Source of the DNA: Curtobacterium luteum
Lineage (GTDB): Bacteria; Actinomycetota; Actinomycetes; Actinomycetales; Microbacteriaceae
NCBI RefSeq assembly: GCF_001475545.1
Contig: NZ_LDQC01000048.1
Coordinates: 1-64,000, forward strand
Direction: 5' to 3'
DNA length: 64,000 bases
Shown here: in pieces, positions 1 through 64,000 of the stretch
Layout: the number at the start of each line of letters is the position of its first letter
How positions within the stretch are numbered: the first letter of the stretch is position 1
Notes under the pieces: model-generated
The model's input: only the letters and a program-made list of their open reading frames with translations
What the model was told of the DNA's origin: nothing
Databases searched by the model: none
Made by a program: the position numbers and the translations under genes

Positions 1-149
1 CCCGTCCGTCGCACGGGCGCGCCGGCGCCGGGGGCGCGCCCGCCAGGTTCCGGAATGCTGCGTTCTCACGCGGGCACGCGCCGTCGATCGGAACCTCGGC
101 GGACGTGAGCGGCGAGTCCTGGAACCTCGGCGCGCGCGTGCCCCGGCCC
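1..149. other. window edge, no gene seen
   Basis: I see no convincing coding frame here. The stretch holds an imperfect inverted pair: 41-70 and 105-132 share GGTTCC/GGAACC and CTCACG/CGTGAG blocks, with a second GGAACCTCGGCG at 91. It may be a decayed hairpin downstream of the minus-strand gene that ends at 150. Confidence 0.5.
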
Positions 150-605
150 TCAGCTGCGCGCGGGCACCGGCGGCCCGACGACGAGCAGCCCCGAGAACAC
201 GAGGGCCACCGCCACGACGCCGATCACGACCGCGAGCACCGGGCGACGCACCACGAAGAACAGCAGGCGGTCCCGGAAGCCCGCGCGGCCCTCGGCAGAA
301 CGGCGCCATCCGCCGTCGAGCATCCCGCGCCGGGCGACCGCGACCTCGAACGGCACGGTGGCGTACGGCACGACGGCGCTGGCCCACCCGAGGACGAGCG
401 CGCCGGAGGACCAGCGCTGGTTCACCGCGACGACCGTCGTCACGACGAGGTACGCGAGGAACACGAACCCGTGCACCCCGCCGCCGATCCGGACGCCCCA
501 GTCGCCGGCGTCGAGGCCGTACTTCAGCACCATCCCGGCGATGAGCAGGGTCCAGGTCACGAGTTCGGCGACCGCGGCCGCACGGAACAGGGATCGGGGA
601 GTCAT
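150..605 (-). CDS. DUF3817 family membrane protein
   Basis: A 151-residue integral membrane protein with a short N-terminus and about four hydrophobic segments. The first three fit the DUF3817 family pattern (RAAAVAELVTW near the start, then a G-HGFVFLAYL segment). The family is common in actinobacteria and has no established biochemical role. I chose the ATG at 605; a GTG 18 bases upstream is open in frame but adds only a short charged leader. It is divergent from the oxidoreductase at 749. The C-terminal arginine-rich loop and last helix extend beyond the usual DUF3817 core. Confidence 0.75.
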   Translation of the reverse strand: MTPRSLFRAAAVAELVTWTLLIAGMVLKYGLDAGDWGVRIGGGVHGFVFLAYLVVTTVVAVNQRWSSGALVLGWASAVVPYATVPFEVAVARRGMLDGGWRRSAEGRAGFRDRLLFFVVRRPVLAVVIGVVAVALVFSGLLVVGPPVPARS

Positions 606-632
606 GCCGACATCGTCGCGCACCCCTCCCGA

Positions 633-692
633 CAGAACCCCGACACCGGCAGCAGAACCCCGACACCGGCAGCAGCAGCCCGACCCGGACAG
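633..692. repeat. 20-bp tandem repeat, two exact copies plus a degenerate third
   Basis: CAGAACCCCGACACCGGCAG occurs at 633-652 and exactly again at 653-672. A degenerate third unit follows at 673-692. It lies in the divergent promoter region between the DUF3817 gene and the Gfo/Idh gene. Confidence 0.85.
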
Positions 693-706
693 CCCGACAC
701 GCCGCC

Positions 707-724
707 GGTCGTATCGATTCGACC
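707..724. promoter_or_regulatory. palindromic operator candidate upstream of the Gfo/Idh-ThuA operon
   Basis: GGTCGTATCGATTCGACC is an 18-bp palindrome with a single mismatched pair and a central CG, like LacI/GntR-type sugar-operon operators. It sits where a -35 element would lie for the -10 hexamer at 736-741. No sugar regulator gene lies in the window beside it, so the binding protein is unknown. Confidence 0.45.
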
Positions 725-735
725 CCCGCTCCGAC

Positions 736-741
736 TAGCGT
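736..741 (+). promoter_or_regulatory. -10 element TAGCGT
   Basis: Seven bases before ATG 749. This implies a leaderless mRNA and argues against the GTG at 740, which overlaps the element. Confidence 0.6.
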
Positions 742-748
742 GGACGGC

Positions 749-1873
749 ATGTCGACGACGACACCAACGGACACCACACCACCCCTGCGCGTCGGGGTGA
801 TCGGCCTCGGCTTCGCCGGCACCACGCACCTCGACGCCTACACCGCGCTGCCCGGGGTCGAGGTCATCGCCCTCGCCGGCCAGGAGACCGACCGGCTGCA
901 CGAGCTCGCCGACTCGCGCGGCGTCCCGCACCGGTACGAGGACTGGCAGGACCTCGTCGCCCGCGACGACCTCGACATCGTGTCGATCGGCGTCCCGAAC
1001 GCCCTGCACCACCCGATCGCGGTGGCGGCGCTCGAGTCCGGCAAGCACGTCTTCTGCGAGAAGCCGCTCGCCACGACGGGCGACCAGGCGCAGGAGATGG
1101 TCGACGCCGCCGTGCGGAACGACCGCGTGCTCGAGGTCGCGTACAACCACCGCCGGCGCGCGGACGTCCAGTTCCTCAGCGGCCACCTCGCGCAGCGCGA
1201 CGCCGACGGCAGCGGGCCGATCGGACACGTGTACCACGCACGCGCCTCCTGGCTGCGGCGAGCGGGGATCCCCGGCATCCGGAGCTGGTTCGCGAACAAG
1301 GAGACCGCGGGCGGCGGTCCGCTCATCGACCTCGGCTCGCACGTGCTCGACATCGCCCTGCACCTGCTCGGCGAACCGCGCGTCGTGACCGCGAGCGCCG
1401 TGGCGTACAACGAGCTCGGCAGCGCCGGTCGGGGCGGCAGCGACCGGGACCCGGTGTCCGCGGCCACGGGGCGCCCGTTCGACGTCGAGGACTTCGCGAA
1501 CGCCCTGCTCCGGTTCGAGGACGGGTCGAGCCTGCAGCTCCAGGCGAGCTGGGCCAGCTACTCGAAGGACGTCGAGGACATCGAGGTCGAGCTGCTCGGT
1601 TCGACCGGCGGCGCCCGGCTGTTCGTCCGCGACTACGCCACCGAGGGGACCGTGACGCTGTACTCCGACGAGCAGGGCGTGCCGACCGTCACCCGGCCGG
1701 GCGTTCGCGTCCCCGCCGGACACCACCAGCGCGTCATCGAGGAGTTCCTCGACACGATCCGCTCCGGTGACCAGGAGGGGCACCACGGGGAGTTCGCACT
1801 GCACCGCAGCCGTGTCGTCGACGCGATCTACGCGTCCGCTGCTGCGGGTCGAGAGATGGAGGTCACGGCATGA
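749..1873 (+). CDS. Gfo/Idh/MocA family oxidoreductase
   Basis: A 374-residue NAD(P)-dependent sugar or polyol dehydrogenase-like protein. The N-terminal Rossmann fold shows VIGLGFAG, and the family EKP motif is present as FCEKPL, whose lysine contacts substrate and cofactor. A C-terminal GFO_IDH_MocA_C-type domain follows (region around [16 protein letters not shown], with the catalytic-region histidine). The ATG start is supported by the leaderless -10 hexamer. The stop overlaps the ThuA gene start (ATGA), so the two are translationally coupled. Gfo/Idh plus ThuA pairs are typical of carbohydrate catabolic operons. The substrate cannot be read from sequence. Confidence 0.9.
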
Positions 1874-2637
1874 CGAAGGACGCACCGAACATCGTCGTCT
1901 GGAACGAGAACGTGCACGAGAGCCGCGGCGACGCCACGGTCATCGGCCACTACCCCGACGGCATGCACGCCGTGATCGCCGCCGCACTGCGGGAGCTCGT
2001 CCCCGGCGCCGACGTCTCGACCGCGACGCTGCAGGAGCCCGAGCACGGCCTGACCGCCGATCGCCTGGCGCAGACGGACGTGCTGTTCTGGTGGGGTCAC
2101 GCCGCCCACGACGAGGTCTCCGACGAGGTCGTGCAGCGCGTGGTCGACGCCGTGCACGCGGGGATGGGCCTCGTGGTGCTGCACTCCGGCCACTACTCGA
2201 AGCCGTTCAAGCGCCTGATGGGCACCACGTGCTCGCTGAAGTGGCGCAACGACGGCCAGGACCGCGAGCTCGTCTGGACGATCGCCCCGGACCACCCCAT
2301 CGCCGAGGGCGTCCCGCACCCGATCGTCATCGACCAGCAGGAGATGTACGGCGAGTTCTTCGACATCCCGCGCCCCGACGAGGAGGTCTTCCTCTCCACG
2401 TTCTCCGGCGGAGAGGTCTTCCGGTCGGGCGTCGCGTACCGCCGTGGCCTCGGCCGGGTGTTCTACTTCTCCCCCGGCGACCAGGAGTACCCGGTGTACC
2501 ACCATCCCGACGTCCAGCGGGTGCTCGCGAACGCGGCACGATGGGCTGCTCCGAAGTCCGAACGACGCGAGTTGACGGCTGACCCCCACCCTCGGGACTG
2601 GTTCACGGCGGAGGGTGCGGGTAGACAGGACGTGTGA
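1870..2637 (+). CDS. ThuA domain-containing protein
   Basis: A 255-residue ThuA-like protein of the class I glutamine amidotransferase-like fold, named after trehalose-utilization proteins of rhizobia. Matching features are VWNENVHE at the N-terminus, [12 protein letters not shown], and [14 protein letters not shown]. The C-terminal [23 protein letters not shown] is characteristic of the family. No classic Cys-His-Glu amidotransferase triad is evident. It starts within the stop of the Gfo/Idh gene, and its own stop overlaps the GTG of the next gene. A role in modifying or transporting a sugar derivative is inferred from context only. Confidence 0.88.
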
Positions 2638-3782
2638 CGCAGTCCCCCACCGCGCTCGACCCCGCGGCCCGGCGCACCGCCGTCGTCGAGGCGCTCGGCG
2701 TGCTCGGGAGCGGACCGGAGGAGCGCTTCGACCGGATCACCCGGATGACGCAGGAGGCCTTCGGCGTGCCGCTGACGTTCCTCAACCTCGTCCACCACGA
2801 CGTCGTCACCACGCAGTCGACCTTCGGGTGGCAGCAGGGGACGAGCGTGCCGGCGTCGGAGCAGTTCTGCGCGACGACGGTCCTGACGCCCGAGCCGATG
2901 GTGATCCCCGACACGGCCCTCGACGCGCGCTTCGCCGCCACCCCGGCGGTCGCCGAGCACGGGATCCGCTTCTACGCGGGAGCGCCGCTGTCGATGCTCG
3001 ACGGCACGCGTGTCGGGACGCTCTGCATCATGGACGCCCAGCCGCGCACGTTCGGTGCCGAGGACGTCGCCCTGCTCCGCGACCTCGCACGCTGGGCGGA
3101 GCGGGAACTCGGGCACGCGATCGACCAGCGGCGGGTCCGTCGGGTGCTCGAGGGCCTCGCGCCGGAGCCGGTCGAGGTACCGGGACACACCGTCACGACC
3201 GCCGTGGCGCAGCCCGACGGTGGTGGAGGTGACGTCGTGGACCAGCGGGTCGCTGCGGACGGCACGCTGCACCTGACGGTCGGCACCGTGGTCGCGGGTC
3301 GCGCCTCGGCGCTCCTCGCCTCCGCGATCCGGGGAGCGGTCGCCGCTCGGACGGACGTCCCCGTCGAGCGCGCGGTCGCCGGCCTGGAGGCACAGCTCAT
3401 CCCCGACCTGTCCCTCGCCGGTGCGGTCGCCACGCTCGTGCACGCGCGGCTCGACCCGGGGACCGGTCACCTGGAGCTCGTGGACCTCGGACACGGCCTG
3501 GCGGCCGTCGTCCGTGCCGACGGCACGGTGGAGGAACTCCGGAGCACGAGCCTCCCGGTCGGACTGCGACCGCAGGACTCCGTCCGGACGTCGGTCCCGG
3601 TCGACCTCGGGCCCGGGGACGTCCTCGTGCTCGCGTCCGACGGCGCGCTCCGGCTGCCCGGGGTCGACGGGCTGACCGACCTCGCGCGGACGGCCGCCGC
3701 GGGCTCCGGTGTCGTCCGATCACTGGTCGACTCGGCCGCACCGACCCTCGCCGCGGCCATCATCACCGTCCGCCGCGACTGA
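2634..3782 (+). CDS. GAF domain plus degenerate SpoIIE/PP2C-type phosphatase domain
   Basis: A 382-residue soluble signalling protein. Residues about 22-165 form a GAF sensor domain, including [22 protein letters not shown]. Residues about 180-380 align with SpoIIE-type serine phosphatases: GGDVVDQ for [16 protein letters not shown] for AGHPP, and [13 protein letters not shown] for the PGD...TDG motif. The usual metal-binding aspartate of the second motif (IGDVxGHG) is replaced in VGTVVAGRA. The terminal DDIT motif reads AAIITVRRD. Metal binding is probably lost, so it may be a pseudophosphatase acting through binding, for example to an anti-sigma antagonist. The GTG start overlaps the ThuA stop. 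Confidence 0.78.
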
Positions 3783-3788
3783 CCGCCC

Positions 3789-4223
3789 TCAGCGCTGGCG
3801 GGGGCGAGCGGTGGGTCCGGTCAGGGCGACCACGAGCAGCGTCGCGAGCATCCCGACGCCCGCGAGCACGATCCCGAGGCCGAGGAGCATCCAGTACGCG
3901 CTGCCGACGACCTGCGGCTGCGTGATGGCGTCGGGCCACCACGCGTCGACGAGCGGGAACGTCGGCGGGAACGGGTCGAGCGCGAACACCACGAGACCGC
4001 CGAGCAGCATCGCGACGCCGACGCCGGCCATCGCGCCACGGGAGCGCCGGAGCATCCGGACGACCAGGGCGGTCGCCATCGCGGCGAGCCCGGCCACCGC
4101 GACGAGGAACGCCGTCACGACGACGGCCTGCGGGGCGAGCGCGAACCAGTCGAGCACCGCCACGGGCAGCAGCAGCCACCGACCCGTCCGGGCCAGGAGC
4201 GCCGGGTTCGTCCACGCCTGCAT
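3789..4223 (-). CDS. hypothetical four-helix membrane protein
   Basis: A 144-residue protein with about four predicted membrane segments (WLLLPVAVLDWFALAP, AVVVTAFLVAVAGLAAMATALVV, the GVGVAMLLGGLVVFAL region, and a C-terminal YWMLLGLGIVLAGVGMLATLLVVAL). A positively charged loop RMLRRSRG follows the second helix. I do not recognise the family. It converges on the GAF protein gene with only 6 bases between stops. The start at 4223 is supported by a TACGGT hexamer at the leaderless distance. Confidence 0.65.
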   Translation of the reverse strand: MQAWTNPALLARTGRWLLLPVAVLDWFALAPQAVVVTAFLVAVAGLAAMATALVVRMLRRSRGAMAGVGVAMLLGGLVVFALDPFPPTFPLVDAWWPDAITQPQVVGSAYWMLLGLGIVLAGVGMLATLLVVALTGPTARPRQR

Positions 4224-4230
4224 GCCGACG

Positions 4231-4236
4231 ACCGTA
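4231..4236 (-). promoter_or_regulatory. -10 element TACGGT (minus strand)
   Basis: Seven bases upstream of the ATG at 4223. Confidence 0.55.
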
Positions 4237-4265
4237 GGGCACCGGTGCTGGGCGGCGACCGGTGA

Positions 4266-4901
4266 TCAGCTGTGGCCGACCTGCACGGCTCGTCGCGCGA
4301 ACCCGATGAGGAACGGCAGGACCGAGCCTCGGAGGGACGTTCCCTGTCGGAGCAGTCCACGCACGCGGAGCACTCCTGCCGTGACGACGACCCCCTCGAT
4401 CCCGCCCTCGGCCAGCCGTGCGCGGCGTGCGTCCGCCTCGGGTGGGAACGCCGACCGCGGGACACGCACGACGACCGTGTGCAGGGTCGTGGTCGCCGTC
4501 CAGGCGCCTCGGACCCCACCACGCACGCGCTTCAGGCCCTCGACGACGAACGCGTCCGATCCGGCGGCGACGAGCAGGCGGTAGTGCATGCGCCGTCCGC
4601 CGACCGCGCTCGTCAGGATGTCCGCGAAGCCGGCGTCAACACGGGTCGGTCCGGCGGCGACGCCGGTCACGGTCCCGGCGGTGATGGTCGCCTCGTACCC
4701 GTCGCGCTTGCCGTCGAGGCGGTCGACACGGACCCGCAGGTCGTCGAGGTCGAGCAGGGCGGGGCGTCGGGAGGCGGTCGTCGTCGCCAACCGCACGATG
4801 CCGTCCCCGCCGCGTGGCCCGCGTGGCCGGACGGTCCACGGCACGTCCGGCACCGGTCCGACGGGGCCGACCATCCGCTCGTGGAAGGTGATCAGCGGCA
4901 T
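4266..4901 (-). CDS. hypothetical protein resembling the ERMxG module of GMC/hydrolase fusions
   Basis: A 211-residue soluble protein and the last gene of a coupled five-gene operon. It begins ITFHERMVGP and contains GLKRVRGG...WTATTTLHTVVV. From memory, these resemble the conserved E-x-M-x-G and DTTTLYV motifs of an unnamed domain found in large multidomain proteins that also carry a cholesterol-oxidase-like GMC domain and an alpha/beta hydrolase. Here the three modules are separate neighbouring genes, which supports the match. The function of this domain is unknown to me. Its ATG at 4901 lies inside the end of the hydrolase gene (10-base overlap). Confidence 0.6.
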   Translation of the reverse strand: MPLITFHERMVGPVGPVPDVPWTVRPRGPRGGDGIVRLATTTASRRPALLDLDDLRVRVDRLDGKRDGYEATITAGTVTGVAAGPTRVDAGFADILTSAVGGRRMHYRLLVAAGSDAFVVEGLKRVRGGVRGAWTATTTLHTVVVRVPRSAFPPEADARRARLAEGGIEGVVVTAGVLRVRGLLRQGTSLRGSVLPFLIGFARRAVQVGHS

Positions 4902-5974
4902 GCCTCGCCCTCCTCGGACGTGTCCACGGGCGAGACCCGTGCGGGGTCGTCGTGTCCGGCGACGTCGAGTGTGAACCGGACGAGTTCGCCCCGGACGGCG
5001 CTGCCGATCGGCCACGCCTCGATGTCGATGCCGTGCCGAGCGCCAGCGCACTGCACGACCCGGACGTCCGCGCCGCCACGGGGAGCGACCGTCTCGGCCC
5101 AGCGCCGGACGGCCGGGACGTCGACGTACCGGTCGTCGTCGCCCGCGAGTTCGACGAGCGTCGGCACGGCCGCGGGCACCGGAGCGGCGACGGCCACCCC
5201 GGCGTGCGCGAGCAGTCGGCCGGCGAACACCGGGTCGAGGAACGGCGACGCCGGCCGGGGCGGACAGAGGACCGGCGCACCGAGGTTGTGGGTGAGCGCC
5301 CGCAGCCTGGAGATCCCGTCGCCCCCGGCGAAGGTGCGCGGGACGATCGCGGGGGACTCGAGCGCGAGACCCCGTACCGGGCGGCCGAAGGCCGCGCGGA
5401 TCGACGGGTCCTGCACGAAGCGCGTCGCGAGCAGTCCGCCGAACGACCAGCCGGCCAGCACGAACGGCCGGTCCGGGTCCTGTTCGGTCGCGTGCACGAC
5501 GCGTGCGGCCAGGGCACCGAGGTCGTCGAAGGACCACCGGTCGATCGCTCCGGCGTCCGTCTCGCCGTGCGAGGGCAGGTCGAACGACACGACCCGGATC
5601 CCGGCGGCGCGGAGGTCGGCGAACAGCGCGGCGTGGTTGTCGAGCCGGTCCGCGTGCCCGTGCACGAAGAGCACGTCCGCGACGGGTTCGTCGGCCGGGG
5701 TGACGACGCCGACCCGGACCCGGTGCGCCCCGCCGCCGAGGTCGGGAACCCGGAGGAACCCGGTCTGCAGGCCCGTGACCGGACCCGACACCGGACGCAG
5801 CCGGAGGGTCTCGCCCGGGAGCTCCGACCGGGACGGCGACGTCGTCGCTGCCGCACTCGCGGCCAGCACGCGGTCGGTGCGCACCGTCTCGACGACGGAC
5901 GGCACGGTGCCGGCGGCGAGCGCGATCGCCGCCGCGACCACGAGCGCGACCCCCGCCGATCTGCGGGCCGTCAC
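4892..5974 (-). CDS. exported or membrane-anchored alpha/beta hydrolase
   Basis: A 360-residue serine hydrolase. The N-terminus has a hydrophobic export or anchor segment (residues about 8-24). The catalytic domain shows FVHGHADRLD (oxyanion region), the nucleophile elbow GWSFGG with Ser177, an acidic VELAGDDDRYVD segment and a late CAGARHGID with the likely catalytic His. It resembles monoacylglycerol lipase/lysophospholipase-type enzymes. Its GTG overlaps the stop of the upstream GMC gene (GTGA). Products fusing this type of hydrolase to GMC oxidoreductases are known, so it may hydrolyse a lipid ester whose alcohol is oxidised by its neighbours. The substrate is not determined. Confidence 0.85.
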   Translation of the reverse strand: MTARRSAGVALVVAAAIALAAGTVPSVVETVRTDRVLAASAAATTSPSRSELPGETLRLRPVSGPVTGLQTGFLRVPDLGGGAHRVRVGVVTPADEPVADVLFVHGHADRLDNHAALFADLRAAGIRVVSFDLPSHGETDAGAIDRWSFDDLGALAARVVHATEQDPDRPFVLAGWSFGGLLATRFVQDPSIRAAFGRPVRGLALESPAIVPRTFAGGDGISRLRALTHNLGAPVLCPPRPASPFLDPVFAGRLLAHAGVAVAAPVPAAVPTLVELAGDDDRYVDVPAVRRWAETVAPRGGADVRVVQCAGARHGIDIEAWPIGSAVRGELVRFTLDVAGHDDPARVSPVDTSEEGEACR

Positions 5975-7629
5975 CGGGTGCCTCCCGTGCGGAGCGGCGA
6001 GCCGACCAGGGTCGGCAGGTCGCGCTCGACCAGCCGCTCGACCGCCCGTTCGGCGAGCGACGCGATCGTGAGCGACGGGTTCGCGCCGGTCGACGTCGGA
6101 CAGAGCGCGCCGTCCACGACGTACAGCCCGGGGTGCACGTCACCGTCGGCCTGGAAGACCCGCCCGTCGGGGTCGCAGACCCCGTGGTCGACGTCCTCCG
6201 CCATCGCCGCACCACCGAGCGGGTGCACGGTGATCGGCGTGGCCGCAGGGACGCCCCGTTGCAGGAGGGCCCGTCGTGGGTTCCCGACGAACCGCGCGGA
6301 GGAGCCGTCGGACAGCACCCGGAGGTCGGCGAGTTGCCGGGCGTACACGGCCTGGGCGCCGGCCTCGGGCCAGACGATCCGCGGCTGGCCCCGCCCGTCG
6401 AGGACGACGCGGCCCTCCGACGAGTCCGTGCCCATCGCCAGCCACACCTGCGAGTGCTCGAGCGCGCCACAGCCCGGTGGGCAGCCTCCCGGCCGGATGT
6501 CGCACCAGACCCTGCTGTCGGCGCTCAGTGCGAACCGCAGGCCGAGGACCCGGCGGAGCGCCTCGGCGACGGGGTAGGGCAGCGCGCCGTCCTGCACGAG
6601 GTACCCGTCCGGACCGGTGCGCAGGTCGAGGGTGCTCGTGATCGTCGGCCCGATCGCGACCTCGGGCGCCGCGGCGTCACGTGCGCCGGTGCCGGAGCGG
6701 CGACCCGCTGCGTTGTACGACACGGAGAGGGAGTCGGCGTTCCCCGAGAACCGCGTCCCGAGCTGCGCGCTGGTCGCGAGCCCGGCGTCTGCGCTGCGGA
6801 GCAGGATCCCCGTCGTCCCGATCGCGCCGGCTCCGAGGACCACCACGTCCGCGTGCACCACGAAGGGCATCGGGGTCCGCCGACGACCCGACGCCGGGTG
6901 TCGCAGCCCGTGCACCTCCCAGCGTCGGCGACCGGATCCGGGGACGACCCGGGTGACCTCGGTCCGTGTCACGATCCGTGCCCCGGCCGCACGGGCCATC
7001 GGCAGGTAGCTCATCCACATCGTGGTCTTGGCACCGACCCGGCACCCGGTCACGCAGTTACCGCAGCGGGTGCAGGTCGGCTGGTGGACGCCGGCGGCGT
7101 TCGGACCGGGTTCCCCGTGCAGCTTCACTGCGATCGGCAGTCGCTCCGGCCCCCGTCCGTGCAGTCGGCCGAGGTGGGCGAGTGCCTCCGCCTTCGGGGT
7201 GTGCCGGTCCTCGACCTGCGGCCGGAGCACGGCACGCACCCGGTCGGCGTACGGGCGGAGCTCGTCGGCGTCGATGCCGCTCGGCCACTGCGCGTCGAAC
7301 ACCTCGGGTCGGGCCTCCAGCAGCACGTTCGCGTAGATGAGGGACCCGCCACCGAGGCCGTTCGCCGTCAGCCGGTCGACGTCGGCCCCGAGCTGCAGGT
7401 CGAAGAGACCGAGCGGGTTGCGACGGCTCCTGACCGCGCGGCGGACGTCGGCGAAGTCGGCCGGGAAGTCGTCCGGCAGCCACTCGCGCCCGCGCTCGAG
7501 CACGAGGACGTCGTCGGTCGCCGCGGCGACGCGGGCGGCTGCGATCGAGGCGCCGAAGCCGGAGCCGATGACCGCGACCGAGCACTCCTCGGGCAGGGCC
7601 TCCGTGGCGATGGGGCGGTACGTGGTCAC
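5971..7629 (-). CDS. GMC oxidoreductase, cholesterol-oxidase-like, with cysteine motif
   Basis: A 552-residue FAD-dependent oxidoreductase. The dinucleotide motif GSGFGA is at residues 22-27 and NGLGGGSLIYANV near 90-102. The C-terminal HPLGG contributes the active-site histidine, and VDGALCPTSTGANPSLTIAS is typical of the cholesterol-oxidase-like branch. Four cysteines at 186, 189, 192 and 196 (CTRCGNCVTGC) form a ferredoxin-like CX2CX2CX3C cluster that could hold an iron-sulfur centre or zinc. There is no signal peptide. The GTG at 7629 overlaps the previous stop (GTGA). The substrate is probably a hydrophobic alcohol, by family. Confidence 0.88.
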   Translation of the reverse strand: MTTYRPIATEALPEECSVAVIGSGFGASIAAARVAAATDDVLVLERGREWLPDDFPADFADVRRAVRSRRNPLGLFDLQLGADVDRLTANGLGGGSLIYANVLLEARPEVFDAQWPSGIDADELRPYADRVRAVLRPQVEDRHTPKAEALAHLGRLHGRGPERLPIAVKLHGEPGPNAAGVHQPTCTRCGNCVTGCRVGAKTTMWMSYLPMARAAGARIVTRTEVTRVVPGSGRRRWEVHGLRHPASGRRRTPMPFVVHADVVVLGAGAIGTTGILLRSADAGLATSAQLGTRFSGNADSLSVSYNAAGRRSGTGARDAAAPEVAIGPTITSTLDLRTGPDGYLVQDGALPYPVAEALRRVLGLRFALSADSRVWCDIRPGGCPPGCGALEHSQVWLAMGTDSSEGRVVLDGRGQPRIVWPEAGAQAVYARQLADLRVLSDGSSARFVGNPRRALLQRGVPAATPITVHPLGGAAMAEDVDHGVCDPDGRVFQADGDVHPGLYVVDGALCPTSTGANPSLTIASLAERAVERLVERDLPTLVGSPLRTGGTR

Positions 7630-9602
7630 GGCTGTCGCTCCTGTCGTGGCTCGGGTCCGTCGGCGAGCATCCGGTCCGCTGCTCGCTCGGACACGGCGAA
7701 GATCGTCATCAGGGGGAAGAGCGCCGGGATCGCCGGGAACACCGAGGCGTCGACGACCCGGAGACCGGTCGTGCCGCGTACGCGGAAGTCGCTGTCGAGC
7801 ACCGCCGCGGGGTCGCCGTCGCGGCCCATCCGAGCGGTGCAGCTGGCGTGGTGGCCCCAGGCGTCCCGCCGGATCACGGCGTCGAGCTCCTCGTCGTGCT
7901 TCGCCGACCCCGGGTACAGTTCGCGATCGGTCGCGGCGTCGCCGAACCGGAGCCGGTGCGCGGTGGCGTTGACGCGGCGGGCCTCCTCGAGCCCTTCCCG
8001 CACCGCACGGAGGTCCTGGCGCACGCCGGCGGAGTCGCCACCGTCGTCGAAGTACCGGAAGTTGATCGCCGGGGTGTCGGTCGGGTCGGCGCTCCGGAGC
8101 CGGACCGAGCCGTCCATGCTCTGCTGGTACCCGCGGATCACCGCCCAGTTGAAGTGGTTCCCGCCGCGGAGGCCGTCCTCCGCGAACCCGGGACGGTACC
8201 CGGTGAAGTTCGACGGGGCGCCGAACACGAACAGCTCCGGGTGTCCGCTGCCGTGCGGCACCTTCCGCTTGATGCCGACGAGGATGCCGTTCGAGCGGTA
8301 CAGGGCGTTCGGGTCGCCCGAGCGCCACTCGGTGAGCCCCGGGTCGCCCGGCTGCCCGTAGGTCTTGCCGTCGAGGACCGAGAACGGCCGCTCGTACTCC
8401 GTCACGACGGTCATCTCGTAGCGGTCCTGCAGGTTGCCGCCGACCCCCGGGGAGTCGACCACCACGGGGACGTCGTGCGTGCGCAGGTGGTCCGCCGGCC
8501 CGATCCCCGAGAGCATGAGGAGCTGCGGGGTGTTGAACGCGCCGGTCGCGACGACGACCTCGCGGCGCGCGGTCACCCGGACGCGTGCTCGATCCCGTGC
8601 TGCGGGGTCGAGACGACGCCGGAGCGGACTCGCACCGTACTGGTAGGGCGCGACGACGACGTCGACCCCGGTGGCACGTGGGACCCGTCCGGAGGTGTCG
8701 AACACGATCCGTTCCACGAGCGCGTCGGTCTGGACGGCGAGGCGGCCGTCGAGACCCGGGACGGCCTCGAGCAGGCGCTCCCGGGTGCCGTACCGCTTGC
8801 CGTCCCGTGACGACTGCGGGACGAGGAACGTGCCCTCGCGGAGGGCTTCCACCCCGCGGGGGTCGTTCGGGTCCAGCAGGGTCCCGCCGACGGTGCCGGC
8901 CTCGACGTCGACGTCGGACGCGGGCGGAGCGAGGTGCCCGGTCTCGACGAGCGCGGCGGTCACGATGCGGGCGAGCGTCGGGTCCTCGGTCAGGATCGCC
9001 GCCGGGGACGTCTCGATCGGCAGCCACTCCCGGACGCGGTCCTGGTAGCGCCGCATCACGAGGGCGTTCCAGCTCGGGTCGCCGGTAGCACGGCCGATGC
9101 GGTCCCAGTCGGCGGACTCGGGGGCCAGCATGAGCAGCGCGTGGTGCGCCGTGCAGCCGCCGAGGGTGGAGGCGCGCGGGTAGAGCACGCCGTCGCGCTC
9201 CGGGACGAACGCGGACCCGTGCGCGGTGGCGTCCGTGTAGTGCCGGACCCAGAAGTCCCAGCTCATCTGCGGGTCACTCGACGCGAAGAGGTGGAAGGCG
9301 GGGACGGCGTAGACGTCCGGGTCGGTCGTGGCCGGTCCGGCCTCGAGCACGAGGACGCTGTGCCCGGCCTCGGCGAGCCGCACCGCGAGCGGGACGCCGC
9401 CGGCGCCGGCACCGACCACGACGTAGTCGTACTCGGTCGCCGTCGCCAGCGCACCGGTGTCGACCGGGGGCCGGCGTGGACCGTCCGTCGGGTCGCCGAC
9501 CGGACCCGGTCGTGCGGCGAACACGGCGCCGGCCGCCGTGACCGCGGCGGCCCCGGCGAGTCCGCCAGCGATGAAGTCGCGTCGCGACGGCCGCCCGGTC
9601 AC
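7626..9602 (-). CDS. Tat-exported GMC oxidoreductase
   Basis: A 658-residue flavoenzyme of the glucose-methanol-choline family. It opens with a twin-arginine signal (PSRRDFIAGG, then an Ala-rich h-region), so it is probably folded with FAD and exported. VVVGAGAGGVPLAVRLAEAG is the FAD motif. STLGGCTAHHALLML and VATGAFNTPQLLMLSGIGP match the two GMC signatures. The active-site region reads WGHHASCTARMG instead of the common HPVGTCRMG, keeping a histidine. Protein order and overlap (GTGA at both ends) place it in the coupled five-gene operon. It is distinct in sequence from the second GMC enzyme downstream. Confidence 0.88.
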   Translation of the reverse strand: MTGRPSRRDFIAGGLAGAAAVTAAGAVFAARPGPVGDPTDGPRRPPVDTGALATATEYDYVVVGAGAGGVPLAVRLAEAGHSVLVLEAGPATTDPDVYAVPAFHLFASSDPQMSWDFWVRHYTDATAHGSAFVPERDGVLYPRASTLGGCTAHHALLMLAPESADWDRIGRATGDPSWNALVMRRYQDRVREWLPIETSPAAILTEDPTLARIVTAALVETGHLAPPASDVDVEAGTVGGTLLDPNDPRGVEALREGTFLVPQSSRDGKRYGTRERLLEAVPGLDGRLAVQTDALVERIVFDTSGRVPRATGVDVVVAPYQYGASPLRRRLDPAARDRARVRVTARREVVVATGAFNTPQLLMLSGIGPADHLRTHDVPVVVDSPGVGGNLQDRYEMTVVTEYERPFSVLDGKTYGQPGDPGLTEWRSGDPNALYRSNGILVGIKRKVPHGSGHPELFVFGAPSNFTGYRPGFAEDGLRGGNHFNWAVIRGYQQSMDGSVRLRSADPTDTPAINFRYFDDGGDSAGVRQDLRAVREGLEEARRVNATAHRLRFGDAATDRELYPGSAKHDEELDAVIRRDAWGHHASCTARMGRDGDPAAVLDSDFRVRGTTGLRVVDASVFPAIPALFPLMTIFAVSERAADRMLADGPEPRQERQP

Positions 9603-10786
9603 CGTCGGGCCCCCGCCGGGGCGAGCACCGTGGCCACGACGGCTCCGGACACGACGAGCACCCCCGCCACCGCGAGCACCGGGAGTGCGACCACCGCGCC
9701 CCACAGGGCGGGCAGCACGAGCACCGGGACCCAGGCGAGGACGGACCGACGCCGCGTGGCGGTGACGACCGAGAGCACGAGCAACCCACCGAGACCGGCC
9801 GTCGAGGCCGCGGCGGTACCGACGGCCAGTGCGAGGACGAGCTCGGCCAGCTGGAGCGAGCACAGCACGAGCACCGTGACGATGCCGCCACGGGTCCGCG
9901 CCACGACGACCACCGCGGCGCTCCCGAGGACGGCCGCAGCGGCGAGGAGGACCGAGGGCCACGGCGCGGCGGAGGTGAGCGACGACGCCACGACCGGGAC
10001 GGCCCCCGCGACCACCTGCGCGACGAGGACGACGACGGCGGTGACGCGCGTCGTCGACCAGACGGTGGACACCCCGGGGGCCCGTCCGACGACCGACCCC
10101 GCGGTGACGGCGACCGCGACCGCACCGGTCAGGACCGCGACGTCCGCACCGTCGACCGCGGCTCCGTCGTGCGTCAGGGGGTGCACGACCAGGGCGACAC
10201 CCACGGGGAGGAGCACCGTGGTGGCGACCACCACGCTCCGTGCCGCGCCGACCGTGCGGATCCACCACGAGCCGACCAGACCGGCCACGACGACGGCGAC
10301 CGGCACGACCCCGAACACGTGCGCGACGACGCCCCAGGCCAGCGTCAGCCCCTGCGCGACGACGAACTGGACGGGCGAGCGGAACCACAGGGCGATCCCG
10401 ACGTTGACCGCCACGGCCACGAGCAGCACGGCGACGAGCGCACCGCCCAGCCCGACGAGGTTCACGAGTCCGAACAGGCCGAACGTCGCCGTCGCGCCGG
10501 CCCAGCCCGCCCACGCGCGAGCGGCCGCGGTCGATCCGGACGCCGCCGCCCGTCGGCCGAGCACGAGGAACACGACCGTGAGGAGCGTCAGCACCACGGG
10601 GAGGACCCACCCGGCGAGCAGCGGGAGGGCCTCCGAGACGATCAGGACGATCCCCGTCGCGAGGACGACGGTGCCCGCGGTGAGGACGGCGAAGCGACCG
10701 CGGTCCGGTGTCGACGTGCGCGGGCGCGGGGCTGCGGCGTCCGGCAGGTGGTCGAGGGGGGCGGGGTGTCCGGTGGTGTGCGACAT
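9599..10786 (-). CDS. polytopic membrane protein heading the GMC cluster
   Basis: A 395-residue, very hydrophobic protein with roughly 11-12 membrane segments after a 30-residue cytoplasmic leader. Composition is dominated by Val, Ala, Leu and Gly, and I cannot match it to a known transporter family. It is the first gene of the minus-strand operon, and its last codon overlaps the GTG of the Tat-type GMC gene. It is divergent from the TetR-type regulator with only 49 bases between starts. A role as partner, anchor or exporter for the oxidoreductases is context-based inference. Confidence 0.7.
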   Translation of the reverse strand: MSHTTGHPAPLDHLPDAAAPRPRTSTPDRGRFAVLTAGTVVLATGIVLIVSEALPLLAGWVLPVVLTLLTVVFLVLGRRAAASGSTAAARAWAGWAGATATFGLFGLVNLVGLGGALVAVLLVAVAVNVGIALWFRSPVQFVVAQGLTLAWGVVAHVFGVVPVAVVVAGLVGSWWIRTVGAARSVVVATTVLLPVGVALVVHPLTHDGAAVDGADVAVLTGAVAVAVTAGSVVGRAPGVSTVWSTTRVTAVVVLVAQVVAGAVPVVASSLTSAAPWPSVLLAAAAVLGSAAVVVVARTRGGIVTVLVLCSLQLAELVLALAVGTAAASTAGLGGLLVLSVVTATRRRSVLAWVPVLVLPALWGAVVALPVLAVAGVLVVSGAVVATVLAPAGARR

Positions 10787-10835
10787 GACGCGATCTGTTC
10801 GGATCCGTCGCTACGATCGACTGCGGAGGTCGTGC
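10787..10835. promoter_or_regulatory. divergent promoter region with CGGATCCG dyad
   Basis: These 49 bases separate the GMC operon from its regulator. On the minus strand, ACAGAT (10793-10798) lies six bases before the ATG at 10786. On the plus strand, TACGAT (10812-10817) precedes a GGAGG ribosome site at 10825-10829. The 8-bp palindrome CGGATCCG (10800-10807) sits between the two -10 candidates, where a repressor would block both. Confidence 0.45.
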
Positions 10836-11507
10836 ATGTCACAGGACGGACCCTCCCGGCAGCGGCGGGCCGTCGCGACACGGGCGGCGATCATCGACGG
10901 CGCCGCGAGGGAGTTCGACGAACGCGGCTACGTCGGCGCGTCGATGGACGGGGTCGCCGAGCGGGCCGGGGTCACGAAGGGCGCGCTGTACTTCCACTTC
11001 GCGTCCAAGGCCGACCTCGCCGGGGCCGTCGTCGCCCGCCAGCACGAGGTGTCCCGTGCCCACGCCGAGCTCGCGTACGCCCGGGGCCGGACGCCGCTCG
11101 AGTCGATGATGTGGATGTCGCAGGGGCTCGCGGTCCAGATGACCACCGAGGTCGTCGTCAGCGCGGGCATCCGGCTCTCGACCGAGCCGGCCGGCAACGG
11201 CATCGCCCGCCAGGACCCCTACACCGACTGGATGCGCGTGACGGCCGACATCTTCCGCGAGGCCATCGCAGCCGGCGAGGTCGACGACCGCTGGGACCCG
11301 GCGCTCATCGGCCGGGTCGTCAGCCCCGCGTACACCGGGGTGCAGGCCGTCTCGGACGTCCTGTCGGGCCGAGCAGACCTGTTCGAGCGGCTGCGGGAAC
11401 TCTGGACCGTGCTCCTCGCCGCGTTCGTGACGGAGCGGACGCGGCCGGAGATCCCCCGCCTGGTCGCGATCATCGCCCCGGACGCCGAGGGACGACCGGT
11501 CCGGTGA
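10836..11507 (+). CDS. TetR-family regulator, ScbR/ArpA (gamma-butyrolactone receptor) type
   Basis: A 223-residue regulator. Residues about 12-58 form the TetR helix-turn-helix (ATRAAIIDGAAREFDERGY, then GVTKGALYFHFASKADLA). The C-terminal part looks like autoregulator receptors of the ScbR/ArpA class: VVSAGIRLSTEP, the DPYTDWM segment whose tryptophan corresponds to a ligand-pocket residue in CprB/ScbR, and the YTGVQAVSDVLSGRADLFERLRELWTVLL ending (positions 11332-11424). TetR-family membership is certain; receptor-type assignment comes from recalled family patterns. It probably represses the divergent GMC operon and itself. No butyrolactone synthase (AfsA) gene is in the window. Confidence 0.8.
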   Translation: MSQDGPSRQRRAVATRAAIIDGAAREFDERGYVGASMDGVAERAGVTKGALYFHFASKADLAGAVVARQHEVSRAHAELAYARGRTPLESMMWMSQGLAVQMTTEVVVSAGIRLSTEPAGNGIARQDPYTDWMRVTADIFREAIAAGEVDDRWDPALIGRVVSPAYTGVQAVSDVLSGRADLFERLRELWTVLLAAFVTERTRPEIPRLVAIIAPDAEGRPVR

Positions 11508-11550
11508 CGCGGGTCCCCCCAGGGACACCCACGTCACCTCAGCACGACGA

Positions 11551-11562
11551 TACCAACCGGTA
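11551..11562. promoter_or_regulatory. TACC-N4-GGTA operator candidate
   Basis: TACCAACCGGTA lies just after the ScbR-type regulator gene and before the phosphotransferase gene. The arms are four bases. The sequence resembles half-sites of autoregulator-receptor boxes (GGT-containing arms), but the match is short. Confidence 0.35.
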
Positions 11563-11602
11563 CGTTCCTGCTCCGACCCCCGTTCACGGGTGCCGCGGGC
11601 GC

Positions 11603-11608
11603 TACCCT
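11603..11608 (+). promoter_or_regulatory. -10 element TACCCT
   Basis: Six bases before GTG 11615. It fixes the phosphotransferase start. Confidence 0.55.
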
Positions 11609-11614
11609 CGTGCC

Positions 11615-12490
11615 GTGCCCACACCCGCCGCCGAGGTGCACGTCGACGTCCCGCTCGTGCGCGCGCTGCTCCGTGCCCGACACCCCGACCTCGCCGACCG
11701 GCCGCTCACGGTCGCGGCGAGCGGCTGGGACAACGTGCTCGTCCGGCTCGGCGACGACCTGGCGGTCCGACTCCCCCGGCGTGCTGCGGCCGCACGGCTG
11801 ATCGAGCACGAGCAGCGCTGGCTGCCCGACCTCGCCCGCCGCGTCGCACCGGTGGTCCCGGTCCCCGCGCCGGTCCGCACGGGTACCCCTGCCGAGGGGT
11901 ACCCGTGGGCGTGGAGCATCGTCCCGTGGCTGCCGGGCGTCGCCGCGGGCGAGCGGGTCGGCGGCAGCCGGGTCGGCGCGGCGCTCGCCGCCTTCCTGGA
12001 ACTCCTGCACGTGCCCGCCCCCGCGGACGCGCCCGTGAACCCGGTCCGGGCCGTCCCCCTCGCGCAGCGCTCCGACGCGGTGCTCCACCGGTTGACGACC
12101 GCGGACGTGCCCCGCGGCCGGGAGCTGGCCGCGGTCTGGCGGACCGCCGCCGACCTGCCGGCGTCCACCGAGCCTCCCGTCTGGGTGCACGGCGACCTGC
12201 ACCCCTTCAACCTGCTCGTCGAGCCGGACACCGACGGCGACCGCCTGACGGCGGTCGTCGACTTCGGCGACGTGACCTCAGGAGACCGCGCCGTCGACCT
12301 CGCGACCGCGTGGCTGACGCTCGACCGGGAGGCCCGGCGCGGCTTCCGGACAGCGCTGGCGGTCGACGACGAGACCTGGGAGCGGTCCCGTGGTTGGGCC
12401 GTGTCGATCGCCTCGGCCCTGCACACCACCTCCGACCCCGCGTTCCGCGCGGTCGGCCGGCGCGCGATCGACGCGGTCCTCGACGACTGA
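11615..12490 (+). CDS. aminoglycoside phosphotransferase family protein (APH-fold kinase)
   Basis: A 291-residue small-molecule kinase of the APH/choline-kinase fold. The catalytic loop WVHGDLHPFNLLV carries the catalytic Asp and metal-binding Asn, and VVDFGDVTSGDRAVDLA supplies the DFG-like metal-binding aspartate. The N-terminal SGWDNVLVRLGDDLAVRLPRR matches the nucleotide-binding sheet with the ATP-contacting Arg/Lys. Related actinobacterial proteins have unknown substrates, and antibiotic resistance should not be assumed. It stands alone, reading away from the ScbR-type gene. Confidence 0.87.
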   Translation: MPTPAAEVHVDVPLVRALLRARHPDLADRPLTVAASGWDNVLVRLGDDLAVRLPRRAAAARLIEHEQRWLPDLARRVAPVVPVPAPVRTGTPAEGYPWAWSIVPWLPGVAAGERVGGSRVGAALAAFLELLHVPAPADAPVNPVRAVPLAQRSDAVLHRLTTADVPRGRELAAVWRTAADLPASTEPPVWVHGDLHPFNLLVEPDTDGDRLTAVVDFGDVTSGDRAVDLATAWLTLDREARRGFRTALAVDDETWERSRGWAVSIASALHTTSDPAFRAVGRRAIDAVLDD

Positions 12491-12565
12491 GGGCTGTTGC
12501 GCTGCACGGACCCGGGGTTACCCTGACCCCCACACATCCGTGCACGTGAAGATCGGAGGGGCCTG

Positions 12566-13189
12566 ATGACCCTCGAGTTCCGCGTCCAGCACGACGTCGC
12601 CACCGACGCCTCCCCCGTCCCCAGTCCGCCCGCACGCCGTGGGATCCGCGGCCTGCTCGACCGGTACGCCGCCCACCGCTCGGCCGTCCGGACCCGCCGT
12701 GCAACAGCTCGCATCGAGGAGCTGCACGAGCTCGAGGCGCTGCTCTCCGACGCCCGCGCGGTCATCGAACGCGGCTGGATCCAGCACGCCTGGTTCGCCT
12801 ACCTCGACGACCACGGCCGCATGCGCAAGGCCTCGAGCGCCTCCGCCGTCGGCGTGCAGGGCCGCCCGCTCGTCGGCGCCTGCCTCGTCGGCTCGGTCGT
12901 CTACGCGGCCGGCGGTCCCACGGCGGTCCACTCGCAGCGGGTCCAGCGCGCCCTCGACCTCGTCTGGAACGCGCTCGCCGTCGATGAGGGCTCCCCCGTG
13001 CTCTGGTGCCCGGCTCCCGACGTCCGGATGGCGCGCGTCCGCGACCTGACGAGCTGGAACGACCGTGCCTCCCGGACCGCGGCGGAGGTCGCGGGTCTGC
13101 TCCTGACGGCCGAACGCGTCGCCGTGCACGAGTCGGCGCGCGTCCGGGCGACCGTCCCCGACCCGGGTCTGGCACGATCGGGAACATGA
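12566..13189 (+). CDS. DUF6197-like protein
   Basis: A 207-residue soluble protein. The pattern of an early helix followed by GWIQHAWFAYLDDHG, a central GACLVGSVVYAAGG, and a late LTSWNDRASRTAAEVAGLLLTAE recalls the DUF6197 family (W-N-D then E-V..LL..A). Its function is unknown. The ATG is preceded by a strong GGAGGGG ribosome-binding sequence. Its stop overlaps the ATG of the DinB-like gene (ATGA), so the two are co-translated. Confidence 0.6.
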   Translation: MTLEFRVQHDVATDASPVPSPPARRGIRGLLDRYAAHRSAVRTRRATARIEELHELEALLSDARAVIERGWIQHAWFAYLDDHGRMRKASSASAVGVQGRPLVGACLVGSVVYAAGGPTAVHSQRVQRALDLVWNALAVDEGSPVLWCPAPDVRMARVRDLTSWNDRASRTAAEVAGLLLTAERVAVHESARVRATVPDPGLARSGT

Positions 13190-13851
13190 ACGACGAGGTC
13201 CCCGACGACGACGTCCCCGAGGTCCGCCCCGCGGCCCCGGGGACGGCCGTCGCCGACCGTGCGGTGACCGGCTCCGAGAAGGAGACCCTGCACCGCTACC
13301 TCGCGAAGCACCGGTCGGCACTGCTCGCCAAGGTCGAGGGACTGGCCGAGCGGCAGGCGCGTTGGCCGCTGACCCCGACGGGCACGAACCTGCTCGGGCT
13401 CGTCAAGCACGTCGCGGGTGTGCAGGCCGGGTACCTCGGCGAGGTCTTCGGCCGACCGCTGCCCGACTCCCCCGCCTGGCTCGAGTCGTGGGAGGGCGAC
13501 GACATGTACGCGTCCCTCGACGAGACCATGGCCGACGTGATCGCGTTCCACCACCGGTCCGCCGCGCACGCCGACGCCACGATCGCGGCGCTCGACCTCG
13601 ACGCCCGCGGCGCCGTCCCGTGGTGGCCCGAGGAGCGCCGCGAGGTCACCCTCCACCAGGTCCTCGTGCACCTCGGGTACGAGGTCGCCCGGCACGCCGG
13701 CCACGCCGACATCGTCCGCGAGATGCTCGACGGCACCGCGGGCGACGGTGACGGCAACCTCGCGGAGAAGAGCGCCTCCGACTGGGTCGCGTGGCGTGAG
13801 CACCTCGTCGACGTCGCCGAACGGGCCGGGCTCCGCGACCTCGGCGCATAG
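13186..13851 (+). CDS. DinB-like / DUF664 family protein
   Basis: A 221-residue protein predicted to form a DinB/YfiT four-helix bundle. Matching segments are TLHRYLAKHRSALLAKVEGL, NLLGLVKHVAGVQAGYLGEVFG with the first conserved histidine, and LHQVLVHLGYEVARHAGHADIVREML with the later histidines. The three histidines could bind a metal, as in DinB-fold thiol transferases (mycothiol- or bacillithiol-dependent). Whether this one is an enzyme is unknown. The acidic N-terminal 25 residues are probably disordered. The start overlaps the previous stop. Confidence 0.82.
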   Translation: MNDEVPDDDVPEVRPAAPGTAVADRAVTGSEKETLHRYLAKHRSALLAKVEGLAERQARWPLTPTGTNLLGLVKHVAGVQAGYLGEVFGRPLPDSPAWLESWEGDDMYASLDETMADVIAFHHRSAAHADATIAALDLDARGAVPWWPEERREVTLHQVLVHLGYEVARHAGHADIVREMLDGTAGDGDGNLAEKSASDWVAWREHLVDVAERAGLRDLGA

Positions 13852-13940
13852 CCGACCCCCGCTCGGTATCGTTACCGTTCTCCCAGGGAGGACGTGCGGC
13901 ACCGCGGGTGACCAGGCGTTTTCATCGCGCCTGCTCGGAT

Positions 13941-13973
13941 TTGACCCGTCGATCCGAACATTTGCAGATGTAC
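13941..13973 (+). promoter_or_regulatory. opuC-type operon promoter with GAACAT-N6-ATGTAC dyad
   Basis: TTGACC (13941-13946) is a good -35, and 17 bases later comes GCAGAT (13964-13969). The dyad GAACAT/ATGTAC (13956-13961 and 13968-13973) covers the -10 area and is AT-rich for this genome, so it may be a repressor site controlling betaine/choline uptake. Confidence 0.45.
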
Positions 13974-14057
13974 AAGAAGCGAAGCGCTGCGTAGCTTGGT
14001 CCGCGTTCGTGCCCCGATCTGCGGGCACTTCGACCGACCAGGAAGGAGCGCCCACCC

Positions 14058-14705
14058 GTGTTCCAGTACGTCGTGGAGCGATGGGACCAGATCTGGTTCT
14101 CCTCGTGGCAGCACTTCTCACTGGTGGTCCAGTGCGTCGTCCTCGCCACCCTCATCGCCGTGGTGCTCGCCGCACTCGTCTACCGCATCCCCGGACTCCG
14201 AGCCGCCGCGAACGAGGTGTCGACCGTCGGGTTGACCCTGCCGTCGTTCGCCGTGATCGGCCTGCTGCTCGTCCCGCTCGGCTTCGGCGTCGTCCCGTCC
14301 GTGGTCACCGTGACCTTCTTCGCCGCGCTGCCGATCCTCCGCAACGCGGTCGTCGGACTCGGTGAGATCCCGGACACCGTCGTCGAGTCCGCGCGCGGCA
14401 TCGGCATGAGCCGCTTCCGCACCCTCGTGCAGGTCGAGCTGCCCATGGCGTGGCCGATCATCCTCACCGGCGTGCGGGTCTCCGCGCAGATGGTGATGGG
14501 CGTCGCCGCGGTCGCCGCGTACGCGCTGGGCCCGGGGCTCGGTGGCTTCATCTTCTCCGGGCTGTCCCGACTCGGCGGCGCGAACGCCCTCAACTCCGTG
14601 GTCGTCGGCACCGTGGGCGTGGTCCTCCTCGCCCTGGTCCTCGACCTCCTGCTCCTCGGCCTCGGCCGTCTGACCATCTCGCGAGGTATCCGTGTCCAGC
14701 ACTGA
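14058..14705 (+). CDS. glycine betaine/choline ABC transporter permease (first)
   Basis: A 215-residue inner-membrane permease of the OpuCB/OpuCD (ProW-like) family with about five to six membrane helices. The cytoplasmic EAA-like coupling loop reads ESARGIGMSRFRTLVQVELPMAWPII and is followed by TGVRVSAQMVMGVAAVAAY. The GTG start is preceded by GGAAGGAG. It overlaps the ATPase gene by 14 bases. Order here is permease, ATPase, permease, binding protein. Confidence 0.9.
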   Translation: MFQYVVERWDQIWFSSWQHFSLVVQCVVLATLIAVVLAALVYRIPGLRAAANEVSTVGLTLPSFAVIGLLLVPLGFGVVPSVVTVTFFAALPILRNAVVGLGEIPDTVVESARGIGMSRFRTLVQVELPMAWPIILTGVRVSAQMVMGVAAVAAYALGPGLGGFIFSGLSRLGGANALNSVVVGTVGVVLLALVLDLLLLGLGRLTISRGIRVQH

Positions 14706-15960
14706 ACGCAGCAGCACCGCCACCGCCGACCCGGCCGTCACCGGGCGGGGGATCTTGCTCGACGAGGTCACGAAGCGCTACCCCGGCCAGGCGAAGCCCG
14801 CGGTCGACGGCATCACGCTCGAGATCCCGGCCGGCAAGGTCGTCATGCTCGTCGGCCCGTCCGGCTGCGGCAAGACCACCACGCTCAAGATGATCAACCG
14901 CCTGATCGAGCCCACCGAGGGTCGCATCGTCGTGGGCGAGGACGACGTCACGAACATCGACGGCGACGAACTCCGTCGACGCATGGGCTACGTCATCCAG
15001 GCCGGCGGCCTGTTCCCGCACATGACCGTCGCGGCGAACATCGCGATCGTGCCGAAGATGCTCGGTTGGTCGAAGGACAAGATCGCCGCCCGTGTCGACG
15101 AACTCCTCGACCTGGTCTCCCTCGACCCGGACACCTACCGTGACCGGTACCCCCGCGAGCTCTCCGGCGGCCAGCAGCAGCGCGTCGGTGTGGCCCGGGC
15201 GCTCGCCGCGGACCCGCCCGTCCTGCTCATGGACGAGCCGTTCGGCGCCGTGGACCCGATCACCCGGCAGCGGCTGCAGGACGAGCTGCTCCGCATCCAG
15301 GAGGAGCTGCACAAGACGATCGTCATCGTCACGCACGACTTCGACGAGGCCGTGAAGCTCGGCGACTGGATCGTCGTGTTCTCCGAGGGCGCCCACATCG
15401 TCCAGTACGACACCCCGGAGCGGATCCTCGCCGAGCCCGCGAACGAGTTCGTCGAGAACTTCATCGGCTCCGGTGCCGGGCTCAAGCAGCTCACGCTGAA
15501 CCGGGTGCGTGACGTCGAGGTCGAGTCGGCCGTGACGTGTTCCCCCGGTGAAGAGGCGAAGGCCGTCCTGCAGCGCATGCGCGAGGCGGGTGGCCACGGG
15601 CACGCCGTCGTGGTGGACCGTCGTCAGCGGCCCATCGGCTGGCCGACCCGTCGGCAGATCGAGCGGCTCGACCGCATCCCCGAGGGCATCGATCCGACCC
15701 TGCCCGTGGTCGGCGAGGCCGCGACCCTCAACGACGCGCTCGACACCATGCTCGTGTCGAGCGCCGGTGCCGCCCTCGTGACCGGACGTCGCGACGCGTT
15801 CCGCGGAGTCATCACCGTCGAGACCGTCATGGACGCCATCACGAAGTCGCGCGCCGCCGCGGCCGAGGAGCAGGCGTACACCCCGGTCGGCACGAACACC
15901 AACCAGATCGAGACGATGCCGCCCGCACCGGCACCCGCCGAGGAGCGCACCGATGGCTGA
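14692..15960 (+). CDS. glycine betaine/choline ABC transporter ATP-binding protein with CBS domains
   Basis: A 422-residue ABC ATPase of the OpuCA/ProV class. It shows Walker A GPSGCGKTT, signature LSGGQQQRVG, Walker B VLLMDEP and the switch histidine in VTHDFDEA. Residues about 270-385 form the paired CBS region that in OpuA-type systems senses ionic strength or nucleotides and gates transport. The last 35 residues are Pro/Ala-rich. GTG 14692 lies inside the permease gene, and the stop overlaps the second permease (8-base overlap). It energises uptake of compatible solutes under osmotic stress. Confidence 0.93.
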   Translation: MSSTERSSTATADPAVTGRGILLDEVTKRYPGQAKPAVDGITLEIPAGKVVMLVGPSGCGKTTTLKMINRLIEPTEGRIVVGEDDVTNIDGDELRRRMGYVIQAGGLFPHMTVAANIAIVPKMLGWSKDKIAARVDELLDLVSLDPDTYRDRYPRELSGGQQQRVGVARALAADPPVLLMDEPFGAVDPITRQRLQDELLRIQEELHKTIVIVTHDFDEAVKLGDWIVVFSEGAHIVQYDTPERILAEPANEFVENFIGSGAGLKQLTLNRVRDVEVESAVTCSPGEEAKAVLQRMREAGGHGHAVVVDRRQRPIGWPTRRQIERLDRIPEGIDPTLPVVGEAATLNDALDTMLVSSAGAALVTGRRDAFRGVITVETVMDAITKSRAAAAEEQAYTPVGTNTNQIETMPPAPAPAEERTDG

Positions 15961-16717
15961 CGCCGTCGCGAGCGGGATCGATCGTTCCGCACGCAGCGCA
16001 TGGCGCTCCCTGGTCCTGCAGCCGGTGGTCATCCTCGTGGCACTGGTCGTGTTCGCCATCTGGCTGAACACCGCCGATCTGACCGCCACCGAGCGCAGCA
16101 CCCTCAACCCGGCGGACATCCTCGACCTGACGTGGCAGCACCTGACGCTCACCGCCGAGTCGACGGCGATCGTCCTCGTGCTGGGGATCCCGCTCGGGAT
16201 CGTGCTGACCCGAGGCTGGCTCCGGAGGGCGAGCGGGGTGATCCTGGCCGTCGCGAACTTCGGGCAGGCTGCGCCAGCGGTCGGCCTCATCGTGCTGCTC
16301 GCGGCGTGGTTGGGTCTCAACAGCTGGTCCGCCGTCGTCGCCCTCGTGCTCTACGCGATCCTGCCGGTGCTCCGCAACACGATCATCGGCATCGAGAGCG
16401 TCGACCAGCGACTCGTCGAGGCCGGTCGCGGGATGGGGATGAGTGCCTTCTCGGTCCTCGTCCGGGTCGAGCTCCCCCTCGCCGTACCGGTCATGCTCGC
16501 AGGCATCCGTACTGCGCTGGTGCTCCTCGTCGGGACCGCGACGCTCGCCACCTTCATCGGTGCAGGTGGTCTCGGGCTCCTCATCACGACGGGCGTGAAG
16601 CTGTTCCTCCCGTCCGTCCTCATCTCGGGAGCGGTCCTGGTCGCACTGCTCGCCCTCGCCATCGACTGGCTCGGCCGCATCGTCGAGACGGTTGCCCGAC
16701 CGAAGGGACTTCGATGA
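15953..16717 (+). CDS. glycine betaine/choline ABC transporter permease (second)
   Basis: A 254-residue partner permease. It has an N-terminal helix at about 23-38 and then five helices. The coupling loop EAGRGMGMSAFSVLVRVELPLAVPVMLAGI matches the ProW/OpuC family. The conserved TLATFIGAGGLGLLI follows. It overlaps the binding-protein gene by four bases (ATGA). Confidence 0.92.
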   Translation: MADAVASGIDRSARSAWRSLVLQPVVILVALVVFAIWLNTADLTATERSTLNPADILDLTWQHLTLTAESTAIVLVLGIPLGIVLTRGWLRRASGVILAVANFGQAAPAVGLIVLLAAWLGLNSWSAVVALVLYAILPVLRNTIIGIESVDQRLVEAGRGMGMSAFSVLVRVELPLAVPVMLAGIRTALVLLVGTATLATFIGAGGLGLLITTGVKLFLPSVLISGAVLVALLALAIDWLGRIVETVARPKGLR

Positions 16718-17754
16718 AGCGCACACACTTCGATGACACGGTGCTCGACCCTCGGAGGAGCCGACGCCGGCCCAGGGTCGTTGCGGTCACCCTCGGCGCC
16801 CTCGCCGTGATCTCCCTCGCGGGATGCGGACTGCAGCCGTCCACTGCGTACGTCCCCGGTGTCGAGCCGGCGTCGATCGAACGGATCGATGACCTACCGG
16901 CCGGTGCCCACGTCACCGTGACCTCGAAGGACTTCACGGAGCAGCTCGTCCTCGGCAAGATCGGCGTCATCGCGGCCAAGGCCGCGGGCTTCGACGTCAC
17001 GGACGAGACCAACGTCCCGGGCAGCGTCGCGGTGCGGCAGCTGATGCTCGACGGCGGTGCGGACATGACCTACGAGTACACCGGGACCGCATGGCTCTCG
17101 TTCATGGGGCACTCCGACCCCATCCGCGACCCGGAGGAGCAGTACGTCGCCGTCCGGGACCAAGACGAGCAGAACGGCCTCTCCTGGCTGCGACCTGCAC
17201 CGATGAACAACACGTACGCATTCGCGGTCCGGTCCGAAGCGGTCGACGGGCTCGATGGCATCACGCGGCTGTCCCAGGTGAAGGACCTGCCGAAAGCCGA
17301 GCGGACGTTCTGCGTCGAGTCGGAGTTCTACTCCCGGCCGGACGGGTTCAAGCCGATGCTCGAGAAGTACGGATTGCAACTCGGCGGTGGTGCGAACGGA
17401 GTGCCTCGCGACAATGTGAGCATTCTTGACACCGGCACCGTCTACACCGCGACCGACCGGGGGAAGTGCAATTTCGGCGAGGTCTTCACGACCGACGGAC
17501 GCATCAAAGCACTCGGGTTGTCCGTGCTCGACGACGATGGGCAATTCTTTCCGAATTACAATGTCTCACCCGTGCTGAACACCGCGACACTCAAGACGTA
17601 CCCGCAACTCCAGGACGTGTACGACCAGATATCGCCGAAACTCACCGATGCTGTCCTGCAGGAACTCAACCGCCAGGTGGACGTCGAAGGACGCGAGCCC
17701 GCCGATGTGGCGCTCGACTGGATGGTCGATGAGGGGTTCGTCAAGCGTCCCTGA
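16714..17754 (+). CDS. glycine betaine/choline-binding lipoprotein
   Basis: A 346-residue extracytoplasmic substrate-binding protein of the OpuAC/OsmF type. The signal peptide ends in the lipobox LAGC, so the mature protein should be lipid-anchored. Typical motifs are VTSKDFTEQLVLG, MTYEYTGTAW and NFGEVFTTDGRI. It completes the four-gene uptake system. The last third (about 17340-17750) uses codons such as ATT, CTT, AAT, TTT and ATA that are rare in the rest of the window, and its GC is visibly lower. The C-terminal lobe may therefore have been exchanged by recombination. Confidence 0.92.
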   Translation: MKRTHFDDTVLDPRRSRRRPRVVAVTLGALAVISLAGCGLQPSTAYVPGVEPASIERIDDLPAGAHVTVTSKDFTEQLVLGKIGVIAAKAAGFDVTDETNVPGSVAVRQLMLDGGADMTYEYTGTAWLSFMGHSDPIRDPEEQYVAVRDQDEQNGLSWLRPAPMNNTYAFAVRSEAVDGLDGITRLSQVKDLPKAERTFCVESEFYSRPDGFKPMLEKYGLQLGGGANGVPRDNVSILDTGTVYTATDRGKCNFGEVFTTDGRIKALGLSVLDDDGQFFPNYNVSPVLNTATLKTYPQLQDVYDQISPKLTDAVLQELNRQVDVEGREPADVALDWMVDEGFVKRP

Positions 17755-17788
17755 CGTCCGGCGCGCCACGTCGTCCCTGGATCGGGAC

Positions 17789-17825
17789 GGAAGCCTGCCC
17801 CCGGATCGACCGGTGGCAGGCTTCC
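17789..17825. terminator. hairpin between convergent genes
   Basis: Perfect 11-bp arms (GGAAGCCTGCC at 17789-17799 and its complement at 17815-17825) lie between two convergent stops, so it is probably a bidirectional terminator. Confidence 0.7.
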
Positions 17826-17832
17826 GGGCTCG

Positions 17833-18204
17833 TCAGAGTGAGCAGCTGACGTACGGCTTCTCCGCGGAGGTGGCCTTGCCGTAGAGCGTGGTCACCGCGA
17901 AGTACGTCGTGCCGACAGGGAGGACGTGATCCTTGACCTTCCCTGCTTTCCACTGCAGCGCACCCGAACCGCCGTCCTGGATGAGGATCCCTCCGCGCTT
18001 GCCGGTCGTGATTCCGACCCCCACCCGTCGTGACGAGCCGCAGTACCCTCCGAGAGCGACCACGTTGCAGGTCGTCACACCGCCGCTGTACTTGCATTCG
18101 ATCTTCGGGAGCTTGGCGGCACTCGCCGGCGCGGGTGCAATCATGAGCCCCGCTGCCACGACGACCGCGCCGATGATCCCCAACATTCCCTTGCGCGTGT
18201 TCAT
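17833..18204 (-). CDS. small secreted protein, orphan
   Basis: A 123-residue protein with a clear signal peptide (NTRKGMLGII core, cleavage after ASA near residue 29). The mature protein of about 94 residues is basic and has four cysteines (IECKYS, TTCNVV, GGYCGSS, VSCSL), enough for two disulfides. It is rich in Gly, Val and Thr and probably all-beta. I recognise no family. The ATG is preceded by GAAGGGGAAAG. The gene lies in a local low-GC patch that also affects the end of the neighbouring transporter gene. An exported inhibitor or cell-surface factor is possible but not shown. Confidence 0.7.
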   Translation of the reverse strand: MNTRKGMLGIIGAVVVAAGLMIAPAPASAAKLPKIECKYSGGVTTCNVVALGGYCGSSRRVGVGITTGKRGGILIQDGGSGALQWKAGKVKDHVLPVGTTYFAVTTLYGKATSAEKPYVSCSL

Positions 18205-18398
18205 TACTTTCCCCTTCGTGATTCACGGCAGGGCCGTTCCGACCCCCTCTTCCACCCTCGTACACATTCGTGGAGTCGGCAACCCCGAGCCGGGGATGAT
18301 GTCGGGATCACCGCTATCCGGAATTCGGCGATCCGCGACGTCATCTGCCCACTGCATGACGACGAGGGCTTCATCAGCAAGGGCTGACGCGACCACGA
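18205..18398. other. noncoding stretch of lower GC
   Basis: No coding frame is convincing here. Together with the terminator that follows, this forms the largest gap (about 260 bases) between the secreted protein and the TetR gene. It carries the promoter of the secreted-protein gene, but I could not fix a -10 box. Confidence 0.4.
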
Positions 18399-18446
18399 GA
18401 CGGACGGGAGGCACGGCGCCGGCTGGCACCGCGCCTCCCGTCCGTC
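18399..18446. terminator. GGACGGGAGGC-family hairpin downstream of the TetR gene
   Basis: Fourteen-bp perfect arms (GACGGACGGGAGGC at 18399-18412 and its complement at 18433-18446) with a 20-nt GC-rich loop, 18 bases after the TetR stop on the minus strand. It shares its stem sequence with the palindrome at 22723-22764. Confidence 0.75.
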
Positions 18447-18464
18447 ACTCGCTCGCGTGGACCG

Positions 18465-19079
18465 TCAGGCGGTCGCGATCCGCGACGCCGTGTCGCGGAT
18501 CAACGCGACCACCTCGGCGCGCACCTCGTCCGCGCTCTCGCCCTCGTGTCGTGCCGCGCTCCGCAGTGCGGTCATGCACATGCCGAGGAGTATCTCGGCG
18601 GCCTGGGCGGTGGCGGCCTCCGGCCCCCAGGCCGGGTCGCGCGCCAGCACCTCGCGGACCGCACCGACCATCGCCTCCGACACCGTCGTCATCCGCGTGA
18701 CCTGCCGCCGCATGAGCTGCGGGAACCGCACGACGAGCTCCTTCCGAGCCGTCCGCTCGGTCTCGTCCGCGAACGTGTCGCCGAACACCAGGAACGCGAG
18801 GTCGACGACCGCCTGCGCCGCCGGCTCGCCCGCGACCGCCTCGAGGTGCGCGGCCAACGCCTCCGCCGACAGGTCGAGCTCGGTGTGCCCGAGGACGGCG
18901 TCCTCCTTCGAGTCGAAGTAGTTGAAGAACGTCCGCGGCGAGATGTCCGCCCGCGCGGCGATCTGCTCGATCGTGGTGTGGTCGATCTCGTGTTCGAGCG
19001 CCAGCGACCGGGCCGACTCGGCGATGCGTCGTCGTGTCTCGATGCGCTTCCGGTCGCGCAGACCCAGTGGTTCGGGCAT
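18465..19079 (-). CDS. TetR/AcrR family transcriptional regulator
   Basis: A 204-residue repressor. Residues about 8-60 form the helix-turn-helix: RKRIETRRRIAESARSLAL then TIEQIAARADISPRTFFNYFDSKEDAVLG. The ligand-binding C-terminal domain is not assignable to a known effector class. It is divergent from the GNAT gene at 19137, and both starts have TANNNT hexamers at leaderless spacing in a 57-base gap. Autorepression and control of the neighbour are plausible. Confidence 0.88.
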   Translation of the reverse strand: MPEPLGLRDRKRIETRRRIAESARSLALEHEIDHTTIEQIAARADISPRTFFNYFDSKEDAVLGHTELDLSAEALAAHLEAVAGEPAAQAVVDLAFLVFGDTFADETERTARKELVVRFPQLMRRQVTRMTTVSEAMVGAVREVLARDPAWGPEAATAQAAEILLGMCMTALRSAARHEGESADEVRAEVVALIRDTASRIATA

Positions 19080-19085
19080 GCCCTG

Positions 19086-19091
19086 ACTGTA
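19086..19091 (-). promoter_or_regulatory. -10 element TACAGT (minus strand)
   Basis: Six bases upstream of the TetR ATG at 19079. Confidence 0.55.
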
Positions 19092-19123
19092 GCCGTCGGT
19101 GGGCACCGCGGCGGTGACGTGCA

Positions 19124-19129
19124 TAGTGT
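19124..19129 (+). promoter_or_regulatory. -10 element TAGTGT
   Basis: Seven bases before GTG 19137. Confidence 0.55.
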
Positions 19130-19136
19130 CGGGTCC

Positions 19137-19664
19137 GTGGCGGCGTTCGGACGGGACATCGGGGGCGGGTGCACGCTGACGCTGCGCGACCTCACGACGG
19201 TCGAGCCGCTGCACGACCTCGTCGTCGCCAACCTCGACCGGCTCCGGGCAGCCGAACCCTGGGCGTGGCAGGTGCAGAGCGTCGACACGATCGCGATGCA
19301 CACCGAGCACCTGCTCGGCCAGTACGCCATGGACCGGTCGCTCCCCTGCGTCATCCGGTCGGACGACCGCATCGTCGGGGCGGCGTCGCTCGCGTTCGAC
19401 CCGTACCTCGGCCAGGCATCGCTCGGCTACTGGATCGACGCCGGCCTGGAGGGACGGGGCATCGTCCGTCGCGCAGCCACGATCCTCGTCGGCGTGGCCC
19501 GGGCACGGGGGTGCGCGCGGGTCGAGATCCGGACGGCGGTGGACAACGAGCGCAGCCGCCGGCTGGCCGAGCGGCTCGGGTTCGTCCACGAGGGGACGCT
19601 GCGGAGCGCGATGCCGTTGGGATCGCGGCGGGTGGACGTGGCGGTGTACGGGCTCGTGCTCTGA
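19137..19664 (+). CDS. GNAT acetyltransferase, RimJ/RimL type
   Basis: A 175-residue acetyl-CoA-dependent N-acyltransferase. It resembles RimL-like ribosomal protein N-acetyltransferases: TVEPLHDLVVANLDRLRAAEPWA at the N-terminus, then LGYWIDAGLEGRGIVRRAATILV with the acetyl-CoA loop, and the ending NERSRRLAERLGFVHEGTLRSAM. The acceptor is unknown. The GTG start is chosen because of the -10 hexamer. It is divergently paired with a TetR regulator. Confidence 0.87.
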   Translation: MAAFGRDIGGGCTLTLRDLTTVEPLHDLVVANLDRLRAAEPWAWQVQSVDTIAMHTEHLLGQYAMDRSLPCVIRSDDRIVGAASLAFDPYLGQASLGYWIDAGLEGRGIVRRAATILVGVARARGCARVEIRTAVDNERSRRLAERLGFVHEGTLRSAMPLGSRRVDVAVYGLVL

Positions 19665-19725
19665 GCGGTCCGTCGACGCTCCCGACACACGGTGCCGGGC
19701 CGTGTCGCGTCGTACCGCGCGGCGG

Positions 19726-20791
<1,066 letters not shown>

Positions 20792-20811
20792 CGAGCGCAC
20801 GGTCGCGTCCC

Positions 20812-20817
20812 TAGGCT
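20812..20817 (+). promoter_or_regulatory. -10 element TAGGCT
   Basis: Seven bases before ATG 20825. Confidence 0.55.
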
Positions 20818-20824
20818 CGTTTGC

Positions 20825-22270
20825 ATGGTGGATGCGGTGGTGGTCGGAGCAGGGCCGAACGGACTCGCGGCAGCGGTGACGCTCGCGCGCGCCGGGCTGA
20901 GCGTCGAGGTCGTCGAACGGAACGACACGATCGGCGGGGGAGCACGGACGGCCGAGCTGACCCTGCCCGGGTTCCGCCACGACGTCTGCTCCGCCGTGCA
21001 CCCGATGGCCCTGCAGTCCGAGTTCTTCCGCGCGTTCCGGCTCGAGGACCGCATCGAGCTGCGCCTGCCCGAGGTCCAGTACGGCCACCCGCTCGACGGC
21101 GGCCGTGCGGGCATCGCGTACCGGGACATCGCCGAGACCGCGGCTGGCCTCGGTGCCGACGGTCCGGCGTTCCACCAGCTCATGGCCCCGCTGGCACGGC
21201 ACTCCGACCAGGTCGCCGACTTCGCGACCGACGCGCTCCTGCACGTCCCACGGCACCCGGTGACCGTCGCGAAGTTCGGCCTCCGGGCGCTCGAGCAGGG
21301 CACACGCGCCTGGAACGCCCGGTTCCGCGAGGACGTGGCACCGGCGATGGTCACGGGCGTCGCCGCGCACTCGATCCAGCACGTGCCCTCCCTGTCGACG
21401 GCTGCGGCAGCCCTGTCGCTCGGCTCCTACGCCCACGCCCGGGGCTGGCCCGTCCCGATCGGCGGCAGCCAGGCGATCGTCGACGCGCTCGCTGCCGACC
21501 TCCTCGCGCACGGCGGCACGATCGAGACCGGCCGTGAGGTCACCAGCCTCGGCGACCTCACCCCCGCCAAGGCCGTCTTCTTCGACACGAGCGTCCCGGG
21601 CATGCTCCGGATCGCGGGGAAGCAGATCCCGACCCCGAAGCGCGGGGCACTCCGGCACTTCCGGTTCGGCAACGCCGCGGCCAAGGTCGACTTCGCGCTG
21701 TCCGGGCCGGTCCCGTGGGAGAACGAGCTGCTCCGGAAGGCCGGCACGGTGCACATCGGCGGGACGCGTGCCGAGATCGCCGAAGCCGAGGGTGCGGTGG
21801 CCCGCGGGCAGCACGCCGAGCGGCCGTACGTCCTCGGTTCGGAGCCCACCGTGGTCGACCCGAGCCGGGCCCCGGAGGGGAAGCACGTGTTCTGGGCGTA
21901 CGCGCACGTCCCGGCCGGCTCCGACGTCGACCAGACCGAGGCAGTCACCCGGCAGATCGAGCGGTTCGCCCCGGGCTTCCGCGACCTGGTGCTGCACGCC
22001 TCGAGCCGCACGGCGGTGCAGATGGCCGAGTACAACCCCAACTACCAGGGCGGCGACATCGCGGCGGGGGCGGCGAGCTTCTGGCAGCTCGTCAAGCGCC
22101 CGGTGCTGTCGTCGGACCCGTGGCGCATGGGCGGCGGCATGTACCTCGCATCCCAGAGCGCGGCGCCGGGTCCCGGCGTGCACGGCATGGCCGGTTGGCA
22201 CGCCGCGAAGAGCGCGCTGCGGCACACGTTCGGCCTGCCCGTCGACGTCGATCTCGCACCGGAGGACTGA
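20825..22270 (+). CDS. CrtI-like phytoene desaturase family FAD oxidoreductase
   Basis: A 481-residue flavoprotein. The FAD motif [20 protein letters not shown] begins at residue 5 and is followed by [31 protein letters not shown]. It belongs to the NAD(P)/FAD-dependent amine oxidase/phytoene desaturase superfamily, in the branch annotated as phytoene dehydrogenase-related (PYROXD2-like). No carotenoid genes are nearby, so a role in carotenogenesis is not supported. The SRPBCC protein gene follows three bases after the stop, so the two are probably one operon. Confidence 0.88.
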
Positions 22271-22273
22271 CCC

Positions 22274-22717
22274 ATGGCGAAGAACGTCCGCATCCTGCAC
22301 TGCCGGCCCGAGGACGTCTTCGACGTCCTGCGCGACGGCTGGCTGTTCACGACCTGGGTGGTCGGGGCCTCCCGGATGCGCGGGCAGGACCCTGGGTGGC
22401 CAGCGGTCGGCACCCGCATCCACCACTCGTTCGGCGTGTGGCCGATCGTCATCGACGACACCACGACCGTCGAGGTCTGGGACCCGCCCCGGGCGATGAC
22501 GATCCGGCCGAAGGGCTGGCCGATCGGCGAGGCCCGGGTCGCGCTCACGGTGGAGGAGCACCGTCGCGGGTGCAAGGTCACGATCGTCGAGAACGCGATC
22601 GCTGGACCGGGTTCGTACGTTCCCGACTTGCTCATGCAGCCGGCGATCTGGGTGCGGAACCGCGAGACGCTCCGACGGCTCGGCTGGGTCGCCGCGGGTC
22701 GCGCCGGGCGCGACTGA
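22274..22717 (+). CDS. SRPBCC superfamily protein
   Basis: A 147-residue START/polyketide-cyclase-like protein. The pattern RPEDVFDVLRDGWLFTTWVVGASRM, GTRIHHSFGVWP, ARVALTVEEHRRGCKVTIVE fits the SRPBCC hydrophobic-cavity fold. It probably binds a lipid-like or aromatic ligand, possibly the substrate or product of the adjacent flavoprotein. It lies in the same transcription unit and is followed by a strong palindromic terminator. Confidence 0.85.
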   Translation: MAKNVRILHCRPEDVFDVLRDGWLFTTWVVGASRMRGQDPGWPAVGTRIHHSFGVWPIVIDDTTTVEVWDPPRAMTIRPKGWPIGEARVALTVEEHRRGCKVTIVENAIAGPGSYVPDLLMQPAIWVRNRETLRRLGWVAAGRAGRD

Positions 22718-22722
22718 ACGAT

Positions 22723-22764
22723 GGACGGGAGGCCCGTGGCGGCGCCGCCACGGGCCTCCCGTCC
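22723..22764. terminator. perfect 42-nt palindrome between convergent genes
   Basis: The arms are 21 nt with no mismatch (22723-22743 and 22744-22764), starting GGACGGGAGGCCCGTGGC. The position between the SRPBCC gene and the convergent shikimate dehydrogenase gene indicates a bidirectional terminator of the GGACGGGAGGC family. Confidence 0.85.
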
Positions 22765-22781
22765 GGTGGCGACGGACGTCG

Positions 22782-23600
22782 CTACTCCGCGCGACTGAAG
22801 TCGCTCGCGCGACGCACCTGGTCGTCCGTCAGGGCGACGCCCGTGTACCGCTCGAACTGCCGCGCTGCCTGCAGGGCGATGACCTCGGCGCCCGTGATGA
22901 CGTGCTTGTCGGCCGCGCGTCCCGCGCGGACGAGCGGCGTCTCGGAGGGGAACGCGACGACGTCGAAGACGGTGTGCGCGGCGGCGATCCGGGCGTCGGC
23001 GAAGGCGAGGGCGTCCTCGTCGTCACCGCGCATCCCGAGCGGCGTGACGTTCACGAGGACGTCGGCGTCACCGGCGTCGCGCTCGTCGGCGACCCGCTCG
23101 TACCCGTACTGCGCCGCGAGGGCCGGTCCGGTCTCGTCGTTGCGGGCGACCACGGTGAGGTGCTCGAACCCGGCGCCGCGGAACGCCGCCGTGACGGCCT
23201 TGGCCATGCCGCCGGACCCGCGCAGCAGCACCCGTGACGAGCGGTCGACGTCGTGGCTCGCGAGCAGGGACGCGACGGCCTCGTAGTCGGTGTTCGACGC
23301 GGTGAGCACGCCGTCGTCGTTCACGACCGTGTTGACGGACTGGATCGCCGCCGCGGACTCCTCGATGACGTCGACGAGCGGGATGATCGCCTCCTTGAAG
23401 GGCATCGACACCGAGCAGCCGCGGATACCGAGCGCTCGGATGCCCGCGACGGCACCGGGGAGGTCGGTGGTCGTGAACGCCTTGTAGAGGAAGTTCAGCC
23501 CGAGTTCGTCGTACAGGAAGTTGTGGAACCGGGTGCCGATGTTGCTCGGACGGGCCGCCAGCGACATGCAGACCTGCATGTCCTTGTTGAGGATGGGCAT
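22782..23600 (-). CDS. shikimate 5-dehydrogenase family protein
   Basis: A 272-residue NADP-dependent shikimate dehydrogenase homologue. The catalytic lysine lies in SVSMPFKEA, substrate-binding residues in QSVNTVV and NTDYEAV, and the nucleotide loop in LLRGSGGMAKAVTAAFRGAG. The family loop usually reads GAGGA; here it is GSGGM. No other aroma-pathway gene is near, so it may be a paralogue (quinate/shikimate or amino-shikimate type) rather than the housekeeping AroE. Confidence 0.87.
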   Translation of the reverse strand: MPILNKDMQVCMSLAARPSNIGTRFHNFLYDELGLNFLYKAFTTTDLPGAVAGIRALGIRGCSVSMPFKEAIIPLVDVIEESAAAIQSVNTVVNDDGVLTASNTDYEAVASLLASHDVDRSSRVLLRGSGGMAKAVTAAFRGAGFEHLTVVARNDETGPALAAQYGYERVADERDAGDADVLVNVTPLGMRGDDEDALAFADARIAAAHTVFDVVAFPSETPLVRAGRAADKHVITGAEVIALQAARQFERYTGVALTDDQVRRASDFSRAE

Positions 23601-23663
23601 GGCGTCAGTCTCCCATGCTGGTGCTGATGGAGCGGTCCATGTCCGCGGACCGGACGCCTGGCG

Positions 23664-23669
23664 TACCGT
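23664..23669 (+). promoter_or_regulatory. -10 element TACCGT
   Basis: Seven bases before ATG 23677. Confidence 0.55.
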
Positions 23670-23676
23670 CGGGGGC

Positions 23677-24615
23677 ATGGCAGAGCTCCCCGACACCATG
23701 CGCGCCGTCCGGTTCTCCGAGTGGGGTGACCGATCCGTCCTGCACGTGGAGGAGGTCCCGCTGCCGTCCGTCGAGCCGGGCCGGGTGCTCGTCCGGGTGC
23801 GAGCGGCCGGCATCAACCCGGGGGAGTCCGCGATCCGTCAGGGTCTGTTCGACGGCGAGGACCCGTCGAAGCTCCCGTCGGGCCAGGGCACCGACTTCGC
23901 GGGCATCGTCGTGGCCGTCGGTGAGGGTGTCGACGGCGTCGACGAGGGCGAGGAGGTCCTCGGCTGGTCGTGGGAACGGTCGAGCCAGGCCGAGTACGTG
24001 TCCGTGCCGGCCGGTCAGGTCGTGCAGAAGCCGCACCGACTCTCGTGGGAGGTCGCCGGCGGGCTCGACGTCGTCGCGACCACCGCGGCCGCTGCGGTCC
24101 GCGCCGTCGATCCGCGACCGGGGGAGACGGTCGTCGTCTCCGGAGCCGCCGGTGGTGTCGGCGGCTTCGTCACGCAGCTCCTGACGAACGAGGGCATCGA
24201 CGTCATCGCGATCGCGTCCGAGGCGAACCACGACTGGCTCCGGTCGAAGGGTGCGCGGCCTGTGACGTACGGCGACGGTCTGCAGGATCGGATCACCGAG
24301 CTGGCGACGAACGGCATCGACGCGCTCATCGACACCTACGGTCCCGAGTACGTGCACCTCGGCGTCGCGCTCGGGGTCCCGGTCGACCGCATCGAGACGA
24401 TCATCGCGTTCGAGGCGGCGTCGGAGCTCGGGGCGAAGGCCTCGGGCAGCGCGGACACGGCGGACCCGGAGATCCTCGGGGCGCTCGCGCTGCAGGTCGC
24501 CGACGGGGCCATCGAGGTCCCGATCGCAGCGGCCTACCCGCTCGACCGCGTGCAGGACGCGTACGCCGAGCTCGAGCAGCGGCACACGCGCGGCAAGATC
24601 GTCCTCGTCCCGTGA
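23677..24615 (+). CDS. NADP-dependent quinone-oxidoreductase-like MDR protein
   Basis: A 312-residue medium-chain dehydrogenase/reductase of the zinc-free quinone oxidoreductase group. It shows the GroES-like fold with AAGINPGESAIRQG and the cofactor loop VVSGAAGGVGGFVTQLL with Ala-Ala-Gly-Gly-Val-Gly. No catalytic zinc ligands or structural cysteine cluster are present. The start is at ATG 23677, fixed by the -10 hexamer; frame-open upstream ATGs are ignored. It is divergent from the shikimate dehydrogenase homologue. Confidence 0.88.
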   Translation: MAELPDTMRAVRFSEWGDRSVLHVEEVPLPSVEPGRVLVRVRAAGINPGESAIRQGLFDGEDPSKLPSGQGTDFAGIVVAVGEGVDGVDEGEEVLGWSWERSSQAEYVSVPAGQVVQKPHRLSWEVAGGLDVVATTAAAAVRAVDPRPGETVVVSGAAGGVGGFVTQLLTNEGIDVIAIASEANHDWLRSKGARPVTYGDGLQDRITELATNGIDALIDTYGPEYVHLGVALGVPVDRIETIIAFEAASELGAKASGSADTADPEILGALALQVADGAIEVPIAAAYPLDRVQDAYAELEQRHTRGKIVLVP

Positions 24616-24681
24616 CGGCCGGGGGACAACCCCACCCCGGCTCGTGGGTCGACCGGGTGGCCACGGCCGCCCGTCGATCCG

Positions 24682-24687
24682 TAGCGT
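24682..24687 (+). promoter_or_regulatory. -10 element TAGCGT
   Basis: Seven bases before ATG 24695. Confidence 0.55.
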
Positions 24688-24694
24688 GGTCGGC

Positions 24695-24907
24695 ATGAGC
24701 ACCTTCCTCCGTCCCCGTTCCGGCCGACTCCTCGCCGGGGTCTGCGCCGGCATCGCCGACCGACTCGGCTGGTCCCGCGCGCTCGTCCGTGTCGTCTGGG
24801 TGATCCTGAGCCTGTTCCCCGGCCCGCTCTGGGTCCTCTACGTCGTGCTGTGGATCCTCATGCCGGCCGAGGGTTCCCAGCGTCTGCGCCGCGTCCGCCG
24901 CCGCTGA
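24695..24907 (+). CDS. PspC domain-containing protein
   Basis: A 70-residue protein consisting of one PspC domain: RSGRLLAGVCAGIADRLG followed by the membrane segment VVWVILSLFPGPLWVLYVVLWILMP and an arginine-rich end. PspC proteins take part in membrane-stress sensing in enterobacteria. Short free-standing forms are common in actinobacteria and their role is not settled. Confidence 0.9.
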   Translation: MSTFLRPRSGRLLAGVCAGIADRLGWSRALVRVVWVILSLFPGPLWVLYVVLWILMPAEGSQRLRRVRRR

Positions 24908-24939
24908 GCGGCGCTGAGGCCCCGTCCGTCCGGACGGGC

Positions 24940-24945
24940 TAGTGT
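24940..24945 (+). promoter_or_regulatory. -10 element TAGTGT
   Basis: Six bases before GTG 24952. Confidence 0.55.
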
Positions 24946-24951
24946 GGCGAC

Positions 24952-26337
24952 GTGCCGGTCTCCGTCTTCGATCTGTTCAGCATCGGTGTCGGCCCGTCGA
25001 GTTCCCACACGGTGGGACCGATGCGCGCCGGAGCCGCCTTCGCCGCCGCTCTGCCCACCGCGGGTGTCGTCGGCGTCCGGGTCGACCTCTACGGTTCGCT
25101 GGCCTCGACCGGCCACGGGCACGGGACGCTCGGTGCGGTCGCGGCCGGCCTCACCGGTGCCGACCCCGAGACGGTGGACCCCGACCGGATGGCGCTCGAC
25201 CTCGAGGAGCTCGAACGCGCGGGTGCGCTCCGGCTGGCGAACGGTACGACGGTGCCGTTCCGGCTCGCGGACATCGTGCTCCACCCGCTGACGATGCTGC
25301 CGCGTCACCCGAACGGCATGCGGCTCCGGGCGAGCGGTGCCGACGGGAGCGTGCTCGCCGACGAGACCTACTACTCGATCGGCGGCGGGTTCATCACCCG
25401 CGACGGCGAGACCGACGCCGCCGAGGTCGCTGAGGCTGCCATCCCGGTCGACGACCACGTGCCCCACCCGTTCTCCAGCGGCGCCGAGCTCCTGGTGGAG
25501 TGCGCGCGCTCCGGCCTGCCCGTCAGCGGCATCGCGCTCGCGAACGAGGTCGCCCTCGACACGTCCGAGGCCGCCGTCCGTGAGCGGCTCCTCGGCATCC
25601 ACACCGTCATGGAGCAGTGCGTCGAGCGTTCGGTGCGTCGGACCGGCACCCTCCCCGGCGGCCTCGACGTCCGGCGCCGCTCGGCGACCTGGTACGAGCA
25701 GCTCGTCCGCGACGACCCCGACCACGATCCGCTCTTCGCGATGGAGTGGGTGAACCTCGTCGCGATGGCCGTCAACGAGGAGAACGCGACCGGCGGCCGG
25801 GTCGTCACGGCCCCGACGAACGGCGCAGCCGGGATCATCCCCGCGGTCCTGTCGTACGCGCTCACCTACGTCCCCGAGATCACCGCGGACCGCCGTGACG
25901 ACGCCGTGGTCCGGTTCCTGCTCACGGCCGGTGCGGTCGGCTCGATCTACAAGGAGCGGGCGTCGATCTCCGGCGCCGAGGTCGGCTGCCAGGGCGAGGT
26001 CGGCTCGGCGGCGTCGATGGCGGCCGCCGGGCTCGCGGAGGTCCTCGGCGGCACCCCGGAGCAGGTCGAGAACGCGGCGGAGATCGCGATGGAGCACAAC
26101 CTCGGGCTGACCTGCGACCCGATCGGCGGTCTCGTGCAGATCCCCTGCATCGAACGGAACGCGATCGCCGCGAACAAGGCGATCAACGCCGCGCGGATGG
26201 CCCTGCGCGGCGACGGCGTCCACCACGTGTCGCTCGACCAGGTCGTCGAGACCATGCGGCAGACCGGAGCGGACATGTCGTCGAAGTACAAGGAGACCGC
26301 GATGGGTGGTCTGGCGGTCAACGTCCCGCTGTGCTGA
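24952..26337 (+). CDS. sdaA: L-serine ammonia-lyase, single-chain iron-sulfur type
   Basis: A 461-residue L-serine dehydratase (serine to pyruvate plus ammonia). The beta-type domain opens with [19 protein letters not shown]. The catalytic alpha-type part holds [34 protein letters not shown] and [19 protein letters not shown], with cysteines that ligate the [4Fe-4S] cluster. It is monocistronic with a leaderless GTG. The 3' end overlaps the end of the convergent small gene by 20 bases. Confidence 0.95.
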
Positions 26338-26566
26338 GCCGCTTCCCGCCCACCCGCATCTCGAGCCGCGCCTCGACGGGCACGACCCTCGGGGCGCCCT
26401 CGGCGTCGAGCACCACGAGGGCGGTCGCACCGGGGGTCGCGAGCTCGTCCACCACGGTGCCGACGAGGCGCTCGCCGCGGTCGTCGTAGCGGACGGTCGC
26501 GTTCACGGGGACCTCGTCAGCGGGCACCTCCAGCCACGACTCGTGGTCATCGATGGTCTGTTGCAC
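26318..26566 (-). CDS. hypothetical protein, start uncertain
   Basis: An 82-residue soluble protein if GTG 26566 is used. It carries a beta-rich core ([50 protein letters not shown]). Upstream ATGs are open in the same frame, so the N-terminus is not secure. It is tail-to-tail overlapped with the serine dehydratase gene. No family recognised. Confidence 0.5.
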
Positions 26567-26636
26567 CGCTCCATCATCGCCGATTGTCCGGAAGACGCAG
26601 AATCGTCGAACCATCATCACGTTCATCGGCGCCGCG

Positions 26637-26642
26637 TACGGT
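26637..26642 (+). promoter_or_regulatory. -10 element TACGGT
   Basis: Seven bases before ATG 26650. Confidence 0.5.
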
Positions 26643-26649
26643 CGGCCCC

Positions 26650-26862
26650 ATGACCGACCACGACGGACACCAGCACCCCGACCGCGACCACCTCGACGAC
26701 GGCGTGGACATGTCCTTCGAGGAGCGACGGCAGGACACCCTCCGACGCATGTCCGGGTCCGATGAGCACGACGCGGACCCCCGCGTCGAGGTGTCCGAGG
26801 CGCCGGACGGCGACGTCCGGATCGACGTCGCCGACACCGCGGCGGTCCGCCCGGGGGAGTGA
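26650..26862 (+). CDS. small acidic hypothetical protein
   Basis: A 70-residue hydrophilic, acidic protein rich in Asp and His ([16 protein letters not shown]), with a central [12 protein letters not shown] helix. It is probably largely disordered. No family recognised. It stands alone between divergent and tandem genes and has a good leaderless promoter. Confidence 0.55.
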
Positions 26863-26902
26863 CCGACCGACCGGGGACGGTGGTCCACGGCATGATCGTC
26901 CC

Positions 26903-28591
26903 GTGCACCACGTCCTCAGCCGCGTCGACGGCGGCGTCTCCGCGACGCCCCTGACGGACGCGGGGACCGCCGGGGGCGAGGCCGTCCGGGTGAGCGACCA
27001 GGGCCTCCCGGCCTTCGTCGCGGCCCACGACGGACCGGGCGTGCGCTGGGTGTGGGACGACACTGCCCGCTGGTACCCGGCCGTCCTGGCGGCCGGTGGC
27101 CGCGTCGGGCGCTGCGTCGACCTGCGGCTCGGTCGTCGGGTCCTGCGGGGCGCCCTCGCCGCGCGCGGGACGGCGCTGCAGACCTCCCCGCCCGATGCGC
27201 TCGACGCGCCACCCGCACTGGAGGCACGGGTCACCGAACCGACGCAGGCCCGGCTCTTCGACGACGCGCTCTTCGCCGCGCCGGTGCCGGACGACGCGCT
27301 GGACCCGGTCGCGGAGTTCCGGGCGCAGCTCGACGCCGTCGCAGCGTCGACCGCGCCGAGCGCGCTGCGGCTGCTCCTGACCGCGGAGTCGGCCGGGGCG
27401 CTCGTGGCGGCGGAGATGCTGCACGCCGGGCTCCCGTGGCGCGTCGACGTCCACGAACGGTTGCTCGAGCAGGAGCTCGGGCCGCGGGTGCCGTACGGCG
27501 TCCGGCCCCGTCGCCTCGAGGAGATCGCGTCCGTGATCCGTGAGCGTCTCGACGACCCCGGCCTGAACCCCGACTCGCCCGCGGACGTCCTCCGGTCGCT
27601 CCGGCGCGCAGGCCTGACCGTCTCGAGCACCCGCAAGTGGGAGCTCCGCGAGCTCGACCACCCGGTCGTCGAACCGCTGCTCGAGTACAAGCGGCTCGCT
27701 CGGCTCGTCACGGCGAACGGGTGGACGTGGCTCGACGACTGGGTCCGCGACGGCCGGTTCCACCCGAAGTACGTCGTGGGCGGTGTCGTGACCGGACGGT
27801 GGGCCGCGGACGGTGGCGGGGCGATGCAGCTGCCGAAGGGCATCCGCAGCGCCGTGGTCGCCGACGACGGCTGGAAGCTCGTGGTGGCCGACGCCGCCCA
27901 GCTGGAACCACGTGTGCTCGCGGCGATGGCGGAGGACCGTGCGATGGCGGCGGCCGGCGACGGCCGCGACCTCTACGACGGCGTCGTCGCCTCGGGGGCG
28001 GTCGAGACCCGGCAGCAGGCGAAGGGCGCGATGCTCGGCGCGATGTACGGCGCGACCCAGGGCGAGGGGGGTCGGCTCGTGCCCCGGCTCGCCCGGGCGT
28101 TCCCGCAGGCACTGGCACTCGTGGAGCGTGCCGCCCGGGCGGGGGAGCGCGGCGAGCCCGTCACCACCCTGCTCGGTCGGACGTCGCCCGTGCCGGACCC
28201 GTCCTGGTTCGAGGCGCGCAACCGCGCGTACGCGGTGGAGGGCACCCCGGCGATGCAGCGGGCCGTCGAGTCGCGGGCCCGGAGCTGGGGGCGGTTCACC
28301 CGGAACTTCGTCGTGCAGGGGACCGCCGCCGAGTGGGCGCTCGCGTGGATGGGCTCGCTGCGGACGCGCCTCGCCGCACGCTTCCCGGGGCCGGTGACGG
28401 CTGGGCCGCACCTGGTGTTCTTCGTCCACGACGAGATCGTGGTTCACGCGCCGGCCGAGCACGCCGGGTGGGTCGCCGACCAGGTGCGCGCTGCAGCGGT
28501 CGACGCCGGCCAGCTGCTCTTCCGGGACTTCCCGGTGACGTTCCCGCTGAGCGTCGCGGTGGTCGAGTCGTACGCCGACGCGAAGGACTGA
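26903..28591 (+). CDS. bifunctional 3'-5' exonuclease/DNA polymerase-type protein (family A)
   Basis: A 562-residue family A DNA polymerase homologue of the kind found beside the housekeeping PolA in actinobacteria. The C-terminal half carries the polymerase motifs. Motif A reads VVADAAQLEPRVLA instead of DYSQIELR but keeps the catalytic Asp. The O-helix is RQQAKGAMLGAMYG with Arg, Lys and Tyr kept, and leucine at the usual Phe position. Motif C is VFFVHDEIVV. The N-terminal exonuclease-like region lacks obvious DEDD acidic motifs and is likely inactive. Its role in repair is inferred. Start GTG 26903 has a CATGAT box six bases upstream. Confidence 0.85.
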   Translation: MHHVLSRVDGGVSATPLTDAGTAGGEAVRVSDQGLPAFVAAHDGPGVRWVWDDTARWYPAVLAAGGRVGRCVDLRLGRRVLRGALAARGTALQTSPPDALDAPPALEARVTEPTQARLFDDALFAAPVPDDALDPVAEFRAQLDAVAASTAPSALRLLLTAESAGALVAAEMLHAGLPWRVDVHERLLEQELGPRVPYGVRPRRLEEIASVIRERLDDPGLNPDSPADVLRSLRRAGLTVSSTRKWELRELDHPVVEPLLEYKRLARLVTANGWTWLDDWVRDGRFHPKYVVGGVVTGRWAADGGGAMQLPKGIRSAVVADDGWKLVVADAAQLEPRVLAAMAEDRAMAAAGDGRDLYDGVVASGAVETRQQAKGAMLGAMYGATQGEGGRLVPRLARAFPQALALVERAARAGERGEPVTTLLGRTSPVPDPSWFEARNRAYAVEGTPAMQRAVESRARSWGRFTRNFVVQGTAAEWALAWMGSLRTRLAARFPGPVTAGPHLVFFVHDEIVVHAPAEHAGWVADQVRAAAVDAGQLLFRDFPVTFPLSVAVVESYADAKD

Positions 28592-28629
28592 TCCGGCCGC
28601 CCACACCGACGACCGGGCAGGGTGGGTCG

Positions 28630-29436
28630 ATGGACCAGACCCACGCGGAGGCGCCCGACGAGCACGTCGGCGACGTCGACCTCACCCGGTGGCGGACCCG
28701 CGCGGGTCGGACGGTCGCTGACACCTGGGCAGCCCTGGGGCACCGCTACGGGGCGCTCCCCGTGCTCGTGCTCACCCTGGCGATCGGCATCGCCGTGGCC
28801 GTCACGGCGACCTGGGCCGCGTCCGAGGTGTACGACGCCGTCCGCGCCGGGGACGACGTCGCGGTGCTCGACCGGCCGGTGCTCGACTGGGTGCTCACGC
28901 TCCGGTCGCCGACCGCGGACACGCTCGTCACGTGGTGGACGGACGTGGCCGGCACCGTCGGGATGCCGATCGTCGCCGTCGGGTTCCTGGTCGGCTTCAC
29001 GATCCAGCGCCGGGCGTGGACGCCGGTGGTCCTGCTCGTCTCCGCGAGCGGTGGTTCGCTGCTCATGACCGTCGCCGGCAAGGACCTGATCGGGCGTGCT
29101 CGTCCGCCCCTCGCCGACGCGGTGCCCCCGTACGAGCACTCCGCGTCCTTCCCGTCCGGGCACACGCTCAACGCCACGGTGGTGGTCGGGACGATCGTCT
29201 ACCTGCTCGTCCTCCGGCAGTCCCGGTTGGTCGTGCGGGTGTGGACGATCGCCGTCGGGGCGCTGTTCGTGCTCTCGATCGGTGCGTCGCGGGTGTTCCT
29301 CGGGCACCACTGGCTCACCGACGTGCTGGCGGCGTGGGCGCTCGGGCTGGCGTGGCTCGCGCTCGTCGTCACCGCGCACCGCCTGTACCTGACGGCGCTC
29401 CGCCGTGGTGCGCGGCCCGTCAGGTCACCCCGGTAG
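28630..29436 (+). CDS. PAP2 family phosphatase
   Basis: A 268-residue membrane phosphatase of the phosphatidic acid phosphatase type 2/undecaprenyl-PP phosphatase superfamily. The three active-site blocks are GKDLIGRARPPL, FPSGHTLN and SRVFLGHHWLTDVLAAW. There are about six membrane helices after a 35-residue cytosolic leader. The substrate (lipid phosphate or C55-PP) cannot be decided from sequence. The gene follows the polymerase gene by 38 bases. Confidence 0.93.
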   Translation: MDQTHAEAPDEHVGDVDLTRWRTRAGRTVADTWAALGHRYGALPVLVLTLAIGIAVAVTATWAASEVYDAVRAGDDVAVLDRPVLDWVLTLRSPTADTLVTWWTDVAGTVGMPIVAVGFLVGFTIQRRAWTPVVLLVSASGGSLLMTVAGKDLIGRARPPLADAVPPYEHSASFPSGHTLNATVVVGTIVYLLVLRQSRLVVRVWTIAVGALFVLSIGASRVFLGHHWLTDVLAAWALGLAWLALVVTAHRLYLTALRRGARPVRSPR

Positions 29437-29439
29437 GTT
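29434..29439 (+). promoter_or_regulatory. -10 element TAGGTT
   Basis: Seven bases before ATG 29447. It overlaps the last codons of the PAP2 gene. Confidence 0.55.
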
Positions 29440-29446
29440 GCCGGAC

Positions 29447-31096
29447 ATGGAGGAACGGGTCTTCGGCGGCAGGTACCGCGTCACGGGCACGCTCGGGCAC
29501 GGCGGCATGGCCTCCGTCTACCGGGCGGTCGACGAGATGCTCGGACGTGAGGTCGCGGTCAAGGTGTTCCGTATCGGGCCCGTCGACCACGGGGAACGCG
29601 CGCGGGCCGAGGCGGAGATCCAGGTCCTCGCGTCGCTGCGCAGTCCGGCGCTCGTGACCCTGTACGACGCTGCGCTCGACGACGTCGACGGCGACTCGTA
29701 CCTGATCATGGAGCTCGTCCCGGGCAGCGACCTCGCGACCCGGCTCCGCGAGGGGCCGCTCGACACCGTGACGACCGCGCGCGTCGGCGCGCAGATCGCC
29801 GAGGGCCTCGCCGCGGCCCACGCGCAGGGCGTCGTCCACCGCGACGTGAAGCCCGCGAACGTCCTGCTCGAGTCCGACGGCACGCACGTCAAGCTCGCCG
29901 ACTTCGGCATCGCCCTGCTCCGCGACTCCGCTCGGGTCACCGGGACCGGCACGGTGATGGGCACCGCCGCCTACATCGCACCGGAGCAGGTGATGGGGCA
30001 GCCGATCACGGGCAAGGCCGACGTGTACGCCCTCGGGCTGGTGCTCCTCGAGACCCTCAGCGGCAAGCGGCCGTTCCCGGGCAGCGCCGTGGAGTCCGCG
30101 ACCGCGCGACTGGCCCGCAGCCCGGAGATCGACCAGCACCTCCCGACCGCGTGGCGCACCCTCCTGCACGTCATGACCGCCACCGATCCCGACGAGCGGC
30201 CCACCGCAGCGGAGGCGGCCGAGCGACTCCAGGCCCTGGGGCGCGACGACGTGGCACCGGCGACGCAGCTCCTGCCGGGCGCGCCCGGGGCGATGACCCG
30301 CGCCGGTGCCGCCGGTGCCGCCGGAGCGGCGGCAGCCGCCGCGGCGGCGGCACGTCCGGACGACGCGCAGGCCGCGACCGCCCGGATGGACGCGACCGCA
30401 CCCATGGACCCGGCCGACCGACCGGATGACGCGACCCGCGTGATGCCGGCGGCCCGTGCCTCCCGGTCGGACGACGTGGCGACCACCGTGCTCGGAGCAG
30501 CCGGAGCCGGAGCAGCAGGAGCCGGAGCAGCCGGTGCCGGAGCGGCAGGTGCCGGAGCGGCAGGAACCGGTGGCGGCGCAGCCGGCAGCGCGCCGCCCCG
30601 TCCACCGGCCGGCGGACCGGCCGGGCGACCGGACGAGGACGACCGTCGCCGTCGCCGTGGACCGATCGTCCTCGCCATCGTGATCGCCGTGCTCGTCATC
30701 GCGGGCATCGTCGCCGCGGTGGCCGCTCTCGGCCCCGGATCGACACCGGCCCCGACCGAGTCGAGCACGACGAGTCCCGACGACCAGCAGCCGAGCACCG
30801 AGCCGAGCCAGCCCGAGGAACAGCCGAGCCAGCCGGAGCAGCAGCCGAGCGAGCCCGAAGACCAGCCGAGCTCGCCCGAAGACCAGCCGAGCGAGCCCGC
30901 CGAACCCAGCGAGGAACCCTCGGAGGATCCGGTGCCGTCCGGACTCCCCGAGCCGTCGAGTCCGGCGTCGAACCCGGTCGAGGCTCCCCAGGACAGTACG
31001 GACACCGCAGCCGACACCGGACCGGGCAACGGGCGTGACACGGGCCCCGGCGCCGGCCCGGGCAACTCCGGCAACGCGCCCGGACACGGCGGGTAG
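29447..31096 (+). CDS. serine/threonine protein kinase, PknB type, with low-complexity linker and tail
   Basis: A 549-residue transmembrane Ser/Thr kinase. Residues about 5-265 form the kinase domain, with LGHGGMASVYRA glycine loop, VAVKVF lysine, VHRDVKPANVLL catalytic loop, DFGIALL and APEQVMG. A long Ala/Gly linker with AAGAG repeats (residues about 349-375) leads to one membrane helix (GPIVLAIVIAVLVIAGIVA). The outside tail is a PEEQPSQPE-type proline/glutamate repeat ending in Gly/Asn. There are no PASTA domains. The GH92 gene follows in the same direction. Confidence 0.93.
   Translation: MEERVFGGRYRVTGTLGHGGMASVYRAVDEMLGREVAVKVFRIGPVDHGERARAEAEIQVLASLRSPALVTLYDAALDDVDGDSYLIMELVPGSDLATRLREGPLDTVTTARVGAQIAEGLAAAHAQGVVHRDVKPANVLLESDGTHVKLADFGIALLRDSARVTGTGTVMGTAAYIAPEQVMGQPITGKADVYALGLVLLETLSGKRPFPGSAVESATARLARSPEIDQHLPTAWRTLLHVMTATDPDERPTAAEAAERLQALGRDDVAPATQLLPGAPGAMTRAGAAGAAGAAAAAAAAARPDDAQAATARMDATAPMDPADRPDDATRVMPAARASRSDDVATTVLGAAGAGAAGAGAAGAGAAGAGAAGTGGGAAGSAPPRPPAGGPAGRPDEDDRRRRRGPIVLAIVIAVLVIAGIVAAVAALGPGSTPAPTESSTTSPDDQQPSTEPSQPEEQPSQPEQQPSEPEDQPSSPEDQPSEPAEPSEEPSEDPVPSGLPEPSSPASNPVEAPQDSTDTAADTGPGNGRDTGPGAGPGNSGNAPGHGG
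30493..30573 (+). repeat. in-gene tandem repeat coding for AAGAG units
   Basis: Approximate 15-bp units such as GCAGCCGGAGCCGGA encode about five AAGAG repeats in the kinase linker. Copy number probably varies by slippage. Confidence 0.75.
30790..30930 (+). repeat. in-gene repeat coding for Pro/Glu/Gln tail
   Basis: Repeated CAGCCGAGC-type units encode the proline- and glutamate-rich extracellular tail of the kinase, such as SQPEEQPSQPEQQPSEPEDQ. Confidence 0.75.
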
Positions 31097-31097
31097 G

Positions 31098-31120
31098 TTT
31101 CCTCCAGTCGATGGAGCAAA
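31098..31120. promoter_or_regulatory. dyad TTTcCTCCA...TGGAGcAAA upstream of the GH92 gene
   Basis: A 23-bp dyad ends directly before the -10 hexamer TAGGCT (31121-31126), so it covers the -35 to -10 spacer. It is a good place for a sugar-responsive repressor. Confidence 0.4.
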
Positions 31121-31126
31121 TAGGCT
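31121..31126 (+). promoter_or_regulatory. -10 element TAGGCT
   Basis: Six bases before GTG 31133. Confidence 0.55.
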
Positions 31127-31132
31127 CGTCGT

Positions 31133-34100
31133 GTGGAAGAGCTGCAACGGAGCGGCGGGCCGACGACGGCCGTCGCGGCACGCAACGGTGTCGGGTACGC
31201 CTCGGCGGAGGCCTGGCTGGTCGAACGACCGTCCGGAGCCGGCCCGACCGAGGGGGTCGTGCCCGGGTTCGCCGGCCGCACGATCGCGCCCGGCGACGAA
31301 CTGTCGTGGGTGTGGTTCCCCGAGCGGACCCTCCCGGAGGGCCTGACCGAACCCACCGAAGCCGACCTCCCGCACTTCTGGGACGCCACCGCGTTCGGCG
31401 TCGACCTCGTCTGCACCGACGGCACACGGCTGAGCGACACGGCACGCGATCAGTACGGCGACGCGCTGACACCGGACGCCCAGGACGCCGCACGCAAGCA
31501 GTGGGTCGACCAGTGGAACCGCCGGGCTGTGGACCTCACGCCGCTCGCAGGCCGGGTGGTGGACCGCCTGGAGGCACGGCTCGGCTCCGCCACGCCGCAC
31601 CCGACCGGCGACGGCGAGCGTCCGGCACTCCGCGGATGGCTCGACGACGTCCGGCTCGGCCCGGCTCGGCCCGCTCCGGAGACGCCGCTCGACCACGTCC
31701 GCACGACCCGGGGCACGCAGGCGTCGTCCCGGTTCTCCCGCGGCAACAACGCGCCGCTCGTCGGCCTGCCGCACGGCGGGGTCTTCGGGCTGCCGATGAC
31801 CGATGCGTCGAGCAACCGGTGGCCGTACGCCTACCAGGAGCACTCGGTCGTCGACGACGCCGGACGGGTCCGTCCGGCGATCCAGGCCTTCGCGACGAGC
31901 CACATCCCGTCGCCGTGGATGGGGGACCGCGGCGTGTTCCAGGTCATGCCGTCCCCGCTCGACACCCCGGACCCCGACCGGACCGCACGGGCGCTCGGGT
32001 TCGACCACGACGACGAGCAGGACGGTCCGCACCGCTACCGGGTCGCGCTCGACCACGGCGTCACGGCCGAGGTCACCGCGGGGGAGTTCGCCCTCGGTTT
32101 CCGTTTCACGGGCACACGCAGCGTGGTGCTCGACCACCACGGTCGCGTGTCCGACGTCTCGGTGACGATCACCGACGGCACGGCCGTGGTCGAGTGCCTG
32201 CTCGACGACCGGCCGGGGACGCCCCCGCACCACGTGCACGTGCGCGTCCCGCGGGTGACCGCTGACCACACGCGCCTCGGGGAGCACGAGCTGCGCGGGT
32301 GGCTCACGGTCGACGGCGACGTCGACGTCCTGCTCGGCATCTCCACGGTGTCGATCGAGGATGCCCGGGCCAACCTCGACGCGGCGGGCGACCACGACAC
32401 GATGCGCGCGCACGCCGAGGAGCGGTGGACCGCCGAGCTGGCCACCATGTCGTTCGAGGGGGCGAGCCCGGACCAGCTGACCGCGCTGTACTCGGGCCTC
32501 CACCGGCTCTTCCTCTACCCGAACCGTGCCGGCGAGACCGCCCGCGACGGCGTGCCGCGCCACCGGTCCCCGTACGGATCGGTGCAGGCGTCGCCGATCC
32601 GCGACGAACCCGGTCCCGAGGTCGTCGAGGGGCTGTTCACCACGACGAACGGGTTCCGGGACACGTACCGCACGGCGTGGCCGCTGCTCGGGCTCCTCAC
32701 CCCGGACACCGCCGGCGAGCTCGCACAAGGGTTCGTCGAGCACCACCACGACGGCGGGTGGACGCCCCGGTGGAGTGCACCCGGCGCCGAGGACTGCATG
32801 ACCGGCACCACGAGCGACACCGTCTTCGCCGACCTCGCGGCGAAGGGCATCCCCGGCTTCGACCTCGCGGCGGCGTACCGGAGCGCGGTGCGCAACGCGA
32901 CCGTCCCGCCGCGTGACGAGCGTGTCGGGCGGAAGGGGAGCCTCCCGGGTGCCTTCCGCGGCCACGTCGACACCGCGACCCACGAGGGGATGAGCTGGAC
33001 CCTCGACGCCGCGATCAACGACTGGGGCCTCGCCGTCATGGCGGACCTGCTCGCTCGTCGTGCGTCCACCGACGCCGAACGGGAGCGTCTGCTCGCCGAG
33101 CACGAGTGGTTCGCCCGCCGCTCGCTGCAGTACCGCAACGTGTTCGACGCCGAGCGCGGCTTCTTCATCGGGCGCGACCCCGAGGGGACCTGGAGGGTGG
33201 GCACGGAGTTCGACCCTCGCGACTGGGGCGACGACTACACCGAGACGAACGCCTGGGGCACCGCGTTCACCGCTCCGCACGACGGCGCCGGTGTCGTCGA
33301 CCTGCACGGCGGACCCGCACGGTTCGACGCCGCCCTCGACACGTTCTTCACCACACCCGAGACCGGATCGACCGCGCGCTCCGGCTCCTACGGCTTCCCG
33401 ATCCACGAGATGACCGAGGCGCGCGACGTCCGGATGGGCATGCTCGGGCTGTCGAACCAGCCGGCCCACCACATCCCGTTCTTCCCGATGTTCACCGGGC
33501 GGCACGACGACGCGCACCGCATCGTCCGCTCGGCCCTGGACCGCCTGTTCGTCGGCTCGGACCTCGGGCAGGGCTACCCCGGCGACGAGGACAACGGCGA
33601 GATGAGCGCCTGGTACGTCTTCGCGACGATCGGCCTGTACCCGCTGGCGCCCTCGACGGGGACCTACGTGCTCGTGCCGCCGTCGGTGCGTCGGACCGTC
33701 GTGCGCCCCGCCTCGTCGGACGGCAGTGCCACGCCGACCGTGATCGAGGTCGTGTCCGGTCCGGTGGGCGGGTACGTCGCGTCGGTCACCGTGGACGGGG
33801 CGCCCTGGGAGTCCGTCAGCATCCCGCACGAGGTCCTCGCCGCGGCGTCGACCATCGCGTTCACGCTGTCCCCGGAGCCCACCGGGTGGGCGTCCGACAC
33901 GCGCCCGGTCTCGGCGTCCGACGTCCACGGCTTCCGGGACACCCCGGTCGACCTGCTGCCGGTCGGCGTCTCCCCGCTGATCGACGACACCGGTCGGACC
34001 GCGACGGCGCTCGCCGCGGGGGCGTCCGCGACGTTCGAGGTGCCGTCGGTGCCGGTGTCGCTGTACACCGTCACGGTCGAGGCGCCGGGCACGTACTCGT

Positions 34101-34273
34101 GGGACGTCGGCCTCGGAACGGCGCAGTCGTCGGTGCACGACGCCGAGTTCGCCTGGGCCGGGCAGACGCGGGTCTTCCGGCTGGAGGGCACGGGGTCGGC
34201 GTTCACGTTCTCGGCGGTGACCGACGTCGCGCTGACGCAGCTCGAGCTGATCGCGGCGGACGGACAGCGTTGA
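31133..34273 (+). CDS. GH92 family alpha-1,2-mannosidase-like glycoside hydrolase
   Basis: A 1046-residue glycoside hydrolase. The central part shows GH92 landmarks: GNNAPLVGLPHGGVFGLPMTDAS, LYSGLHRLFLYPNRA, GFRDTYRTAWPLLGLLTPD, and the catalytic-domain block YPGDEDNGEMSAWYVFATIGLYPLAP, whose acidic residues and calcium-site neighbours belong to the active site. Family members remove mannose from glycans, usually outside the cell. No signal peptide is visible at the N-terminus (MEELQRSGGPTTAVAARNG), so this enzyme appears cytosolic. The extra C-terminal beta-domain (about 860-1046) could bind carbohydrate. A dyad and leaderless promoter precede it. Confidence 0.87.
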   Translation: MEELQRSGGPTTAVAARNGVGYASAEAWLVERPSGAGPTEGVVPGFAGRTIAPGDELSWVWFPERTLPEGLTEPTEADLPHFWDATAFGVDLVCTDGTRLSDTARDQYGDALTPDAQDAARKQWVDQWNRRAVDLTPLAGRVVDRLEARLGSATPHPTGDGERPALRGWLDDVRLGPARPAPETPLDHVRTTRGTQASSRFSRGNNAPLVGLPHGGVFGLPMTDASSNRWPYAYQEHSVVDDAGRVRPAIQAFATSHIPSPWMGDRGVFQVMPSPLDTPDPDRTARALGFDHDDEQDGPHRYRVALDHGVTAEVTAGEFALGFRFTGTRSVVLDHHGRVSDVSVTITDGTAVVECLLDDRPGTPPHHVHVRVPRVTADHTRLGEHELRGWLTVDGDVDVLLGISTVSIEDARANLDAAGDHDTMRAHAEERWTAELATMSFEGASPDQLTALYSGLHRLFLYPNRAGETARDGVPRHRSPYGSVQASPIRDEPGPEVVEGLFTTTNGFRDTYRTAWPLLGLLTPDTAGELAQGFVEHHHDGGWTPRWSAPGAEDCMTGTTSDTVFADLAAKGIPGFDLAAAYRSAVRNATVPPRDERVGRKGSLPGAFRGHVDTATHEGMSWTLDAAINDWGLAVMADLLARRASTDAERERLLAEHEWFARRSLQYRNVFDAERGFFIGRDPEGTWRVGTEFDPRDWGDDYTETNAWGTAFTAPHDGAGVVDLHGGPARFDAALDTFFTTPETGSTARSGSYGFPIHEMTEARDVRMGMLGLSNQPAHHIPFFPMFTGRHDDAHRIVRSALDRLFVGSDLGQGYPGDEDNGEMSAWYVFATIGLYPLAPSTGTYVLVPPSVRRTVVRPASSDGSATPTVIEVVSGPVGGYVASVTVDGAPWESVSIPHEVLAAASTIAFTLSPEPTGWASDTRPVSASDVHGFRDTPVDLLPVGVSPLIDDTGRTATALAAGASATFEVPSVPVSLYTVTVEAPGTYSWDVGLGTAQSSVHDAEFAWAGQTRVFRLEGTGSAFTFSAVTDVALTQLELIAADGQR

Positions 34274-34307
34274 CCCGCCGTTCACCGGTCGGGAGCATGC
34301 TCGGCCC

Positions 34308-34538
34308 ATGTCGATGAGCACACCGTTCGATCCGGAGCAGCCCGGCGCGTCCGTCCCCGTGGACGGCTCCGACGCCACCGAGCTCGAGGTGGAGGAGGAC
34401 CGCGGCGCCGACGTCGGGCCCGACGCCGGCGACCCGAGTGTCTCGCCGGCCGATCACCACGACGAGGACGAGGCCGGCGGCGGCCCGGTGGTCCGGCGCC
34501 CGCAGGCGGGGGACCGGCTCCACCCGGACGACCTCTGA
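34308..34538 (+). CDS. small acidic hypothetical protein
   Basis: A 76-residue hydrophilic protein rich in Asp, Glu, Pro and Gly (SDATELEVEEDRGADVGPDAGD). It ends AGDRLHPDDL and is probably unstructured. A CATGCT box lies six bases before ATG 34308. No family recognised. Confidence 0.55.
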   Translation: MSMSTPFDPEQPGASVPVDGSDATELEVEEDRGADVGPDAGDPSVSPADHHDEDEAGGGPVVRRPQAGDRLHPDDL

Positions 34539-34584
34539 CCCGCCTCTTGGCGGATTGCCATGCGCGTCGGGCATGCTCGGCCGC

Positions 34585-34785
34585 ATGTCGATCGCGAACT
34601 CGTGGGACCCGTCCGGTGGCCGAGCCATCCCCGAGGACCAGGTGAAGGAAGACGGACTCGAACTCGACGAGGAGACCGCTGCGGAGCTCGGCATCTCGTT
34701 CGACGTCGTCGGGGGAGCGTCGGCCGACCCGGCGCGCGTGTCCCCGGTGGACGTCGCCGTGCCGACACCCCCGTCCGAGGACTGA
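34585..34785 (+). CDS. small acidic hypothetical protein
   Basis: A 66-residue protein with an ordered-looking centre (VKEDGLELDEETAAELGISFDVVGG) and a Pro-rich C-terminus. It shares the CATGCT-type box and size with its upstream neighbour but not its sequence. No family recognised. Confidence 0.55.
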   Translation: MSIANSWDPSGGRAIPEDQVKEDGLELDEETAAELGISFDVVGGASADPARVSPVDVAVPTPPSED

Positions 34786-34814
34786 TCCCGTCAGCGACGT
34801 TCTCCACGTCGTGA

Positions 34815-34877
34815 CGAACCACGTTTCCGACGTCGAACCGACCGCGGAGGCTGGTTCGACGTCGGGAACGTGGTTCG
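34815..34877. terminator. 25-bp inverted repeat between convergent genes
   Basis: Arms 34815-34839 (CGAACCACGTTTCCGACGTC...) and 34853-34877 are complementary with one mismatch, loop 13 nt. It lies between the small acidic protein gene and the aldo/keto reductase gene, both reading towards it. Confidence 0.85.
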
Positions 34878-34898
34878 ACCGGACTGGACGGTGACCCG

Positions 34899-35825
34899 TC
34901 AGGGGACGGTGTGCCCCGCCGCCGTGAAGATGCGGTACCACTCCTCGCGCGAGAGCACGACGTCCGAACCCGCCGCCGAGTCCCGCACACGCTGCGGGTT
35001 CGTCGTGCCGAGCACGACCTGGAAGTGCGCCGGGTGCCGGGTGATCCACGCCACCGCGATGCCGGTCGGCGTGACGCCGTGCGCCGCCGCGACCTCGTCG
35101 AGCACGTCGTTCAGCTCCGCGTAGTGCTCGCGGTCGCCGAGGAAGACCCCGTCGAAGAAGCCCTTCTGGAACGGCGACCACGCCTGCAGCGTGATGTCGT
35201 TGAGGCGCGAGTGGTTGAGGATGTCGTTGTCCCGGTCGACGGACTGGTCGAGGCCACCCATGTTCGCCGCGACGCCCTGCGCGATGACGTTCGCGTGCGT
35301 GATGCTCAGCTGTACCTGGTTGAACGCGAGCGGCTGGTTCACCGAACGACGCAGCAGGTCGACCTGGCCGGGCGTGTGGTTCGAGACACCGAAGTGGTGC
35401 ACCTTGCCCGCGGCGTGCAGCTCGTCGAACGCCTTGGCGACCTCCTCCGGCTCCACGAGGGCGTCGGGGCGGTGCAGCAGCAGGACGTCGATGTAGTCGG
35501 TACGAAGGGCAGCGAGGGATTCCTCGACCGACGACAGGATGTGCTCGTACGAGAAGTCGAAGTACCCCTGTCGGATGCCGACCTTCGTCTGGAGCACGAT
35601 CTCGGAGCGCTCGGACGGCGAGAGCGTCACGGCTTCGGCGAACCGAGCCTCGCAGCCGTGCCAGCCGCCGTAGATCGCGGCGTGGTCGAACATCGTGACG
35701 CCCGCGTCACGCGACGCTGAGTACAGCGAGCGGACGTCCTCGTCGCTCATGTCGTTGATCCGCATGAGGCCGACGACGACGTCGGACGCGGTGAGGTCGG
35801 TCTGTGGCAACTCCAGTGTCTTCAC
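34899..35825 (-). CDS. aldo/keto reductase family protein
   Basis: A 308-residue NADPH-dependent oxidoreductase of the AKR TIM-barrel fold. The catalytic tetrad is visible as Asp-Tyr in FDHAAIYGGW, Lys in LQTKVG and His in LLLHRPD. The nucleotide-binding part includes VLGTTNPQRVRDSA. It resembles YdhF-type oxidoreductases of enterobacteria. The start is the GTG at 35825. Natural substrate unknown. Confidence 0.92.
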   Translation of the reverse strand: MKTLELPQTDLTASDVVVGLMRINDMSDEDVRSLYSASRDAGVTMFDHAAIYGGWHGCEARFAEAVTLSPSERSEIVLQTKVGIRQGYFDFSYEHILSSVEESLAALRTDYIDVLLLHRPDALVEPEEVAKAFDELHAAGKVHHFGVSNHTPGQVDLLRRSVNQPLAFNQVQLSITHANVIAQGVAANMGGLDQSVDRDNDILNHSRLNDITLQAWSPFQKGFFDGVFLGDREHYAELNDVLDEVAAAHGVTPTGIAVAWITRHPAHFQVVLGTTNPQRVRDSAAGSDVVLSREEWYRIFTAAGHTVP

Positions 35826-35886
35826 GTCACCGATCCTGCCAGCCGGACCATCCCCGCGGCAGGCACTGCCGGTACCCCGTGAGCCG

Positions 35887-36507
35887 TCAGGCCGACGGCT
35901 CCGCGAGCACCACGAGCACTCCGGCGCCGGTCGGCCAGGTCGCGCGCAGGGTCTCGCCGGACGGCACGGGCGACCCGACCACGCGGAGGACGACCAGCTC
36001 GCCGTGCCCGGTGTCGATCGTCGTCTCGCCCTCCTCCGTCCGGGTCTCGACCGCTGTCACCGTGGGCGACGACGCAGCCGACCCGCTGCCGACCGCCGTG
36101 CTCTCCTTGTCCCACGAGCCCGAGCCGTCCGCGCGCTCGAGCTCGGCCTCGTGCCCGCCGGTCGCGATCGCGCGTCGGACCACGTCCGCGTAGACCGGGT
36201 CGCCGGTGGCGTCGTACACCCACCGGCGGCCGAGCACCGAGTGGTCCATCTCGGTCACCAGGAACGCGTCCGCCCGGTCGAGCGGAGCACCCCGGTAGGT
36301 CAGCGGCGTGTGCAGGAGCCGCCCCGAGGCGGTGCGCACGACGATCGTCTCGATCCCGACCTCGCCGTCCGGGTCGTCGAGCCGGAAGCGACCGACGACC
36401 TCGACTCCTTCGCCCGCCGTCACCCCGCTCCAGGCCTGGGACGGCAGCCAGGCGGCGAGTGCCTCGGCCTTGGACGGTCGGAGGTCCGCGCGGTGGATGA
36501 TCGCCAT
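35887..36507 (-). CDS. maltokinase N-terminal-cap-like protein
   Basis: A 206-residue stand-alone protein whose N-terminus MAIIHRADLRPSKAEALAAWLPSQAW (36430-36507) fits the maltokinase N-terminal cap family (Mak_N_cap). The middle part has RWVYDATGDPVYADVVRRAIATGG, also typical. In true maltokinases this cap precedes an APH-like kinase. Here no kinase follows, so it is a detached cap. Its role is unknown and could involve alpha-glucan metabolism. Confidence 0.75.
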   Translation of the reverse strand: MAIIHRADLRPSKAEALAAWLPSQAWSGVTAGEGVEVVGRFRLDDPDGEVGIETIVVRTASGRLLHTPLTYRGAPLDRADAFLVTEMDHSVLGRRWVYDATGDPVYADVVRRAIATGGHEAELERADGSGSWDKESTAVGSGSAASSPTVTAVETRTEEGETTIDTGHGELVVLRVVGSPVPSGETLRATWPTGAGVLVVLAEPSA

Positions 36508-36513
36508 GACCCG

Positions 36514-36519
36514 AACCTA
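36514..36519 (-). promoter_or_regulatory. -10 element TAGGTT (minus strand)
   Basis: Six bases upstream of ATG 36507. Confidence 0.55.
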
Positions 36520-36549
36520 CCGAGCAACGCTCAGTGCTCGGAGCGGCCC

Positions 36550-36555
36550 TACGCT
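36550..36555 (+). promoter_or_regulatory. -10 element TACGCT
   Basis: Six bases before GTG 36562. The GGGAGG between them touches the start codon and is too close to be a ribosome-binding site. Confidence 0.55.
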
Positions 36556-36561
36556 GGGAGG

Positions 36562-37407
36562 GTGCGCGACGACCTGCTCCCCGTGCTCGCCTGCCCCGTC
36601 TGCGCCGAGCCGCTCGGCCGTGTCGACGGGCAGGTCGGCTGCGGGAACGGGCACCGCTTCGACGAGGCGAAGCAGGGGCACCTCACACTCCTGCCCGCCA
36701 AGCGTCGCGCACTCACCGCGGACACCCCGGAGATGGTCGACGCGCGGGTGCGGTTCCTCGGCCGCGGGCACTACGCGCCGGTCGAGCGGGCGCTCGCCGC
36801 GGTCGTCGCGGCGGCGACGGCCTCCGGCATCGTCCTCGACGTCGGGTCCGGGCCGGGCACCTACCTCGCGCATGCGCTGCAAGCGCCGGACGGGAGGCCC
36901 GTGGCCGCTCCGGGCGCATCGCTGGAGCCCCGGCTCGGGGTCGCGCTGGACCTCTCGCCCGTCGCGATCCGGCGTGCGGCACGCGTCCACGTGCGCGCGG
37001 GAGCCGTCGTCGGGGACGTGACCGAGCGCCTCCCGGTCGTCGACGGCGCCGCCGCGGTCCTGCTGGACGTGTTCGCGCCACGCAACCAGACGGAGTACGC
37101 GCGCGTCCTGCACGCCGACGGCGTGCTCGTCGTCGTGACCCCGCGCGCCGGGCACCTGGCGGAGCTCGCGGAGGCGACCATCTCGGTCGACCCGGAGAAG
37201 GAGCGCCGCCTGCACGACTCGCTGTCCCCGTCGTTCGTGCGTCGGTCCTCCGAGGACCTGACGTGGACGATGGAACTCAGCGCCGAGGACGTGCACGACG
37301 TCGTGCACATGGGTCCGAGTCACCACCACGTCGCCGCGGATGCGGTGTTCCGCCCGACGGCCGTGACGGCGGCGGTGACGATCAGTACCTGGAGCCCGGC
37401 GCGATGA
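36562..37407 (+). CDS. RlmA-like 23S rRNA (guanine) methyltransferase
   Basis: A 281-residue SAM-dependent methyltransferase. The N-terminal zinc site is built from CPVCAEPLGR and CGNGHRFDEAKQGHLTLL, as in RlmA(I)/RlmA(II) enzymes that methylate G745 or G748 in 23S rRNA. SAM motif VLDVGSGPGTYLAHAL follows, then VLLDVFAPRNQTEYARVLHADGVLVVVTPR. RlmA-type activity is known to affect susceptibility to some ribosome-targeting drugs. Between GTYLAHAL and LGVALDLS there is an unusual loop partly coded by a repeat-family sequence (36888-36905). It is coupled to the GNAT gene by ATGA overlap. Confidence 0.88.
   Translation: MRDDLLPVLACPVCAEPLGRVDGQVGCGNGHRFDEAKQGHLTLLPAKRRALTADTPEMVDARVRFLGRGHYAPVERALAAVVAAATASGIVLDVGSGPGTYLAHALQAPDGRPVAAPGASLEPRLGVALDLSPVAIRRAARVHVRAGAVVGDVTERLPVVDGAAAVLLDVFAPRNQTEYARVLHADGVLVVVTPRAGHLAELAEATISVDPEKERRLHDSLSPSFVRRSSEDLTWTMELSAEDVHDVVHMGPSHHHVAADAVFRPTAVTAAVTISTWSPAR
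36888..36905 (+). repeat. 18-nt repeat half-site inside the RlmA-like coding region
   Basis: GGACGGGAGGCCCGTGGC is identical to the left arm of the intergenic terminator at 22723-22740, here read in frame as part of the loop DGRPVAA. Confidence 0.8.
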
Positions 37408-37961
37408 CGATCCCAGACCACCTCGCCGCCCAGCCGACCCTCCGCACCGCGCGGCTGATGCTGTCGCAACTCGGCCCGGACCACCTCGACGCGGTGATGG
37501 CCGGCCTCGCGGACGAGGACGCGATGCGGCTCACCGGCACCCGCACCTCCTTCACCCGCGAACAGGTCGGAGCGCACCTCGCAGGGCTTCCCGGCGCCGA
37601 GGACCGGGCGGACTTCGCGATCACCGGGCCGGACGGTGCGTACCTCGGCGAGGTGGTCCTCAACGAACTCGAGGAGGACGACCGTTCGATGAACTACCGG
37701 ATCGCCCTCGTGGGTCCGTCGCTCCGGGGGCACGGGATCGGCACCGAGGCCGGGCGGGCCGTGGTGGCGTGGGCGTTCGACGTCGTCGGTCTGCACCGGA
37801 TCTCGCTCGAGGTCTACGCGTTCAACCCTGCCGCGCAACGGTCCTACGAGAAGATCGGCTTCGTGGTCGAGGGGCGCGCCCGCGAGGTGCTGCGGTACGA
37901 GGACGAGTGGATCGACGCGGTGACCATGAGCATGCTCGAGACCGACCCGAGGCAACCCTGA
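37404..37961 (+). CDS. GNAT acetyltransferase, RimJ/RimL type
   Basis: A 185-residue acyltransferase of the Acetyltransf_3 type: LRTARLMLSQLGPDHLDAVMAGL at the start, ALVGPSLRGHGIGTEAGRAVVAWAFDVV with the acetyl-CoA loop (RGHGIGTE), and FNPAAQRSYEKIGFVVEGRAREVLRYEDEWIDAVTMSML at the end (37823-37939). The start overlaps the methyltransferase stop. The acceptor is unknown. Confidence 0.9.
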   Translation: MTIPDHLAAQPTLRTARLMLSQLGPDHLDAVMAGLADEDAMRLTGTRTSFTREQVGAHLAGLPGAEDRADFAITGPDGAYLGEVVLNELEEDDRSMNYRIALVGPSLRGHGIGTEAGRAVVAWAFDVVGLHRISLEVYAFNPAAQRSYEKIGFVVEGRAREVLRYEDEWIDAVTMSMLETDPRQP

Positions 37962-38034
37962 CGAGCGACCGGCCACGCGACTGCCGATCGGCGGTCGTTC
38001 GGCCGCCGCGACGCGGGTACGGCATGATGACGGT

Positions 38035-38481
38035 GTGTCGAATCGTCGTCGGGCTCGCGGCGTCGCAGCCCTCCTCCTGCTGATCGTCGGAGCGAGCACT
38101 GCGCTGGCGGGGTGCTCCGCGTCGCCGGTGTTCGGTCCGACGACCGGCTGCCTCCCGCGGTTCACGGTGACTCCGGACACCGCGCGGGCCGGCGAGACCG
38201 TGACGTTCGCCACGACGGACGAGTGCGACGTGGACGTGCCGGACGGCGGGTGGCGGATCGAGGTGCGGCACGGGGGCGAGGACGTGCCGGAGGACACCGC
38301 GTTCGCCGATGCCGCGCGTTCGGACGACGCGTTCGACGGATCGTGGTCGGTGTCCGTCCCGCTGCCTGCGGACCTGGAGCCCGGTGCTGCGTGGGTGTCG
38401 ATCGCGAACTGGGACTACTCGACGTGCCCGGACGACGCGAGCTGCGCGGGTCCGTCGCAGACCTTCACGGTCGCTCGCTGA
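38035..38481 (+). CDS. hypothetical lipoprotein
   Basis: A 148-residue exported protein with a lipobox STALAGC near residue 27. The mature part has a beta-sandwich look (FTVTPDTARAGETVTFATTDEC) with paired cysteines and resembles an Ig-like extracytoplasmic domain. The GTG is preceded by CATGAT at the leaderless distance. The role is unknown. Confidence 0.72.
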   Translation: MSNRRRARGVAALLLLIVGASTALAGCSASPVFGPTTGCLPRFTVTPDTARAGETVTFATTDECDVDVPDGGWRIEVRHGGEDVPEDTAFADAARSDDAFDGSWSVSVPLPADLEPGAAWVSIANWDYSTCPDDASCAGPSQTFTVAR

Positions 38482-38505
38482 CCTGCACGAGCCCCGGACC
38501 GACCG

Positions 38506-39018
38506 TCACTCGCCCCTGGCTGCCCGCCGACGAGCGACGTGTGCCCGACCACGTGCACGATCGACCGCGCGACCGAACTGCACGAGCAGCCACAGCGCAC
38601 CGACGATCGTCGCCGCGATCGAGGTGACGAACAGCTCGACGTCGATGCCCGGCGCCCGCCACCAGTCGATCGACCACGCAGCGACGACCCCGAACAGGAG
38701 GATCGCCGCACCGACCCACCAGCCGCGGCCGGGCAGGGTCCAGAAGCCGAACGCCGCGAGGACGACGAGTGCCCACGAGCCGATCGGCGCGAAGGAGCGG
38801 GGATCGTCCGTCCCGCACGACGACACCGCGCACTCCCAGACGACGGTGTGCGCGATGCCCGCGTACCAGTGCACGAGCAGGCACGCAGCCGCGAGCGCCA
38901 GCAGCCCGAGCGGAGGCCCGGCCCACCGACGGACGCGGGCAGACCGGGAGCGACGTCGCCGCGCCCCGGTCCACCCCTCGCCGAGCTCGTAGCCGGGCAT
39001 CGGTCGGTACTCGGGCAT
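38506..39018 (-). CDS. hypothetical membrane protein
   Basis: A 170-residue protein with a basic N-terminal leader (ARRRRSRSARVRRW) and about four membrane helices (GLLALAAACLLVHWYAGIA, WALVVLAAFGFWTLP, WWVGAAILLFGVVAAWSIDWW, ELFVTSIAATIVGALWLLVQF). No family recognised. Converges on the lipoprotein gene. Confidence 0.65.
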   Translation of the reverse strand: MPEYRPMPGYELGEGWTGARRRRSRSARVRRWAGPPLGLLALAAACLLVHWYAGIAHTVVWECAVSSCGTDDPRSFAPIGSWALVVLAAFGFWTLPGRGWWVGAAILLFGVVAAWSIDWWRAPGIDVELFVTSIAATIVGALWLLVQFGRAVDRARGRAHVARRRAARGE

Positions 39019-39070
39019 CCCGGCACCGTACCGGTTGCCGATTTCCGTCGAGAAGTGCTCCGGAAACCCG

Positions 39071-39490
39071 TCAGCCCTGTGGAGCGGCGACGTCGAGCGC
39101 CCACACGACCCCGAAGCGGTCGCGGAGCTGTCCGGCGAGCGGTGCCCACGCCGACGGGCCGAGCGGCTGCCGGACCTCGGCGCCGTCGAGGAGACCCGCC
39201 CAGTACCGCTCGACCTCGGCCGCGTCGTCGCCGTGCACGTACACGTAGAACGCGTTGCTGCCCTGGTCGTACGGCTGTCCGGGCCACACGTCGAAGGCCA
39301 TGATCCGGAAGCCGGCCTCGGTCGTCACCTGGCCGAAGACGATCCGGTCGGCCCAGGCGGGCTCGTCGGTGGCGCCCATCGCGCCGTAGGTCATGGACGC
39401 GACCTCGCCGCCGAACACGCTGGCGTAGTGGTCGAGGGCCTCGCGGGCCTGTCCGTCGAAGTTGATGTGGGTCGTGGTCTCGATGCTCAT
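39071..39490 (-). CDS. VOC/PhnB-like protein
   Basis: A 139-residue protein of the PhnB/YjdN-like branch of the vicinal oxygen chelate fold: INFDGQAREALDHYASVFGGEV, MGATDEPAWADRIVFGQVT, WAPLAGQLRDRFGVVWALDVA. Members are single-domain homologues of glyoxalase-like enzymes; function is mostly unknown. It is divergent from the WYL regulator with a clear palindrome between, which suggests direct regulation by it. Confidence 0.85.
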   Translation of the reverse strand: MSIETTTHINFDGQAREALDHYASVFGGEVASMTYGAMGATDEPAWADRIVFGQVTTEAGFRIMAFDVWPGQPYDQGSNAFYVYVHGDDAAEVERYWAGLLDGAEVRQPLGPSAWAPLAGQLRDRFGVVWALDVAAPQG

Positions 39491-39502
39491 GGGACGAGCA
39501 TG

Positions 39503-39537
39503 TCGAGCAATGCGGTCAGATCGTGACCGCTTCTCGA
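39503..39537. promoter_or_regulatory. operator candidate between the VOC gene and the WYL regulator
   Basis: Core palindrome GCGGTCA-gatcg-TGACCGC (39512-39518 and 39524-39530), flanked by outer TCGAG (39503-39507) and CTCGA (39533-39537). It lies in the 61-base divergent gap, just before the GATACT -10 candidate of the regulator. Confidence 0.6.
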
Positions 39538-39551
39538 CGGATACTCGTTGC

Positions 39552-40493
39552 ATGGCCGGACCGTCCTCACGCATGCTGACGCTGCTGTCCCTGCTGCAGG
39601 TGCACCGGGACTGGCCGGGCGACGAACTCGCCGGGCGCCTCGACGTCAGCCCGCGCACTCTCCGCCGCGACGTCGACCGGCTCCGGGAGCTCGGGTACCG
39701 GATCGAGGCGCTCCGGGGCCCGGCCGGCGGGTACCGGCTCGCCCCGGGTGCGGACCTCCCGCCGCTGCTGTTCGACGACGACCAGGCGGTCGCGATCGCC
39801 GTCGCCCTCGCGGTGGCCCCGGCATCGGGCGCCGACATCGCCGAGGGGGCCGTCCGTGCGCTCGCGACGATCCGGCAGGTGCTGCCCGAACGGCTCCGGA
39901 ACCGTGTCGGTGCGATCGACGTCGTGACGAGTGCCACCCGGACGACCGTCGACCCGGACGTGCTCGTCGAGGTCAGCCGGGCGGTCTCCGCGCACGAGGT
40001 GCTGCGGTTCGGCTACGGACCGGACGAGCACCCCCGCCGGGTCGAACCGCACGCGGTGGTCGCACGGCACGGTCGCTGGTACCTCCTCGCGTGGGACCCC
40101 GAGCGGTCGGACTGGCGGACGTTCCGGGTCGACCGCATCACGCCGCGGGCACCGACGAGGCTGCGGTTCGTGCCGCGGCCGGTGCCCGGCGGCGACCCGG
40201 CGTCCTTCGTGGCGGCGCGTTTCAAGGGCTCTGCCGTGGCGGACGCCTGGCCGTGCACCGGCACCGTCGAGCTGCACTGTCCGGCGAGCGCCGTCGCGCC
40301 CTACGTCGACGCGGCGGACGACCTCGTCGAGTCCGGCCCGGACCGCTGTCGTCTGACGATCGGATCGTGGTCGTGGGAGGCGCTGGCGGCACGGGTCGCA
40401 GGCTTCGCGGTCGACTTCACCGTGCTGGGACCGACGGTGTTCCGGACAGCCACGGGGGCACTGTCGGCCCGGCTCGCGGAGGCGTCCCGTTAG
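39552..40493 (+). CDS. WYL domain transcriptional regulator
   Basis: A 313-residue DNA-binding protein. Residues about 6-60 are a DeoR/HTH_11-type winged helix (ELAGRLDVSPRTLRRDVDRLRELGYRIEALRGPAGGYRLAPGA, 39629-39756), followed by a WYL domain (VLRFGYGP, VEPHAVVARHGRWYLLAWDPERSDWRTFRVDRI, 40042-40137). WYL regulators of this form (YobV type) sense an unknown ligand, possibly a nucleic acid or nucleotide. Its divergent neighbour, a PhnB-like protein, is the obvious target. Confidence 0.92.
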   Translation: MAGPSSRMLTLLSLLQVHRDWPGDELAGRLDVSPRTLRRDVDRLRELGYRIEALRGPAGGYRLAPGADLPPLLFDDDQAVAIAVALAVAPASGADIAEGAVRALATIRQVLPERLRNRVGAIDVVTSATRTTVDPDVLVEVSRAVSAHEVLRFGYGPDEHPRRVEPHAVVARHGRWYLLAWDPERSDWRTFRVDRITPRAPTRLRFVPRPVPGGDPASFVAARFKGSAVADAWPCTGTVELHCPASAVAPYVDAADDLVESGPDRCRLTIGSWSWEALAARVAGFAVDFTVLGPTVFRTATGALSARLAEASR

Positions 40494-40509
40494 GACCGCG
40501 CATGCGTCC

Positions 40510-40538
40510 GTCAGGACGCCGTCAGGGATCCGTTAGGA
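40510..40538. promoter_or_regulatory. 11-bp phased GTYAGGR direct repeats, KdpE box candidate
   Basis: GTCAGGA (40510), GTCAGGG (40521) and GTTAGGA (40532) start exactly 11 bp apart; a fourth GTTAGGA starts at 40489, overlapping the WYL stop codon. Direct repeats on one helix face every 11 bp are the usual target form of OmpR/PhoB-type regulators, here probably KdpE. Confidence 0.5.
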
Positions 40539-40576
40539 CCGGCCTGGAGGCGCGACACCGGTCGCACGATCGGTGA

Positions 40577-40617
40577 CGCACCAGGAATGGTGCGGTCCGC
40601 ACCGCCCGGTGCCGGGC
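40577..40617 (+). promoter_or_regulatory. kdp leader with competing hairpins
   Basis: Element 40589-40595 (GGTGCGG) can pair either with upstream CGCACC (40577-40582; loop ggaa within CGCACCA...TGGTGCG) or with downstream CCGCACC (40597-40603). A separate hairpin GCCCGG-tg-CCGGGC follows at 40604-40617. The alternatives are mutually exclusive. A ribosome site GGAG comes at 40631. Confidence 0.4.
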
Positions 40618-40639
40618 CCGTGCAACCTACGGAGTCCTC

Positions 40640-40723
40640 GTGTTCGACGTGTTCGTCGTCGCCGGTGTCCTCGCCGTGTTCGGCGTGGTCGCCCTCATCG
40701 CCAAGGGGCTGGAGCGGCTGTGA
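40640..40723 (+). CDS. 27-residue membrane peptide preceding kdpF
   Basis: A tiny ORF read from GTG 40640 with GGAG (40631-40634) upstream. It encodes one hydrophobic helix, FDVFVVAGVLAVFGVVALIA, ending KGLERL. It starts the kdp operon and its stop overlaps the GTG of kdpF (GTGA). Similar mini-ORFs occur upstream of actinobacterial kdpF as far as I recall. It may be a small Kdp-associated peptide. Confidence 0.6.
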   Translation: MFDVFVVAGVLAVFGVVALIAKGLERL

Positions 40724-40809
40724 TCGGCATCACCATCGCCGCGGCCGTCCTCGGCGTCGCCGCTGTCGTCTACCTCGTCTGGGCGCTCGTCCGGCCGGAG
40801 AAGTTCTGA
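40720..40809 (+). CDS. kdpF: KdpF, potassium-transporting ATPase small subunit
   Basis: A 29-residue single-helix peptide ending in YLVWALVRPEKF, the typical KdpF C-terminus (LLRPEKF). In enterobacteria KdpF stabilises the KdpABC complex. GTG 40720 overlaps the previous stop, and its own stop overlaps ATG 40809 of kdpA by one base. Confidence 0.88.
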   Translation: MIGITIAAAVLGVAAVVYLVWALVRPEKF

Positions 40810-42491
40810 TGAGCGGGGACACGTGGGCCGGGATCGCCCAGGTCGCACTCCTCGTCCTGCTGCTCGTCGTCTGCTACCGCCCCGTGGGTGACTGGATGGC
40901 GAGCGTCTACACGCCCGTCCGGCACAGTCGTGTCGAGCGCGGGGTGTACCGGGTCATCGGCGTCGACCCCGACGCCGAGCAGTCCTGGCCCGCCTACCTG
41001 CGGGGCGTCCTGCTGTTCAGTGTCGTCGGGCTGCTCGTCGTCTACCTCCTGCAGCGCATCCAGGTCGTGCTGCCGGGCGACCTGGGGTTGCCGAACGTCG
41101 GGCCGTCGCTCGCGTTCAACACCGCGGCGTCCTTCGTGGCGAACACGAACTGGCAGTCGTACTCGCCCGAGGCGACCGTGGGCTACAGCGTCCAGATGGC
41201 CGGACTCGCCGTCCAGAACTTCCTGTCCGCAGCGGTCGGCCTCGCGGTCGCCGTGGCGCTCGTCCGCGGGTTCGCGCGTCGGAAGTCGGGCGTGCTCGGC
41301 AACGTGTGGGTGGACGTCGTGCGCGGCACGGTCCGGCTCCTGCTGCCGGGTGCCTTCGTCTTCGCGATCGTGCTCATCGCGGGCGGTGTCGTCCAGTCCT
41401 GGGGAGCCGGCACGGACGTGACCACCCTCGCCGGTGGGACCCAGCACATCCCGAACGGCTTCGTCGCCTCGCAGGAGGCCATCAAGGAGCTCGGCACGAA
41501 CGGCGGCGGCTACTTCAACGCGAACTCCGCGCACCCGTTCGAGAACCCGCAGGCGTGGACGAGCCTCCTCGAGGTCTTCCTCATGCTGGTCATCCCGTTC
41601 TCCCTGCCGCGGACGTTCGGCCGGCTCGTCGGCGACGACCGTCAGGGGTACGCGATCCTCGCGGTGATGGGCAGCATCTTCCTGGTCTCGCTCTCGGTGA
41701 TGTCGATCGCCGAGCTCGGCGGGGGCGGCACGGCCACCCACGCGGCCGGCGCGGCGATGGAGGGCAAGGAGGCCCGGTTCGGCATCCTCGGATCGACGCT
41801 GTTCGCCACCGCGACGACCTCCACGTCCACCGGCGCCGTGAACGCCATGCACGACAGCTTCACGCCGATCGGCGGGATGATGGCGCTGCTCAACATGATG
41901 CTCGGCGAGATCAGCCCCGGTGGAACGGGATCCGGCCTCTACGGCATGCTCGTCCTCGCCGTGATCACGGTCTTCATCGGCGGCCTGCTCGTCGGCCGCA
42001 CGCCGGAGTACCTCGGCAAGAAGATCCGCGCCCGCGAGATGACCTTCGCCGCGCTGTACATCCTCGTCACCCCGACGCTCGTGCTGCTCGCCACCGGGTT
42101 GTCCCTCGTGATCCCCGGGGTGCGCGAGCAGGTCGTCGGCACGTCGATCTTCAACCCGGGCAACCACGGCCTCTCCGAGCTGCTCTACGCCTACACCTCC
42201 GGCGCGAACAACAACGGCTCGGCGTTCGGCGGCCTCACCGCGAACACGACGTGGATGAACTCCTCGCTCGGCGTCGTGATGCTCCTCGGCCGCTTCCTGC
42301 CGATGGTGCTCGTGCTGGCCCTCGCCGGCTCGCTCGCCCAGCAGGACAAGGTCCCGGCGACCTCCGGCACCCTCCCGACGCACCGGCCGCTGTTCATCGG
42401 CCTCCTCGGGGGCGTGGCCGTCATCGTCACCGCCCTCACCTACTTCCCGGTGCTCGCACTGGGACCCCTCGCAGAAGCGCTCGCACGATGA
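40809..42491 (+). CDS. kdpA: KdpA, potassium-binding channel-like subunit
   Basis: A 560-residue membrane protein of about 10 helices related to K+ channels/SKT proteins. The filter-like segments are visible: [57 protein letters not shown], and [15 protein letters not shown]. It forms the K+ entry path of the high-affinity Kdp pump. It overlaps kdpB (ATGA). Confidence 0.97.
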
Positions 42492-44626
42492 ACGCACCGT
42501 CGACGTCCAAGGACAACCCCATGACCACCGCGACCTCAGCGCCCGAGGCGACCACCGCCTCCAGGCCGACCACCTCGTCCGCCTTCGGACCCCGTCAACT
42601 GCTGGCGGGCCTCCCGGGTGCCCTGCGCAAGCTCGACCCGCGCCTCATGTGGCGCAACCCCGTCATGTTCATCGTCGAGGTGGGCGCAGCCCTCACGACC
42701 GTCACGCTGTTCGTCGAGCCGTCCGCTTTCACCGTCGCCATCGCCGTCTGGCTCTGGCTGACCGTCGTGTTCGCGAACCTCGCCGAGTCCGTGGCCGAGG
42801 GCCGCGGCAAGGCACAGGCCGACACGCTCCGCAAGACCCGCTCGACCACCAGCGCCCGCCGGGTCATCGGCTACGCCGCCACCGATCCGGCCGCCACCGG
42901 CAACCAGACCGAGGAGGTCGCGTCCGTCGACCTCGCCAAGGGCGACGTCGTCGTGGTCGTCGCGGGTGAGGTTATCCCGGGTGACGGCGACGTCGTCGAC
43001 GGGATCGCCTCCGTCGACGAGTCCGCCGTCACCGGGGAGTCGGCCCCGGTGATCCGCGAGTCCGGCGGCGACCGCAGCGCCGTCACGGGCGGGACCCGGG
43101 TGCTGTCCGACCGCATCGTCGTGCGCATCACCTCGACCCCCGGTGAGACCTTCATCGACCGGATGATCCGGCTCGTCGAGGGTGCTGCCCGGCAGAAGAC
43201 GCCCAACGAGATCGCGCTGAACATCCTGCTCGCCTCGCTGTCCATCGTGTTCGTCATCGTCTGCCTCACCATGCAGCCCATCGCCGGACTCGTCGGCGCG
43301 ACCGTGAGCATCCCGGTGCTCATCGCCCTGCTCGTCTGCCTCATCCCGACCACCATCGGCGCGCTGCTCTCCGCGATCGGCATCGCCGGTATGGACCGCC
43401 TCGTGCAGCACAACGTGCTCGCGATGTCGGGCCGTGCGGTCGAGGCGGCCGGGGACATCACGACCCTGCTGCTCGACAAGACCGGCACGATCACGTACGG
43501 CAACCGTCGTGCGTCCCGCGTGGTGCCGGTGCCCGGTGTCACCGAGGCCGACCTGATGGAGGCCGCGGCGCTTTCGAGCGCCGCCGACAGCACCCCGGAG
43601 GGCCGCTCGATCGTCGACCTGGCCGCCGAGGCCGGGATCGGTGCCGGCCTCCCCACCGGTGCGGTCGAGGTGCCGTTCACCGCGCAGACCCGGATGTCCG
43701 GCCTCGACCTGACCGACGGGACCGAGGTCCGGAAGGGAGCTGCTGCTGCCGTGCTCGCCTGGGCTGCCGCGTCGTCGTCGGCGCCGGCCCCGCAGGTCGT
43801 CTCCGCGATCGACGCCACGGTCGCCGAGGTCTCCGACCAGGGCGGCACCCCGCTCGTCGTGGCCCGGCGCTCGCCGGACGGTGTGGTCTCGCTGCTCGGC
43901 GTCGTGCACCTCAAGGACGTCGTGAAGGACGGCATGTCCGCCCGGTTCGCGCAGCTCCGCGAGATGGGCATCCGCACGGTGATGATCACGGGCGACAACC
44001 CCCGCACGGCGAAGGCCATCGCGGCCGAGGCCGGCGTCGACGACTTCCTCGCCGAGGCCACCCCGGAGGACAAGCTCGCCCTCATCCGCAAGGAGCAGGA
44101 GGGCGGGAACCTCGTCGCCATGACGGGCGACGGCACGAACGACGCGCCGGCCCTGGCCCAGGCCGACGTCGGCGTCGCGATGAACACCGGCACGACGGCG
44201 GCGAAGGAGGCGGGCAACATGGTCGACCTCGACTCCGACCCGACCAAGCTCATCGACGTCGTCCGGATCGGCAAGCAGCTGCTCATCACCCGCGGCGCGC
44301 TCACCACGTTCTCGATCGCCAACGACGTCGCGAAGTACTTCGCGATCATCCCGGCCATGTTCCAGCTGGCGTTCCCGGGGCTCGCGGCGCTCAACATCAT
44401 GGGGCTGCACAGCCCGTCGTCCGCGATCCTGTCCGCGGTCGTCTTCAACGCGCTCGTCATCGTGGCGCTCATCCCGCTGTCGCTGCGCGGCGTGAAGTAC
44501 CGCGCAGCTTCCGCGTCGTCGATCCTCGGCCGCAACCTGCTCGTCTACGGGCTCGGCGGCGTGGTCGTCCCCTTCATCGGCATCAAGCTGATCGACCTCG
44601 TGGTCGGTCTCATCCCGGGGTTCTAG
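42488..44626 (+). CDS. kdpB: KdpB, P-type ATPase subunit
   Basis: A 712-residue P-type ATPase. The phosphorylated aspartate is in [13 protein letters not shown] (Asp about 330). The TGES motif appears as [16 protein letters not shown] and the hinge as [25 protein letters not shown]. It hydrolyses ATP to drive K+ uptake through KdpA. The first 40 residues form a Thr/Ser/Ala-rich extension with an alternative ATG at 42521. kdpC follows after two bases. Confidence 0.97.
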
Positions 44627-44628
44627 TC

Positions 44629-45231
44629 ATGGCATCTGCACGTACCACCTTCCGATCCGCCGGTGTGGCGATCCGCCTCACCCTCCTCTGCACGGTCGTC
44701 CTCGGCGTCGCCTACCCGCTCGCGGTGTGGGGCGTCGGGCAGGCGGCGTTCCACGACCAGGCCAACGGGTCGATGGTCACCGACTCGTCGGGCAAGGTCG
44801 TCGGGTCGTCCCTCATCGGGCAGTCGTTCGACGGGTCCGGCTCCGCCCGCTGGTTCCAGTCCCGCCCGAGCGCCGCGGGTGAGAAGGGCTACGATGCGAA
44901 CGCGTCCAGCGGCTCGAACCTCGGGCCGAACAACCCGGACCTGTTGCAGGCGATCGAGGAGCGCAAGGCCGCGATCGCGAAGGCCGACGGAGTTCCCGAG
45001 TCCTCGGTGCCGGCGGACGCGGTCACCGCTTCGGGCTCCGGCCTCGACCCGGACATCAGCCCGGAGTACGCGCTGCAGCAGGTGTCCCGGGTGGCCGAGG
45101 CCCGGGGACTGTCGGAGTCCACCGTCCGCGCGCTCGTGCAGCAGCACACCGAGTCGCGGCAGCTCGGGTTCCTCGGCGAGCCGGTGGTGAACGTCCTCGA
45201 GCTGAACCTCGCGCTCGCGAAGGCGTCCTGA
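44629..45231 (+). CDS. kdpC: KdpC, potassium-transporting ATPase subunit C
   Basis: A 200-residue subunit with a single N-terminal membrane helix (AIRLTLLCTVVLGVAYPLAVWGVGQ) and an extracellular domain containing SLIGQSF, RPSAAGEKGYDANASSGSNLGPNNPDL and a VNVLELNLAL end. It is needed for assembly and K+ affinity of the pump. Confidence 0.96.
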   Translation: MASARTTFRSAGVAIRLTLLCTVVLGVAYPLAVWGVGQAAFHDQANGSMVTDSSGKVVGSSLIGQSFDGSGSARWFQSRPSAAGEKGYDANASSGSNLGPNNPDLLQAIEERKAAIAKADGVPESSVPADAVTASGSGLDPDISPEYALQQVSRVAEARGLSESTVRALVQQHTESRQLGFLGEPVVNVLELNLALAKAS

Positions 45232-45250
45232 CGAGTGGTGCCGATCGCTT

Positions 45251-45315
45251 CCGCACAACCGGAGTCACCTCGAACCGCGCCGATCCGCGGTGCGGACCGC
45301 CTTCGGTTGTGCGAG
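45251..45315. repeat. 65-bp palindromic element, copy 1 (partly decayed)
   Basis: Outer arms CGCACAACCG (45252-45261) and its complement (45304-45313), inner arms ACCGCG/CGCGGT (45274-45279, 45286-45291). It aligns end to end with the 57405-57469 copy at about 80 percent identity. It lies between kdpC and kdpD. Confidence 0.8.
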
Positions 45316-45373
45316 GAGCATCGGCACCGCCCCGTCCACCACCACCACGACCCCGACGCGAGAGGATGAGCAC

Positions 45374-47866
45374 GTGAAGCGAGGCAAGCTGCGGGTCCTG
45401 CTCGGTGCCGCGCCCGGCGTCGGCAAGACGTACACGATGCTCGAGGAAGGGCACCGGATGGCCGCCGAGGGCCGGGACGTGGTCGTCGCCGTCGTCGAGA
45501 CCCACGAGCGTGCCGCGACCGCCGCGCTGGTGGACGGCCTCGAGGTCATGCCCCGGCGGACCGTCGAGCACCGCGGCGTGACCCTCGACGACATGGACCT
45601 CGACGCCGTGCTCGCCCGGCGGCCCGACGTCGCCCTCGTCGACGAGCTCGCCCACACGAACGCGCCCGGGGGTCGGAACGAGAAGCGCTGGCAGGACGTC
45701 GAGGCACTGCTCGCCGCGGGCATCAGCGTCATCTCGACCGTCAACGTCCAGCACATGCAGTCCCTCGGCGACGTCGTCCGCGAGATCACCGGCACGGTGC
45801 AGCGCGAGACCGTCCCCGACGCCGTGGTCCGCGCCGCCGACCAGATCGAGGTGGTCGACCTGTCCCCGGCTGCCCTGCGAGACCGGCTCTCCGACGGTCT
45901 CGTGTACCCGGCCGCCCGGATCGACGCGGCGCTCTCGAACTACTTCCGACTCGGCAACCTCACCGCCCTCCGCGAGATCGCCCTGCTCTGGCTCGCCGAC
46001 GAGGTCGACGACGCGCTCCGCGCCTACCGCGCCGAGCACGGCATCGACCACCGGTGGGAGGCCCGTGAACGGGTCCTCGTCGCCCTGACCGGCGGCCCCG
46101 AGGGCGAGACGCTGCTGCGACGTGCGGCCCGCATCGCGGCACGGAGCGCCGGCGGGGAGCTCGCCGCCGTGCACGTGACCACGAACGACGGGCTGCGCGT
46201 GCGGCACCCGGGCGCCCTCGGCAAGCAGCGGACCCTGCTCGAGCAGCTCGGCGGGACGTACCACCAGGTGGTCGGCGACGACGTGCCCGGCACCCTCGTG
46301 CGCTTCGCGAAGTCGATCGACGCCACCCAGATCGTCATCGGGGTCAGCCGACGGAGCCGCCTCGCCGCGGCGCTGACCGGGCCGGGCATCGGCAACACGG
46401 TCGTCCGCGAGTCGGGCGACATCGACGTGCACGTCGTCACGCACGAGCGGGCCGGCGGCGGCTTCGCCCTGCCGAAGCTCGGGGGCAGCCTGTCGCGCGG
46501 CCGGATCGTCGCCGCGTTCGTGCTGTCGCTCGTCGCCGGACCCCTGCTGACCTGGCTGCTGAGCCTCGGCTCCGATCCGGATGCCATCACGGTCGACGTG
46601 CTCGCGTACCAGCTGCTCGTGCTCGTGGTGGCGCTCGTCGGTGGCATGTGGCCCGCGGTGTTCGCCGCGGTGCTGTCCGGGCTGAGCCTCGACTTCTTCT
46701 TCGTGCAACCCCTCTACATGGTCACGGTCCAGCAGCCGTGGCACCTCGTGGCCCTCGTGATGTACGTCGTCAGCGCCGTGCTCGTCAGCTTCGTGGTCGA
46801 CCGCTCCGCCCGGCGTTCCCGGGCTGCCCGGCGTGCGGCGGCCGAGTCCGGGCTCCTCGTCGGCATCGCGGGCAGCGTGCTCCGCGGTGACGACGCACTG
46901 CAGGCGCTCCTCGACCGGACACGCGAGGCCTTCGGCTTCGACGGCGTCCGGATCCGGCAGGGCGACGAGGTCCCGGCCACGTCGGGGGAGTTCGGCGACG
47001 CGCCGGACGCCACCACGAGCCTCCCGTCCGGCGCCGTCCTGGAGTTCGCCGGTGCACCGGACGACCCGACCCAGCGCCGACTGCTGCGCGTCGTCGAGCA
47101 GCAGCTCGACGCGGCGGTCGAGCACCGCGAACTGACCCGCACGGCGGTCGACGCCGAGCGGATCGCCGCGGCGGACCGCGTCCGCAGCGCCATCCTCGCA
47201 GCGGTCGGCCACGACGTCCGGCGGCCGATCGCGGCCGCCTCGGCAGCCGTGCAGACCCTGCGCGCCGCGGACATCGAGCTCTCCGACGCCGACCGGGAGG
47301 CACTGCTCGCGACCGCCGACGAGAGCCTCGGACACCTCGCGGTGCTGTTGGCGGACCTCCTCGACGTGAGCCGCGTGCAGGCGGGGGTGCTCGCCGCCCG
47401 GCCCGTGCCGACCGCGCTCGAGACGGTCGTCGCGCCTGCTCTCGACGAGCTCGAGCTCGGGCCGGAGGACGTCGACCTCGATCTCCCCGCCGACCTGCCG
47501 CCGGTGCTCGCCGACCCCGTGCTGCTCCAGCGCGTCGTCGTGAACCTGCTCGCCAACGCGAGCCGCTACGCCCCGGAGGGCACCCGCGTCCGCGTGGCCG
47601 CGAGTGCCTTCGGCGGCGGGGTCGAGCTCCGCGTCGCGGACCACGGTCCCGGCATCCCCGAGGACCGCCGCGGCGAGGTGTTCCAACCGTTCCAGCGGCT
47701 CGGCGACACCGACAACGACACCGGTCTCGGTCTCGGGCTCGCGCTCGCCCGCGGGTTCACCGAGGGCATGGGCGGCACCATCGAGGTCGACGACACCCCC
47801 GGCGGCGGACTCACCGTCGTCGTGCGGCTGCCGATCGCCGGACACGTGGGGGTGTCGGTCCTGTGA
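45374..47866 (+). CDS. kdpD: KdpD, sensor histidine kinase
   Basis: An 830-residue sensor. The N-terminal KdpD domain has Walker A GAAPGVGKTYTML and VDELAHTNAPG, followed by a USP-like domain (HHQVVGDDVPGTLVRFAKS region). Four membrane helices sit at about residues 375-480, then a GAF-like stretch and the HisKA/HATPase module with phospho-acceptor His613 in VGHDVRRPIAAA and an ADHGPGIPEDRRGEVFQPF ATP lid. It senses K+ limitation or osmotic change and phosphorylates KdpE. The GTG start at 45374 opens with KRGKLRVLLGA. Confidence 0.95.
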   Translation: MKRGKLRVLLGAAPGVGKTYTMLEEGHRMAAEGRDVVVAVVETHERAATAALVDGLEVMPRRTVEHRGVTLDDMDLDAVLARRPDVALVDELAHTNAPGGRNEKRWQDVEALLAAGISVISTVNVQHMQSLGDVVREITGTVQRETVPDAVVRAADQIEVVDLSPAALRDRLSDGLVYPAARIDAALSNYFRLGNLTALREIALLWLADEVDDALRAYRAEHGIDHRWEARERVLVALTGGPEGETLLRRAARIAARSAGGELAAVHVTTNDGLRVRHPGALGKQRTLLEQLGGTYHQVVGDDVPGTLVRFAKSIDATQIVIGVSRRSRLAAALTGPGIGNTVVRESGDIDVHVVTHERAGGGFALPKLGGSLSRGRIVAAFVLSLVAGPLLTWLLSLGSDPDAITVDVLAYQLLVLVVALVGGMWPAVFAAVLSGLSLDFFFVQPLYMVTVQQPWHLVALVMYVVSAVLVSFVVDRSARRSRAARRAAAESGLLVGIAGSVLRGDDALQALLDRTREAFGFDGVRIRQGDEVPATSGEFGDAPDATTSLPSGAVLEFAGAPDDPTQRRLLRVVEQQLDAAVEHRELTRTAVDAERIAAADRVRSAILAAVGHDVRRPIAAASAAVQTLRAADIELSDADREALLATADESLGHLAVLLADLLDVSRVQAGVLAARPVPTALETVVAPALDELELGPEDVDLDLPADLPPVLADPVLLQRVVVNLLANASRYAPEGTRVRVAASAFGGGVELRVADHGPGIPEDRRGEVFQPFQRLGDTDNDTGLGLGLALARGFTEGMGGTIEVDDTPGGGLTVVVRLPIAGHVGVSVL

Positions 47867-48564
47867 GCACCAAGGTCCTCATCGCCGACGACGACGCCCA
47901 GCTCGTCCGGGCGCTCGCCGTCACCCTCGCCGCCCGCGGGTACGACGTCGTCACCGCGCGGGACGGCCGGGCCGCGCTCGACGCCGTCATCACCGAACGT
48001 CCCGACCTCGTGCTGCTCGACCTCGGCATGCCCCGGCTCGACGGCATCGGCGTGCTCGAGGGGCTCCGCGCCTGGACGCAGGTGCCGGTGCTCGTGCTCT
48101 CCGGGCGGACCGACTCGTCGGACAAGGTCGACGCGCTCGACGCCGGTGCCGACGACTACGTGACGAAGCCGTTCCAGATGGACGAGCTCCTCGCCCGGCT
48201 CCGCGCCCTCGGCCGTCGGCAGGCCGCGGTCGCCGCGTCCGCCGGGGGAGCACCCACCGTGTCGATCGGCGACCTCGTCGTCGACCTCGTGGCGAAGCAG
48301 GTGACCCCGCCGAGCGGCCCGACGATCCGCCTGACGCCCACCGAGTGGCGGTTGCTCGAGGTCCTCGTGACCAACCCCGACCGGCTGATGACCCGCGAGA
48401 TGCTCCTCACCGAGGTGTGGGGGCCGACGCACGGCAACGACTCCGGGTACCTGCGGCTCTACATGGCCCAGCTCCGGCGGAAGCTCGAACCCGACCCCGC
48501 GAACCCGCGCTACCTCGTCACCGAGTCGGGCATGGGGTACCGCTTCAGCCCTGGTCACCCGTGA
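47863..48564 (+). CDS. kdpE: KdpE, response regulator
   Basis: A 233-residue OmpR/PhoB-type regulator. The receiver has acidic ADDD and phospho-acceptor Asp53 in VLLDLGMP, with conserved Lys in VTKPFQMDEL. The winged-helix output domain (LTPTEWRLLEVLVTNPDRLMTREMLLTEVWG, 48331-48423) binds DNA at kdp. Its GTG overlaps kdpD's stop (GTGA). Confidence 0.96.
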   Translation: MSTKVLIADDDAQLVRALAVTLAARGYDVVTARDGRAALDAVITERPDLVLLDLGMPRLDGIGVLEGLRAWTQVPVLVLSGRTDSSDKVDALDAGADDYVTKPFQMDELLARLRALGRRQAAVAASAGGAPTVSIGDLVVDLVAKQVTPPSGPTIRLTPTEWRLLEVLVTNPDRLMTREMLLTEVWGPTHGNDSGYLRLYMAQLRRKLEPDPANPRYLVTESGMGYRFSPGHP

Positions 48565-48841
48565 CGGAGCTCCGCCCGATCGGCCCGGAGGAGGTCGACG
48601 ACGTGCGCGCGTTCCTGACGGCGAACGACCTCACGGTCGCGGGCCTCGGCACACCGGGTGTGCGCGTGTGGGTCGTGCGTGGCTGTTCAGCCGACGATCC
48701 GGGCCGTTCTGGCAGACGCTCAGGTTCGCTCCGGCGGACCGGGACGCCCTCGCGACGGCCTTGGCCGGCACCACCCAGGTCGAACGGTTCCGGTCGACCG
48801 GGCAGCTCGGCCGCGAGGTCGCGTGGAGCCGTCCGCTGTAG
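48561..48841 (+). pseudogene. decayed ArsN-like GNAT acetyltransferase
   Basis: The GTG at 48561 overlaps the kdpE stop and begins TELRPIGPEEVDDVRAFLTANDLTVAGLGTPGVRVWVV, the N-terminus of an ArsN/GNAT-type protein (residues listed span 48564-48677). The continuation is lost. From about 48680, in another frame, comes the C-terminus: WLFSRRSGPFWQTLRFAPAD... to SWSRPL-type end AWSRPL and TAG at 48839-48841. About 60 residues of the acetyl-CoA-binding core are missing, so a frame-shifting deletion joined the two ends. Confidence 0.75.
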
Positions 48842-48844
48842 CGT
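48839..48844 (+). promoter_or_regulatory. -10 element TAGCGT
   Basis: Six bases before GTG 48851. It coincides with the stop codon of the broken gene. Confidence 0.5.
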
Positions 48845-48850
48845 CCCCTC

Positions 48851-49360
48851 GTGACGATCGTGCTGCGCCGGGTGACGGCCGACGACTGGGCCACGTGGCG
48901 CCCGGTCCGGCTCGCGGCACTCGCCGACGCCCCCGACGCGTTCGGCTCACGGCTCGACGACTGGCGAGAGGCTCCGGAGCACCGCTGGCGGACCCGGCTC
49001 TCCGTCCCGGGAGCGATCGACCTCCTGGCGGTCGACACGGACAGCGGCGACGGCCGAGCGATCGGGATGGCGAGCGGGGTCCCGGTCGCCGACGCCCCGC
49101 ACCGCACCGAGCTCATCTCGATGTGGGTCGACCCGGGGGGCCGTCGCCGCGGGGTCGCCCGTCTGCTCATCGACGCCGTCGCGGCCTGGGCGGCCGGGTA
49201 CGGGGCACACGAACTCGTGCTCTCCGTGATGCCCGACAACCGCGACGCGCGCGAGGCCTACGCCCGCACCGGGTTCTCGGTGGCGGACGAGCCGGGGGAT
49301 CTGCTGCCGGACGGCCGGCGCGAACTCGTCATGCGACGTGACCTGGAGGAACGACCGTGA
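48851..49360 (+). CDS. GNAT acetyltransferase
   Basis: A 169-residue acyltransferase. It shows VLRRVTADDWATWRPVRLAALADAPDAFGS (48857-48946), a pattern common in this actinobacterial GNAT group, then LISMWVDPGGRRRGVARLLIDAVAAWA with the acetyl-CoA pyrophosphate loop and NRDAREAYARTGF. The acceptor is unknown. It overlaps the next gene (GTGA). Confidence 0.9.
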   Translation: MTIVLRRVTADDWATWRPVRLAALADAPDAFGSRLDDWREAPEHRWRTRLSVPGAIDLLAVDTDSGDGRAIGMASGVPVADAPHRTELISMWVDPGGRRRGVARLLIDAVAAWAAGYGAHELVLSVMPDNRDAREAYARTGFSVADEPGDLLPDGRRELVMRRDLEERP

Positions 49361-50097
49361 ACCGAGCACTGCGCATCACCGCGTGGACCATCGCAGCCGT
49401 GGTGCTGCTCGCCGTGGTGTTCCTCGTCTACGCGAACATCGTCATGCAGGGGACCCGGAGCGCCGCACTGCAGGTCTGGCGCGACGACCGGGTCTCCGTC
49501 CGTGATGCCGGCGACGCGATCGTGATGACGCCGACGGGGCAGGCCGACGGCAAGGGCATCGTGTTCATCCCCGGCGCCAAGGTCGATCCGTACGCGTACA
49601 TGGCGACGTTCCGGCAGGTGGTGGCGACCGGCACGACGGTGGTGATCACGAAACCGACGCTCAACCTCGCCTTCTTCGACACCAGGCCGCTGTCGACGTT
49701 CGAGGCGCACGCCCCGGAGGTCACGACCTGGGCCGTCGGCGGGCACTCGCTCGGGGGCGTCCGCGCCTGCCAGCTCGCGAAGGACGCCGACGGGCTGCTG
49801 CTCCTCGGGAGCTACTGCGCGAACGACATCAGCCGCTCGTACATCCAGGTCCTCAGCGTCTCCGGCTCGCGCGACGGGCTGTCCACCCCGGCGAAGGTCG
49901 ACGCAGCCCGCCACCTGCTGCCGTCCACGGCGACGATGGTCGAGATCGAGGGCTCGAACCACGCGGAGTTCGGTGCCTACGGCGACCAGCCCGGTGACCG
50001 TGCGGCGACGATCTCCCCGGCCGAGGCCCGCTCCGAGATCACCGCGGCCGTCGAACGGTGGGTGCAGGCGCTTCCTCCGGGGACCGACCTGCGCTGA
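49357..50097 (+). CDS. membrane-anchored alpha/beta hydrolase
   Basis: A 246-residue protein with an N-terminal anchor helix (ITAWTIAAVVLLAVVFLVYAN) and an extracytoplasmic alpha/beta-hydrolase domain. It shows GKGIVFIPGAKVDPYAY near the oxyanion region, nucleophile elbow GGHSLGG and a late EGSNHAEFGAYGDQPGD histidine block. This matches the family annotated as alpha/beta hydrolase (YqiA/dienelactone-like). Coupled to the GNAT gene. Its last 59 bases overlap the convergent Nudix gene. Confidence 0.87.
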   Translation: MNRALRITAWTIAAVVLLAVVFLVYANIVMQGTRSAALQVWRDDRVSVRDAGDAIVMTPTGQADGKGIVFIPGAKVDPYAYMATFRQVVATGTTVVITKPTLNLAFFDTRPLSTFEAHAPEVTTWAVGGHSLGGVRACQLAKDADGLLLLGSYCANDISRSYIQVLSVSGSRDGLSTPAKVDAARHLLPSTATMVEIEGSNHAEFGAYGDQPGDRAATISPAEARSEITAAVERWVQALPPGTDLR

Positions 50098-50506
50098 CGG
50101 CCATCCGCACCGCGTCAACGGCGAGCGGCGGCACCAGCCCGATCGCTTCGACCTCCCCGATCGGCACCCACGCGGGCCGGTAGCGGTTCGTCGGCGAAGC
50201 GCCGGTCCGCTCCGGTGCGTCGGTCGCCATCGCGGGCACACCCGGCCCGGCCTCGACGTGGAGGTACACGGCGGGCGCAGCACGGTCGAGGCCGACCGGC
50301 AGGAGGCCGACCACCGCACCGTCGAGTCCGGTCTCCTCGCGGAGTTCGCGCAGGCAGGCTCCCTGCGGTGTCTCGCCCTGCTCGACCCCGCCGCCGGGCA
50401 GGACGGCGTAGCGCCGTCCGTCCCGTTCGCGGAGGACGACGAGCACCTGGCCGCCGCGGATCGCGACGGCGGCCGCGCGGAGGCGGAGCGGACCCGGAGC
50501 AGACAC
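50039..50506 (-). CDS. Nudix hydrolase
   Basis: A 155-residue nucleoside-diphosphate-X hydrolase. The Nudix box is complete: GGGVEQGETPQGACLREL followed by REETGLD, holding the metal-binding glutamates. Start at GTG 50506 with TACGGT six bases upstream. Substrate unknown. The 3' end overlaps the convergent hydrolase by 59 bases. Confidence 0.93.
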   Translation of the reverse strand: MSAPGPLRLRAAAVAIRGGQVLVVLRERDGRRYAVLPGGGVEQGETPQGACLRELREETGLDGAVVGLLPVGLDRAAPAVYLHVEAGPGVPAMATDAPERTGASPTNRYRPAWVPIGEVEAIGLVPPLAVDAVRMAVSAGRSPEEAPAPTVRRPR

Positions 50507-50512
50507 GTCGTC

Positions 50513-50518
50513 ACCGTA
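50513..50518 (-). promoter_or_regulatory. -10 element TACGGT (minus strand)
   Basis: Six bases upstream of GTG 50506. Confidence 0.55.
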
Positions 50519-50540
50519 CGCCGCGCCGAGGAGGTGGTCC

Positions 50541-50569
50541 GTGCCTCCCGGCCGTCGACCTGGAGGCGC
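50541..50569. terminator. GCCTCC...GGAGGC hairpin downstream of the permease gene
   Basis: GTGCCTCC (50541-50548) pairs with GGAGGCGC (50562-50569). It follows the permease stop on the minus strand and belongs to the dispersed GGAGGC group. Confidence 0.5.
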
Positions 50570-50590
50570 GGCGTGCGTCCGTCAGGCCGA

Positions 50591-51934
50591 TCACGTGTTC
50601 CCCTGGTCGCGCCCGCGGCCGCGGGTCGCGCGGGAGACGGAGTACAGCACGACACCGACGGCGAGCAGCAGTGCGGCGTACAGCCAGACCTGCCCGCTCT
50701 GCTGGGTGAGGAGCAGCACGCACGAGGCGACGCCGAGCACCGGGACGAACGTCCACACCCGGAAGTGCTCGTGCTCCACGCGGTCGCGGCGGAGCACGAG
50801 CACGGCGACGTTCGTGCTGATGAAGACGAACAGGAGCAGGAGCACGACGGTCTCGGCGAGCGTCCCGACGTCGCCGACGAGGGTGAGGAGCATCGCGACG
50901 ACGGTCGTGGCGACGATGGCGGTCCACGGGGTCCTCCGGTTCGGCAGCACCTTCGCCAGCACGGCGGGCAGGAGCCGCTGCTCGGCCATGCCGTACGTGA
51001 CGCGGCTCGCCATGATCATCGTGAGCAGGGCGCCGTTCGCGACCGCGACCAGGGCGATCAGGCTGAACACCCAGTCCGGGATCGGGACGCCCGAGGCCGA
51101 CACCACGGCGAGGAGCGGACCGGACGAACCCTCCAGCTCGGACGCGGGCAGCGCGATCGAGCTCGCCAGGCCGACGAGCACGTAGACGACGCCGGCCGTC
51201 GCGAGGGCCCCGAACAGTGCCTTCGGGTAGACCCGTCGGGGTTCGCGGACCTCCTCGGCGACGTTGGCGCTCGTCTCGAAGCCGACGAAGGAGTAGTACG
51301 CGACGATCGCGGCGCTCAGCGTCGCGAGGGCGGGGTTCGCGTCGGCCGGGAACGCCCCGACGCGGCTCACGTCGCCGCCTCCGCCGCCGAGCATGACGGC
51401 CACGACGACGATCACGATGACGAGCCCCGACACCTCGATGATCGTCATGACGACGTTGCTCTTCAGCGAGTCGGAGATGCCGCGGGCGTTCAGGCAGGCG
51501 ATGAGTGCCAGGAAGACGATCGCGGTGGGCACCGGCGGCAGGTCGACGAACGTGCCGAGGTAGTCGCCCGCGAACGCGAGGGACAACCCGGCGGCGCTCG
51601 TGACCCCGGCGGCGAGCATGCTGAACCCGACGAGGAACGACACGAGCGGCACCTTGTACGCCCGCTCGGCGAACACCGCGGCACCACCGGCCTTCGGGTA
51701 CTTCGTCACGAGTTCGGCGTAGGACCCCGCCGTGAGGAGCGCCAGCAGCAGGGCGAGGACGAGCGGTGCCCAGAGCGCGCCGCCGACGTCCTCCGACAGC
51801 GTGCCCATGAGGGCGTAGATGCCGGCGCCGAGGACGTCGCCGAGGATGAAGAGGTAGAGGAGCGGGCCGGTGATCGCCTGGCGGAGCTTCGAGTCGCCGT
51901 GCGTGGGTGCCGCGGTGTCGCTGGCGCTGGTCAT
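50591..51934 (-). CDS. APC-family amino acid permease
   Basis: A 447-residue transporter with about 12 helices of the amino acid-polyamine-organocation superfamily. The first helix region reads GPLLYLFILGDVLGAGIYALMG and the sixth YYSFVGFETSANVAEEVREPRRVYP. Both unwound-helix glycine motifs for substrate binding are present. The start is ATG 51934 after GGAAGG. The substrate is not predictable. It is divergent from the phosphorylase operon. Confidence 0.92.
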   Translation of the reverse strand: MTSASDTAAPTHGDSKLRQAITGPLLYLFILGDVLGAGIYALMGTLSEDVGGALWAPLVLALLLALLTAGSYAELVTKYPKAGGAAVFAERAYKVPLVSFLVGFSMLAAGVTSAAGLSLAFAGDYLGTFVDLPPVPTAIVFLALIACLNARGISDSLKSNVVMTIIEVSGLVIVIVVVAVMLGGGGGDVSRVGAFPADANPALATLSAAIVAYYSFVGFETSANVAEEVREPRRVYPKALFGALATAGVVYVLVGLASSIALPASELEGSSGPLLAVVSASGVPIPDWVFSLIALVAVANGALLTMIMASRVTYGMAEQRLLPAVLAKVLPNRRTPWTAIVATTVVAMLLTLVGDVGTLAETVVLLLLFVFISTNVAVLVLRRDRVEHEHFRVWTFVPVLGVASCVLLLTQQSGQVWLYAALLLAVGVVLYSVSRATRGRGRDQGNT

Positions 51935-52063
51935 GGTGGAGCCTTCCGTCCGGGCCAGCGTGTCCGGTGCTCGGCTCGGAGGGCGTCCAGCACGTCCGCA
52001 TCGCGCGGGTGGACTCTCTCCACAGATCGGCGACGCATCAGCATCCACCACCGTTCCCGGTCC

Positions 52064-52069
52064 TAGACT
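52064..52069 (+). promoter_or_regulatory. -10 element TAGACT
   Basis: Seven bases before ATG 52077. Confidence 0.55.
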
Positions 52070-52076
52070 CACCTGC

Positions 52077-52844
52077 ATGACCGCACCGGACAGGCCCACC
52101 CCCGCCCGCCTCGCGGATCAGCGCGCGCTGCTCTTCGACCTCGACGGCGTCCTCACGCCGACCGCCGAGGTGCACATGCGCGCGTGGAGCCGCCTGTTCA
52201 CGCCGTACCTCGCCGCGCACGGCGTCGCGCCGTACACCGAGCAGGACTACTTCGACCACATCGACGGCAAGCCCCGCTACGACGGGGTCCGGTCGCTGCT
52301 GGCCTCGCGCGGCATCGACCTGCCGGAGGGCACCCCCGCGGACGACCCCGCCCTCGACACCGTCTGCGGGCTCGGCAACCGGAAGAACGCCGAGTTCACG
52401 GCCGAGCTGGACGAGCACGGGGTCGAGCCGTACCCGGGCTCGCACCGCTTCCTCGTCGCCGCGATCGACGCCGGGTACTCGGTCGCCGTCGTGTCGAGCT
52501 CGGCGAACGCGGTGTCGGTGCTCCGGACGGCCGGCATCCTCGAACGCTTCCCGGTGATCGTCGACGGCCTCGTCGCCCGGCAGGACGCGCTCGAGGGCAA
52601 GCCCGCGCCGGACACGTACCTCGACGCCGCGAGCCGCTTCGGTCTCACCGCTGCCGAGTGCGTGGTCGTCGAGGACGCCACGAGCGGCGTCGAGGCGGGT
52701 CGCAACGGCGGCTTCGGACTCGTGATCGGCGTGGACCGCGGGGCAGGCGCGGACGCACTGCGGGCCCACGGCGCGGACGTGGTGGTCGAGGACCTCGCCG
52801 ACCTCGTCGACGACCTCCGCGCCGTCCCCACCCCGGCGGCCTGA
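52077..52844 (+). CDS. HAD hydrolase, beta-phosphoglucomutase-like
   Basis: A 255-residue HAD-superfamily protein. Motif I is LFDLDGVLTPT with the nucleophile Asp and the second Asp, motif II VVSSSANAV, motif III lysine in EGKPAPDTYLDAA, motif IV VVVEDATSGVEAG. Enzymes of this subfamily convert beta-glucose 1-phosphate to glucose 6-phosphate. Location 64 bases before a GH65 phosphorylase gene supports that role: the phosphorylase releases beta-glucose 1-phosphate. Confidence 0.88.
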   Translation: MTAPDRPTPARLADQRALLFDLDGVLTPTAEVHMRAWSRLFTPYLAAHGVAPYTEQDYFDHIDGKPRYDGVRSLLASRGIDLPEGTPADDPALDTVCGLGNRKNAEFTAELDEHGVEPYPGSHRFLVAAIDAGYSVAVVSSSANAVSVLRTAGILERFPVIVDGLVARQDALEGKPAPDTYLDAASRFGLTAAECVVVEDATSGVEAGRNGGFGLVIGVDRGAGADALRAHGADVVVEDLADLVDDLRAVPTPAA

Positions 52845-52908
52845 CGCGCCGCGGCCGACCCGGGCCGCGACGACACCCCGAACCTCTCCTCCCCCTCACC
52901 GGAGCAGC

Positions 52909-55419
52909 ATGAACCCCATCACCTCGGACCCGCTCGATCGCGTCCGCTACCCGATCGACGAGTGGGCGCTCGTCGAGACCGAGTACACGCCGGACGAGCA
53001 GGGCGTCGCGGAGACGAACTTCGCGGTCGGCAACGGCTACCTGGGCCTGCGCGGCAACCTCGACGAGGGCCGTGGCGGCGTCCAGTACGGCACCTACGTC
53101 AACGGCTTCCACGAGACCTGGCCGATCCGGCACGCGGAGGACGCCTTCGGCTTCGCGAAGACCGGGCAGACGATCATCAACGCGCCCGACGCCAAGGTGA
53201 TCCGGCTGTACGTCGACGACGAGCCGCTCGTCCTGGCCGAGGCGGACATCCTCCGGCACACCCGTCGCCTCGAGTTCCGTGGCGGCTACCTCTTCCGTGA
53301 GACCGAGTGGTCGACCCCGTCCGGCAAGCGGGTGCTCATCCGGTCCCGCCGGCTCGTGTCGTTCACCGATCGGCACCTCGCCGTCATCGACTACGAGGTC
53401 ACCGTGCTCGACGCGGACGCCTCGATCCTGCTCTCCAGCCAGATCCTCAACCGGCAGGACGTCCAGGACGAGTACCACGCCGGCATGCGCGCGGCCGCGA
53501 ACGCCTTCGACCCGCGAAAGGCCGAGGCCTTCACGGAGCGCGTGCTCGAACCGAAGCTCAAGCGCAGCACGGGTGCACGTTCGCTCCTGGGCTACCAGGC
53601 CGCGAGCTCGGGCATGACGATCTGCGTCGGCGTCGAGCACCACCTCGAGACCAACAACTCGTGGGACGAGTCGTCCTCGATCGAGGACGACCTCGCCAAG
53701 CACGTGTACCGGGTGCAGGCGAAGGCGGGGGTCCCGATCCGCCTCGTGAAGAGCATCGTCTACCACACGTCCCGCGGCGTCCCCGCGCGGGAACTCGCCG
53801 ACCGCTGCGACCGCACGCTCGACCGGGCGCACGCCGAGACCGTCGACGAGGTCTTCGCCGCCCAGCGAGCGTGGATGGACGACTACTGGGCGCGGAGCGA
53901 CGTCGAGATCCCGGGCAAGCCCGACATCCAGCAGGCTGTCCGTTGGAACCTCTTCATGCTCGCGCAGGCGACCGCCCGGACGGACGGCCACGGCATCGCC
54001 GCGAAGGGGGTCACGGGCTCGGGCTACGGCGGGCACTACTTCTGGGACATGGAGATCTACGTCCTGCCGTTCCTGTCCTACACGGCGCCGATCGTGGCCC
54101 GGAACGCGCTGCGGTTCCGGTACAACATGCTCGACGCCGCCCGCTCCCGCGCACGCGAGCTGAACCAGCGGGGCGCCCTGTTCCCGTGGCGCACGATCAA
54201 CGGCGAGGAGTCCTCGGCCTACTACGCCGCCGGTACGGCGCAGTACCACATCGACGCGGACATCGCCCACGCGCTCATGCAGTACGTCCGGGCCTCGGGC
54301 GACACGGAGTTCCTCAAGCGCGGCGCGATCGACATCCTCGTCGAGACCGCTCGGCTGTGGGAGGACCTCGGGTTCTGGCGGTCGAACGGCGACAAGAAGT
54401 TCCACATCGACGGCGTCACCGGCCCGGACGAGTACACGACCGTCGTCGACGACAACCTGTACACGAACGTCATGGCCCGGGCGAACCTCTGGTCCGCCGT
54501 GCAGGCCTGCCGCGAACTCGCCGTGGACGACCCGGAGGAGTACGGCCGCATGGTCCGGCGCACCGGGCTCCGAGAGGACGAGATCCAGGGCTGGGAGCAC
54601 GCGGCCGAGTCGATGGAGATCCCGTTCGACCCGCACCGTGGCATCCACCCGCAGGACGCCCAGTTCCTCGACAAGGAGCTCTGGGACCTCGAGAACACGC
54701 CGGAGTCGAAGCGGCCCCTGCTGCTGCACTACCACCCGCTGGTGATCTACCGGTTCCAGGTGCTCAAGCAGGCGGACGTCGTGCTCGCACTGTTCCTGCA
54801 GGGGCACGAGTTCACCGCGGCCGAGAAGCGTCGCGACTTCGACTACTACGACGCGCTCACCACCGGCGACTCGACCCTGTCCGCTGTGGTGCAGTCGATC
54901 ATGGCGGCTGAGGTCGGCTACTGCGAGCTCGCGGAGCAGTACTTCCAGACAGCGCTCTACGTCGACCTCGCGGACCTGCACGGCAACACCACCGACGGCG
55001 TGCACATCGCGTCGACCGGCGGCATCTGGGGAGCACTCGTCAACGGGTTCGGCGGCATGCGCGACCACGGCGGCCGCATGACCTTCAACCCGCGGCTGCC
55101 GAGGTCCTGGGAGCGCATCACCTACCGGCTCACGGTCCACGGCACACGCGTGAAGGTCGACCTCGAGCAGGACACCCTCACGTTCACGATCGAGCACGGC
55201 GAGGGCTTCACCGTCTGGGTGCACAACCAGCAGTGGGACCTCTCCGCCGACCAGCCCACGGTCGTGCCGCTCCCGCACCAGGGCCCCCGGATGACGGGGC
55301 GGGCACCGACGACCAGCGACATCCAGGGCACGTTGCGTGCGGACGGGTCGGTCATCACGGCGTCGATCCCGACGATCTCGCTCGAGCGGCAGTTCGAGGT
55401 GGACGAGACGACGGCGTAG
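52909..55419 (+). CDS. GH65 disaccharide phosphorylase (maltose/trehalose/kojibiose type)
   Basis: An 836-residue glycoside hydrolase family 65 enzyme. The N-terminal beta-sandwich starts NFAVGNGYLGLRGNLDEG. The catalytic (alpha/alpha)6 barrel holds YFWDMEIYVLPFLSY and TGPDEYTTVVDDNLYTN with the general acid Glu at about residue 508. HxxTGDSTLSAVVQS near the phosphate site precedes the STGGIWGALVNGFGG block. Inverting phosphorolysis gives beta-glucose 1-phosphate. The choice between maltose, trehalose or kojibiose cannot be made here. It forms an operon with the HAD mutase. Confidence 0.92.
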   Translation: MNPITSDPLDRVRYPIDEWALVETEYTPDEQGVAETNFAVGNGYLGLRGNLDEGRGGVQYGTYVNGFHETWPIRHAEDAFGFAKTGQTIINAPDAKVIRLYVDDEPLVLAEADILRHTRRLEFRGGYLFRETEWSTPSGKRVLIRSRRLVSFTDRHLAVIDYEVTVLDADASILLSSQILNRQDVQDEYHAGMRAAANAFDPRKAEAFTERVLEPKLKRSTGARSLLGYQAASSGMTICVGVEHHLETNNSWDESSSIEDDLAKHVYRVQAKAGVPIRLVKSIVYHTSRGVPARELADRCDRTLDRAHAETVDEVFAAQRAWMDDYWARSDVEIPGKPDIQQAVRWNLFMLAQATARTDGHGIAAKGVTGSGYGGHYFWDMEIYVLPFLSYTAPIVARNALRFRYNMLDAARSRARELNQRGALFPWRTINGEESSAYYAAGTAQYHIDADIAHALMQYVRASGDTEFLKRGAIDILVETARLWEDLGFWRSNGDKKFHIDGVTGPDEYTTVVDDNLYTNVMARANLWSAVQACRELAVDDPEEYGRMVRRTGLREDEIQGWEHAAESMEIPFDPHRGIHPQDAQFLDKELWDLENTPESKRPLLLHYHPLVIYRFQVLKQADVVLALFLQGHEFTAAEKRRDFDYYDALTTGDSTLSAVVQSIMAAEVGYCELAEQYFQTALYVDLADLHGNTTDGVHIASTGGIWGALVNGFGGMRDHGGRMTFNPRLPRSWERITYRLTVHGTRVKVDLEQDTLTFTIEHGEGFTVWVHNQQWDLSADQPTVVPLPHQGPRMTGRAPTTSDIQGTLRADGSVITASIPTISLERQFEVDETTA

Positions 55420-55470
55420 CGCCGGCGGTCGACCTGGAGGCCCAGGGCGCGTCCGCCGCATCGACGCGCG

Positions 55471-55884
55471 TCAGCGGGTGGTCGCGACCAGTTCGACCTT
55501 CATCCGTTCGGCGTCCTCGAGGAACGCCGCGTGGTGGTCCGGTCCGCCCGCGAACGGGTGGCGGTCGGCGTAGAGGTGCGCCCATCCGTGCTCGGGTGCT
55601 GCTCGCCAGAGGCGATCGACGTCCGCGACCGTGCCCGCGTGGAACGCCAGGTGGCTGAGGCCCGGTCGTCGCCGGTCGTGCGTGCCGCCCAGCGCTGAAA
55701 CCTCGAGCACGACGTACGTGTCGCCCGCGATCCAGCTCTGCCCGGCGTCCCACCGCTGGTACGGCTCGTACCCGAGCTCGCCGAGCAGCCACCCCCAGGT
55801 CGGCACGGCGCGATCGAGGTCGGCGACCCGGAGCTCGACGTGGTGGAGTGCGCCACGGCCGACCCCGTCCGAGTTGCGGGTCAC
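55471..55884 (-). CDS. VOC/glyoxalase family protein
   Basis: A 137-residue single VOC domain: ALHHVELRVADLDRAVPTWGWLLGELGYEP, then LSHLAFHAGTVADVDRLW and PDHHAAFLEDAERMKVELVA. The metal-ligand positions (His and Glu) are partly kept. Catalytic role unknown. Its GTG overlaps the stop of the DUF1697 gene (GTGA), so they form one unit. Confidence 0.87.
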   Translation of the reverse strand: MTRNSDGVGRGALHHVELRVADLDRAVPTWGWLLGELGYEPYQRWDAGQSWIAGDTYVVLEVSALGGTHDRRRPGLSHLAFHAGTVADVDRLWRAAPEHGWAHLYADRHPFAGGPDHHAAFLEDAERMKVELVATTR

Positions 55885-56396
55885 AGGAGCTTCCGGAGCG
55901 TGTTCGTGTTGCGCGTCGTGGTCGTGCGCTTGAACCGGGCCGCTCCCGCGCGCTTCGCGAAGACCGTGTCCGTGCTCGAACCCTTCGGGCAGGACCAGTA
56001 CACGACGCCGTCATCCCGAGCGACCTGCTCCACCGAGTCGTCGAGCGCGAGATCGGCCAGCAGGTCGTCGAGGGCTGCAGACTCCGACGCGAAGACGACG
56101 TAGTCGTGTCGGTCGGGGTCGGAGGGGAAGGCGAACGCGTCGACGATGCCCGCCAGGTCGTCGTGCCGGAGCAGGATGATCCAGGCGTCGTAGCCGAACC
56201 GGTCTCGGAGGGCCCGTTCGATCGCGCTCTTCACCTGCGCCGGGCTACCGGGGGCGGTGAAGACCACGTTGCCGGACGCGAGCACGGTCCGGACGTCCTC
56301 GTGGCCGAGCCCGCGGAAGGTCTCGGCGAGATCGGCGCTCCTGATGGTGATGCCGTTCACGTTGACGCCGCGGAGCAGCGCGATCCACCTGGTCAT
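55881..56396 (-). CDS. DUF1697 family protein
   Basis: A 171-residue protein with the DUF1697 opening TRWIALLRGVNVNGITIRSADLAETFRGLG (56304-56393) and TVLASGNVVFTAPG. The family is common in bacteria and has no established role. ATG 56396 is chosen over an upstream in-frame ATG because TACGGT lies six bases before it. Confidence 0.92.
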   Translation of the reverse strand: MTRWIALLRGVNVNGITIRSADLAETFRGLGHEDVRTVLASGNVVFTAPGSPAQVKSAIERALRDRFGYDAWIILLRHDDLAGIVDAFAFPSDPDRHDYVVFASESAALDDLLADLALDDSVEQVARDDGVVYWSCPKGSSTDTVFAKRAGAARFKRTTTTRNTNTLRKLL

Positions 56397-56402
56397 CCCC
56401 GG

Positions 56403-56408
56403 ACCGTA
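56403..56408 (-). promoter_or_regulatory. -10 element TACGGT (minus strand)
   Basis: Six bases upstream of ATG 56396. Confidence 0.55.
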
Positions 56409-56422
56409 GCGCGCCGTCGCGG

Positions 56423-56686
56423 TCACGTCCACGTGCGGGCGACACCCCAGCCGCCGCCCTCCGGCACGATGTCGACGACGAGCGTCTCACCGTCCTCCGC
56501 GGTCGCCTGGAAGCGCCACCCGACGGTCCGCTCGGGCGCGTGCGTGATGGCGGTGGGCAGCTCGGCACGGGTGACGGTGAGGCGGGTGGGCGTGTCCGTG
56601 ACCCGCCACCGTCGGCCGGACCACACCAGCCGCTGCGGGATGCCGGCGGTCCACCAGACCGTCGCGGCCGTGTCGATGATCACCAC
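56423..56686 (-). CDS. DUF6504-like protein
   Basis: An 87-residue protein whose core VWWTAGIPQRLVWSGRRWRVTDTPTRL and VGWRFQATAEDGETLVVDIV match the layout of DUF6504 (P-x-RF-W-x-GRR-x-RV), often found beside SOS mutagenesis genes. None of those genes is adjacent here. The GTG at 56686 follows AGGAGGAGG at good spacing; a second GTG at 56683 is also possible. Confidence 0.65.
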   Translation of the reverse strand: MVIIDTAATVWWTAGIPQRLVWSGRRWRVTDTPTRLTVTRAELPTAITHAPERTVGWRFQATAEDGETLVVDIVPEGGGWGVARTWT

Positions 56687-56836
56687 GATGACCTCCTCCT
56701 GTTCGAACGTGTGTTCGAATGGTAGGCCACGTCCGACCGTGCGGCAACGGCCGGGTGCGGTGGGCGGACGGGTGGACTCGGGTCGAGGGACGTCGACCTC
56801 CGAGACGCCGCAGCAGCGGTCCGGTAGACGAGAGGC

Positions 56837-57328
56837 ATGACGGACGAGCGACACGACGACCAGGGCCCCGACGACCAGGGCCCCGACGACCAGGGACCCG
56901 ACGCAGCGCACCAGGTGCCCGAGGGGGTGTCCGAGGCGACCGTCGAGGCACTCGGCACGCTGTCCGCAGCGCTCGAGGTGATCGAGCACGCGCGGGGTCT
57001 GCTGTACGGCTTCCACCGCCTCACGGGCAAGGCCGACCTCGACCTCGGCGACGCCGTCGAGCAGCTCCGGAAGGCGGGCCACACGGACCTCGCGGACCGC
57101 ATCGACACCGAGCTGGTCGGCCGGAACGTCATCGCAGGCCGGTGGACCTTCCAGATCATGGAGGACTACGACGACGGCTACTACGCGCTCGCCAAGGAAC
57201 TCGAGCGGACCGCCCGCGACCAGCTCGTCGACGGGAAGCGCCACCTGTTCGAGGCGGGCATGAAGGAGGACCGGCGCACGCAGGGGCGACGCCACCACGA
57301 GGCACGACCGTCCGACCTGCCGGACTGA
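56837..57328 (+). CDS. hypothetical actinobacterial protein with DDQGP repeats
   Basis: A 163-residue protein. The N-terminus carries three DDQGP units coded by a 15-bp direct repeat (56857-56903). A helical globular part follows (GVSEATVEALGTLSAALEVIEHARGLLYGFHRLTGKADL and LADRIDTELVGRNVIAGRWTFQIMEDYDDGYY). It resembles a widespread actinobacterial hypothetical family. No function is known to me. TAGACG six bases upstream is the promoter candidate. Confidence 0.7.
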   Translation: MTDERHDDQGPDDQGPDDQGPDAAHQVPEGVSEATVEALGTLSAALEVIEHARGLLYGFHRLTGKADLDLGDAVEQLRKAGHTDLADRIDTELVGRNVIAGRWTFQIMEDYDDGYYALAKELERTARDQLVDGKRHLFEAGMKEDRRTQGRRHHEARPSDLPD

Positions 57329-57404
57329 CACCGCGCCTCCAGGCCGGAGCGGCGCAGCGCCGGAGCCCCGGAGCGCCGGAGCGCCGGTCGCCGAGCGACC
57401 AGCG

Positions 57405-57469
57405 CCGCACAACCGAAATCACCCCGAACCACGGCGATCCGTGGTTCGGGGTGACTTCGGTTGTGCGGG
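57405..57469. repeat. 65-bp palindromic element, copy 2
   Basis: Thirty-bp arms (57405-57434 and 57439-57468) differ by one base, loop CGAT. The stem reads CCGCACAACCGAAATCACC onward. It lies between convergent genes and can act as a bidirectional terminator. The same element, more decayed, is at 45251-45315. Confidence 0.88.
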
Positions 57470-57523
57470 AGCCAGACGCGCCGCGCAGTGCGCAGCGGAC
57501 GCGGACGCGGACGCGGGCGCGCG

Positions 57524-58993
57524 TCAGCCGACGCCGAGCAGTGCCTCCAGCGGGCCCCGCGCGAAGTACAGCAGGAAGCCGAACGCGACGACGTACAGCA
57601 GCCACGAGACCTCGCGACCGCGGCCGGACAGCAGCTTGATGAGCACCCAGCTGATGAAGCCCGCGCCGATGCCGTTCGCGATCGAGTAGGTCAGCGGCAT
57701 GACGACGATCGTGAGGAACGCCGGCAGCGCCGACCCGAAGTCCGTCCACGAGATGTCGGCCACCTGCGCGACCATGAGCGCGCCGACGACGACGAGTCCG
57801 GCTGCGGCGACCTCGAGCGGGACGACCTGCGTCAGCGGCGTGAGGAACATCGACGCCAGGAACAGCACGCCGGTCACGACCGAGGCCATGCCCGTGCGGG
57901 CGCCCTCGCCGATGCCGGACGCCGAGTCGATGAACACCGTGTTCGACGACACCGAGGCGCCACCACCGGCGATCGCCCCGACGCCCTCGACGACGAGCGC
58001 CGACTTGAGCCGCGGGAAGGTGCCGTCGGGGTGCGCGACACCGGCGGCCTTCGCGAGCCCGGTCATCGTGCCCATCGCGTCGAAGAAGTTCGTGAAGACG
58101 AGGGTGAAGACGAGCATCGACGCCGCGAGCGGCCCGATCCGGCTGAAGGCACCGAAGTCGAAGTGCCCGACGAGCGACAGGTCGGGCACGGCGAACAGCG
58201 CGGACGGCAGTCCGGGGGCGTTGAGGTTCCAGCCGGTCTTCGAGTCGACCGAGGTCGGGACCTGGAAGATCGCCTGCAGGATGATCGCGATGATCGTCGT
58301 CGCCACGATGCCGATGAGCAGGGCGCCCTTGACCTTGCGGGCCATGAGCGTGCCGATGATGACCAGGCCGATGAGGAACACGATCGTCGGGAGCGCCCCG
58401 ACGGACCCGTCCTCACCGAGCTGCAGCGGCGGCGACGCGATCCCGGAGGACCGGACGAAACCGGAGTCGACGAGGCCGATGAACGCGATGAACAAGCCGA
58501 TGCCGACCGTGATCGCGGCCTTGAGCTGCGCCGGGACGGCCGTGAAGATCATCGTCCGGATGCCCGTCAGTGCGAGGACCACGATGATGACGCCGTTGAT
58601 GACGACGAGCCCCATGGCCTCGGCCCAGGTGACCTGGTGCACGACGCTCACGGCGAGGAACGAGTTGATGCCGAGCCCGGCCGCGATGCCGAACGGCAGG
58701 TTCGCGATCACGCCCATGGCGATGGTCATCAGTCCGGCGACGAGGCCGGTGGCCGCCGCGACCTGCGCGTTCTGCAACCAGCCGCCGTCGACGTCCTTGG
58801 CGGCCTGAGCAGCACTGAACCCACCGAGGATGAGCGGGTTGAGGATGACGATGTAGGCCATCGTCACGAAGGAGACGAGACCACCACGGATCTCTCGGGG
58901 GATCGTCGACCCGCGGCTCGTGATCGAGAAGTAGCGGTCGAGGCCGGATGCGAAGCGGTTCCGGGGCGGCGTTTCGGTCTGCTGGGCGCTCAC
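57524..58993 (-). CDS. NCS2 family purine permease (guanine/hypoxanthine/adenine type)
   Basis: A 489-residue transporter of the AzgA-like NCS2 branch. It begins LDRYFSITSRGSTIPREIRGGLVSFVTMAYIVILNPLIL (58843-58959), which is characteristic. GLGINSFLAVSVV and SSNTVFIDSASGIGEGARTGMASVVTG hold the substrate-site residues. About 12-14 helices. Proton-driven uptake of guanine, hypoxanthine or adenine is the family function. The GTG 58993 has TAAACT six bases upstream. It is divergent from folE. Confidence 0.93.
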   Translation of the reverse strand: MSAQQTETPPRNRFASGLDRYFSITSRGSTIPREIRGGLVSFVTMAYIVILNPLILGGFSAAQAAKDVDGGWLQNAQVAAATGLVAGLMTIAMGVIANLPFGIAAGLGINSFLAVSVVHQVTWAEAMGLVVINGVIIVVLALTGIRTMIFTAVPAQLKAAITVGIGLFIAFIGLVDSGFVRSSGIASPPLQLGEDGSVGALPTIVFLIGLVIIGTLMARKVKGALLIGIVATTIIAIILQAIFQVPTSVDSKTGWNLNAPGLPSALFAVPDLSLVGHFDFGAFSRIGPLAASMLVFTLVFTNFFDAMGTMTGLAKAAGVAHPDGTFPRLKSALVVEGVGAIAGGGASVSSNTVFIDSASGIGEGARTGMASVVTGVLFLASMFLTPLTQVVPLEVAAAGLVVVGALMVAQVADISWTDFGSALPAFLTIVVMPLTYSIANGIGAGFISWVLIKLLSGRGREVSWLLYVVAFGFLLYFARGPLEALLGVG

Positions 58994-58999
58994 CGGACG

Positions 59000-59005
59000 A
59001 GTTTA
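59000..59005 (-). promoter_or_regulatory. -10 element TAAACT (minus strand)
   Basis: Six bases upstream of GTG 58993. Confidence 0.6.
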
Positions 59006-59109
59006 CAGAACGCTGGGAGCGCGGCGCGTCGCGCCGGTCGTCGGCAGGGAGGCTCGGCACGCCTCCGCGGGGTACGCCACCTCGTGCGCCCGCTCGCGTT
59101 CTGCGGCCA

Positions 59110-59772
59110 GTGACGGTGTTGGATGAGGACGTGAACGAACGACTGGACCGTGCGCGGATCGAGGGCGCCGTGCGCGAGCTCCTCCTCGCCGTCGGCGACG
59201 ACCCCGACCGCCCCGAGCTCGCCCGGACCCCCGGGCGCGTGGCGGCCTCCTACGCGGAGTTCTTCTCCGGCATCGGGACCGACGCGGTCGCGATCGCGCG
59301 GGACGGCGTCGTGCACGCCGAGGACGGCGACCGCGGTCAGCTCGTCATCGTCCGCGACGTGAAGTTCCGGTCGATGTGCGAGCACCACCTGCTGCCGTTC
59401 ATCGGCGTCGCGCACCTCGCGTACGCGCCCGGGGACCAGCTCATCGGGCTCGGCACACTGTCGCGGGTCCTCGACGCCGTGGCCTCCCGCCCGCAGCTGC
59501 AGGAGCGACTGGGCGAGCAGGTCGCCGCCACGGTCGCCGAGGGCCTGGACGCCACGGGGGTGCTCGTGGTCCTCGACGCCCAGCACCAGTGCGTCACCAC
59601 GCGCGGCGAACGACAGACCGGCTCGACGACGGTCACGGTCGCCGCCACCGGGACCCTCGCCACGCCGGCCGGACGCGCCGAGGCGATCGCCCTCATCGGC
59701 GCGGGGGTCGGGACGGCGGGCGGCCCGACCGCCGGGGCCGACCACCGAGCTGACCACGGGGCGGACGCATGA
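59110..59772 (+). CDS. folE: GTP cyclohydrolase I, divergent Microbacteriaceae-type
   Basis: A 220-residue FolE homologue, first enzyme of pterin synthesis (GTP to dihydroneopterin triphosphate). Zinc ligands Cys and His are in SMCEHHLLPFIG and the third Cys in AQHQCVTTRG. The GLSK motif that contacts the triphosphate in E. coli FolE reads GLGT here, while the following Arg (SRVLDAVASRPQLQERL) is kept. The C-terminal 20 residues are extended and Gly/Ala/Asp/His-rich. Start GTG 59110; GTG 59131 is an alternative. Coupled to the next gene by ATGA. Confidence 0.88.
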   Translation: MTVLDEDVNERLDRARIEGAVRELLLAVGDDPDRPELARTPGRVAASYAEFFSGIGTDAVAIARDGVVHAEDGDRGQLVIVRDVKFRSMCEHHLLPFIGVAHLAYAPGDQLIGLGTLSRVLDAVASRPQLQERLGEQVAATVAEGLDATGVLVVLDAQHQCVTTRGERQTGSTTVTVAATGTLATPAGRAEAIALIGAGVGTAGGPTAGADHRADHGADA

Positions 59773-60707
59773 CGACCGAGCAGCGCGATCCGAGCCTCCA
59801 GATCCGGGCGACCGGACCCGGCTGGGTGGTCCCCGACCTGCGCGACCCGGTCCGCACCATCGGCCGCCGCACGTTCGACTTCGACCACCGCGTCGCCGTG
59901 ATGGCGATCGTGAACCGCACGCCGGACTCGTTCCACGACCAAGGTGCGACGTTCGCGCTCGACCAGGCCGTCGCCGCCGCCGTCCGCGCCGCCGAGCAGG
60001 GCGCCGACTGGGTCGACATCGGCGGCGTGAAGTTCGCGCCGGGGCCGGAACTCTCCGCCGCCGACGAGCTCGACCGCGTCCTGCCGGTCGTGTCGCAGCT
60101 CGCGCAGGAGTCCGACGTCGTCATCTCGGTCGACACCTTCCGACCCGAGGTCGCAGCGGCCACGATCGCCGCCGGCGCCAGCGTCGTCAACGACACCACC
60201 GGGCTGTCGGACCCGCGGATGGCCGCGGTCGTCGCCGACTCCGACGCGACGATCGTCATCACGCACTCGACCGCCCCGCCGCGGCAGCACCTGCCCGAGC
60301 CACCCCACTACGACGACATCGGCCGCGAGGTCGTGGACTTCCTGCGCGAACGGGTCGACCGGGCCCTCGCCGCGGGCATCCCCGAGTCGCGGATCATCGT
60401 CGACCCGGGCCACGACCTCAACAAGAACACCGTGCACACCCTCGAGCTCACGCGACGGCTGCCCGAGGTCGTGGAGCTCGGGTACCCGGTGCTCGCGGCC
60501 GTGTCGAACAAGGACTTCGTGGGGGAGTCGCTCGGTCGACCGCGTGGCCAGCGACTCTCCGGTTCGCTCGCGGCGGCCACCGTCAGCGCGATGCTCGGCG
60601 CCCGCATCGTCCGGATGCACGACGTCGTCGAGAGCGTCGACGCGATGCGCATGGTCGAGGCGGTCCTCGGCTGGCGCGAACCCGTGGAAGCGAGGCACAA
60701 CACGTGA
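59769..60707 (+). CDS. dihydropteroate synthase homologue, FolP2-like
   Basis: A 312-residue TIM-barrel protein of the DHPS family. MAIVNRTPDSFHDQGATF replaces the canonical N-x-TPDSFSDGG loop, and VDIGGVKFAPGPELSAADEL replaces GGESTRPG. The phosphate-site ending is GARIVRMHDV. These traits match the FolP2 paralogues of mycobacteria, which as I recall lack detectable DHPS activity in vitro, rather than FolP1. Function may be DHPS or something related. Overlaps both neighbours by four bases. Confidence 0.85.
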   Translation: MTTEQRDPSLQIRATGPGWVVPDLRDPVRTIGRRTFDFDHRVAVMAIVNRTPDSFHDQGATFALDQAVAAAVRAAEQGADWVDIGGVKFAPGPELSAADELDRVLPVVSQLAQESDVVISVDTFRPEVAAATIAAGASVVNDTTGLSDPRMAAVVADSDATIVITHSTAPPRQHLPEPPHYDDIGREVVDFLRERVDRALAAGIPESRIIVDPGHDLNKNTVHTLELTRRLPEVVELGYPVLAAVSNKDFVGESLGRPRGQRLSGSLAAATVSAMLGARIVRMHDVVESVDAMRMVEAVLGWREPVEARHNT

Positions 60708-61441
60708 ACGTCCTGCCCCGGTCCGTCGCCGACCTCACCGACGACGAGCTCCTCGCGCTCTACGCCGACGGCGTCCCCGACGGTCCCTGGCTGCGCGTGA
60801 ACTTCGTCACGACGCTCGACGGGTCGGCCTCTGCCGGTGGTCGGACGGCGGACCTCGGCGGCGACGACGACCTCCGCGTGTTCGACCTCCTGCGCCGCAC
60901 GGCCGACGTGGTGCTCGTGGCTGCCGGCACCGTCCGTGACGAGGAGTACGGGCCGATGGTCCTGCACGACGCCGACGTCGAATGGCGTCGCGAGCACGGG
61001 ATGTCGGACCACCCCGTGTTCGCGATCGTCACCGGGTCGGCGGGCCTCGACCCGTCGTCGCGGGTGTTCACCGCGGCGCCGGTGCGGCCGATCGTGCTGA
61101 CCTCGACGTCCGGCGCGGCATCGGACCGGGGTCGGGCGCTGGCCGAGGTCGCCGACGTCGTGGCGTGCGGCGACGACTCCGTGGACGTGGCCGCCGTCGT
61201 GAGGGCACTGGGCGACCGCGGACTCGACCGGATCCACTGCGAGGGCGGGCCGTCGTTCTTCGGGGCCCTCATCGCGGCGGACCGGGTGGACGAGCTGACC
61301 CTCACGGTGGACCCGTCGCTCGAGGGCGGGGAGGGACCGCGGATCGCGACGGGGTCGTCGCCCGAGCTGCGGCGGATGCGTCCCGCACACGTCCTCCTCG
61401 GCGCCGACGGTGTGCTCCTGACGCGGTACGTGCGCTCCTGA
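60704..61441 (+). CDS. RibD C-terminal/dihydrofolate-reductase-fold protein (Rv2671-like)
   Basis: A 245-residue reductase of the pyrimidine reductase family. WLRVNFVTTLDGSASAGGRTADLGG and VLVAAGTVRDEEYGPM are typical, then DRIHCEGGPSFFGALIAADRVDELTLTVDPSLEGG (61219-61325). The fold uses NADPH. The related M. tuberculosis Rv2671 has been reported to act as a dihydrofolate reductase, which fits the position after folE and a folP homologue. A substitute DHFR role is inferred. Its GTG overlaps the preceding stop. Confidence 0.87.
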   Translation: MNVLPRSVADLTDDELLALYADGVPDGPWLRVNFVTTLDGSASAGGRTADLGGDDDLRVFDLLRRTADVVLVAAGTVRDEEYGPMVLHDADVEWRREHGMSDHPVFAIVTGSAGLDPSSRVFTAAPVRPIVLTSTSGAASDRGRALAEVADVVACGDDSVDVAAVVRALGDRGLDRIHCEGGPSFFGALIAADRVDELTLTVDPSLEGGEGPRIATGSSPELRRMRPAHVLLGADGVLLTRYVRS

Positions 61442-61476
61442 CGCACTGCTCGCTGGCGTCGGTGCCCGACGCGGGC

Positions 61477-61547
61477 CGAGTCTCGTGCTGGCGGACGAGT
61501 CTCGTGCGCACGGACACGAGACTCGTCCGCCGGCCCGAGTCTCGTGG
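61477..61547. terminator. GAGACTCG-family inverted repeats after the folate-type trio
   Basis: Perfect 17-bp arms GGCGGACGAGTCTCGTG (61490-61506) and complement (61515-61531), loop 8 nt. Further CGAGTCTCGTG copies flank it at 61478-61488 and 61536-61546. Located 48 bases after the stop and before the next promoter. Confidence 0.75.
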
Positions 61548-61571
61548 CGCCGGCCCCGAGCAGCGCGCCGG

Positions 61572-61577
61572 TAGGGT
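61572..61577 (+). promoter_or_regulatory. -10 element TAGGGT
   Basis: Seven bases before GTG 61585. Confidence 0.55.
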
Positions 61578-61584
61578 CGGCGGT

Positions 61585-62238
61585 GTGATCGACGTCGTGG
61601 TGTCCGGGGTCCTGTTCGACATGGACGGGACGCTCGTCGACTCGACCGCGGTGGTCGAGGCAGCGTGGACGCGGTTCGGCGAGGAGCACGGGCTCGACCC
61701 GGTCGAGATCCTCGGCTTCTCGCACGGCCGCCAGACGATCGACACGATCCAGCGCTTCCTGCCGGACCTGCCCCGGGACGAGCAGCAGGTGATCGTCGAC
61801 ACCATGATCGCCGCGGAGATCGACTACGTCCACGGGATCGTCGAGGTCCCCGGCGCCGGCGCGTTCGTCCGGCGCCTGCAGGACCTCGGCGTGCCGGTCG
61901 CCCTCGTGACGAGCGCGCCGCGCGAGCTCGCCGTGAAGCGCATGATCGCCGCGGGCGTCCCCGTGCCCGACGCCCTCGTGCCGTCGGAGGACGCCCAGCG
62001 GAGCAAGCCGCACCCCGAGGGCTACCTCCGCGGGGCCGAGCTGCTCGGCGTGCCGGCCGAGTCGTGCCTCGCGTTCGAGGACGCCCCAGCCGGGGTCGAG
62101 GCAGCGCTCGCCTCCGGAGCGGCCACGGTCGTCGTCGGCACCCTCGAGGCCGACGTCACCGCGGGCCTGCCGCGCATCGCGGGGTACGACGGCCTGACCG
62201 TCGAGCGTGAAGGGTCCGGTTTCCGCATCCGCGGCTGA
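61585..62238 (+). CDS. HAD family sugar-phosphatase-like hydrolase
   Basis: A 217-residue HAD hydrolase. Motif I VLFDMDGTLVDST, helical cap with FSHGRQTIDTIQRFLPDLP, motif II LVTSAPRELA, motif III lysine in RSKPHPEGYLRGAELLG, motif IV AFEDAPAGVEA. It resembles small sugar-phosphate phosphatases (YfbT/DOG type). The substrate is not known. It stands alone. Confidence 0.9.
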   Translation: MIDVVVSGVLFDMDGTLVDSTAVVEAAWTRFGEEHGLDPVEILGFSHGRQTIDTIQRFLPDLPRDEQQVIVDTMIAAEIDYVHGIVEVPGAGAFVRRLQDLGVPVALVTSAPRELAVKRMIAAGVPVPDALVPSEDAQRSKPHPEGYLRGAELLGVPAESCLAFEDAPAGVEAALASGAATVVVGTLEADVTAGLPRIAGYDGLTVEREGSGFRIRG

Positions 62239-62348
62239 GCGGGCGTCCCCGAAGCTGGACGGGGCCTGCCGACTGCGAGCGCGTCCAGCCCCACCCGACG
62301 ACCGTGGTCCCCGGCGGCCGGAACCACCGGGCCGCGGAAGGAGTGACC

Positions 62349-62894
62349 ATGGCAGCCCTCGACGGCAAGAAGATCCTCGTCATCGCGACGAACTACGGCG
62401 TGGAGCAGGACGAGATCGTCGTCCCCACCGAGCAGCTCCGCGAGCGGGGTGCGGACGTGACCGTCGCAGCGCAGGAGTCCGGCTCGATCCAGACCCTCGT
62501 CGGCGACAAGGACCCGGGCAAGTCGGTCGACACCGACACCACCATCGGGAGTGTCAGCGGCGCGGGAGACTACGACGCTCTGGTCGTCCCCGGCGGCACG
62601 ATCAACGCGGACACCATCCGCCAGGACTCCGACGCGGTCGCGCTCGTGCAGTCCTTCGCAGAGGCCGGCAAGCCGATCGCGGCGATCTGCCACGGCCCGT
62701 GGACCCTCATCGAGGCCGGGGTCGTCTCCGGCAAGACGCTCACGTCGTTCCCGTCGCTGCAGACCGACGTCCGGAACGCCGGTGGTGAGTGGGTCGACCA
62801 GGAGGTCCAGGTCGACGGCGGCCTGATCACGTCCCGCAACCCGGACGACCTGCCGGCGTTCGTCGACGCGATCGAGCACGCCCTCACGGCGTAG
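62349..62894 (+). CDS. PfpI/DJ-1 family protein (type 1 glutamine amidotransferase-like)
   Basis: A 181-residue DJ-1/PfpI protein. The nucleophile-elbow cysteine with adjacent His is in AAICHGPWTLIEAG, and the acidic residue early in EQDEIVVPTEQLRERG is the Glu that completes the family site. YDALVVPGGTINADTIR is also typical. Members act as stress proteins, deglycases or glyoxalases; this is debated. ATG preceded by GAAGGAG. Confidence 0.93.
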   Translation: MAALDGKKILVIATNYGVEQDEIVVPTEQLRERGADVTVAAQESGSIQTLVGDKDPGKSVDTDTTIGSVSGAGDYDALVVPGGTINADTIRQDSDAVALVQSFAEAGKPIAAICHGPWTLIEAGVVSGKTLTSFPSLQTDVRNAGGEWVDQEVQVDGGLITSRNPDDLPAFVDAIEHALTA

Positions 62895-62903
62895 GCCGCG
62901 CGC

Positions 62904-62973
62904 CCGAGACTCGGCTCGGCGGACACTGCGCGGCCTCCGGGAGCGCGGAACAGTCCGCGGGGCCGAGTCTCGG
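62904..62973. terminator. GAGACTCG-family inverted repeat between convergent genes
   Basis: Arms 62904-62923 and 62954-62973 (starting CCGAGACTCGGC) match with two mismatches in 20; loop 30 nt. It lies between the DJ-1 gene and the convergent MOSC gene. Confidence 0.75.
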
Positions 62974-63018
62974 CGCGACACGTGACGCGCTCAGTACAGC
63001 GACACGACCCCGGGCTGC

Positions 63019-63585
63019 TCAGGCCGACGGGACCGGCACGGCGGTCCACAGCGTCGCGGGTCCGACGGTGAGCACCCCGTCGGACTCCGGGTCGCACCGG
63101 ACCCCGGCCCGTCCCCGCATCGCCCGGAACGCCCCCGCAGCCACCTCGTGGTCCATCCACGCGCACGGGTTCGCCGGGCGGTACCCGCGGAACCGCACGA
63201 GCCCCTGCCCGGAGTCGAGTGCGAACGGCTGCCCACGGAGCGCCTCCACGTCGGCACCGCGGAGGAACACGTTCCGCCGGGTCGCGACCGGGTCGACGAC
63301 CGCACCGAGGGAACGCGCCACGTCGTCGAGACCTTCGAGGCCCACCACCGTGACGCTCGCGTGCACGTGGGCCCGTGCGGCGAAGTAGCGGTCGCCGACG
63401 ATGCCGAGCCCCGCGCGCAGCTCGACGCGGTCCCGGAGCTCCGGCGTCGACGGGTCGGCCGGCAGCGCGCCGTCTGCCGGACGCCCTTCGTACCGGTGTC
63501 GGGGTGACGCGAGCAGCAGCGCGACCACGACGGCGGTGCGGCAGGGCAGCCCGTCGGGCGCGACCAGGTCGTCGGCGGAGGTCAT
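63019..63585 (-). CDS. MOSC domain-containing protein
   Basis: A 188-residue stand-alone MOSC-like domain. Visible marks are [38 protein letters not shown] and a cysteine in [14 protein letters not shown] that corresponds to the MOSC cysteine suspected to carry sulfur or bind molybdopterin. Members serve in molybdenum cofactor-dependent or sulfur-transfer reactions; this one has no partner nearby. ATG 63585 is fixed by TAGCGT on the minus strand. Confidence 0.82.
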
Positions 63586-63592
63586 GCGGCCA

Positions 63593-63598
63593 ACGCTA
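63593..63598 (-). promoter_or_regulatory. -10 element TAGCGT (minus strand)
   Basis: Seven bases upstream of ATG 63585. Confidence 0.6.
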
Positions 63599-63673
63599 GC
63601 CGCGCCTCCCGGCCGACGCTGCCGTGTCCGATTCCCGCCAGTCGATGTCGGTGAGCCGTGCGACGCTGGACGC

Positions 63674-64000
63674 ATGTCCACCACCGCAGCCGACACGCTG
63701 CACGCCGAGCGGTACCGCGCCGTCGCCTCGCGCGACGCGCGCTTCGACGGCCAGTTCGTCACCGCCGTGCACTCCACCGGCATCTACTGCCGCCCGTCGT
63801 GCCCCGCGCGCACCCCGCGCGAGACCGGCGTCACGTTCTTCCGGACCAGCGCCGCCGCGCACCTCGCGGGCTTCCGCGCCTGCAAGCGCTGCCTGCCCGA
63901 AGCGACCCCCGGCAGCCCCGAGTGGGACCTCCGCGAGGACGTCGCCGGCCGCGCCATGCGCCTCGTCCTCGACGGCGTCGTCGAGCGCGAGGGCGTGCCC
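63674..64000 (+). CDS. Ada-type/AlkA DNA repair regulator, partial at window end
   Basis: The first 109 residues of a protein cut off by the window edge. They form the Ada methyl-acceptor zinc domain: [17 protein letters not shown] and FRACKRCLP supply the four zinc cysteines, the first of which accepts methyl groups from phosphotriesters in Ada. The start of an AraC-type helix-turn-helix follows ([22 protein letters not shown]). The layout matches bifunctional AdaA/AlkA (DNA-3-methyladenine glycosylase 2) proteins of actinobacteria; the C-terminal glycosylase part cannot be seen. Confidence 0.88.

Follow-up and report, generated by a model that had tools for sequence, protein, structure and literature searches.

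Choline oxidase-like GMC flavoenzymes act through a His/Asn (or His/His) catalytic pair, and GMC enzymes also tailor natural products. The closest solved relatives of the two GMC enzymes described here are choline oxidase/dehydrogenase (PDB 2jbv, 3nne; TIGR01810) for P0002 and, by sequence, the cholesterol oxidase GMC type (PDB 1coy, 1b4v; NF058674) for P0003. Another relative of P0003 is the catalytic subunit of FAD-GDH from Burkholderia cepacia (PDB 6a2u), in which, according to the published account (PMC6719666), Cys212, Cys218 and Cys222 are the ligands of a [3Fe-4S] cluster and export of the catalytic GMC subunit is proposed to rely on a small hitchhiker subunit that bears a leader. Single chains of 1120-1143 aa from Azospirillum oryzae (WP_149201188.1), Rhizobium leguminosarum (WP_063474201.1) and Leptospira borgpetersenii (WP_002741297.1), all annotated 'alpha/beta fold hydrolase', join a GMC part with 34-36% identity to P0003 (over 90-91% of the P0003 length) to a middle module and a hydrolase.

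Here we describe a five-gene operon in which this GMC-module-hydrolase architecture is split; its hydrolase is of another kind, and it adds a second GMC enzyme and a membrane protein. On sequence comparison, two of its genes correspond to portions of the large fused enzyme, and a third contributes an activity like that of the last portion. New here are the homology of the P0005 module, the alignment of P0003 with [3Fe-4S] ligands, the phenylalanine that replaces a catalytic asparagine in P0002, and a ScbR-type neighbour that lies outside the cassette.

Operon layout and co-inheritance

The window is a 64,000-nucleotide stretch of Curtobacterium luteum DNA. On its minus strand, from 10786 to 4266, run five ORFs: P0001, a polytopic membrane protein (395 aa, 9599..10786); P0002, a GMC flavoenzyme with a Tat-like leader (658 aa, 7626..9602); P0003, a cholesterol-oxidase-like GMC flavoenzyme with a predicted iron-sulphur site (552 aa, 5971..7629); P0004, an alpha/beta hydrolase with an N-terminal hydrophobic segment for export or anchoring (360 aa, 4892..5974); and P0005, a predicted beta-barrel module (211 aa, 4266..4901). 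All four junctions overlap, three by GTGA and the last (P0004/P0005) by 10 bases; as suggested earlier, such overlaps may keep the five products in fixed ratio. The sequence-only reading of this DNA, which had described a membrane protein, two unlike GMC enzymes, a hydrolase and a module coupled by overlaps throughout, was correct.

The five genes stand in identical order at all eight loci that carry a close P0003 (in Curtobacterium, Plantibacter and Frondihabitans). Overlaps of 4 or 10 bases recur at 31 of the 32 junctions; the sole exception is P0001/P0002 of locus L013, where GTGA is present and a frame break falls within P0002 (this copy was excluded from the P0002 alignment and the mirror-tree comparison). 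Since both order and overlaps recur, the arrangement is more than chance.

The cassette is rare. P0001 is confined to four of 249 sampled family genomes, P0002 at E <= 1e-120 is found only in the same four, and P0005 occurs in these four plus one weak broken match in G113; this match (E 4e-4, one stop) and another at L024 (E 2.7e-4) were left out of the P0005 relatives. Within Curtobacterium, P0003 scores above 960 bits in 5 of 66 genomes, a cut that we chose ourselves; the next genome reaches 264 bits, and some GMC match is found in 62 of the 66. Across the five proteins, pairwise identities are correlated (mirror-tree r = 0.92-0.96). In the family sample, the scattering of homologues named earlier as the outcome that would speak against a joint system is thus not what we find. 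Against the idea stands G593, which carries a more distant P0003-like GMC enzyme (264 bits) with the other four genes absent from the stretch examined. In the wider phylum, a search of 245 other genomes for the P0002 operon family (E <= 1e-60; at most four candidates per genome scored, among the matches listed) gave no match.

The site of the cassette is either occupied or empty in close relatives. Such an occupied or empty site and patchy presence suit niche genes, and the carrier genera often come from plants, which would fit a cassette for plant-surface detoxification, oxidising toxic terpenoid or phenolic esters and alcohols of plants for tolerance rather than nutrition. We hold this reading unlikely: neither the five genes nor the flanking P0006 and P0007 include a named efflux pump, and the presence of two GMC enzymes from separate subfamilies points to a pathway rather than a single detoxifying step. 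As for the cassette edges, no direct or inverted repeats of at least 10 bases were found just inside either of them, and 4196-4300 and 10741-10850 have no words of 7 or more letters in common.

A ScbR-type receptor gene beside the operon

Upstream of the operon, beyond a 49-bp spacer (10787..10835), the plus-strand gene P0006 (10836..11507) encodes a ScbR-family (gamma-butyrolactone-type) receptor (NF041196, 187.8 bits against a cut-off of 150), with 6srn, 6wp7 (AvaR1) and 1ui5 (CprB) as PDB relatives. The operon control region presumably lies within this spacer or overlaps it. P0007, a native neighbour encoding a small membrane protein (3789..4223, minus strand), flanks the site at its opposite end.

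With a divergent receptor gene 49 bp away, the operon could be read as a biosynthetic or tailoring cassette for a product of lipid or terpenoid nature (signal or envelope lipid), exported by P0001 and, in the window, controlled by the receptor. Natural-product tailoring is after all a GMC role, and a P0002 relative on a Calothrix plasmid has a patatin-like phospholipase next to it and a peroxidase gene nearby. However, P0006 is native to the site and outside the cassette: orthologues of at least 66% identity occur in 43 of 66 Curtobacterium genomes, of which 40 lack the operon, and the receptor adjoins the operon at only two of the eight loci. Operon and receptor occur together in three Curtobacterium genomes (G000, G600 and G586); G594 and G560 have the operon and no receptor match at E <= 1e-30. 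G596 shows the receptor (96% identical) and P0007 99 bp apart with no operon between, and in G586 the operon lies elsewhere while the receptor-P0007 site is empty. With 43 of 66 genomes for the receptor against 5 of 66 for the operon, we rejected the receptor as part of the cassette or key to the operon; regulation by P0006 in the window is possible. The conserved set also holds no synthase, transferase or acyl-activating gene. The genome gave no match to an AfsA-type butyrolactone synthase, a weak point as 14 of 14 control genomes were likewise silent. We consider a biosynthetic or tailoring role rather unlikely.

A predicted iron-sulphur site in P0003

The cysteine motif CX2CX2CX3C reported earlier for one GMC enzyme is indeed present in P0003 (C186 to C196; 7042..7074, minus strand), and, judged by eye, P0003 has no hydrophobic leader, also as reported. 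Cysteines C186, C192 and C196 align without gaps with Cys212, Cys218 and Cys222 of FAD-GDH, in a match that is remote (E 1.4e-6 for the whole protein, 0.025 for the cysteine segment alone). All three are kept in the 22 rows that cover the motif, comprising the eight operon copies and 14 others, including L017, the other GMC enzyme of the genome to which the window belongs. C189 is less constant: 8 of the 22 rows have Val, Ser, Thr or Gly there, so that a fixed four-cysteine ferredoxin site was dropped; the constant pattern is one of three cysteines. Since they align with the [3Fe-4S] ligands, P0003 probably works as a dehydrogenase and passes its electrons onward, with a predicted iron-sulphur cluster.

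The cholesterol oxidase 1coy is a better match to P0003 than FAD-GDH is, although it has no cysteines aligned at the motif. Against NF058674, P0003 scores 162 bits, below the curated equivalog cut-off of 850. His469 and Asn517, in HPLGG and NP stretches that align with 1coy, are retained as in cholesterol oxidase, and we take them to be the catalytic His/Asn pair of that type; both are kept in 22 of 22 proteins covering those positions, the second ORF of L048 being read here although it falls outside the motif.

The hitchhiker and multihaem cytochrome subunits of FAD-GDH have no counterpart named among the five genes or P0006 and P0007. P0003 and P0005, both leaderless, could be co-exported. 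A further reading takes P0002 and P0003 as a heteromeric respiratory complex, exported by the Tat leader of P0002 alone, that delivers electrons taken from the alcohol to P0001 or quinone in the membrane. It would give the leaderless P0003, with its predicted iron-sulphur site, a leader-bearing operon partner, much as the hitchhiker is proposed to be for the catalytic subunit of FAD-GDH (PMC6719666). Nonetheless we regard it as improbable, because the fused relatives inspected also show no leader by eye, so that P0003 may simply be cytosolic, and because P0002 is a full enzyme rather than a small carrier and no haem subunit is named among the five genes.

P0005 and the fused GMC-hydrolase proteins

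On profile evidence, P0005, the "unnamed module" of the earlier reading, has its homologue in a domain placed, in other proteins and gene sets, between or beside a GMC enzyme and a hydrolase of the alpha/beta type, in some cases with both in one 1120-1143-aa chain. Its comparison with the middle module of the fused proteins, which is beta-rich with a TTTL-type motif, gave an hhalign probability of 97.4, and reciprocal profile searches of 4839 ORFs from the fetched DNA agree, if incompletely: the P0005 profile matches GMC-linked modules and misses those of L026, L027 and L029, while the module profile recovers P0005 at five of eight loci and misses the window, L009 and L044. Among 246 genomes of the phylum sample, the module falls in the same ORF as a P0003-like GMC enzyme, or directly after it, at 7 of 12 places, which are also the seven strongest module matches; at the other five, no P0003-like GMC was found in the flanks examined. 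This ties an unnamed domain to an enzyme partner and therefore makes its role testable.

AlphaFold2 models P0005 as a barrel (pLDDT 90.1). Foldseek gave no match at E <= 0.001, and VIA returned avidin-like and other barrels, graded middling, at Z 7.3-9.5 among the matches listed (best 9.5, most at 7.3-8.2). Because these matches are only middling, ligand binding by P0005 is a guess. No solved structure is related to it by sequence below E 0.44, the proteins scanned carry no Pfam or NCBIfam name for the domain, and plain tblastn of plasmids found no match to P0005, relatives surfacing only by profile.

The operon differs from the fused proteins in several respects. Its parts are separate genes in the order GMC-hydrolase-module, whereas the fused chains run GMC-module-hydrolase. 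P0003 supplies the GMC domain with its cysteine motif and has no homologous C-terminal hydrolase in the same chain; the fused-protein hydrolase shows no recognisable kinship to P0004 beyond the fold (hhalign 29.2, hmmsearch at best 4.9 bits), and P0004, unlike it, has an export segment. A second GMC enzyme is present in the operon and absent from the listed genes around the fused proteins, whose neighbour tables are incomplete (fused-type GMC neighbourhoods were fetched for 6 of 106 matching records). On Pseudonocardia plasmid pBCI1-2, a 197-aa hypothetical protein gene (WP_060577100.1, the module) directly follows the GMC gene (WP_060577099.1), with an alpha/beta hydrolase gene (WP_060577098.1) adjacent. 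That hydrolase, however, is divergently placed and of the fused-protein type, having been among the four sequences in the profile of that type, and the GMC enzyme has Gly at the second motif cysteine. We found no paper on the five-gene set in the open-access literature searched. The claim that no such system is described holds to that extent, but GMC, module and hydrolase recur together, sometimes as one protein, in an architecture that is uncharacterised in that literature.

P0002, P0004 and P0001

P0002 begins with a twin-arginine-like leader, SRRDFIAGG, whose RR is invariant in six of six rows and whose Pfam TAT_signal score (16.4 bits) is under the cut-off of 22.7. H153 aligns with the histidine that links FAD in choline oxidase, His99. 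H584-H585 are kept, but Phe629 occupies the position of the catalytic Asn, so P0002 retains H585 without the His/Asn or His/His pair. This Phe is found in 7 of 7 operon rows, and also in three plasmid relatives picked from 907 matching records. The protein falls below the curated cut-offs for BetA (171.2 of 732.1 bits) and MftG (139.2 of 387.45).

P0004 shows a G-W-S177-F-G elbow and H314. The export segment ascribed to it earlier is visible by eye as an N-terminal hydrophobic stretch, and the invariant C309 and C359 could form a disulphide.

P0001 is polytopic, though its previous description as a 12-helix protein is only approximate, because AlphaFold2 draws about 14 helical segments (mean pLDDT 62.4, a low-confidence model). 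An unrelated known family for P0001 would have counted against a joint system; no Pfam family was matched in 7 of 7 members, nor any other named family, and Foldseek with the low-confidence model gave no match at E <= 0.001. Its invariant polar stretches are H202-P-x-T-H206 and D212-G-x-D215 (7 rows).

Proposed mechanism

Our preferred reading, which we put a little above even, is that the five genes form one co-inherited cassette whose target at the cell envelope is a hydrophobic alcohol in ester linkage. P0004, lying outside the membrane or anchored to it, would cleave the acyl ester. P0003 would act as a dehydrogenase on the alcohol set free, using FAD and an iron-sulphur cluster, and its electrons would leave by way of the cluster for a carrier, not for oxygen alone. 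The P0005 barrel, whose counterparts elsewhere are fused to a P0003-like enzyme or encoded right beside it, would be the working partner of P0003 and would present or receive the greasy substrate. P0002, exported by Tat, would catalyse another flavin reaction, distinct from the first, beyond the membrane, while P0001 would anchor the complex or move substrate or electrons across the membrane. From family membership, our guess is a sterol-, terpenoid- or wax-like alcohol. The oxidation pathway for an ester-linked lipid or terpenoid alcohol suggested earlier is supported in part, as ester and alcohol chemistry fits the enzyme families; its two-compartment layout and the role given to P0001 are conjectural.

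A bolder version, which we think has a slim chance of being right, is an exported P0002-P0003 complex: P0003 would fold in the cytoplasm with FAD and cluster, ride the Tat leader of P0002, take the alcohol released by P0004 via P0005 and send its electrons to P0001. If true, this would be a novel type of respiratory dehydrogenase for lipid alcohols in Gram-positive bacteria.

The operon divides a large fused enzyme into natural parts that can be removed singly. Together with the P0003 motif, it suggests a branch of cholesterol-oxidase-like GMC enzymes that carry an iron-sulphur cluster and act as dehydrogenases. Among the records of that branch that we saw, annotation reads only oxidoreductase or hydrolase.

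Organization and conservation of the operon

The five genes form a genuine operon, both conserved and coherent. In the window, five open reading frames are arranged in tandem on the minus strand (10786–4266), with overlaps of 4, 4, 4 and 10 bases at the four junctions, bearing out the five overlapping genes described by the sequence-only reading. Pfam and NCBIfam matches assign P0002 and P0003 to the GMC oxidoreductases and P0004 to the alpha/beta hydrolases, and neither P0001 nor P0005 gave a match over the cut-off in these collections. The helix count of P0001, earlier given as 12, is only approximate.

A scan of named genomes for the P0003 pattern returned five loci: three in Curtobacterium, one in Plantibacter flavus and one in Frondihabitans. 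Among 66 Curtobacterium genomes, five P0003 orthologues exceeded 960 bits (the window's own included), with G586 new to the set, and the family sample added G150, of the same genus as the Frondihabitans locus, giving n=8 loci after removal of duplicates. All eight, across Curtobacterium, Plantibacter and Frondihabitans, carry the five genes in identical order. The idea of a joint system is supported, and its two-compartment layout is no more than a proposal.

Overlaps of 4 or 10 bases between a start codon of the downstream gene and the stop of the gene before it occur at 31 of the 32 junctions. The sole exception is P0001/P0002 of the Frondihabitans locus L013, where GTGA is present and P0002 is frame-broken; the gene is spread over two frames at L013 8241–8300, through a sequencing error or as a broken gene. 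Since the identity of P0001 and P0005 to the window drops to 40–44% in other genera while the overlaps persist, these are probably maintained by selection. The identity values of the five proteins, taken pair by pair between loci, correlate with one another at 0.92–0.96 (21 or 28 pairs). We propose, with a slight leaning in favor of this reading, that the operon serves to cleave an ester and oxidise an alcohol at the cell envelope.

Distribution and genomic site

The five-gene set is rare and co-travelling, because carriers are few in our samples and the orthologues occur in the same genomes. Among 249 family genomes, orthologues of P0001 and P0002 were found in the same four, and P0005 in those four plus one weak, broken match. 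Among the matches listed for 245 other phylum genomes, with up to four candidates scored per genome, none reached E <= 1e-60 for P0002. The Curtobacterium genome G593 holds a distant P0003-like GMC (264 bits), the other four genes being absent from the stretch examined.

In the window and in G600, the operon lies between P0006, a ScbR/ArpA-type receptor gene native to this site (10836–11507, plus strand), and the small membrane protein gene P0007. In G596, with a 96% identical receptor, only 99 bp separate the two genes, and no gene stands in that gap. The comparison of occupied (flanks at window 4224–4265 and 10787–10835) and empty site (10196–10294 in locus L064) is clean, the receptor–P0007 spacer being filled by the operon. 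The operon of G594 is likewise next to this small membrane gene, but no receptor match was found there, while in G586 the operon lies elsewhere in the genome and the receptor–P0007 site is empty. Repeats were looked for at the operon edges and none were found.

The ScbR/ArpA-type receptor family is best known from Streptomyces signalling, and P0006-type receptors (at least 66% identity) occur in 43 of 66 Curtobacterium genomes. AfsA had no match in the window's own genome, a weak test, as a control search also gave none.

P0005 and the middle module

The operon represents a recurring GMC, module and hydrolase architecture, here in split form and with additions. The earlier statement that no system with this set has been described holds for the set itself in our literature searches, but the architecture recurs elsewhere; the searches found no description of that architecture either.

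The best plasmid matches of P0003 included proteins of 1120–1143 aa from Azospirillum, Rhizobium and Leptospira that bear the annotation "alpha/beta fold hydrolase" and, in Pseudonocardia, a GMC gene directly followed by a gene for a 197-aa hypothetical protein. With filters off, the P0005 profile A1 matched both this hypothetical protein and the region between the GMC and hydrolase domains of the fused proteins (10.7–30.6 bits overall), and a profile–profile comparison of P0005 with this middle module gave a probability of 97.4.

A1 and the module profile A8 were also searched, at default filter settings, against the 4839 ORFs of all retrieved DNA. A1 recovered the P0005 copies together with many GMC-linked modules and missed those of L026, L027 and L029; A8 recovered P0005 at five of the eight loci (L010–L014, E 0.0013 or better), whereas the copies of L009, L044 and the window were missed. 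Beyond these, the search gave a single further, ambiguous hit, L024 (E 2.7e-4). Across a phylum sample of 246 genomes, A8 had matches at 12 places, spread over 10 genomes. At the seven places with the strongest matches, a P0003-like GMC shares the ORF with the module or immediately precedes it; the other five have none in the flanks examined. Two loci from genomes of the same class (L079 and L080; 9.7–9.9 Mb) hold a weak module relative in an ORF of about 700 aa with a fused-type hydrolase adjoining, and no P0003-like GMC was seen in the flank.

The AlphaFold2 model of P0005 is a confident barrel (pLDDT 90.1), with no clear match among solved structures. P0004 and the hydrolase domain of the fused proteins show no match beyond the fold; therefore, the operon repeats the GMC, module and hydrolase composition with a different hydrolase.

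The two GMC oxidoreductases

The best solved relatives of P0003 are GMC cholesterol oxidases, and the His of HPLGG and the Asn of the NP stretch are kept in all 22 proteins covering them. The CX2CX2CX3C motif is invariant in seven aligned operon rows and also present in G586. An ungapped alignment to the FAD-glucose dehydrogenase of B. cepacia places C186, C192 and C196 on Cys212, Cys218 and Cys222, named as [3Fe-4S] ligands in PMC6719666; that enzyme has Asn at the position of C189. All 22 rows that span the motif (8 from the operon and 14 others) keep C186, C192 and C196, and eight of them lack C189. The alignment of the cysteine segment, weak alone (E 0.025), agrees with the whole-protein match (1.4e-6). 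We infer that P0003 is an iron–sulphur flavin dehydrogenase. Its operon rows share three further invariant cysteines (C376, C383 and C387), in contrast to four fused relatives (Azospirillum, Rhizobium, Leptospira and L029), which lack them.

The nearest solved relatives of P0002 are choline oxidases, whose catalytic His aligns with H585, whereas their Asn position corresponds to Phe629. Since Phe occupies this position in 7/7 operon rows and in three plasmid relatives from Sinorhizobium and Calothrix (picked from 907 matching records), it looks like a subfamily trait. These plasmid relatives have cytochrome c genes or a gene for a patatin-like phospholipase as neighbors, in keeping with dehydrogenase and lipid chemistry. 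Over less than 7 kb of the Calothrix plasmid (L070 1–6668), a P0002-like GMC is grouped with genes for a peroxidase and a patatin-like phospholipase, an arrangement suggestive of oxidised-lipid chemistry.

The hydrolase and the membrane protein

Seven aligned rows of P0004 all have GWSFGG and H314, and likewise C309 and the penultimate C359; the latter persists in L012 and L014, where the overlap with the P0005 start does not force it. A C309–C359 disulphide may fairly be inferred for this predicted exported enzyme. P0001 (10786–9599, minus strand) carries at residues 198–215 an invariant run of polar residues that includes two His and two Asp, a possible cofactor or substrate site, and is otherwise a hydrophobic membrane protein.
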